A stretch of 64,000 bases of DNA, from contig JACPPA010000022.1 of NCBI GenBank assembly GCA_016191285.1, forward strand, positions 124,001 through 188,000, in the 5' to 3' direction. The translations under genes were made by a program, and so were the position numbers. The first letter of the stretch is position 1. Every line of letters starts with the position of its first letter. This DNA comes from Gammaproteobacteria bacterium. Lineage in GTDB: Bacteria; Pseudomonadota; Gammaproteobacteria; Ga0077536. This document shows, in pieces, positions 1 through 64,000 of this stretch. The notes under the pieces are model-generated. The model was not told where the DNA came from. It saw only the letters and a program-made list of their open reading frames with translations, and searched no databases.

Positions 1-282
1 GGCGCGGATCCGAACGGTATTATTCCCATCGACCTGACTGTAGATCGGCGATCCACAATGGCCACAGAAGTAGCGCGCTTTTGACGGTGTCGCCCGGAAT
101 CCTTTGAGCGCATCCGCGCCTTGCATCAGGCGAAAGTCGGTCACGGCCACGGGCACACTGGCGACGAAGGGTGTGCCCTGGGCTTTGCGGCATTGCCCGC
201 AATAACAAAAGAACACCTCCCGCGCCTCACCGGTGACTTCATAGCGCACCGCGCCACAGAGGCAGCCGCCGGTTAGGGGCAT
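1..282 (-). CDS. GFA-family (Mss4-like, zinc-binding) protein, partial
   Basis: The 94 visible codons start at the ATG at 282 and run off the left edge of the window, so the C-terminus is missing. The protein has the cysteine pattern of the glutathione-dependent formaldehyde-activating (GFA, Mss4-like) fold: CLCG near residue 7, CYCGQC at residues 26-31 and CGHC at residues 73-76, the usual zinc ligands. GFA members are small cytoplasmic proteins. Most are functionally unassigned, and a true formaldehyde role is not implied. The start overlaps the stop of the upstream methyltransferase by one base (TGATG), so the two are probably translationally coupled. Confidence 0.85.
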   Translation of the reverse strand, partial: MPLTGGCLCGAVRYEVTGEAREVFFCYCGQCRKAQGTPFVASVPVAVTDFRLMQGADALKGFRATPSKARYFCGHCGSPIYSQVDGNNTVRIRA

Positions 283-1043
283 CACGCGACGTCCGCAATC
301 AATCGCGCGTGGACGCGCAGGCGTACGTAATCCAGTTCCCACACACCGTCTTGGCGTAGAGCCGTGGGCTCTAATCGATGGCGCACGCGCGCGATCAATT
401 CCGGTTGGTCGGCTTTCGGAACCGCAGCGGTGAATGTTTGCGCCATCAACTGCAACCAATCGACGACGTCACCTGGCAGCGGCGTGGGGCGTTGAAACAA
501 GTCGATCGCCAAGACCTCGAATCCAGCTGCTTCGAGTAGCGCGCTATACGCGGCCGGCGTTGGAAAATACCAAGGGTTATGTTTCGTCGCGTCGATGCCA
601 GCGCGTGCCAGTTCGTGTTCGAACGCGGTGACGACGCTCGCCACATTGCCATAGCCACCCATTTCCGCGACGAAGCGGCCGCCTAGCTTAAGCGCGCGTG
701 CAATACCGGCAACGACCGCGGTCGGCTTGAGCATCCAATGCAGGGCGGCATTGCTGAATACCGCGTCGAATTCGCGTTGAAAGGGCAGGGCATGCCCATC
801 GACGACCTGCGCATCAAGCCCCAGCGCCCGCGCCGCGGCTATTTGTTCAGCGCTGGCATCAACGGCGACGACCGTCGCGCCACTGGCGACCAATTGTTGG
901 GTCAGTGTCCCATCGCCACAACCCAGATCCAGGATACGCTCGTCGGCGCCGGGCGCTAAAAGGGTTAACAACGGCGCGCCGAGCGCCGCGACAAATCCCG
1001 CATCGCGACGATAGCGTGCGGGGTCCCAGATTTGCGTGTTCAT
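282..1043 (-). CDS. Class I SAM-dependent methyltransferase
   Basis: This is a 253-residue cytoplasmic methyltransferase. The N-terminal third carries the Rossmann SAM-binding motif DLGCGDGTLT (about residues 39-48) followed by an acidic residue after strand 2 (VVAVDAS), and motif IV appears as FDAVFSNAALHWM. The HWM segment and overall length resemble trans-aconitate 2-methyltransferase and other Methyltransf_11/25 enzymes, but the substrate cannot be read from the sequence. It is transcribed away from the acrylyl-CoA reductase-like gene, with an 82-bp divergent intergenic region, and is coupled to the GFA-family gene by a one-base stop/start overlap. Confidence 0.85.
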   Translation of the reverse strand: MNTQIWDPARYRRDAGFVAALGAPLLTLLAPGADERILDLGCGDGTLTQQLVASGATVVAVDASAEQIAAARALGLDAQVVDGHALPFQREFDAVFSNAALHWMLKPTAVVAGIARALKLGGRFVAEMGGYGNVASVVTAFEHELARAGIDATKHNPWYFPTPAAYSALLEAAGFEVLAIDLFQRPTPLPGDVVDWLQLMAQTFTAAVPKADQPELIARVRHRLEPTALRQDGVWELDYVRLRVHARLIADVA

Positions 1044-1125
1044 GCGGGGATTATACGGCGCTGTCTTTAGGTACTATAGGGGTCAATACCGGTGTATCCC
1101 GATTAATTTATAGAAGGAATTCGAA

Positions 1126-2118
1126 GTGACTGATTCCATCCGTGCCATCGTGGCTGAAGATCGTGGCGGCAAAACCAAAGGCGAGCTCAAAATCCTATCG
1201 CGCGCCGACCTGCCGGCTGAAGAGGTCCTAATCGATGTGGCTTACTCAACCGTTAACTATAAGGATGGTTTGGCAGTCACCGGCAAGGGCCGCATCTGTC
1301 GTCGCACGCCGCTGGTGTGTGGGATCGATCTCGCGGGCACCGTCCGCGAATCGCGTGCTGCGCAATGGGCCGTGGGCGATCGAGTCCTCGTGAATGGGTA
1401 CGGCCTTTCCGAAGACCACAACGGCGGCTACGCGCAGCAACAACGTGTGAAGCCTGAGTTTTTGGTGCGAGTGCCTGCGCCGTTGAGCTTATTCGATGCG
1501 ATGGCCATCGGCACCGCTGGCTACACCGCCATGTTGAGCGTGCATGCGTTGATCGATCACGGCGTAAAACCTGCTGACGGAACCATTGTAATTTCCGGCG
1601 CGGCGGGCGGCGTGGGCTCGGTGTCCATCATGCTGCTGGCAAAGCTCGGTTACCGTGTCGCCGCGGTAACCGGACGACCGGAACTCGCCGACTATCTAAA
1701 AGGAATAGGCGCGAGCGAAATTGTCGGACGCGATGAACTCGCGCGCGAGAGCAAACCATTGGAAAAAGAACGTTGGGCTGGTGGTATCGATAGCGTAGGC
1801 GCTACGACCCTCGCCACCATGCTGGCGCAATCCAAATCGGAAGGTGTGATCGCCGCGTGTGGATTGGCCGGTGGCGTCGGTCTGCCCTCGACAGTCATGC
1901 CGTTTATTCTCCGCGGCGTGACCTTGCGCGGCATCGATTCGGTGCAGTGCGCGATGCCACGGCGCGTGCGCGCCTGGACCGCATTGGCCGAACTAATCGA
2001 TACTAAATTGTTAGCCAGCGTCGCCATCACGGAACCGCTGGCGCGCGTACCGGCCTTGGCGGAGGAAATTCTGGCTGGAAAGATCAAAGGACGCGTAGTC
2101 ATCGACGTTAATGCCTAA
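1126..2118 (+). CDS. acuI: MDR-family oxidoreductase, acrylyl-CoA reductase (AcuI/YhdH) type
   Basis: This is a 330-residue medium-chain dehydrogenase/reductase of the YhdH/YhfP (AcuI) subgroup. AcuI reduces acryloyl-CoA to propionyl-CoA with NADPH. Visible features are the N-terminal GroES-like domain with STVNYKDGLAVTGKG (about residues 40-54) and the coenzyme-binding loop GAAGGVGSV (about residues 158-166). It lacks the zinc-binding cysteines of alcohol dehydrogenases, as expected for this subgroup. The start is the GTG at 1126, preceded by an AGAAGGAA ribosome-binding site. If it makes propionyl-CoA, the product could feed the methylcitrate genes at the right end of the window; that link is inference. 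The symbol is by family resemblance. Confidence 0.75.
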   Translation: MTDSIRAIVAEDRGGKTKGELKILSRADLPAEEVLIDVAYSTVNYKDGLAVTGKGRICRRTPLVCGIDLAGTVRESRAAQWAVGDRVLVNGYGLSEDHNGGYAQQQRVKPEFLVRVPAPLSLFDAMAIGTAGYTAMLSVHALIDHGVKPADGTIVISGAAGGVGSVSIMLLAKLGYRVAAVTGRPELADYLKGIGASEIVGRDELARESKPLEKERWAGGIDSVGATTLATMLAQSKSEGVIAACGLAGGVGLPSTVMPFILRGVTLRGIDSVQCAMPRRVRAWTALAELIDTKLLASVAITEPLARVPALAEEILAGKIKGRVVIDVNA

Positions 2119-2130
2119 GCGTTAGCAACG

Positions 2131-2523
2131 ATGGTGACACCACGTGTGATCGGTACCTGCGTGGTTGCTATGGCTCTGATCGCCGGAGCTTACTGGATTA
2201 GGACTCTACAGGATGCCGGCCGGCCTTCGGCAGTGTGGCGCGACGGGCGCATCGCGGAAGTCAAAAACTGCGGCACGCCCCGCGATGACGGACAGTTCCT
2301 AGCCTGTGCCGAACTCGTCTGTCAACGCGCGGTGGCTTTGAAGCTATCAAAACCCGATACCGCGAAGATTAGTGCGGGAATGCGCGTCGACACCGATGAT
2401 ATTCGTTACGTACGAATCGTTGGCACCATCGACGACGCGGAGTCGGCATCGCGTCGCATGCCGAAGGGTTACGAATGTTACCTTGAGGGACTTCAGATTC
2501 ACGCAGCGCGGGTCATCGAGTAG
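2131..2523 (+). CDS. Hypothetical membrane-anchored or exported protein
   Basis: I do not recognise this 130-residue protein. It begins with a hydrophobic helix (about residues 5-23) that could be a signal anchor or uncleaved signal peptide. A soluble region follows with several cysteines (one near residue 47, a CAELVC motif near 60-66, and one near 112), which could form disulfides in the periplasm. It starts 12 bp after the stop of the AcuI-like gene, so it is probably cotranscribed with it. No catalytic motif is visible. Confidence 0.6.
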   Translation: MVTPRVIGTCVVAMALIAGAYWIRTLQDAGRPSAVWRDGRIAEVKNCGTPRDDGQFLACAELVCQRAVALKLSKPDTAKISAGMRVDTDDIRYVRIVGTIDDAESASRRMPKGYECYLEGLQIHAARVIE

Positions 2524-2549
2524 CAGAGACTCCCAGTCCCTTCGTTACG

Positions 2550-3260
2550 TTACTGACGCGCTAGCGCGACCAGTGCTTTACGTACCTCTAGTGGGGATTC
2601 AACGGGTGCTTCGAACGCAATTCGTATCACGCGATCTCCAACCTGCAGATGGAAACCGTCACGGTCGCAACCTGCAAATCGCGGCTCGTGCCCGGTATTA
2701 ATCGCGTCGCGATACGGGGTGAGGTAGCGCCGCATCGCTTCGACATGATCGGCATTCATATGCTCGACCATCGACGTTTCTTGTGCGGCGGAGAACGGGT
2801 TCGTTGGCAATACCGTCGCGGGTTCAAGCCAGTGAATGGCGCCAAAGCCACCGATAAAGCGCAAGCGTCGCGGTGACAATCGCCAGAATTGAAAGCCGTG
2901 AGTCTGATGGTAGCCGCGCGCGCCGGGGAAGAAGCGATAGTAACGCTCGGCGGTATCGATATCGTGCGCGTCTACCTCCGTGGCGTCGGCGAGTAAGGTG
3001 AGACGACCATTTGCTTGGAGATCTGGCGCGCCACGATCAAACACGATTAGGGATACGCGTGGCGCGCCGCGGATATTTTTTGTGTGTTGTGCGATATCCG
3101 CAATAAGGATCACCGGCGCGCCCTGGCGATCCAGACAAAACGGGACGACCGAGCCGAAGGGGTAGCCGGGAAAGGCGACGGACAGCGTCGACAACACGCC
3201 GTCGTAGCACGCGAGTAGCAGCGCGCGCGCTGCTGCTTCCGGAGTGGGTTGATTGGTCAT
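2550..3260 (-). CDS. HugZ-like FMN-binding split-barrel protein (pyridoxamine oxidase-like) with DUF2470
   Basis: This 236-residue protein has two parts. The N-terminal ~150 residues are a pyridoxamine-5'-phosphate-oxidase-like split barrel (ACYDGVLSTLSVAFPGYPFGSVVPF, then QHTKNIRGAPRVSLIVFD). The C-terminal ~80 residues are a DUF2470 domain (MVEHMNADHVEAMRRY onward). This arrangement is that of the HugZ/HutZ haem-utilisation family, in which the split barrel binds haem or flavin. No haem uptake genes are adjacent, so a role in haem breakdown is only a family-level suggestion. It is followed after 18 bp by the end of mccA on the same strand, which makes it the last gene downstream of the carboxylase operon. 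Confidence 0.8.
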   Translation of the reverse strand: MTNQPTPEAAARALLLACYDGVLSTLSVAFPGYPFGSVVPFCLDRQGAPVILIADIAQHTKNIRGAPRVSLIVFDRGAPDLQANGRLTLLADATEVDAHDIDTAERYYRFFPGARGYHQTHGFQFWRLSPRRLRFIGGFGAIHWLEPATVLPTNPFSAAQETSMVEHMNADHVEAMRRYLTPYRDAINTGHEPRFAGCDRDGFHLQVGDRVIRIAFEAPVESPLEVRKALVALARQ

Positions 3261-3278
3261 TAGTGGTTTCGCGATCGC

Positions 3279-5297
3279 TTAGGTGGCAGCGGACTCGTTT
3301 GGTGTGATTTTAATGAGCTCAACGCCTTCAGCCGTCACCTGTTCTCCGATGCTGAATCGGATCTCGCTCACGGTGCCCGCGCAAGGAGCGGTAATGGTGT
3401 GCTCAATTTTCATCGCTTCAAGGATTAACAGTGGCGCACCGCGTGCGACCTGATCCCCGACTTTTACCATCACAGAAGTGATCGCGCCGGGCATTGGCGC
3501 TATCAGCGCGCCGGTATTGATTTCAGTGTCATCGTGGCTGTGTAGACGATCGACTTGCTGCACGCAGTAATGAGTGCCCTCAAAGAATACATGAAGTTCG
3601 TCGCGCGACCGCACGATGGAAGCATGCAACGTACGGTCCTTGCAGCGCGCCGACAAAGTCGAGCCGTCGAGCGAGTAATCAAGCAGCTCAAAATTTCTGC
3701 CGGCTACCGTGGTGCTCCAACCGGTGGCCGCTTTCGTGCCTTCGACCGTTATGTTGCCGGATTTCGTCTTGAATTCGAACTCGAAGGTCGATGCCGCATT
3801 GATTCTAAATCCGGTGAGCATCACCCATGGCGAATGCGGCTCGGCACTTCGGGCCGCCTCGGCTTGTCGTATCCGTGCGTTTTCGGCGTGTTGATAGACG
3901 GCGGCCAACAATAGCAGTGCATCAACGCACGTTGTACTGGTGTCCAGCGTAAGACTCGCACGTTCGTCTTCCACGAAATGGGTATTGAATCCGCCCGTAC
4001 AATACCGAGGATGCGTGAGGATTCGTTGTAGATAATCAGTGTTGGTATTAACGCCAACTACTTCAGTCTCGGCGAGGCATGCGCGCATTTGCTGTAATGC
4101 TTCGGCGCGGTCGCGACCTCTGGTGATGATTTTCGCCACCATGGCATCGTAATACGGAGTTACTGAATCACCGCACACGACGCCGGTATCAACCCGTACA
4201 GAGTCACTTGAGTCGGGGAATCTGAGATGTACAAGCTCGCCGATTGACGCTCGAAAATCATGCGCCGGATCTTCCGCGTACAGGCGCACCTCAACGGCAT
4301 GACCGCGACACAAAATTTCACTTTGGCGCACCGGCAATGGTTCTCCAGCGGCGACGCGCAGTTGCCATTCGACCAGGTCAAAGCCAGTCACCAGTTCGGT
4401 CACCGGATGCTCGACTTGCAACCGAGTGTTCATCTCGATGAAATAGATCGCGCCTTGCCGATCGATGATGAATTCGACCGTACCGGCACCCACGTAGTCG
4501 ACCGCACGCGCGGCGCGCAAAGCCGCGTCGAATAGGGTTGCACGCTGGGCCTCGGTCAGCAGCACGGCCGGTGCTTCTTCAATCACCTTTTGGTGGCGGC
4601 GTTGTAACGAACAATCGCGCTCGAAGAGATGTACAAGGTTGCCATGCTTGTCACCAAACACCTGCACTTCAATATGGCGCGGATGCTCGATGTAACGCTC
4701 AATCAATACCGTCGCGTTACCAAAGGCGGATTGCGCTTCCCGCTGTGCAGAGGCGAGCGCCGCTTCGAATTCAGCGAAGTCGCGCACAATTCGCATGCCG
4801 CGGCCACCGCCCCCCGCTATTGCCTTGATCAGGAGCGGCAGTCCAACCATACGTGCTTCGCTGATCAATCGAGAGAGCGATTGATCAGCCCCGTAATATC
4901 CGGGAACTAGCGGCACATCATGTTGGGCCACCAGTGCTTTGGCTTCGCTCTTGGAACCCATGATGCGAATGGCTTTTTCATCAGGCCCAATGAACGTGAT
5001 GCCCGCTGCAGCGATGGTCGCCGCGAATTCCGCGTTTTCGGACAGAAATCCATAACCGGGGTGAATCGCTTCGGCGCCAGCGACAGACGCTACAGCGATT
5101 AGCTTTGCTGCGTCGAGATAACTTTGCGCGGACGGCGCTGGACCAATTGCAAACGCTTCATCCGCTAAGCGGGTGTGCAGCGCGCCCGCATCTGCTTCGG
5201 AATACACCGCTACCGTTTTGATCCCGAGTCGACGGGCAGTACGTATGATTCGGCAGGCGATTTCACCACGATTCGCAATTAGTATTTTTTTGAACAT
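3279..5297 (-). CDS. mccA: 3-Methylcrotonyl-CoA carboxylase, biotin-carboxylase/biotin-carrier subunit
   Basis: This 672-residue subunit (also called liuD) carboxylates its own biotin using ATP and bicarbonate, for transfer to 3-methylcrotonyl-CoA in leucine breakdown. The N-terminal biotin carboxylase domain starts MFKKILIANRGEIACR and has the glycine-rich ATP-grasp loop AIAGGGGRGMRIV near residue 165. The biotinyl-lipoyl domain ends the protein, with the target lysine in LEAMKIEH at about residue 630. I use the ATG at 5297 because it gives the family-standard N-terminus; an ORF reaching 5327 would overlap mccB. It lies 10 bp after mccB. The residue after the biotinylated lysine is Ile rather than the usual Met. 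Propionyl- or geranyl-CoA carboxylase is a less likely alternative. Confidence 0.88.
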   Translation of the reverse strand: MFKKILIANRGEIACRIIRTARRLGIKTVAVYSEADAGALHTRLADEAFAIGPAPSAQSYLDAAKLIAVASVAGAEAIHPGYGFLSENAEFAATIAAAGITFIGPDEKAIRIMGSKSEAKALVAQHDVPLVPGYYGADQSLSRLISEARMVGLPLLIKAIAGGGGRGMRIVRDFAEFEAALASAQREAQSAFGNATVLIERYIEHPRHIEVQVFGDKHGNLVHLFERDCSLQRRHQKVIEEAPAVLLTEAQRATLFDAALRAARAVDYVGAGTVEFIIDRQGAIYFIEMNTRLQVEHPVTELVTGFDLVEWQLRVAAGEPLPVRQSEILCRGHAVEVRLYAEDPAHDFRASIGELVHLRFPDSSDSVRVDTGVVCGDSVTPYYDAMVAKIITRGRDRAEALQQMRACLAETEVVGVNTNTDYLQRILTHPRYCTGGFNTHFVEDERASLTLDTSTTCVDALLLLAAVYQHAENARIRQAEAARSAEPHSPWVMLTGFRINAASTFEFEFKTKSGNITVEGTKAATGWSTTVAGRNFELLDYSLDGSTLSARCKDRTLHASIVRSRDELHVFFEGTHYCVQQVDRLHSHDDTEINTGALIAPMPGAITSVMVKVGDQVARGAPLLILEAMKIEHTITAPCAGTVSEIRFSIGEQVTAEGVELIKITPNESAAT

Positions 5298-5307
5298 GCG
5301 CCGTGCC

Positions 5308-6915
5308 TCACATCCGAAAAACGCCAAACGGCGTTCGTTCTATTGGCGCGTTAAGCGCGGCCGAAATTGCCAGACCCAATACGGAGCGAGTATCCACGGG
5401 ATCGATGATCCCGTCGTCCCAGAGGCGAGCGGTCGCATAGTACGGATGACCTTGTGCTTCGTATTGCGCGCGAATCGGCGCCTTGAATTGCTCCTCGTCG
5501 TCGGCGGACCAGGTTTGTCCTTGGGCTTCCCGGTTATCTCGTCGCACTTGGGCGAGAACCGCCGCCGCTTGTTCTCCACCCATCACGGAAATGCGGGCGT
5601 TGGGCCAGGTCCACAAAAATCGTGGATTATAAGCACGGCCGCACATCCCGTAGTTTCCCGCGCCGAAACTGCCACCAATGATGACGGTGAATTTCGGCAC
5701 TTTGGCGCAGGCGACTGCGGTGACCAATTTCGCGCCATCTTTCGCAATGCCGCCTGCTTCGTACTTCGAACCGACCATGAAGCCTGTGATATTTTGCAGA
5801 AACACGAGAGGGATTCCGCGTTGGCAACAAAGCTCGATGAAGTGCGCGCCTTTTAGGGCCGATTCCGAAAATAAGATACCGTTGTTCGCGATGATGCCGA
5901 CGGGATAACCATGCAGGCGGGCAAAGGCAGTAACGAGGGTGGTGCCATAGAGTGCTTTGAATTCATCGAAGCGACTGCCGTCGGTGATGCGCGTGATCAC
6001 TTCCCTAACATCGTAAGGTTTACGCAGATCGGTGGATACTATTCCATAGAGTTCGTCGGCCGCAAAACGCGGCGGTTCTGGGTCCGCGACGTCGAGCGCG
6101 AGTTGTTTGTGACGGTTAAGATTGGCCACCATCCTGCGCGCTATTTCCAGCGCATGGGCATCATTCCGGGCGTAATGATCGGTGACTCCGGATTTGCGTG
6201 AATGCACGTCCGCACCCCCAAGCGCTTCGGCGGTCACGATTTCACCGGTCGCGGCTTTTACTAACGGTGGTCCACCGAGAAATATGGTGCCTTGATTGCG
6301 CACGATGACGGACTCGTCGGACATCGCGGGCACATAGGCGCCACCGGCGGTACACGATCCCATGACGACCGCCAGCTGCGGGATCCCTAAACCCGACATC
6401 GTCGCTTGGTTGTAGAAAATCCGGCCGAAATGCTCCCGGTCCGGAAATACTTCGTCCTGCTTCGGAAGAAACGCGCCGCCGGAGTCCACCAAGTAGATAC
6501 ACGGCAGGCGATTTTCGCGCGCAATCTCCTGCGCACGCAGGTGCTTTTTTACTGTTTCAGGGTAGTAAGTGCCGCCCTTAACCGTAGCGTCGTTGGCAAC
6601 CACCAGGCACTCCACACCGCTAACCCGACCAACGCCAGTGACGATGCCGGCGCTCGGCACTTCATTTTTATACATGCCGAAGGCCGCGAGCTGCGAGAGC
6701 TCGAGAAACGGGCTTCCCGCGTCGACAAGGACCGCCACCCGTTCACGCGGAAGCAGTTTGCCGCGGCTGAGATGCTTTTCGCGGGCTAGCGCACCGCCCC
6801 CAAGACTGCTCTCTCCGACCCGCTGTTTCAGCTCGGCAACGACAGCGGTCATCGTCGCGAAGTTTTGGAGGTAGGTTGGCGCCCGCGGATCAACCGTGGA
6901 TTTGAACGCTGTCAT
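5308..6915 (-). CDS. mccB: 3-Methylcrotonyl-CoA carboxylase, carboxyltransferase subunit
   Basis: This 535-residue carboxyltransferase (liuB) moves the carboxyl group from biotin to 3-methylcrotonyl-CoA. It has the family signatures [18 protein letters not shown] and [16 protein letters not shown] in the N-terminal crotonase-fold half, and [21 protein letters not shown] in the C-terminal half, plus the [15 protein letters not shown] segment typical of MccB. The open frame extends to an ATG at 6954. I chose the ATG at 6915 because it gives the usual 535-residue length and because the predicted -10 box at 6960-6965 would leave 6954 essentially at the transcript start. It follows liuR on the same strand and precedes mccA. 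It is probably repressed by LiuR at the operator inside its promoter. Confidence 0.88.
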
Positions 6916-6959
6916 AGATTCGTAACTTACTTTAACTGAGGTTTTAGAGATCATTTTGT

Positions 6960-6988
6960 AATCTAGGATTACGTTTACGTTAGATTAA
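6960..6988 (-). promoter_or_regulatory. Candidate mccB promoter with LiuR operator in the spacer
   Basis: On the minus strand a weak -35 (TTAATC, 6983-6988) and a -10 (TAGATT, 6960-6965) are separated by 17 bp. The spacer is almost filled by the near-palindrome TAACGTAAACGTAA (6969-6982). Placing an operator between -35 and -10 is the classic MerR-family arrangement, and the repeat resembles LiuR sites described for branched-chain amino acid genes of proteobacteria. The operator overlaps the liuR stop codon. Confidence 0.55.
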
Positions 6989-7399
6989 GTCGAGTGGCAT
7001 CTGGGAGGCTCGCACGCCTTGGCGCTTTCCTAGCGCCGAGAGCGCGCGCTCCTCAACGGCATCCATTGCATTTAAGGTTTCCTTTATATCGTTAAATTTA
7101 TTAATTAAATCCTTTCTCTTCTCATGTAATTTCTTGAGTAAGAAGATCAATTGGCGCGGGTCATCGGCTTGCTTAGGTTCATATATATCTATGATTTCTT
7201 TGATTTCTTCTAATGAAAACCCGAGACGCTTACCGCGTAACGCAAGTTCCAAACGAACTCTATCTTTTTCTGAGTATATGCGTGTAACACCTTGTCTTCG
7301 GGGAACTATAAGGCCTCTCTGCTCATAGAACCTTAGAGTTCTTGGGGTCACCATAAAAGCCTGCGATAGGTCGCTAATGGAATATTCAGAACCCGTCAT
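6980..7399 (-). CDS. liuR: MerR-family regulator, LiuR-like
   Basis: This is a 139-residue MerR-family repressor. The N-terminal winged helix ([28 protein letters not shown]) is followed by the second wing ([28 protein letters not shown]) and a C-terminal coiled coil ([26 protein letters not shown]). No metal-binding cysteines are present, so this is not a metal sensor. In proteobacteria MerR regulators beside mccB/mccA are LiuR, which controls leucine and isovalerate degradation in response to an acyl-CoA intermediate. This gene is immediately upstream of mccB. The identification rests on context plus the matching operators. It appears autoregulated through two sites in its own promoter. Confidence 0.8.
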
Positions 7400-7690
7400 G
7401 GATTTTCTCGATACTGACGTATGCGTTAATTATAATTACCGTGGACGTTATGTAAACGCTACCTTAAAGATGATTCTCTTTTCACCTTGGCGACGTACTA
7501 GCGCGGGTCGAATGAAGGCGCTCGAGCGAAAATTGCAGCACCACTTTGGGCATCGGAATCGACTCACGAATGACGCATTACAGTGAGCTATACTGGCCTC
7601 CACTTTTAGTCTCGGTTTCGGGGTCGACTAACGCCTCAAACCGCTCCGAAAATCAGCCGCAAGGCCACACAAAAGTAAGGAACTCGAGCA
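7400..7690. other. Divergent intergenic region liuR / fadJ-like
   Basis: The left part holds the liuR promoter and operators. The right part should hold the promoter of the FadJ-like gene. A TATACT -10-like box is visible at 7589-7594, but I see no convincing -35 at the right distance. The region contains no gene I would support: the 69-codon open frame across 7377-7586 starts antisense inside liuR and has no family resemblance. Confidence 0.4.
7415..7460 (-). promoter_or_regulatory. liuR promoter with two LiuR-like operators
   Basis: On the minus strand a good sigma-70 promoter reads TTTACA (plus-strand 7451-7456), a 16-bp spacer, then TATAAT (7429-7434). One operator-like sequence (GACGTTATGTAAACGC, about 7444-7459) covers the -35, and a second (TGACGTATGCGTTAA, 7415-7429) starts right after the -10. 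Both share the ACGTnnnnCGTTA/ACGTTnnGTAAACG core with the mccB site. This suggests negative autoregulation. Confidence 0.5.
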
Positions 7691-9790
7691 ATGTCAGAGG
7701 TAGTTAGCTACGCGCGTGACGGGCGTATCGCCATCATCATGGTCGATAACCCGCCAGTGAATGCGCTCTCGTTACCCGTCCGTCAGGGCCTCGCGCAGTC
7801 ATTTCAAACGTTTATGGCGGACCCCGCCGCCCTGGCCGCCGTCTTAATTTGTAACGGCCGGACTTTTATCGCCGGCGCCGATATCACCGAATTTGATAAG
7901 CCGATCGAAGAACCTTGGCTGCCGAAAGTCATCCATCAAATCGAGGATTGCACCAAGCCGGTAGTTGCCGCGATTCACGGCACGGCCTTGGGTGGAGGGC
8001 TCGAAACCGCCATGGCTTGCCATTATCGAGTGGCGGTTGCCAGTGCCCAGGTTGGTTTACCTGAAGTGTCGTTAGGACTACTGCCGGGCGCGACCGGCAC
8101 GCAGCGGCTGCCCCGTTTGGCCGGCGTGCGGACTGCGCTAGACGCGATGATTAGCGGAAAGCCGCTATCCGCGGCGGCCGCGCATCAAAAAGGCATTGTC
8201 GATCAGGTAATCGACGGCGACCTGAAAGCAGGCGCCGTGGCCTTCGCCGAGGAGTTGCTGAAGGGCGGCAAAGGGCCGCGTGTCATTCGCAATATCAAGA
8301 TCGATGCGGCCAGCCTAACGCCGAATTTCTTCGCCGATTATCGCAAATCGATCGCCCGCGATACCCGTGGCTTTTTTGCGCCTGAGCAGATTGTGAAGTG
8401 CGTTGAAGCCGCTGTCTCGCTTCCATATTTCGACGCCGTTAAGCGCGAAAACGAGCTGTTCATGCAATGCATGAACTCGTCACAGTCAAAAGCACAGCGC
8501 CATTTATTCTTCGCCGAGCGCGAAGTCGCGAAAATACCAGACGTCCCCAAGGATACGCCAGCGCGTACAATCAAAAAGGTAGCAGTCGTTGGTGGCGGCA
8601 CGATGGGCGGCGGGATCGCGATGAATTTCGCGAACGTTGGCATTCCGGTCATTCTGAAGGAGGTCAATCAAGAAGCGCTCGATCGCGGGATGAATATTAT
8701 CCGCAGCAATTACGAGGGCCCGGTCAAGAAAGGGAAGCTCAGCCAGGCGCAGATGGATAAATGCATGGCGCTGATCCAACCGACGTTGAATTACGCCGAT
8801 CTGTCGGACGCCGACTTGGTGATTGAAGCGGTGTTCGAAACGATGGCGGTAAAAATGGAAGTGTTCGGAAAACTGGATGAAGTCTGTAAGGTGGGGGCCA
8901 TTCTAGCCAGCAACACGTCGACCTTGAATGTCGACGAAATAGCTGCCTCCACCAAGCGCCCGGCAGATGTTATCGGGCTGCACTTCTTCGCGCCTGCCAA
9001 TGTCATGACGCTGCTCGAAATCGTACGCGGCGCGAAAACCGCGAAGGACGTGGTCGCAACGTGCATGGCGTTGGCCAAGACAATTCGCAAGATGGGTGTC
9101 TTAGTCCGCGTTTGTTTTGGGTTCGTCGGCAATCGAATGTATTTCCCGTACATTCGAGAAGCGCAGCGCATGATGCTCGAAGGAGTTGCGCCGGAACGGC
9201 TCGACCGCGTGGTCTACGAATGGGGCATGGCCATGGGGCCACACGGAGTTTCGGACCTTTCAGGCCTCGATGTGTTCGATAAACTCAACAAAGAATGGAA
9301 GGACAAGCCTAACGATCCGGCGTACTGCCGAATGATCGGACTGCTGGTCGCCAAGGGTCGGCTCGGTCAAAAGTCAGGGGCGGGTATTTACAAGTACGAG
9401 GGGCGGAATCCGGTGCCCGATCCCGAGGTCATGAAACTCGCCCGGCAAGAAGCTACTGCGCTAAAAATTCCGCAGCTAGAAATCTCCGACGAAGAAATTA
9501 TCGAACGCTTATTCATCGCAATGATTAACGAAGGCGCGTTGATTTTGGACGAAGGTATCGCCATGCGCCCCAGTGATATCGACGTGGTGTATTGCCACGG
9601 TTACGGCATGCCACGTTATCGCGGCGGGCCGATGCAATATGCGGATTCGTTAGGTCTCGGCCGGGTTCATTCGGCCATGCAGAAATACCGCGCACGCTAT
9701 GGCGATCTGTATTGGACACCGGCGCCCCTAATCGAGAAGTTGGCGAAGAGCGGCAAGACCTTCGCGCAGTGGAACGCCGAACGCGGATAA
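7691..9790 (+). CDS. FadJ-like bifunctional enoyl-CoA hydratase / 3-hydroxyacyl-CoA dehydrogenase
   Basis: This is a 699-residue multifunctional beta-oxidation enzyme. The N-terminal crotonase domain keeps the oxyanion hole (FIAGADITEF, about residues 59-68) and both catalytic glutamates (E105 in GGGLETAM, E125 in LPEVSLG). It is followed by a hydroxyacyl-CoA dehydrogenase domain with the NAD loop GGGTMGGG near residue 300, the catalytic His in GLHFFAP near 431, and a C-terminal dimerisation domain. It hydrates 2-enoyl-CoA and oxidises the 3-hydroxyacyl-CoA. The length is that of the shorter FadJ/peroxisomal type. No thiolase partner gene (fadI) is adjacent. An AAGGAA ribosome-binding site precedes the ATG. 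Confidence 0.88.
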   Translation: MSEVVSYARDGRIAIIMVDNPPVNALSLPVRQGLAQSFQTFMADPAALAAVLICNGRTFIAGADITEFDKPIEEPWLPKVIHQIEDCTKPVVAAIHGTALGGGLETAMACHYRVAVASAQVGLPEVSLGLLPGATGTQRLPRLAGVRTALDAMISGKPLSAAAAHQKGIVDQVIDGDLKAGAVAFAEELLKGGKGPRVIRNIKIDAASLTPNFFADYRKSIARDTRGFFAPEQIVKCVEAAVSLPYFDAVKRENELFMQCMNSSQSKAQRHLFFAEREVAKIPDVPKDTPARTIKKVAVVGGGTMGGGIAMNFANVGIPVILKEVNQEALDRGMNIIRSNYEGPVKKGKLSQAQMDKCMALIQPTLNYADLSDADLVIEAVFETMAVKMEVFGKLDEVCKVGAILASNTSTLNVDEIAASTKRPADVIGLHFFAPANVMTLLEIVRGAKTAKDVVATCMALAKTIRKMGVLVRVCFGFVGNRMYFPYIREAQRMMLEGVAPERLDRVVYEWGMAMGPHGVSDLSGLDVFDKLNKEWKDKPNDPAYCRMIGLLVAKGRLGQKSGAGIYKYEGRNPVPDPEVMKLARQEATALKIPQLEISDEEIIERLFIAMINEGALILDEGIAMRPSDIDVVYCHGYGMPRYRGGPMQYADSLGLGRVHSAMQKYRARYGDLYWTPAPLIEKLAKSGKTFAQWNAERG

Positions 9791-9810
9791 GCATCGATGG
9801 GAAACGAGTT

Positions 9811-9853
9811 CGTTGGGTGGACTGATTCCCACCCAACGAGTCCGTTATTTTTT
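9811..9853 (+). terminator. Intrinsic terminator after the FadJ-like gene
   Basis: A perfect 10-bp stem (CGTTGGGTGG at 9811-9820 with CCACCCAACG at 9829-9838) and an 8-nt loop are followed by a run of seven T at about 9847-9853. It sits 20 bp after the stop and separates two convergent genes, so it may work in both directions, though the T-run favours the plus strand. Confidence 0.75.
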
Positions 9854-9861
9854 TCAGACCT

Positions 9862-11556
9862 TCAAGCGGTCTTCGGAGCCGCCAAATCTAGCGCCGCCAC
9901 CATCGTGTCGCGCATTTGAAATTTCTGAATTTTCCCGGTGACCGTCATCGGGAAGCTGTCGACAAATCGAATGTGGAACGGAATTTTGTAGTGTGCGATT
10001 TGGTCGCGGCAAAAGGCTTTAATTTCGTCGGTAGTCGCGGCGGCGCCATCGCGTAGTTTTATCCACGCAGCAATTTGTTCGCCAAATCGCGGATCCGGCA
10101 CACCGAACACAGACACCTCTTGGACTTTCGGGTGTCGATAGAGAAACTCTTCGACCTCGCGCGGATACACGTTTTCACCGCCGCGAATAATCATGTCCTT
10201 TACGCGGCCGACTATATTGCAGTATCCCGCGCTGTCGATCACGGCTAAATCGCCGGTGTGCATCCAGCCGGCTTCATCGATCGCTTCTTGCGTTTTGAGC
10301 GCCTCGTTCCAGTAACCACGCATAACATTGTACCCGCGCGTACAGAGTTCGCCTCGTGTACCGCAGGGCACGGTGCGTCCCTCGATGTCGACAATTTTGA
10401 CTTGCACATGCGGGTGGACACGGCCAATGGTAGAGACGCGACGGTCGAGCGGATCATCCGGACTGCTCTGAAAACTTACCGGGCTAGTCTCGGTCATGCC
10501 GTAGGCGATAGTGATCTCGTGCATATGCATTTCACTCAACACGCGTTTCATCACTTCGACCGGGCACGGCGCACCAGCCATGATTCCAGTCCGCAAGCTC
10601 GTCAGATCGTAGCGACCAAAATCCGGGTGATCGAGTTCGGCGATGAACATGGTGGGCACCCCATGCAACGCCGTGCAGCGCTCGTCGGCGACTGTCGCGA
10701 GCACGGTCTGCGGCTCAAAGGCTTCACCGGGAAATATCATCGCCGCGCCATGCGCGACACAGGTCAGCACACTCATTACCATGCCAAAGCAATGATAGAG
10801 CGGTACCGGAATGCACAGTCGATCCGATTCGGTAAAACGCATTGCTTGGCCAACAAAATACCCATTATTGATGACGTTGAAGTGAGTCAGCGTTGCGCCT
10901 TTCGGCATGCCGGTCGTGCCGCTAGTGAACTGAACATTGATTGGGTCATCGGGTTGCAAGCGGCCACTGAGCTCTGCGAGTTGCGCGCGCTCCGCGGCGC
11001 CAGCCAGAGTGGCAAGATCGGCGAATCGCAGCATCCCTGGTTGTGGACTTTCGTCCATCGCAATGACCATTTTAAGGTGAGGCAAGGTAACCGACTGCAG
11101 GTCACCGGCTTGGGAGCGTGCCAGTTCCGGCGCCAGTTGCCGCAGCATTGCCAAGTAATCGCTACTCCTAAATTGACTGGCGGTCACCAGTGCACGGCAT
11201 TCGACTTTGTTGAGTACGTATTCCAATTCGCTCAGGCGGTAGGCTGGATTGATATTGACCAGGATTAGTCCGACTTTGGCAGTCGCAAATTGGGTCAAGA
11301 CCCATTCCACTCGATTCGGCGACCAAATTCCAATGCGATCGCCGGGCACGAGGTCGAGTGCGATTAGACCTGCTGCCAGATCGTCAACTTGCCTGAGCAA
11401 TTCGGAATAGGTGAGGCGAACTTGCTGATGACGCACTACCAAGGCCTCGCGCAAACCCCACTGCGCCGCAGCGTCATCCAGCAGGCGGCCGATGGTGAGG
11501 TATTTAAGCGGTTGGGCACCAGTACCGCATACGTAACTCAAGTCAGTAGCACTCAT
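9862..11556 (-). CDS. AMP-binding acyl-CoA synthetase (FadD/ACSF2-like)
   Basis: This is a 564-residue member of the ANL superfamily that activates a carboxylic acid to acyl-AMP and then acyl-CoA. The AMP-binding P-loop [12 protein letters not shown] lies near residues 211-222, with the AYGMTETSP motif, the hinge [16 protein letters not shown], and the C-terminal catalytic lysine in VTGKIQKF. Its best resemblance is to medium/long-chain acyl-CoA synthetases of the ACSF2 type, which often sit with leucine/isovalerate genes. The chain-length preference cannot be read from the sequence. It is downstream of asnS on the same strand (67-bp gap) and convergent with the FadJ-like gene. Confidence 0.88.
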
Positions 11557-11623
11557 AGTTGACGTCTCTCAATTCCTGATTGATGCGTCGCAGGCGATCC
11601 ACGGGGCCATCATCATCTGAATT

Positions 11624-13006
11624 TTAGAATTCCAGATTATTGGGCGTGCGAGGAAATGGGATCACATCGCGGATATTGCTCACCCCAGTCACCAGCATTA
11701 AAAAGCGTTCAAAACCGAGCCCAAATCCGGCGTGCGGCGCGGTTCCAAAGCGGCGGGTGTCCAGGTACCACCAATAATCTTCCGGACGGAATCCCAACGC
11801 TAGCAGGCGCGCTTGAAGCGTTTCGAGGCGCTCTTCGCGTTGGCTCCCGCCGATCAATTCGCCCACTTTAGGCATCAGAAGATCCATCGCGGCAACCGTC
11901 CGACCGTCATCATTGTTGCGCATATAGAAGGCTTTGATTTCCGTTGGCCAGTCGTGAACGAATACCGGGCCCTTGAAGTGTTGCTCGGCAAGATAGCGTT
12001 CATGCTCAGACTGAAGATCGGCGCCCCAGCGTGGCGCGAATTCAAAAACGACGTTCGATTTAAGCAAGATATCAATCGCGTCCGTGTACGATAACCGCAC
12101 GAACTCAGAGTTTTGAATGTTGTCCAACCGCTGCTCGAGTTCCGGATCGACGAACTGATTGAATAGCGCGAGATCATCGCGGCAGTCACTGCGCAGAAAG
12201 GCGACTAGATAACGCACGAATTCCTCGGCTAGGCGCATGTCATCGTCGAGATCGGCAAAGGCAATTTCCGGTTCAATCATCCAGAATTCAGCGGCATGTC
12301 GACTGGTATTGGAATTCTCCGATCGAAACGTGGGACCGAAGGTGTAGACCTTGCTCAGCGCCAGACAGTAGGTCTCGACCGCAAGTTGCCCGGATACCGT
12401 TAAGTGCGCTGCCTTGCCGAAGAAATCATCGGCGTAAGTAAATTTTCCTTGCGTAGCGATCGTGTGTGGATCGATCGTCGACACTCGAAACATTTCACCC
12501 GCACCCTCGCAATCCAATCCGGTAACGATGGGGGTATGAATATAGTGAAACCCACGGTCTTGGAAAAACTGATGGACCGCATAGGAAAGGCGCGAGCGAA
12601 TTCGAAACATTGCGCCGAATTTATTAGTGCGCGAACGCAAATGAGCAATTGTCCGCAGGAATTCATCGCCATGGCGCTTTTTCTGCAGCGGATAGTCTTC
12701 TGGGCAGCGGCCAACAATTTCTAAGTGTGTGGTGCGTACTTCCCAGCGTTGTCCCTTGCCGAGTGACGTCACGAGATCACCGCGAATCCGAACCGCGCTG
12801 CCGGTCGTCGCGTCACGAATCGAATCGAAACCCTGACATGCGCTATCGAGTACCGCCTGCAAATTGGCGAGGCACGAGCCATCATTCAATTCCAGGAACG
12901 AGAACTCCTTGGCGTCCCGGCGAGTTCGGACCCAACCTGCGATTTCGATATCGGATGTGGCTTCTGTCGCGCGAAGTAACTCCGCGATTGGCGTCTGCTT
13001 GCGCAT
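11624..13006 (-). CDS. asnS: Asparaginyl-tRNA synthetase
   Basis: This 460-residue class IIb synthetase charges tRNA-Asn with asparagine. The N-terminal OB-fold anticodon-binding domain begins IAGWVRTRRDAKEFSFLELNDGS. Motif 2 is FRSENSNTSRHAAEFWMIEPEI and motif 3 is GFGLGFERFLMLVTG near the C-terminus. The length is normal. The ATG lies 5 bp after the metH stop, so the two are almost certainly cotranscribed. Confidence 0.95.
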   Translation of the reverse strand: MRKQTPIAELLRATEATSDIEIAGWVRTRRDAKEFSFLELNDGSCLANLQAVLDSACQGFDSIRDATTGSAVRIRGDLVTSLGKGQRWEVRTTHLEIVGRCPEDYPLQKKRHGDEFLRTIAHLRSRTNKFGAMFRIRSRLSYAVHQFFQDRGFHYIHTPIVTGLDCEGAGEMFRVSTIDPHTIATQGKFTYADDFFGKAAHLTVSGQLAVETYCLALSKVYTFGPTFRSENSNTSRHAAEFWMIEPEIAFADLDDDMRLAEEFVRYLVAFLRSDCRDDLALFNQFVDPELEQRLDNIQNSEFVRLSYTDAIDILLKSNVVFEFAPRWGADLQSEHERYLAEQHFKGPVFVHDWPTEIKAFYMRNNDDGRTVAAMDLLMPKVGELIGGSQREERLETLQARLLALGFRPEDYWWYLDTRRFGTAPHAGFGLGFERFLMLVTGVSNIRDVIPFPRTPNNLEF

Positions 13007-13011
13007 GACAC

Positions 13012-16000
13012 CTAGTCCGGCTCGTACCCGAGATTGGGCGCCAACCAGCGCTCGGTTTCGCGCAGATCCATGCCTTTACGCCGCGAATAGTCGTAAACCT
13101 GGTCGCGATTAATTTTGCCGACGCCAAAATAGCGCGATTGCGGATGTGAGAAATACCAGCCGCAAACGGCTGCCGCCGGGTACATGGCGTAATTGTCGGT
13201 CAGCATGATGCCGGTCCGGTTTTCCACGTCTAGCAGCTTCCAAAGTGCCGGCTTTTCGGTGTGATCGGGACAGGCAGGATAGCCAGGGGCCGGCCGAATA
13301 CCTCGATACTGCTCGGCGATCAACGCTTCGCTGTTATAAACCTCGTCCGGTGCATAGCCCCAATACTCGCGACGCACATAGACATGCATGCGTTCCGCCA
13401 GGGCTTCCGCTAGCCGATCCGCCAAGGCCTTCGCCAATATGGCGTTGTAATCGTCTTGATCCTGTTCGTAGCGTGCAACTATCTGCTCGAGGCCGAATCC
13501 GGTCGATACGGCGAACGCGCCGAGATAGTCGATAGTGCCGGAGCTTTTTGGCGCAATGAAATCCGCCAACGCAAAATTGGGTTGCCCGGCGGGTTTGCGT
13601 TGTTGTTGCCGCAGGCTGTGAATGATCGCGAGTTCACCGCGCCGCTGTTCATCGTTATAGATCTCGATGTCGTCAGCATCGTTAGTATTGGCGGCGAATA
13701 GGCCCACCACCGCGCGGGCACACAACGCCTTCGTCCGCACCATGTCGTCTAGCATCTGTCGTGCATCCGCGTATAGGCGGCGCGCTTCGGTGCCGACCAC
13801 TTCATCATCCAGAATCCGCGGGTAGCGACCGGCCAATTCCCAAGTCGCGAAAAACGGCGTCCAGTCGATGTAGTCGACCAGATCCTCCAGGGGCCAACGC
13901 TCGAAAGTCTTCACGCCGAGATGGTGGGGACGCGGCGGTTGATAATGCATCCAGTCGGCGTCGAATTTATTGCGCCGAGCGTCATCGATGCTGACCCATT
14001 CAATGCCGGTTTGGCGCTGCTTATGGCGCTCGCGCACGGCTGCGTATTCGTCCTTGGTTTTCCCGACAAAACCACGCTTGAGATCGCGACTGACGAGACT
14101 AGTCGCGACGCCGACGGCGCGTGAGGCATCCTTAACGTGCACCACGGATCCGGAATAGGCTGGATCGATTTTGACCGCCGTGTGCGTGCGTGAGGTCGTC
14201 GCGCCGCCGATTAATAACGGAATATCCAGGCGCCGGCGCTCCATCTCGGCGGCGACATACGTCATTTCCTCGAGCGACGGCGTGATCAGTCCAGACAGGC
14301 CAATCAGGTTGGCGCCTTCACGGATCGCTGTATCGATAATGTCATTGCAGGCGACCATTACGCCGAGATCGATGACTTCAAAATTATTACACTGAAGCAC
14401 CACGGTCACGATGTTTTTGCCGATATCGTGGACATCGCCTTTAACGGTGGCGATCACCATTTTTCCCGCGGTGCGGTTTTCGCCATTTGCCTTGGCGGCT
14501 TCGATATAAGGGATCAAATGCGCGACTGCCTTTTTCATGACGCGTGCGCTTTTTACGACCTGCGGCAGAAACATCTTGCCGGCGCCGAACAGATCGCCCA
14601 CCACATTCATGCCCGCCATCAACGGTCCTTCGATCACATCCAGGGGATGCCCGGCAGCGAGACGCGCCTCCTCGGTATCCGGCACGATGTGGTCGGCAAT
14701 GCCTTTTACGAGCGCGTGCGTGAGTCGATCGCCGACCGATCCAGTGCGCCATTCTTCAATGCCATCCTTGGTTTTAATCTCGGCCTTGACTTCAGAGGAG
14801 AAACTGATCAGACGATCGGTGGCATCGGGCCGCCGATTCAATAGCACATCTTCAACCCGCTCCAATAATTCCGGCGCGATTCGGTCATAAATACTGAGCT
14901 GGCCCGCATTGACGATGGCCATGTCCAGCCCGGCTTTGATCGCGTGATAGAGGAATGCCGAATGCATCGCCTCACGTATGGGATTATTGCCGCGAAACGA
15001 AAAGGACACATTACTTAATCCGCCACTGACCAACGCATGCGGCAGCCGTTGTTTAATCAAACGCGTTGCTTCAAAAAACGCGAGCGCGTAGTCGTTATGC
15101 TCTTCGATACCCGTGGCAACCGTTAAAATATTGGGATCGAAAATGATGTCTTCAGCGGCGATTCCCACTTCGTCCACCAGAATTCGATAGCTGCGCTCGC
15201 AGATCTCAAACTTGCGCACGGCCGTATCGGCCTGACCCCGTTCGTCAAACGCCATGACGATCATCGCCGCACCGTAGCGATGCACCAGCGTTGCCTGCTC
15301 CTTAAATCGCGCCGGGCCTTCTTTGAGACTAATAGAGTTAACGACGCCCTTGCCTTGCAAGCATTGCAGGCCCGCTTCCAAAACGCTCCACTTCGATGAG
15401 TCGAGCATGATCGGCACGCGACTGATGTCGGGATCGGAAGCGATTCGATTTAAGAATTCGACCATTAACGCTTCCGAGTCCAGCAAACCTTCATCCATGT
15501 TGATATCGATGATCTGCGCGCCGTTATCGACTTGTTGTTTGGCGACTTCGAGCGCCGCCTCAAGCTTGCCATCCTTGATTAATTTCGAAAATTTCGGCGA
15601 GCCGGTGACATTCGTGCGTTCGCCGACATTGATAAATCCGGTGGTCGGCGTCACGTTCAACGGTTCGAGACCGCTCAAACGACACACGGGCGGTAGCGTG
15701 GGCACGCGGCGTGGCGTGCAATCGCGAACCGCGCTTGCGATCGCGCGAATATGATCGGGCGTTGTCCCACAACAACCGCCAACCATATTTAAGAATCCGG
15801 CAGCCGCGAACTCGCGCAAGATTTCGGCCATATACGCTGGCGTTTCGTCGTATTCTCCAAATTCGTTGGGGAGACCGGCATTCGGATGCAGACTGATAAA
15901 CGTGTCGGCAACGCGCGCGAGTTCCTCGACGTACGGCCGAAGATCCTTGGCACCCAGCGCACAATTCAATCCGACGAATAGAGGCTTCACATGACGAACG

Positions 16001-16701
16001 GAATTCCAAAACGCCGCGGTCGTTTGTCCGGTGAGCGTACGACCACTGCGATCGGTGATGGTGCCGGAAATCATCACCGGTAGACGCACACCCGTGGCCG
16101 CGAAATGCTCTTCAATGGCGAACAGCGCGGCCTTGGCGTTCAGTGTGTCGAAAATAGTTTCGACTAAAATTAAATCGACGCCGCCTTCTATCAGACCGCC
16201 GAGCGCTTCGCGATACGCGTCGCGGAGTTGGACGAAGGTGACATTGCGGAAGCTTGGATCGTGGACGTCCGGTGAAACCGAGGCGGTGCGGTTCGTCGGC
16301 CCGAGCACACCAGCGACGAACCGCGGAAGGCCATCGCGAGCGGCGACGTCCGCACAGCCGCGCGCTAGTCTAGCGGCGCTCACGTTTAATTCGTAAGCGC
16401 GACTAGAGAGGCCGTAGTCGGCCTGCGCGATACTGGTTGAATTGAACGTATTAGTCTCGATTACCTGCGAGCCGGCAGCCAAAAACGCCGCATGAATCTG
16501 CTGAATGAGCGCCGGCTGCGTGATCGTCAGCAAATCGTTATTGCCTTTCAGATCCGATGCGTGATCGGCAAAGCGCGCGCCGCGGAAGGCCGTCTCATCC
16601 AGGCGGTAGCGCTGGATCATGGTGCCCATCGCACCATCCAAAATAAGAATTTGTTGGGCCAACAGCGTGCGCAGTAATGCTTCAGTGGAATTGGTGAGCA
16701 T
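13012..16701 (-). CDS. metH: Cobalamin-dependent methionine synthase
   Basis: This 1229-residue enzyme transfers the methyl group of methyl-tetrahydrofolate to homocysteine via methylcobalamin. All four modules are present in order. The homocysteine domain has its zinc ligands (Cys in [11 protein letters not shown], the pair in [11 protein letters not shown]). The pterin-binding domain contains [12 protein letters not shown]. The B12 domain has the cobalt-ligating [10 protein letters not shown]. The C-terminal reactivation domain ends the protein. I use the ATG at 16701 because [23 protein letters not shown] is the family N-terminus; the open frame extends 32 codons further, into lptF. The gene lies between lptF and asnS in one apparent operon. 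A cobalamin adenosyltransferase is encoded beyond lptF. Confidence 0.96.
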
Positions 16702-16726
16702 GAAATTCGGCCCTAGCGATGATTGA

Positions 16727-17842
16727 CTACGTGGTCGCGACGCGACGCGCGCGTCGCCAGCCATGCGGGTACCGCTGCCGGAAATGCCAAACCACAATTA
16801 CGGCGACGACCACTATTTGCAACAACCAAAAGCCGAAATCCGGTGACAGCGCGCCCTTGCGCGTCAAGTTACTGATTACCCCGATTAGGTTGCTATAAGT
16901 AAAATACGCCGCCACCGCAATCAGCAATCCCAGGTGCCAATTTGCACTGTTGCCGGTCGCGGCGATTAACGCCGCCAACAGCGGAAGCAGGCATGCCCCA
17001 ATCGGTAGGGCGATCCGCCGCTGCAGTTCGGCGGTAAAACCGGCGGCTTCGAAGCGCAGCAAGTCACCCGTCGACATATACAGCACTTCATTCGATAAAT
17101 CGGCCGGTGCGCGCGTTTCGATGCGCAGCGCGTACTTGCCAAACTGCGTGATCACATAATCGAGCGCGCCAGGCCGTCCGGCGTAACTGGTGCCGTCCAG
17201 GAATATCGCGAAACGGTCGCCGTTTTTCGGATCGGTTTCGACATAGGCGTTGTCGGAACGGAGAATGCCAACATCACCACCCTCGCGCACGTGCACGAAA
17301 GCGTTTTGCAGCAATTTCTCGTCAGCGGAGATTTTTTCGGCGTAAAAAATTCGTTTGCCGCCGCTGATTTCCTTGAAGCGACCGGCGCGGACGCCGGCAA
17401 TCGTTGCTTCATTCGCGGTCTGATCTTTAATCTCGCGTAGCGCTTGCTCGGCCCGCGGCTCGGCATAAAGCGTCATCGCGGCGACCAAGGTCGCGGATAT
17501 CAAACCCACTTTGGCGGCTGTCACCAGTAGCAGCGAATATCCAGCACCGGCCGCACGTAATGCAATGAGTTCTGAATCCCGTTGCATGCGAATAATCGCG
17601 GCATAAATGCCAAGATACAAGCTCATCGGAATCAAATCGCGTAACGACACCGCCATGCGCAACCCTAATAGTTCGAAGATATGCGACGGGGCAATTTTGC
17701 CTTCCGCCGCTTGGCCCAGATAGGACGCAAAACGCGTGCTGAAGTAAATAACGAATAATCCGCCCAATATCGCCATAAACGCACGCAGGAACTCACCCGC
17801 GATGTAGCGTTGCAAAAGTGTATTTCGAAAGCCTAGTTGCAC
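16727..17842 (-). CDS. lptF: LPS export ABC transporter permease LptF
   Basis: This 371-residue inner-membrane protein is one half of the LptFG permease that extracts lipopolysaccharide for transport to the outer membrane. It has three N-terminal membrane segments, a periplasmic beta-jellyroll (about residues 125-265) and three C-terminal segments. The sequence [42 protein letters not shown] is typical of LptF rather than LptG, and the periplasmic [12 protein letters not shown] segment also fits LptF. An lptG gene would be expected directly downstream, but metH is there instead, 25 bp away. LptG must be encoded elsewhere or be absent. Confidence 0.87.
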
Positions 17843-17997
17843 GATATTAATCCCTGGACTGCGGTTAGTATTTTCATTTTGAAGGTCAAAGCATCGTACA
17901 GTCTAACAGCCAACTTCAGCCTCCTCACGGGTTTTGACAGACCCATGACTCGTCAGTAGAGTTCACGGCCCACCAGCGACACAGCACGGTTAAAGCC

Positions 17998-18552
17998 ATG
18001 GGTCATCGACTTTCTAAAATCTATACCCGTACAGGCGATGCCGGGACTACTGGTCTTGGCGACGGCTCGCGTGCCGCCAAGACGGATATCAGGATCCAAA
18101 CGCTCGGCGATATCGACGAACTCAACTCGGCAGTCGGAATTTTGCTCGCGGCCCAAGCCGTCACTGGGCTCAATCAACTGCTGCTCGAAATTCAGCACGA
18201 TTTATTTGATCTCGGCGGAGAAGTCGCGATCCCGGGGTCGAGTTTGCTCCCGGCCGGCGCGGTCGAGAGGCTCGAAGCGGCGATTGATAGCCATAATGCC
18301 GCGCTCCCGCCGTTAAAAGAATTTATTCTGCCGAGCGGTAGTCTTGCCGCCGCCCAGTGTCATTTCGCGCGCGCGGTCTGCCGGCGCGCCGAGCGCAGCT
18401 TGGTCGGACTGACAGGCCAGGCCGACGTAGGGGCTAGGGCGCTCCAATACCTCAATCGCCTGTCCGATCTCTTATTTGTGCTGGCCCGCATCATTGCGCG
18501 CGCCGACGGCGGTCAAGAGGTCATGTGGAATCGCGCACGCTTCCACTCCTAG
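17998..18552 (+). CDS. Cob(I)yrinic acid a,c-diamide adenosyltransferase (PduO type)
   Basis: This is a 184-residue ATP:corrinoid adenosyltransferase of the PduO/MMAB family, which makes adenosylcobalamin from cob(I)alamin. The N-terminal ATP site reads KIYTRTGDAGTTGLGDGSR and the DIDELNSAVG helix follows. C-terminal residues include CRRAERSLVGL and LNRLSDLLFVLAR, the signature of the family. The divergent lptF-metH operon uses cobalamin (MetH), so the location makes metabolic sense, although MetH itself uses methylcobalamin. Confidence 0.92.
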   Translation: MGHRLSKIYTRTGDAGTTGLGDGSRAAKTDIRIQTLGDIDELNSAVGILLAAQAVTGLNQLLLEIQHDLFDLGGEVAIPGSSLLPAGAVERLEAAIDSHNAALPPLKEFILPSGSLAAAQCHFARAVCRRAERSLVGLTGQADVGARALQYLNRLSDLLFVLARIIARADGGQEVMWNRARFHS

Positions 18553-18606
18553 GGAATTTTGGTCCCGGTTTTTGTTACGACGTTTGAGCGGGAGCCGTAT
18601 AGACCT

Positions 18607-19272
18607 CTAGCGCTCTTCGAGTTGGAGCAGGATCCCTTCGCGACGCATGTTTAAGCGGTTCAGAAAAGACTGGCCGAGCAGCGAAGTGGAGGGGAAATCG
18701 CCGTCCACCACCACGCCTTCGACATGTCGCAGCTCGAGCGTTTGGATTTTTACCGCGTCGAAGGTTACGTAGTAGGCGTTAACCACGCCAGACGCCGTTT
18801 CGATCTGACCCCTCTTGCCGTCGGTGCGGTAGAGCACGCCTAAGCGCTTGGCAATATGCTTGTTAATCGCAATGCTCGTCGCGCCAGTATCGACGACAAA
18901 CGATACAGGATTGCCGTTAATCGCACCGTCGACGAAATAATGTCCGTTCGCGCCCGGCGCGAGCCGAATGACCTTCGGCGCCTGGCCACGTTCAAAGATG
19001 CCGCCGATGTTGCCGTCGAGCTTGAGTTCCATTCGACGGCCGCCGACTTCGAGCACGGCGCTCGAAGCAGCGGCCGCGATGAGCTTGACGCCTTCGGGGC
19101 TAATCTGACCGACTTGGAGCTTGCGTTGCTTGCCATCGATGCTGATGACGGCTTTATCTTTAAACAACGCGACCGCGGAAATTTTTCCGATATCGCCCAG
19201 CGCGTCCGCGCCGAACATCAGCAGTCCAGCTAACAGGTAGGCGTGGCGCTTAACGCTTAAATTCTCGTGCAT
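18607..19272 (-). CDS. Retropepsin-like aspartic protease, exported
   Basis: This is a 221-residue protein with an N-terminal signal peptide (MHENLSVKRHAYLLAGLLMFGADALG). The C-terminal half is a single-domain clan AA aspartic protease of the TIGR02281 type: FVVDTGATSIAI carries the catalytic DTG, and ASTSLLGQSFLNRL-like residues near the C-terminus form the second hydrophobic-hydrophobic-Gly element. Such proteins act as dimers. The substrate is unknown. I prefer the ATG at 19272 over one at 19317 because only the former gives a clean signal peptide. The gene is convergent with the adenosyltransferase. Confidence 0.82.
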   Translation of the reverse strand: MHENLSVKRHAYLLAGLLMFGADALGDIGKISAVALFKDKAVISIDGKQRKLQVGQISPEGVKLIAAAASSAVLEVGGRRMELKLDGNIGGIFERGQAPKVIRLAPGANGHYFVDGAINGNPVSFVVDTGATSIAINKHIAKRLGVLYRTDGKRGQIETASGVVNAYYVTFDAVKIQTLELRHVEGVVVDGDFPSTSLLGQSFLNRLNMRREGILLQLEER

Positions 19273-19563
19273 CGCTGGCTCACTCTGATCCGCTCTGTCG
19301 TCGCGCCAGCACATCATAGGACGAACTCCAGTAAGAAAGTGCTTGCGTCGTCCCGCGCTGGCTTATTCGGTGATCAATCGGATTCGAATCTTCCCGCGAA
19401 CCCGCGATACATTAACGCCTGTCGCCCTGCTAGACTGCCGCGCCCCGGCAGCAAGCTTAAGGTTCGCGCCAGAAACTAACCGCGTAGCAAGCGGGCTCGC
19501 GGCCGCGGGCGGTGCACAATTTACTTGGCTTTATTCGTCGTTGGCAGAGGGAAATTTCGTTCT

Positions 19564-20175
19564 ATGAATATCGCGTGTCTCGATTTTGAAGGAGTCTTGG
19601 TGCCCGAAATATGGGTTGGATTAGCCGCACGAACCGGGATCGAGGAACTACGGGCAACGACTCGAGAAATCCCCGACTACGACCAGCTCATGGCGCAACG
19701 CTTAAATCTGATGGCCAAACACAAGCTTGGACTCCGCGATATTCAAGTCGCCGCGGATGAACTCGAACCCTTGCCCGGCGCGCTAGCGTTTTTAACTTGG
19801 CTTAGAACCGAATACCAAGTTGCCATCGTCTCCGATACATTTTATGAATTGGCGGCGCCCCTGGTGCGCAAATTGAACTTTCCGCTGCTGTTATGCCATC
19901 GGTTACAGGTCGTTGCGAGCGGGCGGATTACTGGCTATGTCTTGCGTCAGCCCGATCCGAAACGCCAAGCAGTACGCGGCTTCAAGGCGATGAATTTCAA
20001 GGTGGTGGCCACGGGGGATTCGTACAACGACGTGCCGATGCTCGAAGAGGCCGACCGGAGTTGGTTCTTTGGCCCCCCGGACAATGTGTGTCGGGATCAT
20101 CCAGCGATTCCGGCCGTCCATGGATATGCCGAGTTACGCGCCGCGTTGGTGACCGCCAAAGCCGATTTCAGTTAG
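19564..20175 (+). CDS. thrH: ThrH bifunctional phosphoserine phosphatase / homoserine phosphotransferase
   Basis: This is a 203-residue HAD-superfamily enzyme. Motif I is LDFEGVLVPE, the hallmark of ThrH, which has DFEG instead of the usual DxDxT. Motif II lies in IVSDTFYE, and motif IV in ATGDSYNDVPML. ThrH of Pseudomonas removes phosphate from phosphoserine and can transfer it to homoserine. I chose the ATG at 19564 because it gives MNIACLDFEGVLVPE and the standard length. The last 42 bp overlap the end of gluQ on the opposite strand. Confidence 0.9.
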   Translation: MNIACLDFEGVLVPEIWVGLAARTGIEELRATTREIPDYDQLMAQRLNLMAKHKLGLRDIQVAADELEPLPGALAFLTWLRTEYQVAIVSDTFYELAAPLVRKLNFPLLLCHRLQVVASGRITGYVLRQPDPKRQAVRGFKAMNFKVVATGDSYNDVPMLEEADRSWFFGPPDNVCRDHPAIPAVHGYAELRAALVTAKADFS

Positions 20176-21036
20176 ACCGCGCGCGCGCGGAATCTTCTCC
20201 AGGCGCCAAGCGTTGGCCGCCCAGGCAATGATTTCCGGTGACGGTGCGGCGCATAGCGTCGGTGGCAGCGGGTGTCGCAGAAAGCTTAAGGCGCGCGCCA
20301 AGGTGTGCGCCGGCGCCGCGACATCGATCGGCTCGGCGGCACGCTGCTTACTTAGTTTTAACCCATTTGGATCGAGCACCAAGGGGAGGTGCGCATAGCG
20401 GGGTGACGATAGCGCCAGCAACTTCTGCAAATGGAGTTGGCGCGGCGTCGATTCTAATAAATCCGCCCCTCGAACTACTTCGGTAACACCGGCCGCGGCA
20501 TCGTCGACGACCGTAGCCAGATGGTACGCCGGTAGATCCTCAGCCCGCCAGATCACAAAGGCGTCAGCCGCCGTGCCGCTCGGCGGCGAATACCGACCCT
20601 GAACGGCATCGGTAAATTCAAATTCGGCCGATGCCCCGATCGCGCGTACCGCATGTCTTACCGTGGCGAGGATATGACGGGCGCGACAGGTGCCCGCATA
20701 GTGCTGATTAACCAATTGCCGGCGCGAGCAGATGCATCGAAACGCCAACTCGCGGTCGAGCAACCACTGACAGGCGGACAGATGTTGCGCGCGCGCGTGA
20801 CTTTGAAAGGTGACGCTTCGCGACCATTCGAGCCCGAGACGCTCGAGGCTACGCAGAATCGCATCCGCGGCGCCGGCGCGCGTGCGCGGTGGATCGATGT
20901 CATCGATCCGCACCAGCCATTCGCCGCCGTGCGCGCGGGCTTGCAGGAAACTGGCGAGCGCGGCGACCACCGAACCCAAGTGCAGCGCACCGCTCGGGGA
21001 AGGCGCAAAACGACCGACATAAGGTCCCTCTACCAC
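20134..21036 (-). CDS. gluQ: Glutamyl-Q tRNA(Asp) synthetase
   Basis: This 300-residue truncated class I synthetase resembles the catalytic core of GluRS. It attaches glutamate to queuosine at position 34 of tRNA-Asp. The HIGH-type motif is FAPSPSGALHLGS (residues 9-21) and the KMSKS-type motif is LKLSKQ. The zinc-binding set is CICSRRQLVNQHYAGTC. There is no anticodon-binding domain, which defines this family (also called YadB). The start is GTG at 21036. Next on the same strand is queF, which makes the queuosine precursor, so this is a small queuosine pair. It overlaps thrH tail to tail by 42 bp. Confidence 0.92.
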   Translation of the reverse strand: MVEGPYVGRFAPSPSGALHLGSVVAALASFLQARAHGGEWLVRIDDIDPPRTRAGAADAILRSLERLGLEWSRSVTFQSHARAQHLSACQWLLDRELAFRCICSRRQLVNQHYAGTCRARHILATVRHAVRAIGASAEFEFTDAVQGRYSPPSGTAADAFVIWRAEDLPAYHLATVVDDAAAGVTEVVRGADLLESTPRQLHLQKLLALSSPRYAHLPLVLDPNGLKLSKQRAAEPIDVAAPAHTLARALSFLRHPLPPTLCAAPSPEIIAWAANAWRLEKIPRARGLTEIGFGGHQRGA

Positions 21037-21080
21037 AGGCGCTAGCCTAACGTCCGATACCGTGGGCGCCGCACGGGCCG

Positions 21081-21470
21081 CTAAGGCAGGCTAATCACGC
21101 TGGGTGGAATCCACCCTGGCGCCCGATGTTCGGCGATGATCGTGGGATAGGTCCCACCGCGCACATTAAAGCGCCCCCGCAAGCGCGCGAAACGCGGCTG
21201 GCAGGCGGCGACGATGTCGTCAAGAATCTGATTGGTGACGGCTTCGTGAAAGTGGCCTTCCGCGCGGAACGACCATAGGTATAACTTCAGCGATTTGAGT
21301 TCAATACATTTTGCCGCGGGCACATATTCAAGCTCGAATTCGGCAAAGTCCGGCTGGCCGGTTTTGGGACAAACGCAGGTGAATTCCGGCATCACGATTC
21401 GAATAGTGTAATCGCGAGCCGACGCTGGATTCACAAACGTCTCGAGTGCGCGGGTGGGGTCGGTAGTCAT
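21081..21470 (-). CDS. queF: NADPH-dependent 7-cyano-7-deazaguanine reductase
   Basis: This 129-residue enzyme of the short, single-domain (YkvM) type reduces preQ0 to preQ1 in queuosine synthesis. The catalytic Cys is in [14 protein letters not shown], and the QueF signature is [13 protein letters not shown], followed by HEAVTNQI. I use the ATG at 21470 ([12 protein letters not shown]), which fits the family length; the frame is open to 21512. It precedes gluQ by about 45 bp on the same strand. The two act at the start and end of the same tRNA modification. Confidence 0.93.
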
Positions 21471-21655
21471 GCGGAAGAGAACCTTTATCGCAGGCCTAAG
21501 TTGCAGGCCCACGATAACACACGGCAGCTCGACTGCGGTGTTCCAGCACCGCGCGTAACGAATTGAAGTCGTTTAAGAATCATGGATTCGAATCCGAATG
21601 AAATCCGGGATTTCAAGGTCTGGGCGGCCTGATCCGCATACGCTATGCTGCAAGC

Positions 21656-24600
21656 ATGCGAATTACCAAAATAAAGCTCGCGGGCTTCAAGTCCTTTGTC
21701 GACCCGACGACCTTATACCTCCCCGGCAATCTCACCGGGGTAGTCGGTCCGAACGGCTGCGGCAAATCAAACATCATCGACGCGATGATCTGGGTCATGG
21801 GCGAGAGTTCCGCCAAACACCTGCGCGGCGATTCCATGGCCGACGTGATCTTCAGCGGCTCGAGTTCGCGGAAGCCGGTGGGGCAGGCCACCGTCGAACT
21901 GGTCTTCGACAATGCTGACGGCGCGATTGGCGGCGCCTACGCCGGGTTCGCCGAGATCTCGATCAAGCGTGCGGTCACTCGCGACGCGCTTTCAAATTAT
22001 TTCCTGAATGGCACGCGCTGCCGCCGCAAGGACATCATCGATGTTTTTCTGGGGACCGGCCTCGGCGCGCGCGGCGGCTACTCGGTGATCGAACAAGGCA
22101 TGATTTCGCGCGTCATCGAGGCCAAGCCCGATGAACTCCGCGGCTTTCTCGAAGAAGCGGCCGGCATCTCGAAATACAAAGAACGGCGGCGCGAAACCGA
22201 AACGCGAATTCGCCATACCAACGAAAATCTCGCCCGCGTCAACGATGTCCGGCAGGAATTAGACAAGCAACTAAGTCATCTTCAGCGGCAGGCCAAGGCG
22301 GCGGAAAAATATCAAGAATTGAAAGGCGATGAACGGCGTCTGGAAGCGGAGCTCCTCGGTATTCGCTGGCGCACGCTTAATGCGGCCCAGGTACTCCAAC
22401 AACAACTGATCGGCACTCATGAGAACGCCGTCGAAGCCGCCACCGCGGCGCTCCGCCGAGTCGAAGCGACGCAGACTGAACTCAAAGTCACGCATGGGCG
22501 CGCGAACGAGGAACTCAATCAGCGGCAAGCGCAGTTCTACGCCAAAAGCGCTGAAATCTCCGGCTTCGAGCAAACCCTGCGGCACAATGAAGACCGCCGT
22601 CAAACATTGGAACAGGAGCGCGCGCGCGCGCAGAGCAGTTTGGAAGATACGTCACGCTTGGTTGACGACGACACGGCTAAATTAGGCGCCATCGAGATCG
22701 AGCTCGCGGCCTTGTCACCGCTGGACGCCGAACGTGGTGGCGCGGAGATCGAAGCCGCGGAAGCGCTTAAGCAGGCAGAACAACAATCCGAGACCTGGCA
22801 AGCGCAGTGGGATGATTTCAATCGAGAGCAAGCCGAGGCGGCGCGTTTGGAACACGCCGAACAGGTGCGTTTGGAATTGCTGCAAGCCGGACTCTCGGAG
22901 GGAGAACGTCGCGCCGCGGAATTACACGCGGAACGAGCGCAGCTTGATGTCGCGCCGCTCGATTCCCAAATCGCGATGGTAGCCGCCGAGCTTGAGTCGC
23001 GCGAGCGCAAGCACGACGCCCTGGTAGCCCGCCAACACGACATCCGCAGTCAAATCCAGGTGGCACGCCAAGCGCTTCAAGAGCGCACCGCGGCATTACA
23101 TCGCGAACGCTCCGAATTACAGCAGCTCGTGGGCCAGGAAGCCTCGTTAAAAGCGCTGCAGGACGCCGCGCTCGGGCGCGATCGTGAACAGATCAACGCC
23201 TGGTTGCGGGTCAACGATCTCAGTGACGTTAACGTGTTGGCTCGCACACTCGAGATCGAGACTGGCTGGGAAGCGGCGGTTGAGTTGGCATTACGCTTAC
23301 CGCTCGCGACGCTCTGCGCGGACGGGTTGGTCACGCGTTTGATTTCAGCCGCCGCTCGTGCGCGACCCGCTTTCAAACTCGGCGGCGTCGAAAGCCTCGA
23401 TCTTCCGGCCGCACCGTCAAGCCTTGAGTTCCCCCGTCTCAGCGACAAAGTGCGAGGCGCGTGGTCGAGCGCCAGTTTATTGGCCGGTGTCTACGCGGTG
23501 CCAGATCTAGCGACTGCCGAGCGAATTCGGTCGCGACTCGCCGTGCATGAATCGGCCATCACGCCTGACGGCGTGTGGGTGGGCCCGAATTGGGTCCAAG
23601 TGCCGGGGCAGGAGAGTGTCGAAACTGGCATCTTACTTCGACAACGAAGTTTGGAAGCCTTGACCGCGCGCGTCGACCGTTTACGCGAGCAACTCGAACG
23701 CGAGCAACTCGCACTCGATACCCAGGCGCGCGAGTTGGTCGAGCTTGAACTGAGTGAGCGCGAGCTTACCGCTGCTATTCATACTGCGCTGAAAGCCAGC
23801 GCCGAAAGCACTACCGCGCTAACCGTGCACCACAACGAGCGCGCGCAGGTGACCTCAAGAATTCAAGCGATCACGGCGCAAATCGCGCAGCTCGGCCAGC
23901 AAACCGCGCATAGTGAATCGGCGGTGTCGGGACTCCGCGCCAGCGTGCAGCAGCACCGTGCAACCTTGGCCCGGCTCACCACCGTTGGTAATGACTTAAG
24001 CGCGCGCCGGCGTGAATTGCAAACGCGCCTGGACACCGTGCGTGGGGCCTGGCGCGTGGCGCGTGAAGCGCGGCACGAAGTCTCGCTAAAACTCGAGGGG
24101 TTGCGTTCGACGGGCGCCTCGCTCACCTTGGCGCTGGGGCGGAATCAACGCCTGCGACAGGAACTCGCGACACGTTGTCAGGAATTACAGACCGCGGTCA
24201 GCAACGCCACCGAACCGCAAAGCACGCTGCGCACAAAGCTCGATCACGCGTTGCGCGAACGGTTAGTGCTCGAAACAGCGCTCAAAGACAGCCGCACTGC
24301 GCTGGACGCTGGCGAAACCGCGTTACGCGAAGCCGACGAGCGGCATATTCAACTCGCGCGCGAAGTCGCCGAACGACAACGTGAATTGGAAACAGCGCGA
24401 CTCGAAGGCCGCGCCTTACAGGTGCGCAGCCAAGAACTGGAAGAGCGCCTGCGGCAACAATCGCACACGCTAGCCGCAGTGATTGAGAGTTTGACGGCCG
24501 AGGCGACGGAAGAAGGTTGGCGCGAACGGCTGGAGACGCTGGCCGCCAAAATTTCACGGCTGGGTCCAATCAATCTGGCGGCGATCGATGAGTTCGCGCA

Positions 24601-25177
24601 ACTCTCCGAACGTAAGACCTATCTCGATAATCAATGTAACGACCTTGCACAGGCGCTAACGACACTCGAAGACGCCATGCATAAGATCGACAAAGAAACC
24701 CGGACGCGATTCAAAGAAACGTTTGATAAAGTAAATACTGGTTTACAACGTACGTTCCCAATCTTGTTTGGTGGCGGACATGCGTATCTCGAACTCGTCG
24801 GTGAGGATCTGTTGGAAACCGGGGTGACGGTGCTGGCGCGGCCGCCGGGTAAACGGAATAGCACCATCCATTTATTATCCGGCGGCGAAAAAGCGCTCAC
24901 TGCGCTCGCTTTCGTGTTTTCCTTATTCGAACTGAATCCGGCGCCGTTCTGCCTGCTCGACGAAGTGGATGCGCCGCTGGACGACGCCAACGTGATACGC
25001 CTTACCGATATGTTGAAAACCATGGCGGAGCGCGTGCAGTTTTTATTTGTAACACATAATAAAATCACGATGGAAATCGCGGAGCAGCTGATTGGCGTCA
25101 CGATGCAGGAAGCTGGAGTGTCGCGCCTGGTGTCCGTCAATATGGAAGAGGCGGTGGCGCTTGCCGCCACCGCGTGA
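21656..25177 (+). CDS. smc: Chromosome segregation/condensation ATPase SMC
   Basis: This is a 1173-residue SMC protein. The N-terminal ATPase lobe has Walker A GPNGCGKSNIIDAM near residues 33-46. Long glutamine/glutamate/arginine-rich coiled coils (about 165-500 and 660-1000) flank a hinge at about 510-650. The C-terminal lobe has the signature LLSGGEKALTALAF and Walker B FCLLDEVDAPLDD. It forms a ring dimer that organises the chromosome. No scpA/scpB genes are adjacent. It heads the smc-zipA-ligA group typical of gammaproteobacteria that use SMC rather than MukB. Confidence 0.96.
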   Translation: MRITKIKLAGFKSFVDPTTLYLPGNLTGVVGPNGCGKSNIIDAMIWVMGESSAKHLRGDSMADVIFSGSSSRKPVGQATVELVFDNADGAIGGAYAGFAEISIKRAVTRDALSNYFLNGTRCRRKDIIDVFLGTGLGARGGYSVIEQGMISRVIEAKPDELRGFLEEAAGISKYKERRRETETRIRHTNENLARVNDVRQELDKQLSHLQRQAKAAEKYQELKGDERRLEAELLGIRWRTLNAAQVLQQQLIGTHENAVEAATAALRRVEATQTELKVTHGRANEELNQRQAQFYAKSAEISGFEQTLRHNEDRRQTLEQERARAQSSLEDTSRLVDDDTAKLGAIEIELAALSPLDAERGGAEIEAAEALKQAEQQSETWQAQWDDFNREQAEAARLEHAEQVRLELLQAGLSEGERRAAELHAERAQLDVAPLDSQIAMVAAELESRERKHDALVARQHDIRSQIQVARQALQERTAALHRERSELQQLVGQEASLKALQDAALGRDREQINAWLRVNDLSDVNVLARTLEIETGWEAAVELALRLPLATLCADGLVTRLISAAARARPAFKLGGVESLDLPAAPSSLEFPRLSDKVRGAWSSASLLAGVYAVPDLATAERIRSRLAVHESAITPDGVWVGPNWVQVPGQESVETGILLRQRSLEALTARVDRLREQLEREQLALDTQARELVELELSERELTAAIHTALKASAESTTALTVHHNERAQVTSRIQAITAQIAQLGQQTAHSESAVSGLRASVQQHRATLARLTTVGNDLSARRRELQTRLDTVRGAWRVAREARHEVSLKLEGLRSTGASLTLALGRNQRLRQELATRCQELQTAVSNATEPQSTLRTKLDHALRERLVLETALKDSRTALDAGETALREADERHIQLAREVAERQRELETARLEGRALQVRSQELEERLRQQSHTLAAVIESLTAEATEEGWRERLETLAAKISRLGPINLAAIDEFAQLSERKTYLDNQCNDLAQALTTLEDAMHKIDKETRTRFKETFDKVNTGLQRTFPILFGGGHAYLELVGEDLLETGVTVLARPPGKRNSTIHLLSGGEKALTALAFVFSLFELNPAPFCLLDEVDAPLDDANVIRLTDMLKTMAERVQFLFVTHNKITMEIAEQLIGVTMQEAGVSRLVSVNMEEAVALAATA

Positions 25178-25241
25178 GCAACATCCGCCAAATGCTAATG
25201 CGCACGGGTAGTCCTGCAATACGAAATCAACGCCAATCACC

Positions 25242-28116
<2,875 letters not shown>

Positions 28117-28138
28117 ATATCGTCGGCCCTTGCGCGGG

Positions 28139-29065
28139 TTAGTCGTCGGCGCCGACGACCTGATTGCGCCCACGGAATTTGGCGCGATAAAGCATCGTGT
28201 CGGCGCGCTCGATCAGGTCGACTTTCGAATCGCCCGCGCCAAGTTCCGCGATTCCGACACTGGCCGTGACCAGCACCTTAGCCCCGCCGGCGCGGGTTTC
28301 GAGTTCTTCCACCGCGCCACGAATACGCTCGGCCAGCAGCCGCGCGCCGGCGGACTTGGTGTTCGTCAGAATTACCGCGAACTCTTCGCCGCCATAGCGG
28401 AACACCACGTCGCTATCACGTGTGCAGCGCGCAATACAGTTTGCCACCGCGATTAACACCGCGTCGCCGACCGGATGGTCGTGGGTATCATTGATCAACT
28501 TGAAATGGTCGATATCGATCATCAACATCGACAGCGGAGTAGCGTGGCGCAGGGCCGACAAGACTTCGTGCTCGATGTGTTGCTCCATGCTGGCGCGGTT
28601 GTTGATTCCCGTCAGCGGATCTTTCAATGCGGAATGTAACGCACGTTCGTACAGCAACGCGTTACGCAGCGGATAGATTAGAGCGCAGAGCATTACCTCG
28701 AATAAGGCTTGTTCGTCTCCGGTGAACGGGTGATTGCGCATGAAACTGATTTCGCCCAGCGATTTGCCGAGCAAATTGAGTTCGTAACTGCAGCGATGTA
28801 ATTGTTGACGCCCTTCCTGAATCACTAAATCATCCGCACGGTTGCGATACCGTAGCGCGGCGCGGCGCACCACGCGACGTGCTTCACCACTAAACGCGTG
28901 GATCACATCTTTGACGAATAGACTCGATTGCAGCGCGTTTGAAATGCGGAGTACCGTCGAATCGGACAAAAGTCGTCGCGCATTCGTAGCGGGGGCGAAA
29001 TAGGGCATCGCGCCGATCTGAATAAGCGGTTCCTTTACTGTTGCCAACTCAGCCTGACTGGCCAT
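28139..29065 (-). CDS. GGDEF-domain diguanylate cyclase
   Basis: This is a 308-residue soluble protein. The C-terminal ~160 residues are a GGDEF domain with an intact active site (RYGGEEF, about residues 219-225) and a canonical inhibitory RxxD site exactly five residues before it (RDSD). It should therefore make cyclic di-GMP under product inhibition. The helix usually written DxxGHxxGD reads DTHDHPVGD. The N-terminal ~145 residues match no sensor domain I can name; they include YELNLLGKSLGEISFMRNHPFTGDEQALFEVMLCALIYPLRNALLYERAL, resembling the end of a GAF-like domain that leads into the cyclase. It is convergent with ligA with only 22 bp between them. A GAGGAGAGG ribosome-binding site precedes the ATG. 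Confidence 0.9.
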   Translation of the reverse strand: MASQAELATVKEPLIQIGAMPYFAPATNARRLLSDSTVLRISNALQSSLFVKDVIHAFSGEARRVVRRAALRYRNRADDLVIQEGRQQLHRCSYELNLLGKSLGEISFMRNHPFTGDEQALFEVMLCALIYPLRNALLYERALHSALKDPLTGINNRASMEQHIEHEVLSALRHATPLSMLMIDIDHFKLINDTHDHPVGDAVLIAVANCIARCTRDSDVVFRYGGEEFAVILTNTKSAGARLLAERIRGAVEELETRAGGAKVLVTASVGIAELGAGDSKVDLIERADTMLYRAKFRGRNQVVGADD

Positions 29066-29148
29066 CTACCTCTCCTCGCAATAGCTGCAGACGATGAGAA
29101 GCGAGATTTATGCCAGGTAAGGTCGCTAACTAATTCACGTCAGCCAAT

Positions 29149-29328
29149 TCAGTGAGTTAGCTGTCGACACGATACGGCATGGCGTGCGAAGACCGAAATC
29201 CGACTCGTCATGATGGTCACCAGGTCGGAGACATCACGCGCTTTCGCCAAATCTTTGACGGCCTGATTCGGCAGGGCACGCCGCTCTGGATCGGTGACCG
29301 GTAAAGCGGCGAAGTTTTGCCGCGGCAA
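29149..29328 (-). CDS. Possible small ORF after the SDR gene
   Basis: Immediately after the SDR stop codon, the same reading frame stays open for 61 codons with coding-like composition (residues such as LPVTDPERRALPNQAVKDLAKA and DVSDLVTIMTSRISVFARH). The best available start is the TTG at 29328, giving 59 residues; an internal ATG would leave only about 20. There is no clear ribosome-binding site. It could be a small independent protein, a remnant of a longer ancestral C-terminus, or chance. I do not recognise it. Confidence 0.25.
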   Translation of the reverse strand: MPRQNFAALPVTDPERRALPNQAVKDLAKARDVSDLVTIMTSRISVFARHAVSCRQLTH

Positions 29329-29334
29329 TTCGCC

Positions 29335-30108
29335 TTAGCAGTCGGCTACCCGCGGAACGTCAAGCGCAAGGCCATGCAAGGCAGTCGCCGCTTCGCTCAA
29401 TAGATACACAAAGTAGGGCGCTACAGCCTGCGGCTCGGGAAGAGCAGTCGAGTCCTCCGCCGGATAGGCATCCGCGCGCAGGCGGGTGCGCAGCGCGCGC
29501 GGGTTGAGCGAATTCACGCGCACGCCGTTCGCTGGTCCGAGTTCGTCGGCCAGGGTTTGCATCAAGCCTTCGCTGGCGAATTTTGACACGGCGTACGCAC
29601 CCCAATACGCGCGGCTACGCCGACCGACGGACGAAGCCACGAAGACGATTGACGCGCGACCGCTCGCGCGAAGGAGCGGGAGACAGTGCCGGAGCAGCAA
29701 GAATTGGCTATGCACATTGACCTGAAAGACGCGCGCCCAGATCACCGAGTCATAATTCTCGAGCGGTGACATTTCGCCTAATGCCGCGGCATTAAGCACC
29801 AAACCATCCAAGCGACCGTAGCGTTCCCGAATCAGCGCGGCAATCGCTGCGTAATCATCCACGGTCGCCCCTTCGAGATTCATCGGAACGATCACCGGTG
29901 GATGATGCCCCGCCGCCTCGATGTCGTCCGCGAGCGCCTCGAGCCGCCGCACGTCGCGGCCGAGGACCAGGATCTGAGCGCCGTGCGCAGCGCAGGCCAC
30001 ACTGAGCGCGCGACCAAGCCCGCGGCTCGCACCGGTGATCAACACGACCTTATCAGCGAGCGCATCGGGCCCTGGTGGCAGATACGCGCTAAAGTGGTCC
30101 GTACGCAT
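29335..30108 (-). CDS. SDR-family oxidoreductase, YciK-like
   Basis: This is a 257-residue short-chain dehydrogenase. The cofactor loop is TGASRGLGRA (about residues 25-34), the NAG-type motif is LVLNAAAL, and the active site has Ser in VFVASSVGRRSRAYWGAYAVSK with the YxxxK pair. The C-terminal part (NPRALRTRLRADAYPAED) resembles the YciK group of uncharacterised SDRs in gammaproteobacteria. The substrate is unknown. Its ATG overlaps the nadB stop by one base (TAATG), so it is coupled to nadB. Confidence 0.88.
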   Translation of the reverse strand: MRTDHFSAYLPPGPDALADKVVLITGASRGLGRALSVACAAHGAQILVLGRDVRRLEALADDIEAAGHHPPVIVPMNLEGATVDDYAAIAALIRERYGRLDGLVLNAAALGEMSPLENYDSVIWARVFQVNVHSQFLLLRHCLPLLRASGRASIVFVASSVGRRSRAYWGAYAVSKFASEGLMQTLADELGPANGVRVNSLNPRALRTRLRADAYPAEDSTALPEPQAVAPYFVYLLSEAATALHGLALDVPRVADC

Positions 30109-31718
30109 TAGCTAAAGTCGCCGGCGCGCAAAACAGTGTCGCGCGCGTAGTTCTTGTCGTCGAGGTCAGGATAGTCGAGCGTGAAGTGCAGACCACGACT
30201 CTCTTTGCGCTTCAATGCGCTGCGAATAATGAGTTCGGCGACCTGCACTAGGTTGCGTAATTCGATTAAGTCACCGGTAACGCGGAAGTTGGCGTAGAAA
30301 TCGCTAATTTCTCCGCGCAACAAATGCACACGGCGCCGCGCCCGCTCGAGGCGCTTGGTGGTTCGCACGATCCCGACATAATCCCACATGAAGCGTCGTA
30401 ACTCGTCCCAGTTATGGGCGACGACAATTTCTTCATCGGCGTCGGTCACCAGGCTGTCATCCCACGGTGGGACGTCGGGTAGCGCGGGCACCGCGCCGAA
30501 TTCGGCCTCGATGCAGGCCGCCGCCGACTTGGCCGTCACCAGACACTCGAGCAGCGAATTACTCGCCATGCGATTCGCGCCGTGTAATCCCGTGCATGCC
30601 GTCTCGCCGATCGCAAACAAGCCCGGCAGCGAGGTTCGACCGTTGATGTCGGTGATCACGCCGCCGCATAGATAATGGGCCGCCGGCACCACCGGAATCG
30701 GCTGGGCGGTGATGTCCAACCCGAACTCGAGGCATTTACTGTAAACCGTCGGGAAGTGGGAGCGAATGAAGTCGGCGGGTTTATCGGTGATATCCAAGTA
30801 GACGAAATCCGAGCCCAGGCGTTTCATTTCATAGTCGATGGCGCGCGCCACGATATCGCGCGGCGCGAGTTCTTCACGCGCGTCAAAGCGCTGCATGAAG
30901 GGTTCGCCGTTCGGAAGCAACAACCGGCCACCTTCGCCGCGCAGCGCTTCGGTTAATAGAAACGACTTGGCGTGCGGGTGGTAGAGGCAGGTGGGGTGAA
31001 ATTGCACAAATTCCATGTTGGCGACGGTGCAGCCCGCGCGCCAGGCCATCGCAATGCCGTCGCCGGTCGCGACATCGGGATTGCTCGTATACAAATACAC
31101 CTTGCCCGCGCCGCCGGTCGCCAGCACCGTCCATTTGGCGCGGATAGTGACGACCTCGTTCGCGGTGCGATCGAGCACATAGGCACCGACGCAGCGATCC
31201 GGTATGCCGCCAAGTTTGCCAGTGGTAATCAGGTCGATGGCGATGTGGCGAGCGAAAAGTTCAATCCGAGGATGCTCCAGCACCCGCCTGTGCAGCGCGT
31301 CTTCGACCGCCCGTCCCGTGGCATCGGCGGCATGGACGACGCGGCGGCGGCTGTGGCCGCCTTCTTGCGTTAAGTGAATGGTCGGGGTGCCGTCATCGGC
31401 GGCGGTGGTGGTAAACGGAACGCCTTGTGCGGTTAACCAGTCGACTTGTTCACGGCCGCGCTTGACGATTGCTTCAACTACCGTCGGATGACACAGGCCG
31501 GCGCCCGCACGTAGCGTGTCATCGACATGCGACTCAATCGAATCAGCCTGATCCATGACCGCCGAGATTCCCCCTTGTGCGTAGTAGGTGGCGCCCTCGG
31601 TGACCGCGGCTTTGGCCAATACACAAACTCGGTAACGGGTCGCGAGGTGGAGCGCGAGGCTTAAGCCCGCCGCGCCACTACCGATGATGAGTACGTCGTA
31701 GTCCCGCTGGTGTGGCAT
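30108..31718 (-). CDS. nadB: L-aspartate oxidase
   Basis: This is a 536-residue FAD enzyme that oxidises aspartate to iminoaspartate, the first step of NAD synthesis. The N-terminal dinucleotide-binding motif is [18 protein letters not shown]. Substrate-site segments are [18 protein letters not shown], and the active-site arginine region [14 protein letters not shown]. The C-terminal helical domain ends the protein. It is divergent from rpoE, a very common arrangement in gammaproteobacteria. Confidence 0.94.
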
Positions 31719-31729
31719 CGTGTCTCGCT

Positions 31730-31738
31730 TGCTATAAT
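31730..31738 (+). promoter_or_regulatory. Extended -10 promoter candidate upstream of rpoE
   Basis: TGCTATAAT at 31730-31738 is a perfect extended -10 (TGnTATAAT) on the plus strand. There is no good -35. It lies about 100 bp before the rpoE start and just inside the divergent nadB start region, so it would be a housekeeping promoter for the stress operon. Confidence 0.45.
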
Positions 31739-31763
31739 CGCCCGAAATCCACCGTCCACACCC

Positions 31764-31790
31764 GAACTAATGCGTAACGCCATGGTCTAC
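31764..31790 (+). promoter_or_regulatory. Candidate sigma-E autoregulatory promoter
   Basis: GAACTA (31764-31769), a 16-bp spacer and TCTAC (31786-31790) approximate the RpoE/AlgU consensus GAACTT-N16/17-TCTGA. rpoE operons are usually transcribed in part by their own sigma factor, and this site would give a leader of about 40 nt. Confidence 0.4.
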
Positions 31791-31837
31791 GCCTCAGGTG
31801 TGGTCAAGGCTTATGGCCATGATACAGGGAGTGCCCC

Positions 31838-32413
31838 GTGACGGGCGATACCGACCACGCGCTGGTGCTGCGAGTCCAGCGAGGCGATCGCAACGCCTTT
31901 AATCTTCTGGTACTACGTTATCAACACCGTCTCGTGAAACTCATATCGCGTTACGTGCGCGATCAGGACGATGCAATGGATGTCGCGCAAGAAGCATTCA
32001 TCAAGGCCTATCGCGCGTTACCGAATTTTCGCGGCGATAGTGCGTTCTATACTTGGCTCTATCGAATCGCGATTAATACGGCGAAAAATCATCTCGCGGC
32101 GCTCACTCGGCGCCCCGTTGAGGTGGACCTAGTCGCCGCCGATGGCGATGAAATTTCGCTCGAAGAGTTGCAGAAAGACGAAGAGACGCCTGAAAAGATC
32201 CTATTGGTGGACGAAATCAAGCACACCATCAGTTCTACCATCGCGAGCTTGCCTGAAGACCTGCGAACGGCAATCATGTTGCGCGAAGTGGATGGATTAA
32301 GTTACGAAGAAATTGCGGCGGCGATGGAATGCCCGATCGGGACTATCCGGTCGCGGATTTTTCGGGCGCGCGAAGCGATTGACGTCAGGCTAAAACCATT
32401 ACTAGAAACCTAG
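31838..32413 (+). CDS. rpoE: RNA polymerase sigma factor RpoE (AlgU)
   Basis: This 191-residue ECF sigma factor directs the extracytoplasmic stress response. Region 2 has FNLLVLRYQHRLVKLISRYVRDQDDAMDVAQEAFIKAYRALPNFRGDSAFYTWLYRIAINTAKNHL, and region 4 has LPEDLRTAIMLREVDGLSYEEIAAAMECPIGTIRSRIFRARE; both are nearly identical in style to E. coli RpoE and Pseudomonas AlgU. The start is GTG at 31838 with a CAGGGAG ribosome-binding site. It heads the operon rpoE-rseA-rseB-mucD. Confidence 0.95.
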   Translation: MTGDTDHALVLRVQRGDRNAFNLLVLRYQHRLVKLISRYVRDQDDAMDVAQEAFIKAYRALPNFRGDSAFYTWLYRIAINTAKNHLAALTRRPVEVDLVAADGDEISLEELQKDEETPEKILLVDEIKHTISSTIASLPEDLRTAIMLREVDGLSYEEIAAAMECPIGTIRSRIFRAREAIDVRLKPLLET

Positions 32414-32426
32414 CGAAGGTCATTCA

Positions 32427-33041
32427 ATGGAACCTACCGAACGGCTCTCAATGCTCATCGACGACGCAGCTTCTGTTACCGAACTCGACGAATTAGACCC
32501 TATCGCGGCGGATCCAGAGCGCCAGCAGACGTGGGCTCGCTATCACTTAATAGGCGATGCATTACGCGACTCATTGCCGACCCGGATTAATCCGCGATTT
32601 GCTAACCGAGTGGCTGCCGCCATCGCGGAAGAACCACTACTCCACGCCAATGTAACGGTAACGGCCAATGTAACGCCGCTGGCGCGCGCTGTCCGGCCCG
32701 CGCAACCGCGTTGGCGGCGGTTAGCGTTCGCGGCGGCCGCGGCGGTGGCGGCCGTGGCCATTCTCGCAGTGCATCGCGAACAAAGTACTGAACAAAGTAC
32801 TAACGGGATATCGCCAGCCGTAGCCGAGCGCAGTCAACCAGCGGTCACGCAGCTCACCATCGCGCTCCCCAGCCGTACCAATATCACGGAACAAGCAGCG
32901 ACAGTCATGCCCGATGGTGAATACCAACGGCGCCTCAATAGTTACCTAGTCAACTTCAACGAACAGCGGGCGCATGTCGGCATGCCGAGCGTGACTCCCT
33001 ATGCCCGCGTCGTTGGCTTCGAATCCGGAACCGAGCGCTAG
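32427..33041 (+). CDS. rseA: Anti-sigma-E factor RseA (MucA)
   Basis: This is a 204-residue inner-membrane anti-sigma factor. The N-terminal cytoplasmic RpoE-binding domain starts MEPTERLSMLIDDAASVTELDEL and includes WARYHLIGDALRDSLP. A single membrane helix lies at about residues 97-115 (alanine-rich). The periplasmic part ends in LNSYLVNFNEQRAHVGMPSVTPYARVVGFE, the MucA-like C-terminus recognised by RseB and the DegS-type protease. It lies 13 bp after rpoE and should release RpoE on envelope stress. Confidence 0.9.
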   Translation: MEPTERLSMLIDDAASVTELDELDPIAADPERQQTWARYHLIGDALRDSLPTRINPRFANRVAAAIAEEPLLHANVTVTANVTPLARAVRPAQPRWRRLAFAAAAAVAAVAILAVHREQSTEQSTNGISPAVAERSQPAVTQLTIALPSRTNITEQAATVMPDGEYQRRLNSYLVNFNEQRAHVGMPSVTPYARVVGFESGTER

Positions 33042-33047
33042 CTGTCG

Positions 33048-34028
33048 ATGCGCGACAGACTTTGGAAGCAGACCGCATTGGGGATAGTACTTCTCCTGTA
33101 CGGTCTGACCGCCACCGCGGGGGATGCCGAAGCGCTGGTGAGCCGCGTCGCGGCGGCGACCAAGACGCTCAGTTACGATGGGATCTTCATTTATTCGCGC
33201 GATTCACACGTCGACGCGATGCGAATCATTCACCGCGCGAACAACGGCGCCGAAACCGAGCGCTTGGTCTCGTTATCAGGACCTGCGCGCGAAGTCATAC
33301 GCGATGGCACGCGCGTCACCTGCACCTTCGCCGACGACAAAGCCGTCATGGTGGAGAAGCGGCAACCCAGCGATTTTCTGGGCTTGGATTTATCCGAGCC
33401 CATCGAGCGCGTGAGCCGTTTTTATAGCTTCGCCATCATCGGTCACGATCGCGTGGCCGGGCGAGCCACGACCATGGTGTTGATTCAGCCGAAGGAGCCG
33501 GATCGTTACGGCTATCGTCTGTGGCTCGATGACAGCTCCAATTTGCTCCTTAAATCCACGGTCCTCGACCGGCACGCGAATACGCTTGAGCAAGTCATGT
33601 TTACGCAGATCCAAATTGGCGACGCGATAACCGACGAGCGGCTGCGGCCTGAACTCGATGGCGCTGGGTTTACCTGGTACACGAACTCGACCGAAGAACC
33701 CCCAGCGGCGGCGGCGCGCGTCCAACCGCTCACCTGGTCAGTAGGCTGGTTGCCGCGTGGCTTCGAAATGCGTAACTTTCGGACTCAGCACCTGGCTGCG
33801 AGCAAAATGCCAGTTAAACATTTAGTGTATTCCGACGGTTTGGCGATGATTTCGGTCTTCGTGGAAGAACTATTGCAAACTGAAGCGCCGCTCCAGGGCT
33901 ATTCGTCGATGGGGGCAGTGAATGCGTTTAGCCGCGTCGACACCCGTTATCAAATCACGGTGGTTGGCGAGGTGCCGCAGCCAACCGTGCGTCAAATCGC
34001 CATGTCCGTTATTAATAATCAACCTTAG
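33048..34028 (+). CDS. rseB: Sigma-E regulator RseB (MucB)
   Basis: This is a 326-residue periplasmic protein with an N-terminal signal peptide (about residues 1-24, hydrophobic then TATAGDAEA). It has the large lipid-binding domain (LSYDGIFIYSRDSHVDAMRIIH) and the smaller C-terminal RseA-binding domain (VGWLPRGFEMRNFR, then LVYSDGLAMISVFVE). RseB shields RseA from proteolysis and senses misplaced lipopolysaccharide. It begins 6 bp after rseA. Confidence 0.93.
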   Translation: MRDRLWKQTALGIVLLLYGLTATAGDAEALVSRVAAATKTLSYDGIFIYSRDSHVDAMRIIHRANNGAETERLVSLSGPAREVIRDGTRVTCTFADDKAVMVEKRQPSDFLGLDLSEPIERVSRFYSFAIIGHDRVAGRATTMVLIQPKEPDRYGYRLWLDDSSNLLLKSTVLDRHANTLEQVMFTQIQIGDAITDERLRPELDGAGFTWYTNSTEEPPAAAARVQPLTWSVGWLPRGFEMRNFRTQHLAASKMPVKHLVYSDGLAMISVFVEELLQTEAPLQGYSSMGAVNAFSRVDTRYQITVVGEVPQPTVRQIAMSVINNQP

Positions 34029-34033
34029 ACATC

Positions 34034-35533
34034 ATGCTTACACTCCGATTCGCAGGGCTCGAAAAGCGCTGGACTTACTTACTTTTCGGCGCGGTCCTGT
34101 GCGCTGCCGGCGCGGGCATGGCGCCGCGTGTCGATGCTGCCGGACTTGGCGCATTACCGGACTTCACGGCGCTGGTAAGCGCGAACAGTCCCGCCGTGGT
34201 GAACATCAGCACCACGGTGGAGGCAAAACTCAGCAAACCCGGTAAGCGGCGGAACGGGCCGCCAAGTCCGCGCGATCCGCAGATCCCGAATTTGCCGGAT
34301 GAAGGTCAATTAAATGATTTTTTCCGGCACTTTTTTGGCGAGCAAATGCCTGACGGCCCCGGTCCGATGGAACCGCGCGCGTCGCTTGGCTCCGGTTTTA
34401 TTATTTCGAAAGATGGCTACGTAATTTCAAACTATCACGTCGTGAAGGACGCGGATGAAGTAACGGTGCGTCTGAGCGACCGGCGTGAACTTACGGCGAC
34501 CGTGGTCGGCACCGACCCCCGGAGCGATATCGCGGTATTGAAGATCAAGGCCGACGGCGACCTGCCGACGCTAAAACTAGGCAGCTCTGAAGCCTTACGG
34601 GTCGGCGAATGGGTTCTCGCCATCGGGTCGCCGTTCGGCTTCGATCACTCGGTGACAGCGGGAATTGTCAGCGCCAAGGGGCGCAGTCTGCCGAATGAAA
34701 ACTATGTACCGTTCATCCAGACCGATGTCGCGATCAATCCCGGCAATTCAGGGGGGCCCTTATTTAATTTAGACGGCGAAGTCGTCGGCGTGAATTCACA
34801 GATCTATAGCCGAACCGGCGGCTTCATGGGGCTGTCGTTTGCGGTCCCGATCGACGTGGTCATGAATGTCTATCAGCAGATCCGTGACAAAGGGGCCGTC
34901 AGTCGTGGCTGGTTGGGGGTCCTGATTCAAGATGTGACCGCCGAACTTGCCGAATCGTTCCACATGGACAAACCGCACGGCGCCTTGGTCTCGAAAGTGC
35001 TGCCGGATAGCCCCGCGCAAAAAGCCGGGATCGACACGGGGGATGTCATCAGTAAATTCAACGGACATACGATTGCGAGCTCGTCGGATTTGCCGCCGCT
35101 CGTCGGTAGCACTCGGATTGGGGAGAAAATTCCAGTCGAAATCATGCGCGAAGGACAAGCTCGAACCATCCAAATGACGATCGGCGAGCTGCCGGCGGAA
35201 GAGGAACCCGTGCTCGCGGATCGGCCACCACCGGCCACTCCAGGAACCACCGACAATCGTTTGAAAATTGCGGTGCGCACGCCGACGCCAGCGGAGCGCA
35301 AGGAGTTCGAATTAAACGGTCGTGGGGTGATCGTCGAAGACGTGAAAGCCGGCCCCGCCCGCGATGCTGGACTGATGCCGGGCGATGTCATCTTGCAGCT
35401 TAATTTTAAGGAAATCGATGCGGTGGCTACGCTCGCCAAGGTAACTCACGACTTAGTCGCCGGCGCCAAGGTGCCGATGCTAGTCAATCGCCGAGGCAAT
35501 CCCATTTTTATGGCACTCAAATTGCCGCAATGA
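34034..35533 (+). CDS. mucD: Periplasmic serine protease/chaperone MucD (DegP family)
   Basis: This 499-residue protein has a signal peptide (cleavage probably after VDAA, about residue 35). A trypsin-like domain has the triad His (SNYHVV, about 135), Asp (RSDIAVL, about 165) and Ser (GNSGGPL, about 240). Two PDZ domains follow (about 295-385 and 410-495). It degrades or refolds damaged envelope proteins. Its place after rseB is the Pseudomonas-type arrangement, so MucD is the best symbol. Its stop overlaps the following glutaredoxin-like gene by 4 bp. Confidence 0.93.
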   Translation: MLTLRFAGLEKRWTYLLFGAVLCAAGAGMAPRVDAAGLGALPDFTALVSANSPAVVNISTTVEAKLSKPGKRRNGPPSPRDPQIPNLPDEGQLNDFFRHFFGEQMPDGPGPMEPRASLGSGFIISKDGYVISNYHVVKDADEVTVRLSDRRELTATVVGTDPRSDIAVLKIKADGDLPTLKLGSSEALRVGEWVLAIGSPFGFDHSVTAGIVSAKGRSLPNENYVPFIQTDVAINPGNSGGPLFNLDGEVVGVNSQIYSRTGGFMGLSFAVPIDVVMNVYQQIRDKGAVSRGWLGVLIQDVTAELAESFHMDKPHGALVSKVLPDSPAQKAGIDTGDVISKFNGHTIASSSDLPPLVGSTRIGEKIPVEIMREGQARTIQMTIGELPAEEEPVLADRPPPATPGTTDNRLKIAVRTPTPAERKEFELNGRGVIVEDVKAGPARDAGLMPGDVILQLNFKEIDAVATLAKVTHDLVAGAKVPMLVNRRGNPIFMALKLPQ

Positions 35534-35793
35534 CCGCCGGGTCGGCACGCTTTCAATTGCTAATTCGCCAGGATTGCGAATTGTGCCTTGAACTAAAGGC
35601 GATGCTGGCCGCGGATCCCCGAGTAATTGCCGCCGGTCTCCTGACCGTCGACATTGCAACCAACCCTGCTCTCTTGGAACGCTTCACCTATCGCGTGCCG
35701 GTCCTGTTTGCCGGTGAGCGCGAATTGGTTTACGGCCGCGTGGAACGCGACGAATTAGCCACCGCGCTCGCTGGCGAATTGGCGGAGTCCTGA
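35530..35793 (+). CDS. Glutaredoxin-like (DUF836) protein
   Basis: This 87-residue thioredoxin-fold protein has a CxxC redox pair (RQDCELCLE, about residues 15-18) and the cis-proline segment YRVPVLF. It belongs to the small DUF836/glutaredoxin-2-like family often found between mucD and lepA in gammaproteobacteria. It overlaps the mucD stop (ATGA). The redox partner is unknown. Confidence 0.85.
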   Translation: MTAGSARFQLLIRQDCELCLELKAMLAADPRVIAAGLLTVDIATNPALLERFTYRVPVLFAGERELVYGRVERDELATALAGELAES

Positions 35794-35906
35794 AGCGCGA
35801 TCGCATACCACGCGGGCCACGCTGTCGTCCGGATGGCGCATCGAGTAGAATCCGGCCCGGCGTCGACTCGTCGCCGTGAGCCCCGCAGCGACACGCGCTT
35901 GTGCCT

Positions 35907-37697
35907 ATGCAACACATTCGGAATTTCTCGATCATCGCCCACATCGATCACGGCAAATCCACCTTAGCGGATCGCTTCATTCAACTCTGTGGCGGTTTGT
36001 CGGAACGTGAAATGTCCGCACAAGTATTGGATTCGATGGATCTTGAGCGCGAACGGGGAATAACAATTAAGGCGCAAAGCGTCAGTCTGAATTACACCGC
36101 TTCCGACGGCCAAACCTATTTACTGAACTTCATCGACACCCCGGGTCATGTCGATTTCAGTTACGAAGTATCCCGCTCACTCGCCGCCTGCGAAGGCGCC
36201 CTGTTGGTAGTCGACGCCGCGCAAGGTGTCGAGGCGCAATCCGTCGCGAACTGCCATAAAGCGGTCGACCAGGGCCTCGAAGTGGTTCCGGTCCTCAACA
36301 AAATCGATCTCCCAGCCGCGGAACCCGAACGCGTCGCCGAGGAAATTGAAAACATTATCGGCATCGATGCCACCGATGCCGCCCTGGTCAGCGCCAAATC
36401 GGGGGTTGGCGTGCGCGAATTGCTTGATCGACTGGTGCGCTTGATCCCGGCGCCCAAGGGCGATCCCGCCGCGCCACTCAAGGCCCTAATCATCGACTCG
36501 TGGTTTGATAACTATCTGGGCGTGGTCTCGCTAGTCAGAATTTTCGATGGCGAGCTGGTGGCTGGGACCAAAATTAAAGTCATGTCGACCGGGCGCGACG
36601 TTGAAGTCGACCAAGTCGGTATTTTTACGCCTAAGCGCGTGCGCAAGGACCGCTTGAACGCGGGCGAAGTTGGATTCGTGGTGGCAGGCATCAAGGAAAT
36701 TAATGGCGCGCCCGTGGGTGACACGATCACCAACACGCACAATCCGGCTGACCAGCCGTTACCGGGTTTCAAAACTTCGAAGCCGAATGTGTTTGCCGGG
36801 TTGTATCCCATCGAGGCCTCCACGTATGAGGCGTTTCGTGAAGCGCTAGCCAAACTTCGCCTCAACGACGCGGCGCTGTACTACGAACCCGAAACCTCGG
36901 AAGCGCTCGGCTTTGGGTTTCGGTGCGGGTTTCTCGGCATGCTGCACATGGAGATCATCCAGGAACGTCTCGAGCGCGAATATGGGATGTCGCTAATCAC
37001 GACCGCGCCGACCGTGGTGTATGAAGTCCTCACCCGCGACAATGAAATCATGCTGGTCGATAATCCCGCGCGCTTGCCAGATCCGGGCCAGATTGCCGAA
37101 ATCCGCGAACCGATAATCCAGGCCGAGCTCTTAACTCCTCAGGAATATCTGGGCAATGTTATTGCGTTGTGCGTTGAGAAACGCGGGGTACAAAATAAGC
37201 TCAATTTTGCCGGCAATCAGGTGGCGGTGGGCTATGAATTACCCTTAAGCGAGATGGTGGTCGATTTTTTCGATCGCTTGAAATCGCTAACCAAGGGCTA
37301 TGCCTCGATGGATTACAGCTTTCTGCATTATCGCCTTGCCGATATGGTGAAAGTCGACATTCTGATCAACAACGAGAAAGTAGACGCGCTATCCGTTATC
37401 GTCCATCGTGATGATGCGCAGCGCCGTGGTCGCGACCTGGTGGCCAAGATGCGCGAAATAATTCCGCGCCAAATGTTCGATATCGCGATCCAGGCGGCCA
37501 TCGGCTCCAAGGTCGTCGCGCGTGAGAGCGTCAAGGCCTTGCGCAAAAACGTAACGGCAAAATGCTATGGTGGAGACATTACGCGCAAACGGAAATTGCT
37601 GGAGAAGCAAAAAGAAGGCAAAAAACGCTTGAAGCAGGTGGGTTCGGTCGAAATACCGCAGGAGGCCTTTATGGCGGTGCTAAAGGTAGGTAAGTAA
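35907..37697 (+). CDS. lepA: Elongation factor 4 (LepA)
   Basis: This 596-residue translational GTPase back-translocates ribosomes and helps subunit assembly. The N-terminus is [23 protein letters not shown] with the P-loop AHIDHGKST. Switch residues are [11 protein letters not shown] and [11 protein letters not shown], and the guanine-specificity motif is LNKIDLP. The C-terminal domain is lysine-rich ([19 protein letters not shown]). A GTG at 35901 would add two residues; I prefer the ATG at 35907 from the family N-terminus. The stop is directly followed by lepB. Confidence 0.95.
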
Positions 37698-38498
37698 ATG
37701 GTGTTCGATTTTTCAGCGGTGATGGTGTTGCTGGTCGCGGCCAGCGGTGCGATTTGGGGTTTGGATTCGATGGTGTTCGCGCCGCGGCGGCGCGGCGCCG
37801 TAGCGGTTCAAGGGGGAACAGCGGGTGCGGCTACCGAATCGCAGCTGCCGGTGCTGGTCGACTACGCGCGATCGTTTTTCCCGATCTTTGTCATCGTGTT
37901 ATTGCTGCGCTCGTTTTTAGTGGAGCCCTTCCGGATCCCGTCGGGATCGATGATCCCGACCTTGTTGATCGGCGATTTCATTCTGGTCAATAAATTTACT
38001 TACGGCATTCGGCTACCGGTGCTCAATACCAAAGTCATCGGAATCGGATCTCCGCGGCGAGGCGATGTGGTCGTCTTTCGCTATCCGGAAGATCCCTCGA
38101 CGCCGTTCATCAAACGCATTGTTGGTTTACCAGGCGATCGAATCGCCTATCGTGATAAAAGTGTTTACATAAACGGCAAGCCCGTTAGCTATGATCGCTT
38201 GGGCACCTATGTCGGCACCAAATCCGCGGCAGTCCACACCGGCGCGAATCTAATCGAGGAACATCTGGGCACCGTGGACCATCAGATCCTCGTCATCCCG
38301 CAGACGCCGACGATCGACGGTGAGTTCGAAGTGCCCGCCGGTAATTACTTCGTGTTGGGCGATAATCGCGATAATAGCCGGGATTCGCGTTATTGGGGAT
38401 TCGTCCCGGACGCGAACTTAATCGGACGCGCCTTCATGATCTGGATGAATTGGGATAGTGGTCCAGCTTTATCCCGAATTGGCACAACTATTCGTTAA
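37698..38498 (+). CDS. lepB: Signal peptidase I
   Basis: This is a 266-residue inner-membrane protease that removes signal peptides from exported proteins. There are two N-terminal membrane helices (about residues 1-20 and 52-72). The catalytic Ser is in FRIPSGSMIPTLLIGD (about residue 84) and the general-base Lys in PFIKRIVGLPGDRI (about 140). The C-terminal GDNRDNSRDSRYWG box is intact. The ATG abuts the lepA stop. Confidence 0.95.
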   Translation: MVFDFSAVMVLLVAASGAIWGLDSMVFAPRRRGAVAVQGGTAGAATESQLPVLVDYARSFFPIFVIVLLLRSFLVEPFRIPSGSMIPTLLIGDFILVNKFTYGIRLPVLNTKVIGIGSPRRGDVVVFRYPEDPSTPFIKRIVGLPGDRIAYRDKSVYINGKPVSYDRLGTYVGTKSAAVHTGANLIEEHLGTVDHQILVIPQTPTIDGEFEVPAGNYFVLGDNRDNSRDSRYWGFVPDANLIGRAFMIWMNWDSGPALSRIGTTIR

Positions 38499-38519
38499 GC
38501 AATCGACGTGGAGGGGAAA

Positions 38520-38927
38520 ATGATGCACACAGGGCATAAACAACAACGCGGCGTATCATTGAGCGGTTTAATTTTCTGGTGCGTGTTATTGGGAGCGCTT
38601 GCGATGCTTGGGATGCGCCTGTTCCCACTCTATAACGAAAAAATGAAAGTGGATTTCGCGCTCGAAAAAGTCGCCAAAGATGCCTCGAGCAGCGGCCAGT
38701 CCAAATACGAATTGGTCAAAGCCATCATGAAACAATTCGAGGTTTCGGACGTTGATCGCTGGTCGACCGTTGATTTCACGAAGCTACTGCATGTCGAGAA
38801 GAAGAAGAATTCCGATGCTCGAATTATGTCGCTGGACTATGAAATCCGGAATCCGATTTGTTGCAATCTAGATATCATTTTGAACTATCACAACGCACAC
38901 GAACTCTCGGCCGGGCCGGTTGAGTAA
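38520..38927 (+). CDS. DUF4845 membrane protein
   Basis: This is a protein of about 135 residues with one N-terminal membrane helix (LSGLIFWCVLLGALAMLGMRLFP) and a short periplasmic or cytoplasmic domain containing VDRWSTVDFTKLLHVEKKK. It matches the DUF4845 family, regularly found between lepB and rnc in gammaproteobacteria; its function is unknown. A GGAGGGG ribosome-binding site at 38510-38516 points to the ATG at 38520 or 38523, not to the GTG at 38508 that lies upstream of it. Confidence 0.85.
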   Translation: MMHTGHKQQRGVSLSGLIFWCVLLGALAMLGMRLFPLYNEKMKVDFALEKVAKDASSSGQSKYELVKAIMKQFEVSDVDRWSTVDFTKLLHVEKKKNSDARIMSLDYEIRNPICCNLDIILNYHNAHELSAGPVE

Positions 38928-38952
38928 GGGCTAGCAATGCGACTGGTCGTGT

Positions 38953-39630
38953 GTGACTGAGTTTCTCAAGTACCGGTTTCAGCGGCCAGAATTGCTCGCC
39001 CTGGCGTTGACGCATCGTAGCGCCGATGCCAGTAATAATGAGCGGTTAGAATTCCTCGGTGATGCTCTGATCGGCGCGGTGATCGCCGAGTTCCTCTATG
39101 CGCGGTTCCCGCACGCCGATGAAGGGCAGCTCACGCGGATCCGCGCCACCTTGGTCAACAAGGCGAGTCTGGCGACGCTGGCGCGACAGCTAAGCTTAGG
39201 GTCGCGACTGCGGCTGGGGGAGGGTGAACTGAAAAGTGGCGGATGGCGTCGCGATTCGATCCTGGCCAATGCTTTCGAGGCGCTCGTCGGGGCGATTTAT
39301 TTGGATGGCGGTCTTGACGAATGCCGGCGCGAAATCTTGGCCGTGTACGGCGTCCGCCTCGAACAGATCGATCCAGCGCTCGCGGTAAAGGACTCGAAGA
39401 CCGAATTGCAAGAATATTTGCAGAGTCGCCGACTGCCCCTCCCAATTTATTTAATGATTGCAATCGACGGGCCTCCGCACGACCAGACCTTTACCATTTC
39501 TTGTGACGTGAGTGGCTTGGCGGAGCCCGCCCAAGCCACGGCGCGCAGCCGGCGCCAAGCCGAACAAGAAGCGGCGCGCCTCGCGCTCCATGGATTACTA
39601 GGCGCCGACGACGGGCGCCGTACGTCATGA
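38953..39630 (+). CDS. rnc: Ribonuclease III
   Basis: This 225-residue enzyme cleaves double-stranded RNA in rRNA processing and mRNA turnover. The catalytic domain has the signature NERLEFLGD (E33, D37) and, at the second metal site, LANAFEAL, in which residue 106 is Asn where E. coli has Asp114 (ADTVEAL); the adjacent catalytic Glu (E109, E. coli E117) is kept. A C-terminal double-stranded RNA-binding domain follows (KTELQEYLQSRRLPLPIY). The start is GTG at 38953. The gene overlaps era by 4 bp, as in E. coli. Confidence 0.94.
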   Translation: MTEFLKYRFQRPELLALALTHRSADASNNERLEFLGDALIGAVIAEFLYARFPHADEGQLTRIRATLVNKASLATLARQLSLGSRLRLGEGELKSGGWRRDSILANAFEALVGAIYLDGGLDECRREILAVYGVRLEQIDPALAVKDSKTELQEYLQSRRLPLPIYLMIAIDGPPHDQTFTISCDVSGLAEPAQATARSRRQAEQEAARLALHGLLGADDGRRTS

Positions 39631-40523
39631 CGCTCGATTCGCCGCGCTGTGGTATCTACGCGATCGTCGGCCGACCTAACGTCGGCAAGTCAACATTACT
39701 CAACCATTTGGTCGGTCAAAAAATTAGCATCACCTCGCGTAAGCCGCAGACCACGCGTTATAAAATTCATGGCATCGCGCAGCACGGGACAACCCAGCTC
39801 GTTTTTGCCGATAGCCCAGGCTGGCAGCGCCAACCGCAAAGCAAATTGCATAAGCTGATGAATCAGCAAATCGATAACGCACTCCACGAAGTTGACGCGG
39901 TGTTGCATATCATCGATGTGGCGGGGTGGCATACCGACGACGGCGCCATCGAACTGATGATCAAAGAAACTGCCCGACCGAGCATTCTGATCATCAATAA
40001 AATTGATCGATTGCACACGCGGGATGGTTTGTTACCGTTGATCGCCAAGCTCGAGTCTGAACATGTGTATCCGGACTACTTCCCGGTGTGTGCGCTAAAT
40101 GGCGCCAATATCCCGGGGCTGCTCGACTTGCTCGCGGCGCGCGCACCGCAGCGGCCGCATTTGTTCGCGGCCGACGACGTTACGGATCGACCGGAACGCT
40201 TTATGGTCGCGGAACTTATTCGCGAGAAGATCGCCCGGCAACTCGGCGATGAATTACCGTATGCCACGCATGTGGTCATTGATACGTTCGTGACACGTGG
40301 CGGCGTGGTGCATATCGACGCCACGATTTGGGTCGAGAAGCCGGGACAAAAGGCCATTGTGATCGGTCGCCAAGGCCAGCGGATTAAACAGATTGGCAGC
40401 AGCGCGCGGCTTGATATCGAAAAAATGCTCGAGCAACGCGTCTACCTGAAGACTTGGGTGAAAGTGCGCGGCAAGTGGACTGAAGATCCGGCCGCCTTGG
40501 AAATCTTTGAGACGCCAGAGTAG
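39627..40523 (+). CDS. era: GTPase Era
   Basis: This 298-residue GTPase helps 30S ribosome assembly by binding the 3' end of 16S rRNA. The G1 loop is GRPNVGKST, G2 is KPQTTRYKIHGI, G3 is DSPGW and G4 is NKIDR. The C-terminal KH domain has VIGRQGQRIKQIGSSAR. It overlaps the end of rnc (ATGA), which gives translational coupling, and precedes recO. Confidence 0.96.
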   Translation: MTLDSPRCGIYAIVGRPNVGKSTLLNHLVGQKISITSRKPQTTRYKIHGIAQHGTTQLVFADSPGWQRQPQSKLHKLMNQQIDNALHEVDAVLHIIDVAGWHTDDGAIELMIKETARPSILIINKIDRLHTRDGLLPLIAKLESEHVYPDYFPVCALNGANIPGLLDLLAARAPQRPHLFAADDVTDRPERFMVAELIREKIARQLGDELPYATHVVIDTFVTRGGVVHIDATIWVEKPGQKAIVIGRQGQRIKQIGSSARLDIEKMLEQRVYLKTWVKVRGKWTEDPAALEIFETPE

Positions 40524-40528
40524 GGTCA

Positions 40529-41233
40529 GTGGCCAGCCGCGAATTAACCGATACGGGCTACGTGCTACATCGGCGGCGCTTTCGTGAAAATAGCGCGATT
40601 ATCGAAGTGCTGACCGCACACCATGGTCTGCTTGGGTTGGTCGTGCGGGGTAAGGAACGCACGGGCAGTGTGCCCAGCGAGTTTCGCGCATTACATTTAG
40701 TGTGGGCAGGCAAGCCTGAGTTACCCTCGCTGGTGCGCGCCGAGCCCCTGGAACGCGCGCTTAAGTTGACCGGCGAGCGTTTATTCAGTGGCTTGTACCT
40801 CAACGAATTGGTGTACCGCTTCATCCACCGCGGGGATGCCAATCCCACTCTATTCGCCGCGTATCAGGCTGCGCTTGGCGCGCTGGTCGATCATTCCGTC
40901 GAAATGACCTTGCGGGAATTCGAACTCACCTTGTTAGCCTGCGTGGGTTATGCCCTGCAACTGAACGCCGCCGCGGACACGGGATTGGCGTTGAACGATT
41001 CGACCCAATACTACTATTTGCCAGAGCACGGCGTGGTGTCTAGCGCGCCGAGTCAGCCGTCTTGCGCGGTTGACGGCCGCACCTTGAAAGCGCTCGCGGG
41101 CGCCGCCGATTGGGAGCCGGAAGTCGCGCGACAGGCCAAGGTCCTAATGCGCTTCGTAATCCACCACCATCTCGGCGGCCGCCAGCTCGCGACGCGCGAG
41201 CTGTTCAAGTTCTCGAATACCGGCAACACTTAA
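40529..41233 (+). CDS. recO: DNA repair protein RecO
   Basis: This 234-residue protein loads RecA on SSB-coated DNA in the RecFOR pathway. The N-terminal OB fold begins [37 protein letters not shown], and the helical C-terminal domain includes [28 protein letters not shown]. The start is GTG at 40529, 5 bp after era. The zinc-finger cysteines of some RecO proteins are not present, as in the E. coli type. Confidence 0.93.
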
Positions 41234-41328
41234 GAATCTGCACGCGTGCACGGCAGGCGCTAGCGTTCTACTGGAAGTGTTACTTTCCGGCTAAACTACG
41301 CCTCTTATCATCATCGTGCCGAGTATTC

Positions 41329-42069
41329 GTGACACTCTCTTCGAGCATTCAGTTAGGCGTGAACGTCGATCACATCGCGACCGTTCGCCAACAACGGCGC
41401 GGCCGCTTCCCGGATCCGGTCTACGCTGCACTCGTTGCCGAGCAAGCGGGAGCCGAGGGCATCACTGCCCACCTACGCGAGGATCGTCGCCACATTCAGG
41501 AGCGCGACGTCGAGCTGCTCAAGGACACACTCCAAACTCGGTTAAACCTTGAGATGGCGGCCACGCGACAAATGGTAAACATCGCACTCCGCGTACGGCC
41601 GGCGCATTGTTGTCTAGTGCCGGAACGGCGTGAAGAGCTGACGACCGAAGGCGGCTTGGAGGCAGCAGGTCAAGTGACGACACTCCACTCGGTTTGCGAC
41701 GAATTGACCGCAGCGGGGATCGTGGTCTCTCTTTTCATCGATCCCGAGCCCAGCCAAATCGAAGCTGCGAAAACACTTGGCGCCCCCTGCATTGAATTGC
41801 ATACGGGAGCGTATGCGGATACCACGGACCCGGCGGCGCGGCGGCGGGAGCACGCGCGACTCGCGCACGCCGCACAGTACGCGCATGCGCTCGGCCTGCA
41901 GGTAAACGCTGGACATGGCCTGACGCTCGACAACGTTCAAGCGATTGCGCAAATACCCGAAATCGTCGAGCTCAATATCGGCTACTCGATCGTCGCTCGC
42001 GCGCTATTTGTGGGACTTCCAGCGGCGGTAGCCGAAATGAAGCACGCGTTGGCGGCGGCTCGCGCATGA
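41329..42069 (+). CDS. pdxJ: Pyridoxine 5'-phosphate synthase
   Basis: This is a 246-residue TIM-barrel enzyme that joins deoxyxylulose phosphate and aminoacetone phosphate in vitamin B6 synthesis. Family sequences are [40 protein letters not shown], and [11 protein letters not shown]. The open frame begins far upstream within recO, but the family N-terminus and length indicate the GTG at 41329. The stop overlaps acpS by 4 bp. Confidence 0.94.
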
Positions 42070-42449
42070 TTACCGGACTCGGCATCGATATCGTGCAAGT
42101 CGAGCGAGTCGCGACGGTCTATCGGCGGTTTGGTCGCAAATTCGCGCGCCGCGTGCTCGCCGGCGATGAACTTGCGGCCTTCGATCGAAGCGCGGCGCCG
42201 GTGCGATTTTTAGCCATGCGTTTTGCCGCCAAGGAAGCGGTATCGAAAGCGCTTGGCACCGGTTTTCGTCACGGTGTTGCCCTACGCCTAATCGAAGTCG
42301 TCCACAACGCAGCGGGCAAACCCTCACTGCGGCTGCACGGCGAAGTCGCCAAACTCGCGACACTCCAGCAGGTCATGGCAACCCACGTCAGTCTGACCGA
42401 CGAACGCGACTATGCCGCCGCGGTCGTCGTCTTCGAATCGTTAAATTGA
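42066..42449 (+). CDS. acpS: Holo-[acyl-carrier-protein] synthase
   Basis: This 127-residue enzyme attaches phosphopantetheine to acyl carrier protein. The two signature motifs are [12 protein letters not shown] (residues 4-15) and [15 protein letters not shown] (about 55-69), containing the magnesium-binding Asp and Glu. It acts on AcpP, encoded 11 kb away in this window. It overlaps pdxJ (ATGA). Downstream, a mobile element now separates it from prfC. Confidence 0.95.
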
Positions 42450-42455
42450 ATTCCC

Positions 42456-42466
42456 ATGTCTGAGTT
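42456..42466 (+). repeat. Left target-site duplication carrying the old prfC start
   Basis: ATGTCTGAGTT, 7 bp after the acpS stop, is the original prfC start left in its native context. It now reads into the element and ends after ten codons (TGA at 42486-42488), so it should yield only a decapeptide. Confidence 0.8.
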
Positions 42467-42630
42467 GAATGGCACTTACTTGAGCTGAAATGCCGAGCAA
42501 GTTACGAAATTCCTTCACCACGTCATTCCTGCGCAAGCAGGAATCCAGTGAAACGATAGATTTATTGCACACTGGACCCCGTGTCGCAGCACGGGGTGAC
42601 GCATAAAATTGACCTAAGTAAGTGCCATTC
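42467..42630. mobile_element. 164-bp MITE inserted at the prfC start
   Basis: Perfect 15-bp terminal inverted repeats (GAATGGCACTTACTT at 42467-42481, reverse complement at 42616-42630) bound the element. It is flanked by an exact 11-bp direct repeat, ATGTCTGAGTT, at 42456-42466 and 42631-42641. This is a target-site duplication of the length made by IS4-family transposases. It has no coding capacity. Inside are two perfect hairpins: ATTCCTGC/GCAGGAAT (42525-42544, GCAA loop) and CCCCGTG/CACGGGG (42577-42596). A CCAGTG/CACTGG pair (42545-42550, 42570-42575) lies between them. The internal CATTCCTGCGCAAGCAGG-type hairpin resembles repeats scattered in many proteobacterial genomes. The transposase family is inferred from duplication length only. 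Confidence 0.85.
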
Positions 42631-42641
42631 ATGTCTGAGTT
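42631..42641 (+). repeat. Right target-site duplication carrying the working prfC start
   Basis: This second copy of ATGTCTGAGTT continues in frame into prfC and supplies its ATG and first codons. Sequence upstream of it is now the right inverted repeat of the element, with no strong Shine-Dalgarno sequence visible. Confidence 0.8.
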
Positions 42642-44235
42642 AAGTACCGCGATTAAAAAGCGGCGGACCTTCGCCATCGTCTCGCATCCGGATGCGGGCA
42701 AGACCACCGTCACCGAGAAACTATTGTTATTTGGCGGCGCGATCAATGCGGCCGGTACGGTAAAGGCGCGAAAGAGCGCGCGCTTTGCGACGTCGGATTG
42801 GATGGAAATCGAGCGTCAACGTGGCATCTCGGTGACGTCCTCGGTAATGCAGTTCGACTATCACGATTACGTGATCAATTTGCTGGATACCCCAGGTCAC
42901 GAGGATTTTTCGGAGGACACCTATCGCGTCCTCACGGCGGTCGATTCCGTGTTGATGGTGATCGATGCCGCAAAAGGCGTCGAAGAGCGCACCATCAAAC
43001 TATTGGACGTTTGTCGGTTACGTAAAACGCCAATCGTCACGTTTATCAATAAGCTTGATCGCTACAGTCGGCCGCCGCTGGATCTAATCGACGAAGTGGA
43101 GAGCGTGTTAAAAATTAAATGCGCCCCAGTCACGTGGCCGCTTGGTTCCGGTCAGCACTTTGCCGGCGTCTATCATTTTGACCACGGGCATTTAGTTCAA
43201 TATCAGCGTGAAATTGACGCAAATGCCGCGGCACTTGAATCTGTGACACTGGCCTTGGATTCGCCGCAAGCGAACTTCGTATTTGGCGATCAACTGAATG
43301 AACTGCGTGACGAAATCTCGTTGGTCGACGGCGCCGGGACCCGTTTCAATCATGAGGCCTACCGCGCGGGAACCCTAACGCCCGTATTTTTTGGTTCGGC
43401 GCTGCAGAATTTCGGGATCCGAGAAATGCTCGACTACTTTGTAGAGATCGCACCACCTCCGCAATTTCGGGCCGCGTACGAGCGCAATGTCAGCGCGGAA
43501 GAAGAAACTTTCAGCGGATTTGTGTTTAAGATTCAAGCGAACATGGATCCACAACATCGCGATCGGATCGCCTTCATGCGGATCTGTTCGGGGCGCTTCA
43601 CACCCGGCATGCGGTTGCGGCATGTGCGGCTCGGTCGTGAGATTCAAGTCGCCAACGCGCTGACTTTTTTTGCGCGCGGTCGCGAACAGGTCGCTGATGC
43701 CTATGCGGGCGACATCATTGGGCTTCACAACCACGGCACCATTCAGATTGGCGATACCTTCACCGCCGGTGAACGGCTAACCTTTCAAGGGATCCCAAGC
43801 TTCGCGCCTGAACTTTTCAAGCGCGTACGAGCGACGGATCCCCTGCGCGCCAAGGCGTTACTGAAAGGACTCACTGAGCTCGGCGAGGAGGGCGCCGCGC
43901 AGGTATTTCGATTGGTCAATCGTAACGAATTGGTGTTGGGTGCAATCGGCACCCTGCAGTTCGACGTGGTCGCCTACCGTCTAAAACACGAGTACGGCGT
44001 TGAATGCCTGTTTGAACCGATAGCGACCCAAGTCGCCCGCTGGGTGTCCAGCACGAGTCCCAAGGAACTCGAAAAATTTTCGCGCCAAGTCGGCGATAAT
44101 TTCGCGCTCGATGGGGGCGGGAATCCGACTTACCTGGCCCCCACCCGCATCAATCTGCAACTCACGATCGAACGCTGGCCGGAACTTGAGTTTCATGCCA
44201 CGCGCGAAGTCGGTCTGCGCCAAGACTCGCTTTAA
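42631..44235 (+). CDS. prfC: Peptide chain release factor 3
   Basis: This 534-residue translational GTPase recycles RF1/RF2 after termination. It has the P-loop SHPDAGKTT (about residues 18-26), [28 protein letters not shown] and the NKLDR specificity motif, followed by the RF3-type C-terminal domains. I use the ATG at 42631 inside the right target duplication. A GTG at 42622 in the element would add three residues. The protein looks intact, but its translation signals come from the inserted element. It ends tail to tail with rne, with a 4-bp overlap. Confidence 0.95.
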
Positions 44236-46604
44236 ACCGGCGCGTCCGTAGGTTCCGGATGCGCACCCGCATCTTCACTCAGACGGGGAGTGGGCGGACG
44301 GAAATCCGGCACGCTAGTGCTTACCGATGGTGGTGCGCTCGGCGCGTCCGCAGTAACGTGGCGCTGTGGCGCTGGTTCGAGTCCGGCCACGGGACCGGGA
44401 TGCGGTCCAAACGACTGGTTAGCGCTGCGCTCGTTAGCATTAATCTCGAGCGATGGCATGCGTGCGCCGGCATCCGACGCCACTGACTCGCGAGCGGGTG
44501 ACGCAGCGCGCGGTGGCGCATCGTCACGAAAATCACTTTCGATTGAGTCGCTGGTGGTCGATGCAGCGAGGGCCGCCACCCGCTGCTCATTGTGGCGACC
44601 CTGCCCTCGACGCCGCCCATCACCGCGCTCTTGCGGCTGACGCCGCGGGCGCTCGTTGCTGTCGGGAGCAGCGGTGCTCGTTTCGCCAGTCGCGCGCTCC
44701 TCCGGACGAAGCCCACGTCCTTCGCCGCCGCGGCGACTGCGTTGTTGTCGACCTTGTTGTTGACCACCACGGCGCGGATCCGAACGGCCACGCTCATCGC
44801 GGTTGCCGTGACTTGCACGACCGCCGCTCTCAACTTGTGGCTCATTGGCGGACGGTGGTGCCAGGGCGCTGGGTCGACCTGGTTGAGGTTCATCGGCTCG
44901 CGCGGGCGCCAAAGATGTCGTTTCATCGCCACCAAAAATGGCGGAAAAAAATCGTTTAATGACACCCTTCGAGCTCGCCGCTGGCGGCGCCGCTGCCGGT
45001 GCACTGCGCTGGATATCACGTACTGCCGCCTGCTGTTGGCGCGGCGCATCGCGTTTATTGAAATCGTAGATCGGTGGTTGTTCGACCTCCGACACCATTT
45101 CATGACTTTCGCCGATGTCGCGTTTCCCCAGATCTTGTTCGCGGATCCGTTGCACCGAGAAATGCGGGGTTTCCAAATTTGGATTCGGGATGATCAGGAT
45201 TTCGACTTCGTGGCGTTCTTCAATGCGCGTGACGTCACGACGCTTTTCATTGAATAGTAACGCGGCCACATCGGCTGGCACCTGCGCCGCGACTTTGGCG
45301 GTCGAGTCCTTCATGGCCTCTTCTTCAATCACCCGTAGAACCGACAACGCGGTGGGACGCAAACTGCGAATCGTGCCGACCCCATCACACCGCGGGCAGA
45401 GTTCGTGACTGAATTCCGCCAAGGATGGACGTAGGCGTTGCCGCGACATTTCCAGCAGACCAAAACGCGAGATTCGGCCGATTTGCACCCGGGCGCGATC
45501 CATCTTCACGCATTCGCGAATTTTGTTCTCGACCGCGCGCTGGTTCTTGGCCGCCATCATGTCGATGAAATCCACGACTATAAGTCCGCCCAGGTCGCGC
45601 AAGCGCAGCTGGGTCGCGATTTCTTCAGCCGCTTCAAGATTAGTCGTCAGCGCTGTTTCCTCGATATCCCCCCCATGCGTGGCACGCGCGGAATTGATGT
45701 CGATGGTGATCAACGCTTCAGTTGGTTCAATGACAAGGCCGCCGCCACTCGGCAGCCGCACTTCGCGGCTAAAGGCGGTTTCGATTTGGCTCTCGATCTG
45801 ATATCGCGTGAACAGCGGGACGCTGTCTTGGTAGAGCTTCAGCTTATTCATGGTCTGCGGCATCACCTGGCGCATAAACTCCTGCGCCGTGCCATACAAC
45901 CCTTCGTCGTCGACTAAAATTTCGGCGATATCGCTGCGCAGATAATCGCGAATGGCACGAATGATCACGTTCTGGTCTTGGTAGATCAGAAACGGCGAGG
46001 GGCGTGTATGGGCCGCTTCTTCGATCGCCGTCCAGAGTTGCAGCAGATAGTCGAGGTCCCACTGCAGCTCTTCGGTATTTTTCCCGATACCCGCGGTGCG
46101 CAGAATCAACCCCACGTGCTCTGGGATATTAAGGCCCGCCATGGCCTCCTTGGCGTCTTCGCGTGCTTCACCTTCGATTTGACGGGAGACTCCGCCAGCG
46201 CGCGGATTGTTCGGCATCGCGACCAAGTAACGGCCGGCTAGCGAGACGAAGGTCGTCAGTGCCGCGCCTTTGTTGCCGCGCTCTTCCTTTTCGACTTGAA
46301 CAACGATTTCCTGACCTTCGTCGAGGACTTCACGGATATTGACGCGATTGCCACTGCGCGGCTTGTCTTTGAACAGAGAGCGGGACACTTCCTTCAGGGG
46401 CAGGAAGCCATGCCGTTCAGATCCGTAGTCCACGAAAGCGGCTTCGAGACTGGGCTCGATGCGGATGATCCGCCCTTTGTAGATGTTGGATTTTTTCTGC
46501 TCTTTGCCAGTGGCTTCGATATCCAAATCGAACAACCGTTGGCCGTCCACGAGCGCCACCCGCAACTCTTCCGGCTGAGTTGCGTTAATCAGCATTCTTT
46601 TCAT
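44232..46604 (-). CDS. rne: Ribonuclease E
   Basis: This 790-residue endonuclease is the core of the RNA degradosome. It starts [21 protein letters not shown], with an S1 domain (about 35-125). Catalytic aspartates lie in [10 protein letters not shown] (about 303) and LIVVDFIDM (about 346). The zinc-link CPRC is near 404. The C-terminal third is disordered and rich in Arg, Pro and Gly. It carries a predicted membrane-targeting amphipathic helix ([13 protein letters not shown], about 547-560). The frame is open to 46745, but the family start is the ATG at 46604. The non-catalytic tail is shorter than in E. coli (1061 residues in total there). Confidence 0.94.
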
Positions 46605-47076
46605 TGTCGAAACCTTTCGCTGTGCGCTCGTCCTGCCGTTGCAGGAGGGGACAGTCGCGCCTGATTCAATGCGATCGTGCAGGCAATGACGTGCGTGAGC
46701 GCGAGTCAATACGGTGCCGCGGCACCAACGTCGTACCGCGACCATTTTTCGCTACCGCCTTAATCGCACCGGAGTATCGCAGCATCGCACCGGGGTTAGA
46801 TCTCATCGGTGGGTGGTCTGCGCTACGGTCGCGCCGGATCCGTCACACCCGCCATCTAACGTAACGCCTGTACACGCAAGGGGCGCTTACTGCAGCAGCT
46901 CGGAGGATTCCTCGTTGGGACCTAAGTTCGCGGCCCCAATTTGTTAGACTGTCGGAGCGCGCAAGCTCATTCGCTACAGTTGCGTCACAAAATACGCCGC
47001 GTTAAGGCGAGTCGACTATAGCAGCGTTAGGCCCTTGACGGCAATTGCGTTTGACATCTGATTCGAGGCACCGGCG
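46605..47076. other. Divergent rne/rluC intergenic region with long rne leader
   Basis: This 472-bp region has no gene I can support. In relatives the rne mRNA has a long 5' leader through which RNase E controls its own synthesis, and most of this stretch is likely such a leader. Several GC-rich short inverted repeats are visible (for example GTGCCGCGGCAC at about 46711-46722), but I cannot fold the leader reliably. On the rluC side TTGACG at 47035-47040 could be a -35, with only a weak -10 (CTGATT) 17 bp on. Confidence 0.4.
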
Positions 47077-48030
47077 ATGGCCGACAAGGCGCGTGTACAA
47101 CATCTAATTGTCGGTCCCGACCACGCCGCGCGACGGCTCGATAATTTTCTGGGGTCGGTGCTCGGCGAGCTACCCAAACCGCTGATTTACCGGATTATCC
47201 GCACCGGCGAAGTGCGCGTGAATGGCGGTCGTGCCGAACCCTCGCGGAAATTGGAACTAGGGGACAAGGTGCGCGTGCCGCCGCTGCGCTTCGGCGCCAC
47301 GGCCGACCTGCCACTCCCGCGTGAAGCCATCGCCGAGGTCAGGGCAGCAATTTTGTACGAGGACGAATTCGTCCTCGTACTCAACAAACCAGCCGGCCTC
47401 GCCTCACACGCGGGCTCGGGGCTGCGTTATGGCGCGATCGATGTGCTGCGGGCAGCGCGGCCGGATTGCCCTGACCTTAATCTTACTCATCGGCTCGACC
47501 GCGACACTTCCGGTTGTTTGTTGTTCGCCAAAGATATCTTAAGTTTGCGGCGCTTGAACGGGCAAATTGCCGACCGCGAGTTTCAAAAAGCGTATTTGGC
47601 GCTGCTTCAAGGCCAGTTGCCGGCCGCGCGCGTGGTGGTGGATACCCCGCTTGAAAGTCGCAATGGAACCGGCGCAGGGCGGCGCACCGTGGCTGCGGCC
47701 GGCGGTCGTGCCGCCAGCACCACGTTAGCGCTCGTTCGACAATTCCGGAGTTGTTGCTTAGTTAGCGCCAAGCCCTATACCGGCCGCACGCATCAGATTC
47801 GTGCGCACGCCGAAACATTGGGCCATCCACTCGGTGGCGATGAGATTTACGGCGACGAAACTTTTAACCGCTATCTGCGCACGCTCGGCTTACGCCGCAT
47901 GTTCCTGCACGCATTCAAGTTAGAATTCACGCTGAACCACTCGATCGCGGTCGAGGCGCCGCTGCCACCCGAATTGACCATGGTGGTAGCCGCGCTTGAG
48001 AACGACGCCGCAAGCTTTACCCACGGATAA
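47077..48030 (+). CDS. rluC: 23S rRNA pseudouridine synthase RluC
   Basis: This is a 317-residue RluA-family enzyme that makes pseudouridines in 23S rRNA. An N-terminal S4 RNA-binding domain (ARRLDNFLGSVLGELPKPLIYRIIRTGEVRVNGGRAEPSRKLELGDKVRVP) precedes the catalytic domain. The catalytic Asp is in THRLDRDTSGCLLFAK (about residue 144). The TGRTHQIRAHAETLGHPLGGDEIYG motif is intact. It is divergent from rne, the standard gammaproteobacterial order, and 9 bp upstream of sppA. Confidence 0.93.
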   Translation: MADKARVQHLIVGPDHAARRLDNFLGSVLGELPKPLIYRIIRTGEVRVNGGRAEPSRKLELGDKVRVPPLRFGATADLPLPREAIAEVRAAILYEDEFVLVLNKPAGLASHAGSGLRYGAIDVLRAARPDCPDLNLTHRLDRDTSGCLLFAKDILSLRRLNGQIADREFQKAYLALLQGQLPAARVVVDTPLESRNGTGAGRRTVAAAGGRAASTTLALVRQFRSCCLVSAKPYTGRTHQIRAHAETLGHPLGGDEIYGDETFNRYLRTLGLRRMFLHAFKLEFTLNHSIAVEAPLPPELTMVVAALENDAASFTHG

Positions 48031-48039
48031 CCACTTTCA

Positions 48040-49032
48040 ATGAATAACGAGATCAATTCTGATTCGCCCACCGACTCGACGCCGGGAACCCCCGCCGCCA
48101 ATTGGGAGCAAACTATCGTCCGCAATTTTGCGTACGAGGCCTTGCGCGAACAGCGCCGCGCGCGCCGCTGGAGCGTGTTTTTTCGGTGTCTAATCTTTCT
48201 ATATTTGTTCGGTCTGCTGCTGGTCTCGTGGCCCAGTCTGAACCTCGGGGGAGCCTTCGGCAAAAGTAAGATCACGGCGCTCGTTGATGTGCAAGGAGTC
48301 ATCGCTCACGGGATGCCGGCGAGCGCCGAAAATGTCATCACCGGATTACGCGATGCGTTCGAACACAAGGCTACCGCGGCGGTGATCGTGCGTCTCAACA
48401 GTCCAGGCGGAAGTCCGGTACAAGCCGGCTATATCAATGACGAAATATTTCGCTTAAAGGTCAAGTATCCGCGGATAAAAGTCTACGCCGTAATCGAAGA
48501 TATCTGCGCCTCTGGTGGCTATTACATCGCTGCCGCGGCGGACGAGATCTACGCGGATAAGGGCAGTATCGTGGGCTCGATCGGAGTTCGCATGGACAGC
48601 TTCGGGTTTGTTGAAGCGTTGCATAAGCTCGGTATCGAACGGCGTTTGTTGACCGCCGGCGAGCATAAAGGGTTCCTCGATCCCTTCATGCCGCTGAATG
48701 ACCATGAAGTCGCGCATGTCACTGGCCTGTTAAAAGAAATTCATCAGCAATTTATCAACACCGTGCGTAAAGGCCGGCGCGATCGCTTGAAAGAAAACCC
48801 AGATCTTTATTCAGGTCTCGTGTGGACGGGTGAGAAGGGATTGGAACTGGGCTTGGTCGATGCCCTGGGCTCGGCCGGGTACGTCGCGCGCGAGATCGTT
48901 CACGCGCCGGATATCGTCGACTTTACGCCGCAGCAAAATGTCGTCGAATCCCTGGCGCGACGGTTTGGCGCGCAACTAAGCGCGGGAATTAAGGAAACTC
49001 TGAATAAGTCCCTCGTGGACTTTTCAGAGTAA
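48040..49032 (+). CDS. sppA: Signal peptide peptidase SppA (short type)
   Basis: This is a 330-residue membrane-bound serine protease that digests cleaved signal peptides. One N-terminal membrane helix (about residues 46-66) is followed by a ClpP-fold domain with NSPGGSP (about 125) and the catalytic Ser in EDICASGGYYIAAAADEIYAD (about 160). The conserved Lys lies in the GEHKGFLDPF region. It is the single-copy ~36-kDa form rather than the duplicated E. coli form. It is followed by a cluster of three perfect hairpins. Confidence 0.9.
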   Translation: MNNEINSDSPTDSTPGTPAANWEQTIVRNFAYEALREQRRARRWSVFFRCLIFLYLFGLLLVSWPSLNLGGAFGKSKITALVDVQGVIAHGMPASAENVITGLRDAFEHKATAAVIVRLNSPGGSPVQAGYINDEIFRLKVKYPRIKVYAVIEDICASGGYYIAAAADEIYADKGSIVGSIGVRMDSFGFVEALHKLGIERRLLTAGEHKGFLDPFMPLNDHEVAHVTGLLKEIHQQFINTVRKGRRDRLKENPDLYSGLVWTGEKGLELGLVDALGSAGYVAREIVHAPDIVDFTPQQNVVESLARRFGAQLSAGIKETLNKSLVDFSE

Positions 49033-49064
49033 GGAAAACAAAAAGTGCCATTTTTGTTTTCCTT
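49031..49064. repeat. Perfect A/T-rich hairpin 1 after sppA
   Basis: AAGGAAAACAAAAA (49031-49044) pairs perfectly over 14 bp with TTTTTGTTTTCCTT (49051-49064) around the loop GTGCCA. It begins at the sppA stop codon and could end sppA transcription, since the 3' arm is T-rich. A related hairpin lies at 52784-52815. Confidence 0.8.
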
Positions 49065-49095
49065 CATGTTCAACGGTCTGCGGCCGTTGAACATG
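49065..49095. repeat. Perfect hairpin 2 after sppA
   Basis: CATGTTCAACGG (49065-49076) pairs perfectly over 12 bp with CCGTTGAACATG (49084-49095) around a 7-nt loop. It directly abuts hairpin 1. No T-run follows it. Confidence 0.8.
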
Positions 49096-49113
49096 GCGGT
49101 ACTTCCCTGTGCC

Positions 49114-49148
49114 TTAAGGGATCTCTGCCTTTTGCAGAGATCCCTTAA
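49114..49148. repeat. Perfect hairpin 3 after sppA, CTCTGC/GCAGAG family
   Basis: TTAAGGGATCTCTGC (49114-49128) pairs perfectly over 15 bp with GCAGAGATCCCTTAA (49134-49148) around the loop CTTTT. A second member of this design, with a compensatory change in the arms, lies between prpC and prpD (62482-62511). It has no U-tract, so it is more like a dispersed palindromic repeat than a terminator. Confidence 0.8.
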
Positions 49149-49182
49149 ATCAGTGTTTACGGAGAGCTGGTAGATAATCCGA

Positions 49183-49683
49183 TTGAGTACGGCCCTACCC
49201 GATTGCGTCGATGCTGAACGCTTGGCGGCCCACGGCGGGGTACTACCCGGCGTCATCAGCCCCGCGCGTGCCGTACGTGTCAGTGAGCTGTTTCGCTTGC
49301 CCGCCCCGTTGGTCGCCGAGCTGCGGTTCGCGCGCGATGCACTCGGTAAAATTGTCGTCGAAGGCAGCGTGCGTGGCACCATCATCGCCGTTTGTCAGCG
49401 TTGTCTAGAACCCTTCGAGAATGAGATTGTGGGCGGAATTGTCCACGAGATCGCGCCGATAGGTGCGGTTAGCGACTCGTCTGCTAGCGTGGGAGCGGCC
49501 GAAAATGCGCAAGCTTTTGCCGTGCTCGCCCTCGCCGAAGATGAGTTCATCCTGGCCTGTCCGATGATTCCTCTGCATCCGGATGGGATATGTGTCACCC
49601 CTGATGAGCGCCTCAAAAATACCTCCGGGTCGCGAAATCCATTCGACGTTCTCGCCGCGTTACGTCAAAATGGCGACACATGA
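49183..49683 (+). CDS. yceD: YceD-family 23S rRNA accumulation protein (DUF177)
   Basis: This 166-residue protein belongs to the YceD/DUF177 family, which is needed for normal 23S rRNA levels. It has the central CQRCLEPF motif (about residues 71-78) and a second cysteine/proline motif (ACPMIPLHP) in the C-terminal half, and ends NPFDVLAALRQN. It sits directly before rpmF, as in most bacteria. The apparent start is the TTG at 49183; a GGAG sequence lies about 20 bp upstream, so the start is uncertain. It is separated from sppA by three hairpins. Confidence 0.88.
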   Translation: MSTALPDCVDAERLAAHGGVLPGVISPARAVRVSELFRLPAPLVAELRFARDALGKIVVEGSVRGTIIAVCQRCLEPFENEIVGGIVHEIAPIGAVSDSSASVGAAENAQAFAVLALAEDEFILACPMIPLHPDGICVTPDERLKNTSGSRNPFDVLAALRQNGDT

Positions 49684-49782
49684 ACCACCGCTGGCCGCTC
49701 GACGTAACACCCGAATAAGACCTGACCGGTGGCTGATCCCGTTTTACAATTGGCTCGAATTAAGCCTTAGGAGTGCTCAGTA

Positions 49783-49959
49783 ATGGCCGTTCAACAAGAC
49801 CGCAAGACCCCTTCGAAACGTGGGATGCGCCGCGCACACGATAGGCTCCCTAATCCCGCCTTATCGGAAGATCCAACTACCGGCGAAACCCACCTGCGCC
49901 ACCATGTAAGTCCGGACGGCTACTACCGCGGCAAGCGTGTCGTCGCCGAAAAAGAATAA
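49783..49959 (+). CDS. rpmF: 50S ribosomal protein L32
   Basis: This is a 58-residue ribosomal protein. The N-terminus [20 protein letters not shown] is the L32 signature, and the C-terminus [15 protein letters not shown] is also typical. It lacks the four zinc cysteines, as in E. coli-type L32. A TAGGAG ribosome-binding site precedes the ATG. Its position between yceD and plsX is the classic gammaproteobacterial order. Confidence 0.96.
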
Positions 49960-50017
49960 TTCACGCCGGCTGCTTGTCGCGGCCGACAGCCTTTACCTCA
50001 CACCCGTTTAATTCTGC

Positions 50018-51040
50018 TTGAAGATTTCAATCGCACTGGATGCGATGGGGGGCGATCACGGCCCGGCCAGTGTCGTCCCCGCGGCGCTGCTTGCCTTAGA
50101 CCGTCACCCAACGTTATCGCTCATAGTGTGTGGCGATACGTCGGCACTTGAACCACATCTACAGACTGCGTCGACGTTGGCGCGCGAGCGCATTCAAATC
50201 AAACATGCGCCGGAACAAGTCGCGATGGACGAAAAGCCGTCGGCGGCGCTGCGCGGTAAGCGCGATTCGTCCATGCGCTACGCCATCGATCTCGTGAAGG
50301 ACGGCTCCGCGGCGGCCTGCGTTAGCGCGGGCAACACCGGCGCGCTGATGGCGATTGCGCGGTTTGTGCTAAAGACTCTGCCCGGGATCGATCGTCCGGC
50401 GATTTGTGCGGCGATGCCTGGCTTGCGCCACGGCACGCGCGTGCTCGATCTCGGCGCGAATGTCGACTCCAGTTCCGAAGAACTTTTTCGATTCGCCGTC
50501 ATGGGCTCGGTGCTGTCGTCGGCGATCGACGCGCGCGAGAATCCGACCGTGGCGCTGCTCAACATTGGCGAAGAAGAAATCAAGGGCAACGATCGGGTCA
50601 AGCAAACCGCGGTGTTACTCGAACAGAGTTCGCTCAATTATCGCGGGTTCGCCGAGGGCAACGATATTTTCTCCGGCGTGTTTGACGTAATCGTGTGCGA
50701 TGGATTCGTGGGCAATGTCGCGCTAAAGGCCAGCGAAGGCGTGGCATCGATGCTCTTGCAGTTCGCGAAAGAAGAATTCCAGCGCAATCTATGGACTAAG
50801 TTTAGTGCGCTACTGGCGACACCGGCGCTGAAGCGGCTGCAGCGACGGGTTGATCCGCGCCGCTACAATGGCGCGAGCTTCCTCGGGTTGCGCGGCACGG
50901 TGGTCAAGAGCCACGGTGGCGCCGATGCCTTGGCTTTCGGTCGCGCGATTGACGAAGCCGTGTTACAAGTTCGCCAAGAAGTCCCCGAACGCATCAGCGC
51001 GAAATTGGAACAAATACTGGTGCATCAGCAGGTCGTTTAA
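50018..51040 (+). CDS. plsX: Phosphate acyltransferase PlsX
   Basis: This 340-residue enzyme makes acyl-phosphate from acyl-ACP for phospholipid synthesis. It begins KISIALDAMGGDHGPASVVPAAL and has AISAGNTGAL-type (CVSAGNTGALMAIARF) and DGFVGNVALKASEG signatures. The start is TTG at 50018 followed by AAG ATT TCA, the family N-terminus. It overlaps fabD by one base (TAATG) and heads the fatty-acid cluster. Confidence 0.95.
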   Translation: MKISIALDAMGGDHGPASVVPAALLALDRHPTLSLIVCGDTSALEPHLQTASTLARERIQIKHAPEQVAMDEKPSAALRGKRDSSMRYAIDLVKDGSAAACVSAGNTGALMAIARFVLKTLPGIDRPAICAAMPGLRHGTRVLDLGANVDSSSEELFRFAVMGSVLSSAIDARENPTVALLNIGEEEIKGNDRVKQTAVLLEQSSLNYRGFAEGNDIFSGVFDVIVCDGFVGNVALKASEGVASMLLQFAKEEFQRNLWTKFSALLATPALKRLQRRVDPRRYNGASFLGLRGTVVKSHGGADALAFGRAIDEAVLQVRQEVPERISAKLEQILVHQQVV

Positions 51041-51987
51041 TGGATCCTTCCTTTGCCATGGTCTTTCCAGGTCAGGGCGCGCAATCTGTCGGGATGATGA
51101 ATGCGCTGGCGGCACATTTCCCACAAGTTGCCACGCGTTACGAAGAGGCCTCGAGCGTGCTTAATTTCGATCTGTGGCGCCTCGTGTCCGAGGGTCCCAA
51201 CGAGACGCTGAATCAAACTCAGTTCACACAACCGGCGCTCCTCGCCGCCAGTGTCGCGACCTGGGACGCATGGTTAGCTGAAGGGGGTGCCACGCCCAGC
51301 GTGCTCGCCGGGCACAGTTTTGGCGAGTACTCGGCGTTGGTGTGCGCGGGCGCATTGTCGTTTACCGCGGCAATCGAATTGGTCGCGGCACGCGGCAGGT
51401 TTATGCAGGAAGCCGTTCCGTCTGGCGCCGGCGCCATGGCGGCTGTCCTGGGGCTCGACACTACTGCGTTGGATGAAGTTTGCGCGCAAGCCGCCGGCTC
51501 AGAGGTGGTGGCGTGCGCGAACCTGAACGCGCCTGGCCAAATCGTGATTTCTGGCAACGTTGACGCCGTGGCGAGGGCCGGCGAATTAGCCAAAGCCGCC
51601 GGCGCAAAACGCGTTATTCCATTGGCGGTGAGTGTGCCGGCGCATTGCCGTTTAATGGAACCGGCCGCTGAACGTTATGCACAAATGGTGGAACGCGTGG
51701 TGGTGAGCGCGCCTCGGATCCCCGTCATCCATAATGTCAACGTCATGCCGCATACCGGGCCCTCCGATATCAAACGCGCGCTGATCGCGCAACTCTCGAA
51801 GCCCGTTCGGTGGCAGGAAACGATTTTGAAATTCACGGGATTAGGGATAAAAAAAATCGGCGAGTGCGGGCCTGGCAAGGTGCTGGTGCCATTGATTCGC
51901 CGTTGCGCCGGCGATCTCGCCACTTTTTCGCTCACCACACCGGACGAGTTTGCCGCGGCGTTAGCGGACTTTAAGGCAGGGGGATAA
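51040..51987 (+). CDS. fabD: Malonyl-CoA:ACP transacylase
   Basis: This 315-residue enzyme loads malonyl groups onto AcpP. It starts MDPSFAMVFPGQGAQSVGMM. The nucleophilic Ser is S92 in GHSFGEYSALV, and the catalytic His lies in the VPAHCRLM segment (about residue 201). It is coupled to plsX by a one-base overlap and is directly followed by fabG with no gap. Confidence 0.96.
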   Translation: MDPSFAMVFPGQGAQSVGMMNALAAHFPQVATRYEEASSVLNFDLWRLVSEGPNETLNQTQFTQPALLAASVATWDAWLAEGGATPSVLAGHSFGEYSALVCAGALSFTAAIELVAARGRFMQEAVPSGAGAMAAVLGLDTTALDEVCAQAAGSEVVACANLNAPGQIVISGNVDAVARAGELAKAAGAKRVIPLAVSVPAHCRLMEPAAERYAQMVERVVVSAPRIPVIHNVNVMPHTGPSDIKRALIAQLSKPVRWQETILKFTGLGIKKIGECGPGKVLVPLIRRCAGDLATFSLTTPDEFAAALADFKAGG

Positions 51988-52728
51988 ATGACGGAGGCGC
52001 GCATTGCGTTGGTTACCGGCGCCAGTCGCGGAATCGGACACGCGATTGCGATCGCCTTGGCGCGTTCTGGGCTACGGGTAGTCGGCACAGCCACTAGCGA
52101 CACAGGACTGGCTACGATTAGAGCAACGCTTGAAGCGTATGGCGCGCACCATGTGGCGTTGCCGTTAAATGTTGCCGACGAAGCTTCGTTGAGCGCGTTG
52201 TACGCCACCATCGCCGAACAAAATTTGCTGCCCGCCGTGCTGGTCAACAACGCGGGCATCACGCGTGACAACTTGTTGATCCGAATGAAAGACGAAGAAT
52301 GGACCGCCGTTTTGGAAACCAATTTGACCGCGGTTTACCGCCTGTGTAAGCATTTCGTTCGCGCGATGCTTAAAGCACGCTTCGGACGAATCATTAATTT
52401 GACTTCGGTCGTCGGCGTATCCGGTAATGCCGGCCAAGCCAATTACGCAGCCGCCAAAGCTGGCCTTATCGGCTTCACGAAATCGCTCGCGCAAGAAGTT
52501 GCGAGCCGCAATATCACTGTTAATGCGGTCGCGCCCGGTCTAATCGAGACCGACATGACGCGTGCGTTATCTGATTCACAGCGCGAACAAGCGCTGGCAC
52601 GAATTCCCGCAGGACGCTTCGGTGCGACGGAAGAAATTGCCGCATTGGTAAATTTTTTAGCCTCCGATGGCGCCGCCTATATTACGGGCGAGACGATTCA
52701 TATCAACGGCGGGATGTATATGGCGTAA
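51988..52728 (+). CDS. fabG: 3-Oxoacyl-ACP reductase
   Basis: This is a 246-residue SDR enzyme for the first reduction of fatty-acid elongation. It has the NADP loop TGASRGIGHAIA, the NNAG motif, and the Ser-Tyr-Lys triad (LTSVVGVSGNAGQANYAAAKAG). It ends ITGETIHINGGMYMA, the FabG signature. Its ATG abuts the fabD stop, and a 325-bp intergenic region separates it from acpP. Confidence 0.96.
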   Translation: MTEARIALVTGASRGIGHAIAIALARSGLRVVGTATSDTGLATIRATLEAYGAHHVALPLNVADEASLSALYATIAEQNLLPAVLVNNAGITRDNLLIRMKDEEWTAVLETNLTAVYRLCKHFVRAMLKARFGRIINLTSVVGVSGNAGQANYAAAKAGLIGFTKSLAQEVASRNITVNAVAPGLIETDMTRALSDSQREQALARIPAGRFGATEEIAALVNFLASDGAAYITGETIHINGGMYMA

Positions 52729-52783
52729 TCGTGCTGCAATCTCGGTATTCCTTGAAAGGGCTTAACAGGTACTTTCAGAAAAC

Positions 52784-52815
52784 GAAAAACAAAACGTGTG
52801 ATTTTTTTGTTTTTC
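52784..52815. repeat. A/T-rich hairpin, relative of the post-sppA hairpin
   Basis: GAAAAACAAAA (52784-52794) pairs perfectly over 11 bp with TTTTGTTTTTC (52805-52815). The arms and the GTG-containing loop resemble the hairpin at 49031-49064, and both are followed within a few dozen bases by a related ACTTCCC sequence. Confidence 0.6.
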
Positions 52816-52975
52816 CGCACTTCCCAGTCGCCTGGTCGCGCTGGGACACGGCGACACGAAAACGTGTCGAAGGTCGCTCCGCTAGACGCAAGGTGAATCA
52901 AAATAACTAAGTGCGGTGAGGGAGTTAGCGCCCAGAATCCGGGCGCCATACAGTCTTACCAAGGCATGTATTTGC

Positions 52976-53003
52976 TTGCAACTGGCAGGGTTTCAACTAA
53001 ACT
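52976..53003 (+). promoter_or_regulatory. acpP: Candidate acpP promoter
   Basis: TTGCAA (52976-52981), a 16-bp spacer and TAAACT (52998-53003) make a plausible sigma-70 promoter about 50 bp before acpP. Confidence 0.45.
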
Positions 53004-53053
53004 AGCACCCGTCGCAATCACGCCGACACCTGTGTTGGGAGGATGGTCTAAAA

Positions 53054-53290
53054 ATGAGTAGCGTTGAAGAACGTGTCAAGAAAATCGTAATCGAGCAGCT
53101 AGGGGTTAAAGAAGAAGAAGTCACTAACGAAGCATCTTTTGTAGATGACCTCGGCGCTGATTCACTTGATACCGTCGAGCTGGTGATGGCGTTGGAAGAA
53201 GAATTCAAGACTGAAATACCCGACGAAGAAGCAGAAAAGATCACCACGGTCCAGCAAGCCATCGATTACATCACCAAGAACCTGGCATAA
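53054..53290 (+). CDS. acpP: Acyl carrier protein
   Basis: This is a 78-residue acidic carrier of growing acyl chains. The phosphopantetheine site is Ser37 in [18 protein letters not shown]. AcpS, encoded at 42066-42449, should modify it. Codon choice is visibly lower in G+C than in neighbours (many GAA, AAG and ACT), as expected for a very highly expressed gene. Confidence 0.97.
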
Positions 53291-53315
53291 ACACCCACTA
53301 AGTTTTTACTTGGGC

Positions 53316-53356
53316 AAAAGGCCGCGAATTAATTCTTAAATTAGTCGCGGCCTTTT
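53316..53356 (+). terminator. Hairpin terminator/attenuator between acpP and fabF
   Basis: AAAAGGCCGCGA (53316-53327) pairs perfectly over 12 bp with TCGCGGCCTTTT (53345-53356), whose T-rich end completes an intrinsic terminator. As it lies inside the fab cluster, it probably limits readthrough so that acpP is expressed above fabF. Confidence 0.75.
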
Positions 53357-53386
53357 ACATTTATGGGCTGACAAAAGGAGCAGCAG

Positions 53387-54622
53387 TTGACACGTCGCGT
53401 AGTCATCACTGGACTGGGAATTGTGTGTCCAGTCGGAAATACCGTCGCTGCAGCGTGGACTAATATCGTCGCCGGTCGCAGCGGCATTGGACCGATCGTG
53501 GCCTTTGACGCCTCGGGATTTTCCACCCGGATCAGCGGCTCGATTAAAAATTTCGATATCGAGCAGTACATCGCGGCCAAAGAAGCACGCAAGATGGATC
53601 CGTTTATCCATTACGGTATGGTCGCCGGGATTCAAGCGCTAACGGATTCCGGGATCGAAGTCACCGAACAAAACAGCCGTCGAATCGGCATCGTAATCGG
53701 CTCTGGAATCGGCGGCTTGCCGGGTATCGAAAAAGGCTATCAGTCGTTTCTCGATGGCGGGCCTCGTCGAATTTCACCCTTCTTCGTGCCGAGCAATATC
53801 ATCAATATGATCGCCGGCAATCTGTCGATCAAATATGGAATACGTGGCCCGAATTACGCCATCGTCAGCGCGTGTTCGACCGGTGCCCATTGCATAGGAC
53901 AGGCGGCGCGATCAATTGAACGCGGCGATGTCGAGGTCATGATTGCCGGCGGTTCTGAATTCGCGACCAGTCCGACCGGCGTCGGTGGCTTCGCCTCGGC
54001 CCGCGCGCTATCCACGCGAAATGACGATCCGGAAGCGGCGAGCCGACCGTGGGATAAGGATCGTGATGGTTTTGTCTTAAGCGACGGCGCGGGCGTGGTC
54101 GTGTTGGAAGAATATGAACACGCCAGGGCACGCGGTGCGAAGATTTACGCTGAATTAGTCGGCTTTGGCATGAATAGCGATGCCTATCACATGACCGCGC
54201 CATCCCCGAATGGAGAAGGCGCGGCGGAATGCATGGCGCTCGCGCTGGCCGACGCCAAACTGAACACTGACCAAATTCATTACATCAATGCACACGGCAC
54301 CTCGACGCCGGCTGGCGACAAGGCCGAGACCGATGCCGTGAAGCGCTTGTTTGGAGCGCACGCCTATAAGCTCGCGATGAGTTCGACCAAATCCATGGTG
54401 GGACATATGCTCGGAGCCGCGGGGGGCGTCGAAGCGGTGTTTGCGATCCTGGCATTGCGCGATCAAGTGGCGCCGCCGACGATTAACTTGACCACGCCAG
54501 ATCCGGAATGCGATTTGGATTATGTGCCCAACACGGCGCGCGCGATGCGCCTTGACGTGGTGCTGTCGAATTCGTTCGGCTTCGGCGGCACCAACGCGAC
54601 GTTGGTGTTTAAGAAAGCGTAA
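53387..54622 (+). CDS. fabF: Beta-ketoacyl-ACP synthase II
   Basis: This 411-residue condensing enzyme elongates acyl-ACP. The catalytic Cys is in [13 protein letters not shown] (about residue 163), and the two His are in [11 protein letters not shown] and [13 protein letters not shown]. The start is TTG at 53387 with an AAAGGAG ribosome-binding site 6 bp upstream. It follows the acpP terminator. Confidence 0.96.
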
Positions 54623-54724
54623 CGAGTGCGTCGTCCCGCGATGAGCCTGCATATTTCGCTTGGCCTCGAACCACGTGACCGCACCCTAGACCGACTTCAC
54701 TAATTCGCCAGTTCGTTCGGTGCC

Positions 54725-55597
54725 ATGACTACGAACCACGCGAACAGCGCCGATCAGCCGGTGGTGCTTATCAACGGTAGCCTTGGCGCGGCCATCGCGT
54801 GTGACGATCGCGGGTTGCATTATGGCGATGGCTTGTTCGAAACATTAGCGGTCGTTAATGGAGTACCGCAACACTGGTCCGCCCATCTCACTCGGCTTAA
54901 TCGAGGTTGCGTCCGGCTCGGGTTGAATGCACCACCCGATTTTCTGTGGCGAAAAGAATTCGAATACGCCGCACGTCAACGACCTGCACCACCGATGGCG
55001 GCACTAAAACTCATCCTTACCCGCGGCGCGGGACGACGCGGCTACGCGCCGCCACCCGCCGGACACGAGACTCGAATCCTGCAATTGTTATCCCTACCGG
55101 AGTCAACCGCCGAGGCAACTGGCAGTCCCTTCGTGTCGATCATTTGCAACACGCCGCTCGGACTCAATCCGATCCTCGCGGGGCTCAAGCATCTCAATCG
55201 TCTGGAACAGGTTTTGGGCGCTCAGGAAGTCGCTCGGGCGGGCGCGGACGAAGGAATCATGTTCGATCTCAACGGTCGGCTCATCGCGGGGACACGCAGT
55301 AATGTGTTTATCGTACGCGGCGAAGCGCTCTTTACCCCGCGCCTCGCGCACTGCGGCGTCCACGGCGTAATGCGTGACGTGGTGGTGACCGACGCGCGCG
55401 AGCGGGGACTCTCCGTCAGCGAAGAAGAATTGGATCAAGCCGCTATAATCACTGCTGACGAATTATTTTTCACTAATTCACTAATCGGGATCCAGCCTGC
55501 TAATAGCGTGCGCTTCGGCCCCAAAATCAAAGACTACCGCACCACCGTAGGCGCCCATTTGCGCGCGCAATTGCAGCGCGCGGAACTCGCACCGTGA
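54725..55597 (+). CDS. pabC: Aminodeoxychorismate lyase
   Basis: This is a 290-residue PLP fold-IV enzyme that makes p-aminobenzoate for folate. It begins with LINGSLGAAIACDDRGLHYGDGLFETL, and the PLP lysine is in GLKHLNRLEQVLG (about residue 157). E. coli has the same order, fabF-pabC-mltG-tmk-holB. It overlaps mltG by 4 bp. Branched-chain aminotransferase relatives share the fold, but the context favours PabC. Confidence 0.92.
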   Translation: MTTNHANSADQPVVLINGSLGAAIACDDRGLHYGDGLFETLAVVNGVPQHWSAHLTRLNRGCVRLGLNAPPDFLWRKEFEYAARQRPAPPMAALKLILTRGAGRRGYAPPPAGHETRILQLLSLPESTAEATGSPFVSIICNTPLGLNPILAGLKHLNRLEQVLGAQEVARAGADEGIMFDLNGRLIAGTRSNVFIVRGEALFTPRLAHCGVHGVMRDVVVTDARERGLSVSEEELDQAAIITADELFFTNSLIGIQPANSVRFGPKIKDYRTTVGAHLRAQLQRAELAP

Positions 55598-56619
55598 CGC
55601 GCACAACCGTCGACCGCTTACTCCTGGGCGTTACCTTAAGCCTCGCGCTCGCCGCCGGCGCATGGTGGTTCTATAGATCAATGGAGGAGGCGCTCAATCA
55701 GCCAATCGCACTCGCGGCGCCCGTGTTGTACGAACTGAGACCGGGGCAATCGATCACCAAGATTGCGAATGAACTCAAAGCCAAAGGCTGGCTCCGTGAT
55801 GCGCTCTTCTTGCGGCTTGAGGCCAACCGCTTAGGCCTCGCGTCACGCGTACAAGCCGGGACTTATGAGCTTACCTCCGGTATCACGCCGCGACAGTTGC
55901 TCGATAAATTTGTGCGCGGCGAAGTCAAACAATACCAAGTAACGATTGTCGAGGGCACGACTTTCCGCGACTTTCGCCAAGCGTTGGTGACACTCCCCGA
56001 CATCGTTCACGCAACGTCGACATTGACCGATGATGAACTGATGGCAAAGATTGGGGCGGCGGATGAAGCCCCTGAAGGACGTTTCTTTCCCGCCACGTAC
56101 TACTACACGCACAAAACGTCGGATTTTGATTTATTACTGCGCGCATACCGGCAAATGGAACAAGTACTCGCCGCCGAATGGGCGACGCGGAGTCCGGATT
56201 TACCGTATGCAGAGGTCTATCAGGCGTTGATCATGGCGTCCATTATCGAGAAAGAAGCGGGCGCCGCGGCCGAACGCCCGCTGGTCGGTGGGGTGTTCGT
56301 GCGTCGTCTGCAACAACACATGAAACTGCAAACCGATCCGACGGTAATTTACGGCTTGGGCAAAGCCTTTGACGGCAATCTGCATCGCACCGATCTCGAA
56401 CGCGACACCCCCTACAATACATATACGCGAGACGGGCTGCCGCCGACGCCGATTGCGTTGCCGGGCGCCGCGGCGATCCGCGCCGCGCTCCATCCCGCGG
56501 CGGGGGATGCGTTGTACTTTGTCGCCAAGGGTGACGGTACGCATGAATTCTCGGCCACGCTTAAAGCGCATCAAGCCGCCGTCGCACGCTTCCAGTTAGG
56601 TCCGCATGGCGCGCGGTAA
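55594..56619 (+). CDS. mltG: Endolytic murein transglycosylase MltG
   Basis: This is a 341-residue inner-membrane enzyme thought to end peptidoglycan strand growth. It has one N-terminal membrane helix (about residues 8-28), a LysM-like part (LRPGQSITKIANELKAKGWL) and the YceG domain. The catalytic Glu is in IMASIIEKEAGAAAERPLVGGVFVRRL. The C-terminal NTYTRDGLPPTPIALPG is conserved. The start is GTG at 55594, overlapping pabC. It overlaps tmk by 14 bp. Confidence 0.93.
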   Translation: MTRTTVDRLLLGVTLSLALAAGAWWFYRSMEEALNQPIALAAPVLYELRPGQSITKIANELKAKGWLRDALFLRLEANRLGLASRVQAGTYELTSGITPRQLLDKFVRGEVKQYQVTIVEGTTFRDFRQALVTLPDIVHATSTLTDDELMAKIGAADEAPEGRFFPATYYYTHKTSDFDLLLRAYRQMEQVLAAEWATRSPDLPYAEVYQALIMASIIEKEAGAAAERPLVGGVFVRRLQQHMKLQTDPTVIYGLGKAFDGNLHRTDLERDTPYNTYTRDGLPPTPIALPGAAAIRAALHPAAGDALYFVAKGDGTHEFSATLKAHQAAVARFQLGPHGAR

Positions 56620-57229
56620 ATTCATTTCGCTGGAGGGCATCGAAGGCGTCGGCAAGTCGACGCAGGTCCCGGCCATCGCGGCCCTGCTCGACGCGCGCGG
56701 GATCGCCACGCGATGCACGCGCGAACCGGGCGGCACCGAACTCGCCGAGCGGATACGGGATTTATTACTTGCACGGACGGCGCCCGCGATGAATTCGCAA
56801 ACCGAACTCCTGTTAATGTTGGCGGCCCGCGTTGATCATGTCGCAGTCGTGATCGAGCCTGCGCTGGCGCGCGGCGAGTGGGTGGTCTGCGATCGCTTTA
56901 CCGACGCCACCTATGCTTATCAAGGTGGCGGCCGTGGACTGCCACTCGCCGATATCGAGACCTATGAACGGCTGGCGCTGCACGGCTTCGCGCCGGACTA
57001 CACCTTGTTGTTCGATGCGCCGGTTGAAATCGCGTTGGCGCGCGCGACACGCCGCGGTGCGAGCGATCGCTTCGAGGCCGAGCATCGCGATTTTTTTACG
57101 CGGGCGCGCGCCGTCTATCTGCAACGCGCGGCAAGTAATCCCGGGCGGATCAAGATCATCGATGCCAGCGTGCCGTTGGCAGCGGTCGAAGCACAGGTGC
57201 GGACACTCATTAACGCGATCGACGCATGA
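56606..57229 (+). CDS. tmk: Thymidylate kinase
   Basis: This 207-residue kinase converts dTMP to dTDP. The P-loop is LEGIEGVGKSTQ (residues 8-19), the DRF motif is CDRFTDATYAYQGGGRGL, and the LID region has arginines in RATRRGASDRFE. The P-loop has Val where E. coli has a different small residue, which is a minor change. It overlaps both mltG and holB. Confidence 0.95.
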   Translation: MARGKFISLEGIEGVGKSTQVPAIAALLDARGIATRCTREPGGTELAERIRDLLLARTAPAMNSQTELLLMLAARVDHVAVVIEPALARGEWVVCDRFTDATYAYQGGGRGLPLADIETYERLALHGFAPDYTLLFDAPVEIALARATRRGASDRFEAEHRDFFTRARAVYLQRAASNPGRIKIIDASVPLAAVEAQVRTLINAIDA

Positions 57230-58218
57230 GCGCGCCTTACCCGTGGCAGGCCGGGCAGTGGGGGCAAATATGTCGTAATGCCGGAGACGGGCGGCTCGCC
57301 CATGCGCTGCTGCTACACGGCCGTAGCGGCCTCGGCAAACACGCCTTCGCGCAGGCGGTGGCTGGCATGCTGTTGTGTGAGTCGCGCGCCTCCACGGGAG
57401 CAGTCTGCGGTAGTTGTCGGGGTTGCACGCTGTTTCGAGCGGGCAACCATCCGGATTTCCGAGCGGTGTCGCCGCTCGAGGACTCAACCACGATTACGAT
57501 CGATCAAATCCGCGCGCTGATCGACTTCTACACGCTCAAGGCGCACTACTTGGGGCCTAAGGTCGTATTACTTCACCCCGCCGATGTGATGAATCGGGCC
57601 GCCTCCAATGCCTTACTTAAAGTCCTTGAAGAGCCACCGGCCGGCGCCACCTTTTTGCTGGTCGCTAATGCCTATGACCGGATAACGCCGACCATTCGCA
57701 GCCGCTGCCAGGCCCTGGCCATGGATAAGTTCGACGACGAGATAGCCTTGGCGTGGCTGGCCGCGACCGTCGACGACACTGCCGCCGCAGCCGATCTCCA
57801 CGCAGCCTTCCAGTTGGCGAATCGCACGCCGCTCGGCGCACGCGACGCGCTCGCCGCGGGCTTGCCGCGGTTAGCGGGCCAAATTGGCCTCCAGATGGAA
57901 CAAGTCGCGCGCGGCCGGCTGCATGCGAGCCAAGCAGCCCAACGCTGCGCCGAGGCGGCGCCGGCGCTAACCGCCGACTTGATGTATCGCCGCGCGCATC
58001 AACTGCTGGTTGAACTCCCCGCCACTGCCCCGACCGATTCTATTGGGCTTAGGGATGCTCTACACTCGCAGCGGTTGTTCAAGTTCATCGATGCGGTGAC
58101 GGAAGTAAAGGGCCTGTGTCTTGCGCCCGCTACGTATCGGGATGGGGATTTGCTGGACATGCTGTGGCGAGCCTGGATGCAGGCGTGGCGTCCAGTCCCC
58201 ACGGAACTGCAGCGATGA
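57226..58218 (+). CDS. holB: DNA polymerase III delta' subunit
   Basis: This 330-residue clamp-loader subunit has an AAA+ core with HALLLHGRSGLGKHAFAQAVAGMLLC near the N-terminus, and the four-cysteine zinc module CGSCRGCTLFRAGNHPDF. The EEPPAGATFLLVANAYDRITPTIRSRCQ segment carries the SRC motif. It works with DnaX and HolA to load the sliding clamp. It overlaps tmk (ATGA) and precedes pilZ, the Pseudomonas-type arrangement. Confidence 0.93.
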   Translation: MSAPYPWQAGQWGQICRNAGDGRLAHALLLHGRSGLGKHAFAQAVAGMLLCESRASTGAVCGSCRGCTLFRAGNHPDFRAVSPLEDSTTITIDQIRALIDFYTLKAHYLGPKVVLLHPADVMNRAASNALLKVLEEPPAGATFLLVANAYDRITPTIRSRCQALAMDKFDDEIALAWLAATVDDTAAAADLHAAFQLANRTPLGARDALAAGLPRLAGQIGLQMEQVARGRLHASQAAQRCAEAAPALTADLMYRRAHQLLVELPATAPTDSIGLRDALHSQRLFKFIDAVTEVKGLCLAPATYRDGDLLDMLWRAWMQAWRPVPTELQR

Positions 58219-58263
58219 GCGCACCCAGTAATCGGCCAACGGTAAGTCATCGGAGAGAGACCA

Positions 58264-58620
58264 ATGGCAGCGTCCGGTAGAAATCCGCGCCAGGGCATAT
58301 TGTCCCTAACTATTCGCGACAAGAGTTCCTTGTATGCCGCGTATATGCCTTTCATTAAAAATGGCGGCCTATTCATTCCGACCAATAAGGTCTACAAGCT
58401 CGGCGACGAAGTGTTCATGCTGCTGACCCTGACCGATAGCAAGGAGAAATTGCCAGTCGCGGGACGGGTGGTCTGGATTACACCAGCCGGCGCGCAAGGC
58501 AACCGCAACGCGGGGATTGGGGTGCAATTTAGCGAGCTCGACAACGGCGCGACTCGTAATAAGATCGAAACCCAACTCGCCGGGGCCCTGAAGTCGGATC
58601 GCCAAACTCACACCATGTAA
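58264..58620 (+). CDS. pilZ: Type IV pilus assembly PilZ-domain protein
   Basis: This is a 118-residue single PilZ-domain protein. The central NGGLFIPTNKVYKLGDEVFMLLTLTDSKEKLPVAGRVVWITP is the hallmark of the PilZ found after holB in pilus-bearing gammaproteobacteria. The N-terminal RxxxR motif needed for cyclic di-GMP binding is not present in canonical form, as in Pseudomonas PilZ, which acts through PilB/FimX rather than by binding the nucleotide. This suggests the organism makes type IV pili, although no pilus structural genes are in the window. Confidence 0.9.
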   Translation: MAASGRNPRQGILSLTIRDKSSLYAAYMPFIKNGGLFIPTNKVYKLGDEVFMLLTLTDSKEKLPVAGRVVWITPAGAQGNRNAGIGVQFSELDNGATRNKIETQLAGALKSDRQTHTM

Positions 58621-58726
58621 TGTCGCCGTCGTCGTTGCGAGGGTGTAACGACGCACCCAAGTGCTTTCGTACTTTGGAAATGAGACCGATCTTATGGACC
58701 GGGCACCTAGCGGCTTCGCTACCTGA

Positions 58727-59497
58727 ATGCTAGTCGATTCACACTGTCATTTACCCTTAATCGAGGGCACGCGCTCGGTCGCCGATCTCGTACGCGATGC
58801 CGCCGCAGCTGAAGTTCGTCACCTGCTCTGTGTCGCCGTTGACCTCGAATCCTTTCCAGCAGTCGCCGCGGCAGCGCAGGAGCACGCTACGGTCTTCGCC
58901 TCGGTCGGTGTCCACCCGAATAGTGATCGCGCGCACGAAGAACCGACGCCGGAACGGTTAGCAGAACTCGCGGAATGGCCCAAAGTAGTCGCCATCGGCG
59001 AAACCGGTCTCGATTACTTTCGACAGGCGGGCGATACCGAATGGCAACGCGGGCGCTTTCGCACTCACATCCGGGCCGCGATTGCGTTAGCCAAGCCACT
59101 CATCGTTCATACCCGCGACGCCGCCAATGACGTCATTCGCGTGTTACGCGAAGAGCGCGCCGCTCGCGTTGGCGGTGTCATGCATTGTTTTGTCGACGAT
59201 TGGGAGACCGCGAGTGCGGCCCTCGATCTGGGATTTTATATTTCGTTTTCGGGCATCGTGACGTTTAAGTCGGCGACTGTCGTCCAAGACGTGGCCCGCC
59301 GCGTCCCCCTCGATCGGCTTCTGGTTGAAACGGACTCGCCATGGCTCGCGCCGGCGCCACACCGCGGCAAGCAGAATGAGCCGGCGTTTGTACGGCATAC
59401 CGCGGAGTTCCTGGCGCGCCTCCGGGAAATCCCCTTCGCCGAGTTAGCGGCCGCGACCACCGCCAATTTCTTCCGCCTGATCGGCCGCGCCGCCTAA
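58727..59497 (+). CDS. tatD: TatD-family metal-dependent deoxyribonuclease
   Basis: This is a 256-residue TIM-barrel hydrolase. The metal ligands are in LVDSHCHLPL (HxH, residues 5-7), the Glu in AIGETGLDYF, His in PLIVHTRDA and MHCFVDDW, and the Asp in VETDSPWLAPAP. Family members have 3'-5' exonuclease activity. This one corresponds to YcfH, which follows holB in E. coli. A stem-loop follows. Confidence 0.92.
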   Translation: MLVDSHCHLPLIEGTRSVADLVRDAAAAEVRHLLCVAVDLESFPAVAAAAQEHATVFASVGVHPNSDRAHEEPTPERLAELAEWPKVVAIGETGLDYFRQAGDTEWQRGRFRTHIRAAIALAKPLIVHTRDAANDVIRVLREERAARVGGVMHCFVDDWETASAALDLGFYISFSGIVTFKSATVVQDVARRVPLDRLLVETDSPWLAPAPHRGKQNEPAFVRHTAEFLARLREIPFAELAAATTANFFRLIGRAA

Positions 59498-59529
59498 CGT
59501 TGCGCGGCGCTCGCGCGGGTTACGCAACG
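59498..59529 (+). terminator. Possible terminator after tatD
   Basis: CGTTGCG (59498-59504) pairs with CGCAACG (59523-59529), with a GC-rich region between that can extend the structure. It is followed only by GCCTTTAG, so it is a weak intrinsic terminator at best. Confidence 0.3.
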
Positions 59530-59564
59530 GCCTTTAGCGAGGTCATCTTTTTGATGCGCCGCAA

Positions 59565-59645
59565 TTGACGGATTGTAGACACTCCGGGCAAAATTCGAGG
59601 CGAATCGGGTGCCAATCAACCTTTCATTCGGGTATTGTCGACAAT
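59565..59645 (+). promoter_or_regulatory. gntR-prp promoter with two GntR-type operators
   Basis: A promoter TTGACG (59565-59570), 18-bp spacer, CAAAAT (59589-59594) is visible. An imperfect operator ATTGTAGACACT (59572-59583) lies in its spacer. A perfect 12-bp palindrome ATTGTCGACAAT (59634-59645) ends 4 bp before the GntR ATG. The two share 10 of 12 bases and are 62 bp apart. FadR-subfamily regulators bind palindromes of this size, so autoregulation of the cluster is likely. Confidence 0.55.
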
Positions 59646-59649
59646 CGCC

Positions 59650-60405
59650 ATGGTAGCCACTGCAGAATCCGTTGTTGAACAGACCACGATCGCCGATCGC
59701 GTCTGTGTCGAGATTCAGACGGCCATCATCAAGGGTGAATTCCCACAGGGCTCGAAATTGAACGAACCCATGCTCGCGACGCGCTACGGCATTAGCCGTG
59801 GGCCCTTACGCGAAGCATTGCGTCGACTCGAAGGTTTAGGGTTGGTTCGCCATGTGCCGCATGCTGGCGCACGGGTAGTCACGCTGACACGGGAGGAATT
59901 ACTCGAGATTTACTATGTGCGCGAGGCGTTGGAAGGCATGGCCGCGCGCCTCGCGGCCGAGATGATGAGCCAGGCCGAAATCACCGAACTCTACGCGCTG
60001 CTCGAGGTACACGCGGAACAAGTTAAGGCGGTGGCCGGTCGCGCCTATTTTCAGCAAGAAGGGAATTGGGACTTTCACTATCGCATCGTAAAGGCCACTC
60101 GCAACCCACAACTGGTGCAAATTCTGCACGGCGATTTATATCACCGCGTGCGCATGTATCGCTATCAGTCCAGCCAACAGTCCGCGCGCCCGGACAAGGC
60201 GCTGCATGAACATCGGCGGATTGTTGATGCCATCGCGGAACGCGATGGGGAACTCGCCGAATTGCTCATGCGCCGCCACATTCGAAGTGCACGCCGTGCG
60301 ATTGGCGAGCAACTCAGTGCCGAACCACTGAGTGCCGCGATAGCTGGCATCCAAGAACTCAGCCCCCACACTAGGTCGCAAACTACCTCTGAGGTTATCG
60401 CATGA
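59650..60405 (+). CDS. prpR: GntR-family (FadR subfamily) regulator of the prp genes
   Basis: This is a 251-residue regulator. The N-terminal winged helix ([52 protein letters not shown]) is followed by an all-helical FCD ligand-binding domain with metal-site type residues ([41 protein letters not shown]). It overlaps prpB (ATGA), so it very likely controls the methylcitrate cycle in response to a propionate-derived acid. The open frame extends to a TTG at 59635, but the ATG at 59650 avoids overlapping the palindromic operator. The symbol is by context; sigma-54 type PrpR of enterics is unrelated. Confidence 0.82.
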
Positions 60406-61274
60406 CATCCGTAGGTCACCGCTTTCGACGAGCTGTCGCAGATCACAAACCGCTCCGCGTGGTCGGCGCGGTCAATGCGTATTGCGCGATGATGGCAGAA
60501 CGCATCGGCCATCGCGCGTTGTATCTTTCCGGAAGCGGGGTCGCCAGTGCATCGTATGGCTTGCCGGATCTGGGGATCACCTCGCTTGATAATGTGTTGG
60601 AGGACGTCCGCCGCATTACCAGCGCGAGTTCGTTGCCGCTGCTCGTCGACGTCGACACGGGTTGGGGTGGCGCCTTCAATATCGCGCGCACCGTCAAGGA
60701 AATGATCCGCGCGGGCGCCGCCGCGATGCACATCGAAGACCAGGTATTACAGAAGCGCTGCGGTCACCGCCCCAACAAAGCCATTGTCGATCAGGCAGAG
60801 ATGATCGATCGCGTCAAGGCGGCCGTCGATGCGCGCGGCGCTGACGGTTTTGTGATCATGGCGCGCACCGACGCCGCGGCGGTTGAAGGATTACAGTCCG
60901 CGCTCGATCGCGCCTGCGCCTGTGTCGAGGCCGGGGCCGATATGATCTTCCCCGAAGCCATGGGTTCGCTTGACGAGTACCGCCAGTTCTGCGAAGCGGT
61001 TAAAGTCCCGGTGCTCGCCAATATCACCGAATTCGGCACGACGCCGCTGTTTACCACCGACCAGCTGGGTCGGGTTGGCGTCGCCATCGCGCTGTATCCA
61101 TTAAGCGCGCATCGCGCCATGGCCAAAGCGGCGGAACAGGTGTTCAAGGCACTGCTCAGCGAGCCCAATCAGGAGTCGGTACTCGAGACCATGCAAACCC
61201 GTGCGGAGTTGTACGATTATTTGAACTACCACACGTTTGAATCGAAGTTGGATCAACTCTTCGCTGCTGAGTAA
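60402..61274 (+). CDS. prpB: 2-Methylisocitrate lyase
   Basis: This 290-residue enzyme splits methylisocitrate to pyruvate and succinate. The family sequence KRCGHRPNK, which holds the catalytic Cys, is present near residue 121, as are DVDTGWGG and MHIEDQ (metal and substrate site). The length is close to E. coli PrpB. It overlaps the regulator by 4 bp. Confidence 0.93.
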
Positions 61275-61302
61275 TAACGACTCAAGGCGATTCGCTTAAC
61301 GA

Positions 61303-61338
61303 CACGTCCGTAAGACTAGGCACGTCCGTAAGACTACA
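61303..61338 (+). repeat. 18-bp tandem duplication before prpC
   Basis: CACGTCCGTAAGACTAGG (61303-61320) is followed directly by CACGTCCGTAAGACTACA (61321-61338), with 16 of 18 bases the same. The second copy ends just before the AGGAGG ribosome-binding site of prpC. Confidence 0.75.
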
Positions 61339-61348
61339 GGAGGACAAC

Positions 61349-62479
61349 ATGACTGAAGGCAAAAAGTTGGAAGGGGCTGGACTACGCGGACAAATCGCGG
61401 GGCAGACCGCATTGTGCACTGTCGGCAAAAGCAATGCCGGACTCACCTACCGTGGCTACGGCATCGAAACCCTCGCCGAAAATGCGAAATTCGAGGAGGT
61501 GGCGTACATGCTCCAATACGGGAAGCTCCCTAATAGCAGTGAGCTCGCCGCGTACGTCAAACGTTTGCAAGGATTACGCGGTCTACCGAGCGCGCTAAAG
61601 ACCGTGTTAGAACAGATTCCGGCGAACGCGCATCCGATGGATGTCATGCGGACCGGTTGTTCGATGCTCGGTAATCTCGAAACCGAGAAGAATTTCAGCG
61701 AACAAAATCAACACATCGAGCGCCTGGTCTCGGTGCTCCCGTCGATTCTGCTGTATTGGTATCGCTACAGTCATGACGGCGTGCGCATTGAAACCGTGAC
61801 CGATGACGAATCCGTCGGCGGACATTTCCTGCACTTGCTGCTGGACAAAAAACCGAACGCGCTGCATGCCAAAGCGATGAATATATCACTCATTCTTTAC
61901 GCCGAGCACGAATTTAACGCGTCGACCTTTACCGCTCGCGTGTGCGCCTCGACCTTGTCCGATATGCATTCCTGCGTCGTCGCCGCCATTGGCTCGTTGC
62001 GAGGCCCGTTACATGGCGGGGCCAATGAAGCCGCGATGGAATTAATCGAGAAATTCTCGAGCGCCGACGACGCCGAGCGTGGCTTGCTCGAAATGCTGGC
62101 GCGTAAGGACAAGATCATGGGCTTCGGCCACGCCGTCTATAGCACGCACGATCCGCGTAACGCCGTGATCAAAAAATCGGCCGAGCGTCTGGCGCAAGAA
62201 ATCGGCGATAAAGTGCTCTATCCAGTTTCCGTGCGCGTCGACGAAGTGATGTGGCGAGAAAAGAAGCTGTTCCCGAACGCGGATTTCTATCACGCGTCGG
62301 CGTATCACTTCATGGGGATCCCGACCAAGCTCTTTACGCCGATTTTCGTCTGCTCACGCGTCACGGGGTGGACCGCGCATGTCATGGAACAGCGGGCAAA
62401 CAATCGCATCATCCGACCGAGCGCGGAATACACCGGGCCAGAATCGGCGGAATGGGTGCCAATCGAAAAGCGCGCGTGA
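61349..62479 (+). CDS. prpC: 2-Methylcitrate synthase
   Basis: This 376-residue citrate-synthase-family enzyme condenses propionyl-CoA with oxaloacetate. The N-terminal GLRGQIAGQTALCTVGKSNAGLTYRGYGIETLAENA matches PrpC rather than GltA. The catalytic segments are LRGPLHGGANEAAM, IMGFGHAVYSTHDPRN and the Asp in NADFYHASAYHFMGIP. A strong AGGAGG ribosome-binding site precedes the ATG. Confidence 0.94.
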   Translation: MTEGKKLEGAGLRGQIAGQTALCTVGKSNAGLTYRGYGIETLAENAKFEEVAYMLQYGKLPNSSELAAYVKRLQGLRGLPSALKTVLEQIPANAHPMDVMRTGCSMLGNLETEKNFSEQNQHIERLVSVLPSILLYWYRYSHDGVRIETVTDDESVGGHFLHLLLDKKPNALHAKAMNISLILYAEHEFNASTFTARVCASTLSDMHSCVVAAIGSLRGPLHGGANEAAMELIEKFSSADDAERGLLEMLARKDKIMGFGHAVYSTHDPRNAVIKKSAERLAQEIGDKVLYPVSVRVDEVMWREKKLFPNADFYHASAYHFMGIPTKLFTPIFVCSRVTGWTAHVMEQRANNRIIRPSAEYTGPESAEWVPIEKRA

Positions 62480-62481
62480 TG

Positions 62482-62511
62482 AGGGAAACTCTGCTTTCGC
62501 AGAGTTTCCTT
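62482..62511. repeat. Perfect hairpin between prpC and prpD, CTCTGC/GCAGAG family
   Basis: GGAAACTCTGC (62484-62494) pairs perfectly over 11 bp with GCAGAGTTTCC (62499-62509) around TTTC, and a G-T and an A-T pair extend the stem. TTAA follows, as in hairpin 3 after sppA, with which it shares AGGGA, CTCTGC, GCAGAG and CCTTAA. It could modulate prpC/prpD mRNA ends. Confidence 0.8.
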
Positions 62512-62537
62512 AACTAACTTTCAGTGGAGATGACCGC

Positions 62538-63989
62538 ATGAGTGGGAATGTCGATGTCGCGAATCGCCCGGCGCCGGACAAATTATTAGTCGAGCTTGCC
62601 GATTACATTACGAATTACGAAATCAAGAGCGCCGAAGCGTACAACACGGCGCGCAATTGTTTGATCGATACCTTGGGCTGCGGCTTGTTGGCGCTGCGGT
62701 TTCCGGAATGCACCAAGCACTTAGGCCCCTTGGTTCCCGGTACCACGGTGCGCCATGGCGCGCGTGTCCCCGGCACCTCGCACGAACTCGATCCAGTCAA
62801 GGCCGCGTGGGACATCGGGTGCATTATTCGCTGGCTCGACTACAACGATACCTGGCTGGCGGCGGAGTGGGGTCATCCGTCGGATAATTTAGGCGGCATT
62901 CTCGCGACCGCGGACTATCTCAGCCGCGTCGCCGTCGCCGAAGGTAGGGCGTCGCTGGTGATGCGCGATGTGTTGACCGCCATGATCAAGGCGCACGAAA
63001 TTCAAGGCGTGATTGCGCTTGAAAATAGTTTTAATCGGGTCGGGCTTGATCACGTGCTCTTGGTACGCGTCGCGAGCACCGGCGTCGTCACCAACATGTT
63101 GGGTGGTTCGCGCGATCAAATTATCGATGCCTTGTCACAGGCCTGGGTCGATGGTTGTTCGCTTCGCACCTACCGCCACGCCCCAAATGCTGGCTCGCGT
63201 AAGAGTTGGGCGGCCGGGGATGCGACTTCGCGTGCAGTACGTCTGGCGATGATCACGATGCAAGGCGAAATGGGCCTGCCGGGCGTGCTGAGCGCGCCGA
63301 AATGGGGCTATTACGATGTCCTGTTCAAGGGCAATGAATTCAAGTTCACCCAGGGCTTTGGCACTTATGTGATGGAGAACGTGTTGTTCAAAATTTCATT
63401 CCCCGCCGAGTTTCATGCGCAAACCGCGGCTGAAGCGGCGGTCAAACTGCACGCCCAAGTTAAAGATCGACTCGCTGCTATTACGCGAATTGAGATCACG
63501 ACCCACGAGTCGGCGATTCGCATCATCTCCAAGGTTGGGCCGCTGGCCAACTTCGCTGATCGCGATCATTGCCTCCAATATATGATCGCGGTGCCTTTGT
63601 TGTACGGAAACCTGATCGCCGAACATTACGAAGACGATTTCCATAAAGGCGATCCGCGAATCGACGTCTTGCGCGAAAAAATGGAGATCACGGAGGACAA
63701 GCGCTACTCGAAGGAATATCACGACGCGGATAAGCGCTCGATTGCAAACGCTATTCAAATCTTCTTCAAAGACGGCACCAAGACCGAGCGCGTTGAAATA
63801 GAGTATCCAGTCGGCCATCGCCGTCGCCGCGTCGAAGGGATTCCCTTACTCGAGAAAAAATTCTATGCGAACCTCCAGACGCGGTTCCCGGAGCAACGTT
63901 GCAAAGCGATTCTTGATCTCTGTCTTGACCAGCAACGGCTGGAAGCGACCCCGGTACACGAATTTGCGGCGCTGTTTTCGATCAATTGA
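62538..63989 (+). CDS. prpD: 2-Methylcitrate dehydratase
   Basis: This is a 483-residue MmgE/PrpD-family enzyme that dehydrates methylcitrate to methylaconitate. The N-terminal [34 protein letters not shown], the [33 protein letters not shown] segment and [24 protein letters not shown] are family signatures. It needs no iron-sulfur cluster. No acnD/prpF genes are visible, and the window ends just after the stop. This organism therefore uses the PrpD route. Confidence 0.95.
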
Positions 63990-64000
63990 CCAGGCGGGGA

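Follow-up and report, generated by a model that had tools for sequence, protein, structure and literature searches.

The locus analysed here raises a simple question: how can a mobile element come to lie exactly on the start codon of a gene without breaking it, and does its presence affect the expression of this gene? The gene is prfC, encoding RF3. The window, that is, the whole stretch of 64,000 nucleotides that was analysed, covers positions 124001-188000 of contig C31 in a draft genome of 5.1 Mb and 60 contigs (the host genome below). The most probable answer to the first part, to which we assign a probability of about 0.85, is that an IS4-subgroup MITE was inserted at the prfC start and that its 11-bp target duplication regenerated the start codon.

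The original prediction, made from the sequence of the window, described a 164-bp element with perfect 15-bp inverted repeats, flanked by an 11-bp direct repeat identical to the first 11 bases of an intact prfC gene, with the left copy of the start opening a 10-codon frame. All these features were recovered at the predicted positions (Table 1), and ATGTCTGAGTT is present on both sides of the element. Read outward, the direct repeat covers 12 identical bases, CATGTCTGAGTT (42455-42466 and 42630-42641). The outer C also equals the last base of the element, and the duplication is therefore 11 bp if the element ends in GAATGG, like most of its relatives. The distance between acpS and prfC before the insertion had been given as 7 nt, whereas 6 nt (ATTCCC, 42450-42455) separate the acpS stop codon from the left copy of the prfC start. 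The predicted coupling of the two genes is likely, given this short native gap and the gaps of 9-12 nt in congeners.

Table 1. Features of the acpS-prfC junction and the autonomous IS with the same ends
Feature	Coordinates	Strand	Evidence
acpS (holo-ACP synthase), upstream gene	42066-42449	+	TIGR00516, 127 bits, cut-off 59.8
Left copy of the target duplication (11 bp, ATGTCTGAGTT), at the original start of prfC	42456-42466	+	sequence
ORF1, 10-codon frame MSELNGTYLS from the duplicated ATG (predicted)	42456-42488	+	spans the whole left TIR arm, UGA stop
164-bp MITE	42467-42630	+	TIRs, direct repeat, fold, genome copies
Left TIR, 15 bp, GAATGGCACTTACTT	42467-42481	+	exact match
ORF2, 38-codon frame	42490-42606	+	begins 1 nt past the ORF1 stop, ends 24 nt before prfC
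Right TIR, 15 bp, GAATGGCACTTACTT	42616-42630	-	exact match
Right copy of ATGTCTGAGTT, present prfC start	42631-42641	+	sequence
prfC (RF3), 534 aa, intact	42631-44235	+	NF001964, 832 bits; TIGR00503, 778 bits
Autonomous IS of a same-family genome (G006)	G006 C12:6419-7924		1506 bp; 11-bp duplication GGGTCAGGTTT; identical 15-bp TIRs

The two TIRs are the sole matches to GAATGGCACTTACTT in the window at up to three mismatches. The chance expectation at three mismatches is already 0.9, and thus it is the exactness and the pairing of the repeats that carry weight. Folded as single-stranded DNA, the element has z = -6.8, and none of 200 shuffled sequences folds equally well. Its length and its TIRs, identical at 15 of 15 positions, together with the lack of a transposase gene, agree with the usual description of MITEs (50-500 bp). 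The longest plus-strand frame within the element has 38 amino acids. This frame, ORF2, was set aside as a conserved product, as the sibling copies compared show other frames; judging from these sequences, it is probably incidental. On the minus strand a 101-codon open frame (42441-42746) crosses the element and both flanks. The right TIR contains a GTG codon at 42622, in frame with prfC, that is an alternative start. A few genes upstream of the MITE and on the same strand, the ORF at 38953-39630 looks by eye like rnc (RNase III), a proximity that would be of interest if the TIR stem described below were an RNase III substrate.

The element belongs to a multicopy family. A search of the host genome for elements with these ends and a transposase, suggested along with the original prediction, was successful in its first half: 44 BLAST matches to the element were found at E <= 0.001, but no transposase with these TIRs. 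At E <= 1, with 40 of the 86 first-look candidates scored, there are at least 53 matches, which are not 53 separate copies, since matches to the TIR only and to half of the element are counted in. The TIR at up to two mismatches occurs 68 times in the host genome, against 3 + 3 = 6 occurrences of the reversed control. In the loci fetched, we searched for paired TIRs whose flanking duplications agree at 8 or more of their 11 bases. This test was passed by 23 elements (11/11 in 11 of them, 10/11 in six, 9/11 in six), including smaller and larger variants of 123-404 bp. Among the near-full-length BLAST copies, 13 out of 18 passed and five did not (L003, L009, L010, L021, L022). The 44 matches and 23 paired copies thus form the set of dispersed copies with target duplications expected of a MITE. 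Of the 23 elements, the window copy alone has TIRs identical at 15/15 positions. However, the nearest full-length sibling is 81% identical, and therefore the perfect ends alone do not prove a very recent insertion; for the same reason, no donor copy is seen.

One more TIR pair, 1425 bp long with 9/11 matching ends (L014, contig C53), was dropped from the counts because its two ends belong to different MITE copies of a dense cluster. Its interior contains no frame longer than 115 codons and no YREK pattern. The dense cluster of complete and partial copies on this contig occupies about 7 kb (C53:156657-163978), and a short ORF between two of its copies resembles by eye a minimal nucleotidyltransferase.

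Another copy (L227, C23:14000-17000 of the host genome) is split by a group II intron of 1847 bp. The halves of the element lie at 455-564 and 2412-2466 of this locus and the intron at 565-2411; positions 1-110 and 111-165 of sibling copies align to its two sides. The intron starts with GTGCG directly after an internal hairpin of the element, a match to Rfam RF00029 (53.9 bits) ends exactly at 2411, and the intron ORF passes the TIGR04416 model of group II reverse transcriptases/maturases (342 bits, cut-off 300). Class C group II introns seek hairpins, and the hairpins of MITEs may offer such introns a place to land. Related ends occur in a congener as well (G003, e.g. loci L219-L223), which has 33 TIR matches and five complete elements of 183-215 bp with 9-10 of 11 matching duplication bases. 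These elements have no match to the window MITE at E <= 0.001: the ends are shared and the filling is different.

The family assignment relies on the ends, the duplication and an autonomous partner. According to a study of the IS4 family (PMC2266710), the family is characterised by a single-ORF transposase with the motifs D(60-110)D(100-150)E and Y(2)R(3)E(6)K, and the IS4 subgroup by ends -AATR--------WTW, a length of 1400-1650 bp and duplications of 10-13 bp. The window element fits the subgroup in its ends and its duplication. When 57 genomes were scanned for the TIR, a pair 1506 bp apart was found in the same-family genome G006. The sequence between these TIRs is occupied by a single ORF, 485 codons from stop to stop, whose product scores 221 bits with NF033592 transpos_IS4_1 (cut-off 115) and 73 bits with PF01609 (cut-off 23). 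The DDE spacers are 78 and 107, the Y(2)R(3)E(6)K motif is present as YRSRWHVELDLRNIK, and the ends of the IS are GAATGGCACTTACTTA. In its ends, length, 11-bp duplication, DDE and YREK motifs this IS is like the IS4 subgroup, and through it the MITE shares its TIRs with an autonomous IS. By contrast, the window element has no transposase, and only its ends are common to the IS. It is thus a non-autonomous derivative rather than an IS itself.

Two plasmids carry ISs with the same 15-bp ends. The transposase of the Pseudomonas veronii IS is 66% identical to that of G006; the two flanks of this IS do not match each other, and the strict YREK pattern was not matched in its longest frame. In the Acidovorax carolinensis IS the transposase is 53% identical, and there is a 10-bp repeat at the ends. 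A plasmid of Aeromonas caviae contains the left IS end only, within the stretch fetched. All three ISs with these ends (G006, P. veronii, A. carolinensis) share with the MITE just 15-19 bp per end. The G006 IS is thus a candidate source of the IS4-family transposase that, according to the original prediction, would have mobilised the element in trans.

No such helper was found at home. A search of 36 genomes with the G006 transposase gave matches in G006 only, at two places, and the host genome and five congeners have no protein match at E <= 1e-10. The curated IS4 model matches the host genome at four places, one of them above the cut-off of 115 and none intact. An IS4-family transposase at C31:195396-196274 (220 bits) has an internal stop and a tail about 0.9 kb apart, and the match at C24:37431-37769 is partial and under the cut-off. 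None of the eight PF01609 loci of the host genome, these two remnants included, is surrounded by paired MITE-type TIRs at up to four mismatches. A resident helper was therefore rejected, as the IS4-family remnants were neither intact nor found with MITE TIRs. The helper may have been lost, may be unassembled in a gap of the draft, may never have been resident, or may be a remnant acting on foreign ends.

Several other transposase remains were seen. The broken transposase on C31 extends over 194259-196274 (L092, L242). It is an IS4-family transposase of another kind, lies outside the window on the same contig, about 30 kb from the MITE, and has no MITE-type TIRs around it. G006 contains a second, truncated IS4-type transposase (L122, C54, near 36107), 65% identical to the first one over 156 aligned residues; it adjoins an ORF resembling by eye an IS3-type transposase and is probably an IS interrupted by another IS. 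In G044, TIRs lie about 90-126 bp from the starts of contigs C51, C108, C128 and C131, positions that fit a repeated IS breaking the assembly. A G006-type transposase was not found in G044 by protein search.

The acpS-prfC junction was compared in relatives found via PrfC at E <= 1e-120. Loci were obtained for 30 of the 42 matching genomes, one of them being the host genome. In 20 of the 29 relatives acpS lies directly upstream of prfC; their gaps range from -7 to 93 nt, and none contains an insert. For the other nine, the fetched stretch lacks acpS and is uninformative on the insert. The empty site, anticipated by the original prediction, is present in all five congeners (gaps of 9, 9, 11, 12 and 12 nt), whose PrfC proteins are 76-78% identical to that of the window. 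As the junction is empty in the 20 relatives with acpS, the insertion is private to the host genome among the sampled genomes. Instead of a single-copy sequence held at this place at all phylogenetic depths, which would have spoken against a mobile element, we find empty junctions and a multicopy family. Judging from these comparisons, the insertion took place after the host lineage had separated from the congeners sampled. To that extent it is dateable, as had been proposed; finer dating is weakened by the low identity to the nearest sibling.

The description of prfC as a gene of an essential pathway does not agree with its distribution. At E <= 1e-120 it was matched in 42 out of 58 genomes and not found in 16. 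Among good-quality genomes (completeness of 90% or more, contamination of 5% or less) it was matched in 36 of 43; three of the seven genomes without a match belong to the same family as the host genome. This patchy distribution, together with the likely coupling to acpS, could be taken to mean that the insertion uncoupled prfC from acpS and largely silenced it, and that the gene is heading for loss, which is tolerated as RF3 is dispensable. We regard such an outcome as unlikely, because the prfC frame is intact, its scores with the models are those of a full-length protein, and there is no sign of decay.

The choice of the target site was studied with 29 rebuilt sites: 23 from the host genome, five from the congener G003 and that of the G006 IS. 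The 11-mers have C at position 5 and G at position 7 (88% in the two-strand average), the left arm is A-rich and the right arm is T-rich. The motif N3-Y-C-N-G-R-N3 was named after the sites were inspected. Of the 29 targets, 14 match it in both halves and 27 in one half or both; the corresponding shares of flanking 11-mers are 1.7% and 24%. ATGTCTGAGTT matches both halves, and thus the prfC start is a good target by its sequence. In the proposed sequence of events, a non-autonomous miniature IS4-subgroup element would have been mobilised in trans by an IS4-type transposase. A staggered cut of 11 bp would have been made at ATG/TCTGA/GTT, with which prfC begins at its 6-nt junction with acpS, and repair of this cut would have copied the 11 bases. 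Such copying would restore the RF3 reading frame exactly.

An 11-bp duplication can enclose an ATG in nine positions, all of which keep the gene whole. Assuming 4,500 genes, one expects 0.18 start-regenerating insertions per 23 copies or 0.42 per 53 matches. Among the 21 complete copies examined, the window copy alone has an outward ORF (100 codons or more) that begins inside the duplication. With these expectations, the placement on the start codon is not far from what chance and selection would give. These figures suit a functionally neutral insertion, in which prfC would be translated as before, without a Shine-Dalgarno box, from its ATG or from the GTG at 42622, the hairpin would seldom form on a translated and co-transcribed message, and the location would reflect chance and selection against gene-breaking inserts. 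This reading is a serious one, although we place it a little short of even odds.

The translation signals also agree with it. Scored over 20 nt against an assumed 16S tail, the native prfC start has a Shine-Dalgarno score of +0.4 kcal/mol and the present one -0.9, in a range from +0.6 to -10.3 for 28 hand-picked starts of the window, prfC included. The native start is without a Shine-Dalgarno box, and the new one has barely any. Hence the suggestion that the insertion had moved away the native ribosome-binding context fails, as no such box was there to lose. No Rfam matches at E <= 1 were found in 42300-42800. An outward terminator in the element was considered and rejected, the one terminator-like site being on the other strand inside prfC.

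The dependence of prfC on the sequence of the element, also part of the original prediction, has two sides. As regards transcription, an outward promoter within the element might now drive prfC, and several MITEs do carry outward promoters, according to PMC10969869. However, no sigma-70-type promoter-like sites occur in 42350-42760, and we consider this explanation very improbable. As regards translation, the dependence is plausible through the predicted structure of the RNA. In the predicted fold the TIRs pair as a 17-bp stem (42466-42482 with 42615-42631) that closes a branched structure and includes the A of the prfC AUG; the whole stretch has z = -6.2. Opening of the region from -15 to +16 of prfC would cost 17.5 kcal/mol with the insert and 6.4 kcal/mol at the joined empty site in the final set-up (16.5-17.6 and 5.9-6.7 kcal/mol, respectively, across the contexts with both TIR arms). 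The value with the insert exceeds that of 20 out of 22 hand-picked plus-strand starts of the window. This rise by about 11 kcal/mol speaks against a neutral insertion.

The predicted penalty depends on the left TIR arm. When this arm is shuffled (n = 20), the opening cost is 6.9 kcal/mol on average. With an upstream context of 120 nt, and likewise of 150 nt, the penalty vanishes, because the stretch that is folded then leaves out all or nearly all of the left arm; thus the penalty is due to the long-range pairing of the TIRs alone. The computed cost falls to 6.8 kcal/mol when a ribosome occupies the left arm and to 6.6 when it stands at the ORF1 stop, whereas ribosomes at the ORF2 stop (15.4 kcal/mol) or at the acpS stop (17.0) give no relief.

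These calculations suggest the following model. On the acpS-prfC mRNA the TIRs would pair and close the prfC initiation region. Ribosomes coming from acpS would translate the 10-codon ORF1 from the duplicated ATG, 6 nt past the acpS stop, and a ribosome on ORF1 would unpair the left TIR arm, making the prfC start accessible again. The output of prfC would be somewhat lower and more dependent on the translation of acpS, and the insert could be tolerated because coupling to acpS continues via a small leader cistron. That the hairpin and the ORF1 leader matter in the cell is a tentative proposal, which we hold at about one chance in three on the strength of the modelled folds; a neutral insertion is about as likely as persisting leader coupling. 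Translating ribosomes may prevent the pairing of the TIRs. Conservation provides no argument for function, the insert being present in one genome.

The leader model allows for an extension. The gene encodes RF3 and the leader ends in UGA, and so a feedback through slow termination can be imagined. If RF3 were scarce, termination or factor release at the ORF1 UGA would be slow, the ribosome would stay on the left arm, the hairpin would be open (6.6 against 17.5 kcal/mol), and prfC would be made. The negative-feedback logic would be comparable to that of the RF2 programmed frameshift. That one transposition event built such a termination-sensing translational attenuator on prfC is, for a construct drawn from a model, highly unlikely.

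The same stem could act at the level of mRNA processing. Stems of roughly 20 bp are usually quoted for RNase III substrates. The predicted 17-bp TIR stem, shorter than that, might nevertheless be an RNase III site that parts the acpS and prfC messages, as in the Correia/NEMIS elements, given the z-score of the stretch and the transcript cleavage at Correia TIRs described in PMC10969869. On the modelled structure we give this possibility a low rank.

Compared with known systems, the element itself is of a familiar kind. Correia/NEMIS elements of Neisseria have different TIRs and short TA-type duplications. The window MITE differs from them in its TIRs and in that a sigma-70-like site was not found in it; it is like them in the predicted TIR stem in the mRNA, the position near a gene start and the possible effect on the neighbouring message (PMC10969869 and PMC2229807). 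In Type II MITEs the likeness to ISs is confined to the TIRs (PMC10969869), and the window element agrees with this type in its size, TIRs, duplications, multicopy state and TIR-only match to an IS. What sets the window copy apart is its exact placement on a start codon, which its insertion regenerated. The prfC junction resembles leader-peptide attenuators, since a short upstream frame is predicted to cross the stem arm masking the next start; it differs from them in being a prediction, in having been made in one transposition step, and in having no known signal. A literature search by title and beginning of the abstract found, among the papers listed, no equal case of start-codon regeneration by a target duplication, which does not imply absence from print, and no case of MITE-made leaders or of RF3 autoregulation.

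The locus is thus a good test case, in its placement and its predicted hairpin and leader, and not a new system. It is a clean natural example of a mobile element that entered a narrow operon junction, right at a start codon, and left the gene unbroken: the start is regenerated by the target duplication, a hairpin comes with the inverted repeats, and the surplus start opens a leader cistron. The persistence of a MITE family in a genome where no matching intact transposase was found bears on the survival of MITEs beyond their helpers. If the predicted effect of the hairpin and leader is true, MITE insertions of this kind would give rise to translational attenuators in a single step.
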